Of a DNA stretch of 5,819 nucleotides, positions 1 to 5,819 are shown one piece after another. Each line of letters starts with the position of its first letter. The stretch's first letter is position 1. The stretch comes from Deltaproteobacteria bacterium (GTDB lineage Bacteria > JAUYMQ01), in the NCBI GenBank assembly GCA_030698575.1, contig JAUYMQ010000551.1:1-5819 (forward strand), given 5' to 3'. The position numbers and the translations under genes are program-made. The notes under the pieces were generated by a model. The model saw only the letters and a program-made list of their open reading frames with translations, did not search any database and was not told the origin of the DNA.

Positions 1-80
1 GGGCGTACCGGAACGCAGCATTGTCCCGGCTCCGATCGCGATGTTTGTTTCGAGCGGTTCGACCTTTTCAAGGAGAGGCA
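1..80. other. Left-edge sequence upstream of regulator 1
   Basis: No complete gene lies here. The reading frame of regulator 1 stays open back to the window edge, so an N-terminal extension (for example from a TTG at 21) cannot be excluded on frame alone. A second frame is also open from the edge and stops at 86-88, overlapping the regulator's ATG by a few bases; it could be the tail of an upstream gene, but 28 codons are too few to judge. No -24/-12 element and no convincing -35/-10 pair was found. Confidence 0.4.
71..78 (+). promoter_or_regulatory. Shine-Dalgarno of regulator 1, fixing its start
   Basis: AGGAGAGG lies just before the ATG at 81, with the AGGAG core five bases from the start codon. 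It supports 81 over the upstream in-frame TTG at 21, which has no such site. The protein starting at 81 (MGKETSILVVDD) also begins just as receiver domains normally do. Confidence 0.8.
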
Positions 81-1487
81 ATGGGTAAGGAGACGTCAAT
101 CCTCGTGGTGGATGACTCCGAAGGCATCCGCAATTATCTCAAGAACCTCCTTTCGATCAAGGGCTACAAGGTTCGAAGCGCCGCCGACGGCGAAGAGGCC
201 CTCGCGCAGCTCTCATCCGGGTACCGACCCTCCATCGTCATCCTCGACGTCATGATGCCCGGGCTGGACGGCCTGGAGACGCTCCGCCGCGTGAAGTCCA
301 TCGACCAGGACGTGCCGGTCATCATGCTGTCTGTGGTCGGCAAGGCCAGAACGATCGTCGAGGCCATGAACCTTGGTGCTTCGGACTATCTGAACAAGCC
401 CTTCGAGGAGGAAGAGCTCGACATCTCGATCAAGAAGGTGCTCGAGTCGAGCAAGCTCCGTGGAGAGCGGGATTACCTCCGGTCACAGCTCAGCGAAAAA
501 CCCCAGTGGGGAGAAGGCGCCGTCTGGATCAGCCCGCCGATGACCAAGATCAAGGATCTCATCGAGCAGATCGCCGAAACGGACGTGACCGTTCTCATCC
601 AGGGGGAAAGCGGTGTCGGGAAAGAGGTCATCGCTCGGGCGATCCATGGCAGGAGCCTCCGAAAAAACAAGACCTTTGTGAAGGTGAACTGCGCGGCGCT
701 TCCCGAGCAGCTCCTCGAGAGCGAGCTGTTCGGATACGAGAAGGGCGCCTTCACCGGCGCCTCCAGCCGCAAGCCTGGCAAGTTCGAATTCGCCAACCAC
801 GGGACGATGTTTCTCGACGAAATCGGCGAGATGAGCCCACTCTTGCAGGCGAAGCTGCTCCAGGTGCTGCAGGACGGCGAGTTCGCGCGCCTGGGAGGGC
901 AGCGTGACATCAAGGTGGACGTGCGGGTTCTGGTCGCCACGAATCGGGATCTGGAGCGGGAGGTCGAGGAGGCGCGGTTCCGCGAGGATCTGTACTACCG
1001 GCTCAACGTCGTGAACATTCGCGTCCCTCCGCTGCGCGAGCGACGGGAGGAGATCCCGATCCTCGCCGAGCAATTTCTCGAGCGCTACAACCGGAAGTAC
1101 AACAAGAACGTGAAGTGCGTCTCCCCCAGTCTCATGAAGGCCTTCCTGAACTACGAATGGTCGGGGAATGTGCGGGAACTGGAGAACCTGATCAAGCGCA
1201 CGGTCGTGCTCGAAAACGAGGCCTCCATTCTCGAGGAGCTGAAGGGGGAGAAGACGACGCCATCCAAGCCCTCGGTTATTCAGAACATCGTCGACATGGA
1301 GACCGGGACGATCTCGCCCCTCAAGGAGATCGGCCGGAGGGCGGCAATGGAGGCCGAGCGCGAGACCATCGCGCGGGTCCTCCACCAGACGAACTGGAAT
1401 CGGAAGAAAGCCGCAAAGATTCTGAACATCAGCTACAAGACGTTGCTTCAGAAGATCAAGGACAGTGGCCTGGCGGACGACCGCTAA
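81..1487 (+). CDS. NtrC-family sigma-54-dependent response regulator 1
   Basis: A 468-residue cytoplasmic transcriptional activator with the classic three-part NtrC layout. Receiver domain (about 5-122): acidic pair D11/D12, phospho-acceptor D56 in LDVMMPG, S84, switch aromatic Y103 and K106 in NKPF. A short helical linker follows (about 123-145). AAA+ domain (about 148-380): Walker A GESGVGKE (175-182), the sigma-54-contacting GAFTGA loop (222-227), Walker B FLDEIGEM with D246/E247, sensor I TN (287-288), FREDLYYRL with the probable arginine fingers, and GNVRELEN (362-369) near sensor II. Fis-type helix-turn-helix (about 427-463) contains WNRKKAAKILNISYKTLL. All residues needed for phosphorylation, ATP hydrolysis and sigma-54 contact are present, so it should be fully functional. 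The partner histidine kinase is not in the window. It is a close paralogue of the regulator at 1800-3212, and its position beside polysaccharide export genes suggests control of exopolysaccharide. Family assignment is very secure; the target genes are inferred. Confidence 0.95.
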   Translation: MGKETSILVVDDSEGIRNYLKNLLSIKGYKVRSAADGEEALAQLSSGYRPSIVILDVMMPGLDGLETLRRVKSIDQDVPVIMLSVVGKARTIVEAMNLGASDYLNKPFEEEELDISIKKVLESSKLRGERDYLRSQLSEKPQWGEGAVWISPPMTKIKDLIEQIAETDVTVLIQGESGVGKEVIARAIHGRSLRKNKTFVKVNCAALPEQLLESELFGYEKGAFTGASSRKPGKFEFANHGTMFLDEIGEMSPLLQAKLLQVLQDGEFARLGGQRDIKVDVRVLVATNRDLEREVEEARFREDLYYRLNVVNIRVPPLRERREEIPILAEQFLERYNRKYNKNVKCVSPSLMKAFLNYEWSGNVRELENLIKRTVVLENEASILEELKGEKTTPSKPSVIQNIVDMETGTISPLKEIGRRAAMEAERETIARVLHQTNWNRKKAAKILNISYKTLLQKIKDSGLADDR

Positions 1488-1510
1488 TGGGGAAGGCGGT
1501 CACCGTTTTT
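1474..1510 (+). terminator. Probable intrinsic terminator of regulator 1
   Basis: GACCGC (1479-1484) pairs with GCGGTC (1496-1501) around an 11-base loop that contains the TAA stop. CGG (1474-1476) and CCG (1503-1505) extend the stem across a small internal loop. TTTTT follows directly (1506-1510). The G+C-rich stem with a T-run fits a rho-independent terminator. The large loop and short T-run make it moderate rather than strong. It would separate regulator 1 from the downstream promoter. Confidence 0.5.
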
Positions 1511-1524
1511 GTGCAATGAACTAC

Positions 1525-1547
1525 CCACGCCCGGATCCGGGGCGTGG
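1525..1547. repeat. Perfect palindrome CCACGCCC-N7-GGGCGTGG, candidate enhancer site
   Basis: Two perfect 8-base arms (1525-1532 and 1540-1547) flank seven bases, and the centre CCGGATCCGG is itself palindromic. The centre lies about 195 bases upstream of the predicted transcription start of regulator 2, a plausible distance for an activator acting by DNA looping. No T-run follows, so it is a poor terminator. The single-strand hairpin could still act at the RNA level on transcripts passing regulator 1. Confidence 0.45.
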
Positions 1548-1549
1548 AC

Positions 1550-1570
1550 GCCCGCAGGGAGGTCGCGGGC
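1550..1570. repeat. Inverted repeat GCCCGC-N9-GCGGGC
   Basis: Six-base perfect arms at 1550-1555 and 1565-1570. The outer bases GAC (1547-1549) and GTC (1574-1576) can extend pairing past a three-base bulge. In G+C-rich DNA a repeat of this size can arise by chance; it is listed because it sits between two stronger dyads in the same control region. Confidence 0.3.
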
Positions 1571-1595
1571 GGCGTCAGAAGCGGATCGGAGCGAA

Positions 1596-1630
1596 CGCCG
1601 GAAACCCGCGGCTCCACGGAGTTTCCGGCG
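1596..1630. repeat. Perfect 10-base inverted repeat upstream of the -24/-12 promoter
   Basis: CGCCGGAAAC (1596-1605) and GTTTCCGGCG (1621-1630) are exact complements. CCG (1606-1608) and CGG (1617-1619) add pairing past one bulged base. The centre lies near 1613, about 115 bases upstream of the predicted start at about 1730, within the usual range for binding sites of NtrC-type activators. No T-run follows on either strand, so a protein-binding dyad is preferred over a terminator, although an RNA hairpin cannot be excluded. Confidence 0.45.
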
Positions 1631-1702
1631 GACTAACCAGGTTCACGCCTTGCGATCAAGCCACGGCCCTCCGCCGTCGCGGGCGTGACCGGGGCGAGCC
1701 GA

Positions 1703-1720
1703 TTGGCACGCCCCTTGCTT
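1703..1720 (+). promoter_or_regulatory. Sigma-54 (-24/-12) promoter of regulator 2
   Basis: TTGGCACG (1703-1710), four bases, then TTGCTT (1715-1720) match the sigma-54 consensus TGGCACG-N4-TTGC(A/T). The invariant GG (1705-1706) and GC (1717-1718) are exactly ten bases apart. Transcription should start near 1730, giving an untranslated leader of about 70 bases before the ATG at 1800. Activity would require an NtrC-type activator, and the two flanking genes both encode one. This is the best-matching site seen in any of the intergenic stretches. Confidence 0.85.
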
Positions 1721-1740
1721 AACCGGGGCCGCGCCGTTCG

Positions 1741-1767
1741 TCCCGCTGCGAGCCCTCGCTTGCGGGA
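1741..1767 (+). promoter_or_regulatory. Leader stem-loop in the 5' untranslated region of regulator 2
   Basis: TCCCGC (1741-1746) pairs with GCGGGA (1762-1767). Inside it, GCGA (1748-1751) pairs with TCGC (1756-1759) around a GCCC loop, separated by a one-by-two internal loop of T residues. It would form near the 5' end of the transcript started by the -24/-12 promoter and ends about 20 bases before the AGAGG Shine-Dalgarno (1789-1793). It may stabilise the message or affect translation; no T-run follows, so it is not an ordinary attenuator. Confidence 0.35.
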
Positions 1768-1799
1768 AGCGGCATTCCCTAGAACCGCAGAGGTCTGGA

Positions 1800-3212
1800 A
1801 TGGTCGAAAAAATAAGAATCCTGGTGATCGACGACGATGAGAGCACGCGTGACTATCTGCGGGCGCTGATCACGAAGAACGGCTGGCGGGTCTTCACTGC
1901 TGAGTCGGGCGAGCAGGCTCTCATGGAGATGGAAAAGGTCAATCCGACCCTGGTCACCCTCGACCTGGTTCTTCCGGGCATCGACGGCATCGAGACGCTC
2001 CGGCTGATCAAGGAGAAGGATCAGGACGTGCCGGTCATCATGTTATCGGGACACGGTCAGGCGAAGACGATAGTCCAGGCCATGAAGCTCGGCGCGACGG
2101 ATTTCTTGCGCAAGCCCTTCGAGAGCGACGAGCTCAAGATCGCCATCAACAAGGCCCTCGAAAAGAAGAAGCTCGTTTCGGAGGTAGAGTTCTTACGCGT
2201 AAAGGTCCAGGAGCAGTCGAACAGCACCTTCCTGTTCGGGACGAGCACCCGAATGAAGGAAGTCGAGGAGATCGTCGAGCAAGTTGCGGACACCGACATA
2301 ACCGTCCTGATTCGCGGCGAGAGCGGAACGGGCAAGGAACTGGTCGCGCGTATGCTGGCCGCGAAATCGGATCGTAGCTCGAAGCCGTTCGTCAAGGTGA
2401 ACTGCGCGGCGCTCCCCTCGGAGCTGCTCGAGAGCGAGCTGTTCGGGTTCGAGAAGGGCGCCTTCACGGGCGCCCAGAAGCGGAAGCTCGGAAAGTTCGA
2501 ATACGCCGACGGCGGGACGATCTTCCTCGACGAGATCAGCGAGATGCACCCGAATCTCCAGGCCAAGCTGCTACAAGTCTTGCAGGACGGAGAGTTCTCC
2601 CGGCTCGGAGGCGAGGCTGACGTCAACGTTGACACGCGGGTGCTTGCGGCGACGAACCGTAATCTGGAGGAGGCGGTCAAGGAGGGGAGCTTCCGGGAAG
2701 ATCTCTTCTACCGGCTGAACGTTGTGAACATCCCGATTCCGGCGCTCCGGGAACGGCGCGCGGACATCCCGTTGTTCATCGACTACTTCCTCACGAAGTA
2801 CAACGAGCAGTATCACAAGGACGTGCCCTTCTTATCCACGGGGACGATGGACACCTTCATGAAGTATGCCTGGCCGGGGAACGTGCGTGAGCTGGAGAAC
2901 ATGATCAAGCGGATTGTCGTCCTCGGGAGCGAGAAGGCAGTGCTCCAGGAATTCCAGGTCCGGGAAGATCACCCGGCGACGCAGAAGCAGTTCGAGCACG
3001 AGGGGATCGATTCAATCACCGAAAGCGATCCGGGCCGCTATGGCTTGAAGGAGATCGGGAAGCGGGCGAGCCAGCTTGCCGAGAAGCGGGTGATCGCGCG
3101 GGTGCTGCAACAGACGCGCTGGAACAGAAAGGAAACGGCCGAGATTCTGCAGATCAGTTATAAGGCGCTTCTCTACAAGATGAAGGAGAGCGGGCTGTCA
3201 GAGATGTCCTGA
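1800..3212 (+). CDS. NtrC-family sigma-54-dependent response regulator 2
   Basis: A 470-residue cytoplasmic activator collinear with regulator 1. Receiver (about 4-121): D11/D12, phospho-acceptor D55 in LDLVLPG, S83, F102 at the switch position and K105 in RKPF. AAA+ domain (about 146-378): Walker A GESGTGKE (173-180), GAFTGA (220-225), Walker B FLDEISEM with D244/E245, sensor I TN (285-286), FREDLFYRL, and GNVRELEN (360-367). Fis-type helix-turn-helix (about 429-465) contains [18 protein letters not shown]. The ATG at 1800 is supported by AGAGG six bases upstream and by the receiver fold beginning at once ([12 protein letters not shown]). It has its own sigma-54 promoter, so it is probably activated by itself, by regulator 1, or by another enhancer-binding protein. 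The export-locus genes follow after 126 bases with no convincing terminator. Its kinase is not in the window. Family and competence are secure; regulon is inferred. Confidence 0.95.
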
Positions 3213-3338
3213 GGGGAACCTCCGGGCCCGTGGGTAACACCCCACACCGGCAGGGCGGCTTGTCCGTCAAGGGCTTCCTGCTCAGGGCCGATATAGGTGA
3301 CACAAACGAGTGACTATGAAGGGGGGCCGGGTTGCGCC

Positions 3339-3878
3339 ATGAACGACACGAATCCACACGCAGGCGCCGGCGATCCGGTATGGGTGAGCATGCTGGATGA
3401 GGAAACGCAGGTCCTGAAAGATCGCGTCTTCGACTATCTCTTCGACCTGGAAGTGAAGAAGGCCACTCGATATCAGTATTTTCTCGCGGTGCTCTTCCTC
3501 GAGCTGGATCACGGCGCCGGGGGGAGACCCGTGGAGGAGCAGGAGAAGGCTCGCCAGAGGCAGCTCAAGGTGCTGGCCGACTTGCTGCGGGACGAGCTTC
3601 GCTCCACCGACATCATCGGCCGCTTCGCCGACGGCCGGTTCTCGGTCCTCCTTCACCACGCCGACGAGGTGAACACCCAGCGGATCGGGGAGCGCATCAG
3701 AAGGCGAATTCATGACTATGTTTTCAGCCAGGAGAATCCGGGTCACCGCACGGTGAGCATCGGCGGAGCGTGTTTTCCGGGCAGCGGTAACTACGCGGAC
3801 GATCTCAGGGGCGCCGCCTTGAAGATGATGGAAAGGGCGAAGATCGACGGGGGGAACAAGGTCTGCACAACGAGCTGA
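3339..3878 (+). CDS. Stand-alone degenerate GGDEF-domain protein, putative cyclic-di-GMP receptor
   Basis: A 179-residue soluble protein that is essentially one divergent GGDEF domain. The N-terminal half (about 28-57) resembles the start of the fold (FDYLFDLEVKKATRY, then FLAVLFLELD) but lacks the usual D-x-LTGL-x-NR signature. The active-site motif GGDEF is replaced by ADGRF (97-101), so diguanylate cyclase activity is not expected. R88-S-T-D91 sits exactly five residues before it, the spacing of the RxxD inhibitory site in PleD-type cyclases. The second GGDEF hallmark TVSIGGACFP (138-147) and the C-terminal AKIDGGNKV (167-175, compare AKxxGRNxV) are recognisable. Established precedents for degenerate GGDEF domains binding cyclic-di-GMP through the I-site include PelD and PopA; function here is inferred. 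The ATG at 3339 was chosen, but its purine-rich stretch (3319-3326) is rather distant; a GTG at 3297 in frame would add 14 residues. It is separated from the export lipoprotein gene by 39 bases, so they are probably cotranscribed. Confidence 0.8.
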   Translation: MNDTNPHAGAGDPVWVSMLDEETQVLKDRVFDYLFDLEVKKATRYQYFLAVLFLELDHGAGGRPVEEQEKARQRQLKVLADLLRDELRSTDIIGRFADGRFSVLLHHADEVNTQRIGERIRRRIHDYVFSQENPGHRTVSIGGACFPGSGNYADDLRGAALKMMERAKIDGGNKVCTTS

Positions 3879-3906
3879 AGCCTCGACGGTAGCTGACTCT
3901 CGATGG

Positions 3907-3917
3907 GGGGAGAGGGA
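3907..3917 (+). promoter_or_regulatory. Shine-Dalgarno fixing the start of the export lipoprotein
   Basis: GGGGAG (3907-3912) within a purine run leads into the ATG at 3918 with a five-base spacer. An in-frame ATG at 3903 would place this run inside the coding sequence and give an unlikely MGGEG prefix before the signal peptide, so 3918 is preferred. Confidence 0.7.
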
Positions 3918-4517
3918 ATGAAAAGCGTTTTGGTCCGGAGCGCGATTGCGGCGCTTTGGTTTCTGACGGCCGGTTGCGAACATTTCCGCGGGGAAGATGC
4001 AATCCCGCCGTCGGTGATGGCCGTGGCCGATGAGTATCGCGTGGGTCCGTCGGACGTGCTGAGCGTCTCGGTCTGGAAGCAGCCGGATCTGACCCTGGGT
4101 CTGACGCCTATCCGCCCGGATGGAAAGATCTCGCTGCCGCTGCTCGGTGACATCGACGTGGAAGGGCTTACGGCCCTCGAGATCAACGAGGTCATCACCG
4201 AGCGGCTGAAGGAATTCGTGAGTGATCCGGAGGTTACGGTTGCCGTAGTGCAGGTGAACTACCCGGTGGTGTTCCTGATCGGCGAGATCAACCGGCCCGG
4301 CCCGATTCCGATCCGGCAGAACACGACGATGCTGCAAGTGATCTCGATGGCGGGCGGGTTCACCCCGTTCGCGGACAAGGACGACGTTCACATTATTCGC
4401 CGCGAGGGGGACATGGAATACCGGATCCGCTTCGACTATGACGAAGCGCTGAAAGGGAAGGCGACCAAGCCGACGCTCTACGTGAAGCCCGGGGACGTCA
4501 TCGTGGTGGAGGACTAG
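3918..4517 (+). CDS. Wza-family polysaccharide export lipoprotein
   Basis: A 199-residue periplasmic/outer-membrane lipoprotein of the polysaccharide biosynthesis/export (Poly_export, SLBB) family, which forms the outer-membrane end of capsule and exopolysaccharide export. It starts with a lipoprotein signal peptide: K2/R7, a hydrophobic stretch (8-18) and the lipobox LTAGC with lipidated C20. The Poly_export domain (about 37-113) has YRVGPSDVLSVSVW (40-53), PIRPDGKISLPLLG (64-77) and DPEVTVAV (103-110). One SLBB domain follows (about 116-165), with GEINRPG (122-128) and LQVISMAGGFTPFA (139-152). It ends with the typical KPGDVIVVED. Compared with E. coli Wza (about 380 residues) it is short: it has one SLBB and lacks the long C-terminal part with the membrane-spanning helix. 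The pore may therefore need a partner, and the beta-barrel protein encoded 55 bases downstream is the obvious candidate. Short forms like this are common in exopolysaccharide loci outside the enteric bacteria. Confidence 0.92.
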   Translation: MKSVLVRSAIAALWFLTAGCEHFRGEDAIPPSVMAVADEYRVGPSDVLSVSVWKQPDLTLGLTPIRPDGKISLPLLGDIDVEGLTALEINEVITERLKEFVSDPEVTVAVVQVNYPVVFLIGEINRPGPIPIRQNTTMLQVISMAGGFTPFADKDDVHIIRREGDMEYRIRFDYDEALKGKATKPTLYVKPGDVIVVED

Positions 4518-4572
4518 GCCGGGTCGTGGCGCTCGGGGACGGGGCTGTGCCGTGGGGGAGGGCGCGGATCAC

Positions 4573-5819
4573 ATGAGGCGGGCTCTGGCCAGCTTCGGGA
4601 GCATGCTCGCCGGCTTCGCCTGCGCCGGCCTGCTGTTGTTGGTCGGCCCGGTCGATGCGGCGGCCTTCGATCGCATGGTCGTGACTTACGGGCTTCGGGA
4701 GTACGCCGAGTACGACGACAACCTTTTCTTCGCCGTGGAGGGAGAGCCAAAGATCTCCGATGTGGCGATCAATACGGCGCCGGATCTCTCATTCCTTTAC
4801 GACGACGGCAAGACGAGGCTGCTGGGTCGCGCGAGCTACAGACGCGAGAGCTTCATCGACAACAGGGAGGGGAGCGGAAACTACTATTCGTTCAGCGGAG
4901 AGTTCTCGAGGTTGCTGACCGACCAGGTCTCCTTCTCCCTGCTGGGCGGCTACACGAACTACGCCTCGCTCCAGCAGGGCCAGGTGTTGCAGGAGCCGGG
5001 CCAGCGCAACGTGATACGGCCGATCCGGGGCGCGGTGACGGAGGGGACCGTTTTCTCGCCCTCGCTCTCCGTCTTCTGGTCGCGCCGGTTCGGAACGAGC
5101 CTGACCTACGAGGATAACCAGAGTTTTACCGAAGGAGGGCTTGGCCAAATAGGGCGGTCCATCGCGCTGAACGGTTTCTACGGGCTGTCCCGGCGCACGA
5201 CGCTGAGGGGCTTCCTTGTGGCCCAGTCGAACCGGAATTCGCGCCTGCCGCTGGTTGAGAGATCGGACACCGATTCCTTCGCGGCGCGTTTCGGGTTCCA
5301 GCACACGTTCTCCCCGAGGCTGACGGCGGAACTCTCGGCGGGTCCGCAATGGACAAAGGACGTCAACACGCCGCGGAACGTGACCGTGCTTTACAACGGG
5401 ATTACCGAGGTGGTCGTGGATCCGGTCCTGGGGCTCACCGCGCCGGCGTACGTGAGCGAACCAGGGAAGAAGGTGGAGGATACGTCGCTGGGGCTATCCT
5501 TCAGTCTGCAGATGTCCTACCAGCTCGACAAGCGGACCAACCTCGCGCTTTTCGCCGCGCAGGGAACCACGAGCGGCCAGGGCGCAGCGGGGACGCAACT
5601 GACCCAGGAGTTGCAGCTGACCGCCTCGCGGCACTTCGGATCGAAATGGAATCTTTCGGTTCGCGGCGCGTGGCAGAAGCAGTCGAGTGTGACAAAGGAC
5701 GTGTCGATTCTCTTTTTCCCGGTAAACATCGGAGGAATAGTCGTTCAGTCGCCGGACCCGATCACGGGAGAGTTCGCGGCGCTCGACCGCAGGAGTTTCG
5801 ACATCAACGCGCGCCTCGA
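4573..5819 (+). CDS. Outer-membrane beta-barrel protein of an exopolysaccharide locus (partial, 3' end missing)
   Basis: The frame is open from the ATG to the window edge (415 codons seen). It starts with a Sec signal peptide: R2/R3, a hydrophobic core (11-25) and a probable cut after VDA (27-29) or AAA (29-31). The mature part has no helical membrane segment. It consists of alternating polar/hydrophobic strands rich in Tyr, Phe and Ser, separated by turns rich in Gly, Asn and Asp, for example SFSLLGGYTNYAS, GTSLTYEDNQSFT, TLRGFLVAQSN, LSFSLQMSYQLD and NLSVRGAWQKQS. The first strand has the motif EYAEYDDNLFF (43-53), which resembles the start of BBP2-type and PEP-CTERM/EpsL-associated barrel proteins of polysaccharide loci. 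Its position directly after the Wza-like gene supports a role at the outer membrane in polysaccharide export. A GTG at 4552 is in frame, but GGAGG (4557-4561) before the ATG and the clean signal peptide favour 4573. Barrel nature is fairly sure; the exact family and role are inferred. Confidence 0.8.
   Translation, partial: MRRALASFGSMLAGFACAGLLLLVGPVDAAAFDRMVVTYGLREYAEYDDNLFFAVEGEPKISDVAINTAPDLSFLYDDGKTRLLGRASYRRESFIDNREGSGNYYSFSGEFSRLLTDQVSFSLLGGYTNYASLQQGQVLQEPGQRNVIRPIRGAVTEGTVFSPSLSVFWSRRFGTSLTYEDNQSFTEGGLGQIGRSIALNGFYGLSRRTTLRGFLVAQSNRNSRLPLVERSDTDSFAARFGFQHTFSPRLTAELSAGPQWTKDVNTPRNVTVLYNGITEVVVDPVLGLTAPAYVSEPGKKVEDTSLGLSFSLQMSYQLDKRTNLALFAAQGTTSGQGAAGTQLTQELQLTASRHFGSKWNLSVRGAWQKQSSVTKDVSILFFPVNIGGIVVQSPDPITGEFAALDRRSFDINARL

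Follow-up and report, generated by a model that had tools for sequence, protein, structure and literature searches.

A stand-alone degenerate GGDEF protein as a probable I-site receptor for cyclic-di-GMP in an exopolysaccharide locus of an uncultured bacterium

Introduction

Degenerate GGDEF proteins that act as I-site receptors for cyclic-di-GMP (c-di-GMP) have been described in exopolysaccharide (EPS) operons; two of them, PssE and YdaK, bind the nucleotide at about 1 µM (PMC4125290, PMC5422440). PssE (Lmo0531) of Listeria monocytogenes, which takes up two c-di-GMP molecules per monomer with a Kd of 0.79 µM, carries DKDDA in place of the GGDEF motif and an RxxD motif five residues upstream, and its gene is part of an EPS operon (PMC4125290). 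YdaK of Bacillus subtilis, also encoded in an EPS operon, has the degenerate motif SDERI and needs its RxxD motif for EPS output, which is abolished by R202A and D205A (PMC5422440). PelD of Pseudomonas aeruginosa, another degenerate GGDEF protein of an EPS operon, requires R367, D370, and R402 for c-di-GMP binding (PMC2170427). BcsE of enterobacteria is a soluble protein with a degenerate GGDEF domain and a working RxxD I-site that regulates polysaccharide secretion (PMC7439463). In Myxococcus xanthus, the gene for the NtrC-type activator EpsI/Nla24 is part of an EPS locus, and the activator receives c-di-GMP input by binding the nucleotide itself, at 0.53 µM (PMC4877007).

In the present study, we analysed a window of 5,819 nucleotides from a Deltaproteobacteria bacterium, which is one whole contig (JAUYMQ010000551.1) of a 653-contig, 4.13 Mb assembly (GCA_030698575.1) and encodes a stand-alone degenerate GGDEF protein, P0001. 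The features named above are those in which the known systems resemble P0001, and the residue triad of PelD matches that of P0001. By analogy, P0001 would belong in kind with PelD, PssE, YdaK, and BcsE, and would differ from them as a bare soluble domain in the company of sigma-54 regulators, in Wza-type loci of uncultured phyla. PssE has transmembrane segments and belongs to the Gram-positive pss operon, whereas P0001 appears soluble and stands alone, with a Wza-type exporter and sigma-54 activators encoded next to it. YdaK is a membrane protein that needs its transmembrane helices and has no sigma-54 partner, and PelD has four transmembrane helices and serves the synthase-dependent Pel system, both unlike P0001. 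BcsE is a multidomain protein of the cellulose system with a severely reduced fold, whereas P0001 consists of one domain with the full fold. In contrast to EpsI/Nla24, P0001 is a separate protein encoded beside the activator.

Results

Organization of the locus

All features of the window were encoded on the plus strand. The first gene (81–1487) encoded an NtrC-type response regulator recognised by Pfam and NCBIfam. A predicted sigma-54 promoter, TGGCACGCCCCTTGCT, was found at 1704–1719 with 0 mismatches to the consensus, 80 nt 5' of a second NtrC-type response regulator gene (1800–3212). According to Pfam, the second regulator comprises a receiver, a sigma-54 AAA+ domain, and a Fis HTH, and its NCBIfam matches were PEP_resp_reg/NtrC/AtoC-like, under the equivalog cut-offs. 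This gene lies directly upstream of the P0001 gene (3339–3878), whose 179-aa product is the proposed I-site c-di-GMP receptor. The gene for a Wza-type polysaccharide export lipoprotein (3918–4517; Poly_export, E 1.7e-25, and SLBB) begins 39 nt 3' of the P0001 gene, so that P0001 is encoded in an EPS locus. The Wza-type protein scored 138.4 bits against the XrtA/PEP-CTERM export family TIGR03027, under its equivalog cut-off of 180, and was not assigned to that family; an exosortase is encoded elsewhere in the same genome. The last ORF (4573–5819) runs off the contig end, and only its start is seen. Its product matched no Pfam or NCBIfam family and is probably a secreted, outer-membrane beta-barrel-like protein, as predicted from its position downstream of Wza and by analogy with a related locus, L073. 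No sugar transferase gene was visible in the window before the contig end, and the partner of P0001 on its far side is Wza.

Predicted fold and residues of P0001

P0001 matched the Pfam GGDEF family (PF00990) with an E-value of 4.6e-15 and 56.2 bits, against a cut-off of 23.8, and matched TIGR00254 at 9e-17. An AlphaFold2 model, for which the input was P0001 and 53 other sequences, reached a pLDDT of 90.4 and a pTM of 0.84. The best structural matches of the model were GGDEF domains with Z-scores of 20–23.6, several of them solved with c-di-GMP, including 6d9m (23.6), 3ign (23.1), and GcbC (5euh, 22.8); against c-di-GMP-bound PleD (2wb4_B), Z was 22.9 and the rmsd 5.4. As modelled, P0001 is a complete GGDEF fold with its RxxD motif at the I-site position, which agrees with the first-pass annotation of this DNA.

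In the translation and the profile alignment, the primary I-site motif RxxD of P0001 was RSTD (R88–D91, 3600–3611), followed by the five residues IIGRF (3612–3626) and by ADGRF (residues 97–101, 3627–3641), which replaces the GGDEF active-site motif. The letters and coordinates that the annotation had given for RSTD, the gap, and ADGRF were exact. R88, D91, and R119 (codon 3693–3695), the third I-site arginine, aligned with PleD 359, 362, and 390, and ADGRF aligned with GGEEF at 368–372. The RxxD motif of P0001 was thus in the register of R359xxD362, at the offset that had been claimed, and the second-site arginine that had been proposed as a check was present and invariant in the family. The PleD letters and residue numbers behind this register were checked for self-consistency, which held at 16/16 positions. 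The exact five-residue spacing was rejected as significant in itself, since it follows from the GGDEF fold.

The active site was lost at each position compared. PleD D327, N335, and D344 were replaced by E, R, and Q in P0001, and the equivalents of G369 and E371 were also gone. The residues expected of an active diguanylate cyclase, namely GG(D/E)EF, the metal Asp, and the guanine-binding Asn/Asp, were missing from P0001. With the residues for metal and guanine and the GGDEF motif lost from its sequence, P0001 should be unable to make c-di-GMP. The protein falls into the degenerate-GGDEF I-site class, with RxxD in the I-site register and no working active site. The maximum 19-residue hydropathy window was only 0.74, indicating that P0001 has no membrane segment. 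The PelD family is recognised by transmembrane helices at the N-terminus and by a GAF domain, both preceding the GGDEF domain, and PelD itself carries a GAF domain. P0001 showed neither; its 179 aa hold one GGDEF domain only, as the annotation had described.

RxxD was found in the I-site register in 69/71 canonical GGDEF domains related to P0001 and in 60/66 from viral contigs; both samples were rich in domains that resemble P0001 or a cyclase with an I-site, and these rates are therefore biased upward. Since RxxD is the default of the GGDEF fold, its presence in a single sequence is weak evidence, and the first-pass annotation, correct that the motif is there, gave it too much weight. Its retention may be partly ancestral or structural, because RxxD is near-universal in P0001-like cyclases. 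The R390 equivalent was present in 36/66 domains of the viral-contig canonical set versus 34/34 of the degenerate family.

The family of stand-alone degenerate GGDEF proteins

Direct scans of genome contigs and viral contigs returned no close relatives of P0001. The family was reached through the 10 kb around 40 Wza homologues, which led to L073, a 164-residue stand-alone degenerate GGDEF protein in a locus of the same kind, and then by searches with L073. These searches yielded 26 stand-alone short ORFs in 20/95 genomes of one class, which were Candidatus Rokuibacteriota MAGs, and further members were picked up by profile searches in G347, G356, and G376 and, as two copies, in G086, which belongs to another class. 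In total, more than 30 stand-alone relatives of about 150–250 aa were found, mostly in Candidatus Rokuibacteriota, plus one other uncultured lineage. The GGDEF proteins adjoining Wza in L098 and L107 proved to be ordinary cyclases with several domains and were left out, and L190 and L198 were removed from the degenerate set for their near-canonical motifs. In a FastTree phylogeny, the degenerate family stood apart from 39 canonical GGDEF domains with moderate support (0.74–0.88), and P0001 was placed beside G086 (support 0.88). Part of the family scored under, or missed, the Pfam GGDEF model. A Rokubacteria relative of the type under the Pfam threshold was also modelled as a GGDEF domain (pLDDT 85.8), with a Z-score of 19.0 to the DgcB GGDEF domain with c-di-GMP. 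Literature searches on Rokubacteria with diguanylate cyclase, and on sugar transferases with GGDEF, found nothing relevant.

Three observations concern individual copies. In the Rokubacteria EPS locus L146, two divergent degenerate GGDEF genes are adjacent (8903–9382, minus strand, and 9610–10197, plus strand). For L236 (9968–10411) and L237 (1236–1679), a copy on a contig labelled Acidobacteria had the same start and scores as a Rokuibacteriota MAG, which may reflect a binning error. In the family member at L119 (1450–1875, G350:C246), an in-frame TGA lies close to the end, which may mark a decayed copy or a sequencing error.

To describe the conservation of the family, we compared the positions equivalent to those of PleD. 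The R359 equivalent (R88) was kept in 32/33 members (97%), the D362 equivalent (D91) in 33/33 (100%), and the R390 equivalent (R119) in 34/34. The complete triad was found in 32/33 members, with Q in place of the I-site R in L117; as the members are related, these are not 32 independent events. GG(D/E)EF was intact in 0/33 members, the metal Asp D327 was present in 2/29, and the catalytic positions D327, N335, D344, G369, and E371 were unconserved across the family. When 149 columns were ranked by weighted entropy, D91 came 3rd, R119 4th, and R88 9th, whereas the GGDEF positions ranked 49–132, as unconstrained positions, and the metal position 143rd. The probability that three specified residues would all rank among the first nine columns by chance is approximately 1.6e-4 (84/540,274 combinations). 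A42, R44, and G142 were also conserved, though they are not I-site ligands. These comparisons showed orthologues with the I-site conserved, third arginine included, and the GGDEF motif scrambled, the pattern for which the first-pass annotation had proposed to look. Two of the three outcomes that it had named as refutations, RxxD away from the I-site surface in the structure (here, the model) and orthologues with random residues at both motifs, were looked for and did not appear. Judged from the alignment, this family-wide pattern, with the triad kept and GGDEF lost, is strong evidence that the I-site of P0001 is more than a chance feature. In seven pairs, dN was 0.06–0.27 and dS 0.6–1.2, giving a dN/dS far below 1, and the family members are therefore maintained proteins.

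Genomic neighbourhoods and a sister type

The commonest neighbour of the degenerate genes was an NtrC-family activator or receiver gene, found within 1.5 kb of 25/32 of them. At least two EPS genes were present on the retrieved stretch for 7/32, many of these stretches being short. Near the copies in L140, L141, and L145, both NtrC and EPS genes were absent, and some other copies were on short contigs. Typical clusters contained NtrC, Wza, Wzc, an XrtA-type ATPase, a tyrosine kinase, and a NusG-like gene. The two gene orders in G086 were NtrC followed by the degenerate GGDEF gene, and NtrC, degenerate GGDEF gene, and sugar transferase (L194). L078 repeated the layout of the window, NtrC / sigma-54 site / NtrC / Wza, with its sigma-54 site at 11784 on the minus strand. 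Over 489 kb of such loci, 9 sigma-54 sites were observed versus about 1 expected. Another layout, common in Rokubacteria loci, is represented by L152 (6298–6777, minus strand, and 6789–7946, plus strand). In loci of this type, a stand-alone receiver gene is convergent to the degenerate GGDEF gene and is followed by a sigma-54 activator without a receiver, an arrangement that amounts to a two-component regulator split in two, next to which the GGDEF protein is encoded.

A related degenerate GGDEF domain formed the N-terminus of an initiating sugar transferase in L078 (3515–4858, minus strand), L079 (14593–15843, plus strand), L335, L336, and L337; in the first two, the N-terminal part was unrecognised by Pfam. 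In L327 (8854–9312, plus strand) and L328 (6104–6556, plus strand), a separate degenerate GGDEF gene lies directly upstream of the transferase gene, and the two come after Wza, Wzc, and the tyrosine kinase. The sugar-transferase subfamily kept RxTD and lost both GGDEF and the R390 equivalent. Most Rokubacteria copies had no sugar transferase nearby.

Discussion

From its residues and modelled fold, the conservation, selection, and gene neighbourhoods of its family, and the analogy with known receptors, we consider it likely that in P0001 a catalytically dead GGDEF domain has been retained as a minimal, soluble receptor that binds c-di-GMP at the I-site, with control of the EPS locus as its most likely output. 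Besides P0001, the genome has genes for 14 GGDEF proteins, and all 10 that were examined were canonical; c-di-GMP is therefore probably made in the cell. An intercalated c-di-GMP dimer would bind the I-site of P0001 at R88, D91, and R119, as in PleD, PelD, and PssE, and binding may change the partner or the dimer state of P0001. The output would be control of the surrounding locus, at the expression or the initiation of EPS. We favour a route in which c-di-GMP, by way of the adjacent NtrC-type activator, gates EPS transcription that depends on sigma-54, because the NtrC gene is the most constant neighbour and a c-di-GMP-controlled NtrC-type EPS activator is known in Myxococcus. The first-pass annotation had proposed a receptor that tunes the adjoining polysaccharide machinery. 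Its receptor half is well supported by the predicted fold and the conservation of the I-site; for the output half the evidence is indirect, as EPS genes lie near several copies and the NtrC gene is more constant. A coupling of P0001 to the export machinery is plausible.

The same receptor might instead exert post-translational control of assembly, most likely on a WcaJ-type initiating sugar transferase or the Wza/Wzc complex, which we regard as the leading alternative for the output, though a rather doubtful one. PelD, PssE, and YdaK have been described as acting at the synthesis step, and the relatives fused to a sugar transferase at five loci, or encoded directly upstream of it at L327 and L328, argue for such a route in at least a related group, as does the gene order of L194 for G086. 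However, the fused subfamily, which has no third arginine, may have been recruited separately, and a transferase is absent near most Rokubacteria copies and from the window, where Wza is on the far side.

A different account holds that R88, D91, and R119 persist because folding or a protein interface needs them, that no nucleotide is bound, and that P0001 serves purely as a scaffold on which the NtrC activator relies. The presence of RxxD in about 91–97% of the related canonical domains sampled fits this account, as does the conservation of A42, R44, and G142, but solved GGDEF structures with mutated I-sites (4urq, 6zxb) retain the fold, which thus does not need the I-site residues, and the R390 equivalent is far less constant in the viral canonical set than in the family; we therefore think it unlikely. 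Far less probable is that P0001 works as an unusual yet active cyclase or senses some other nucleotide, such as GTP, cGAMP, or ppGpp. Some non-GGDEF signatures, for example AGDEF, are active (PMC3974145), and PleD has been solved with c-di-GMP together with (p)ppGpp (9g85/9g86), but P0001 lacks all five catalytic residues, and its family does not conserve these positions. Least credible of all is a decaying pseudogene or an artefact ORF. Loss of the active site, Rokubacteria relatives unrecognised by Pfam, and the in-frame TGA of L119 in one genome would suit decay, whereas the ORFs are intact in about 20 genomes, the fold is predicted with high confidence, and some residues are invariant; for the family, the purifying selection seen in dN/dS refutes it.

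Returning to the receptor reading, we propose tentatively, as a possibility that falls somewhat short of an even chance, that P0001 represents an undescribed and widespread family of minimal receptors coupling c-di-GMP to sigma-54 (NtrC-type) control of Wzx/Wzy-like EPS loci in uncultured bacteria, by a separate small protein beside the activator and not by a c-di-GMP-binding activator. The members that score under, or are missed by, the Pfam GGDEF model would be annotated as hypothetical proteins. The proposal raises two testable questions, namely whether c-di-GMP reaches sigma-54 activators via a separate small adaptor, and whether in its fused form the domain gates the sugar transfer with which polysaccharide synthesis begins. 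If the proposal is true, uncultured phyla such as Rokubacteria would gain a concrete c-di-GMP effector, and the I-site of a cyclase would survive alone as a whole sensor, without a membrane anchor or a partner domain.
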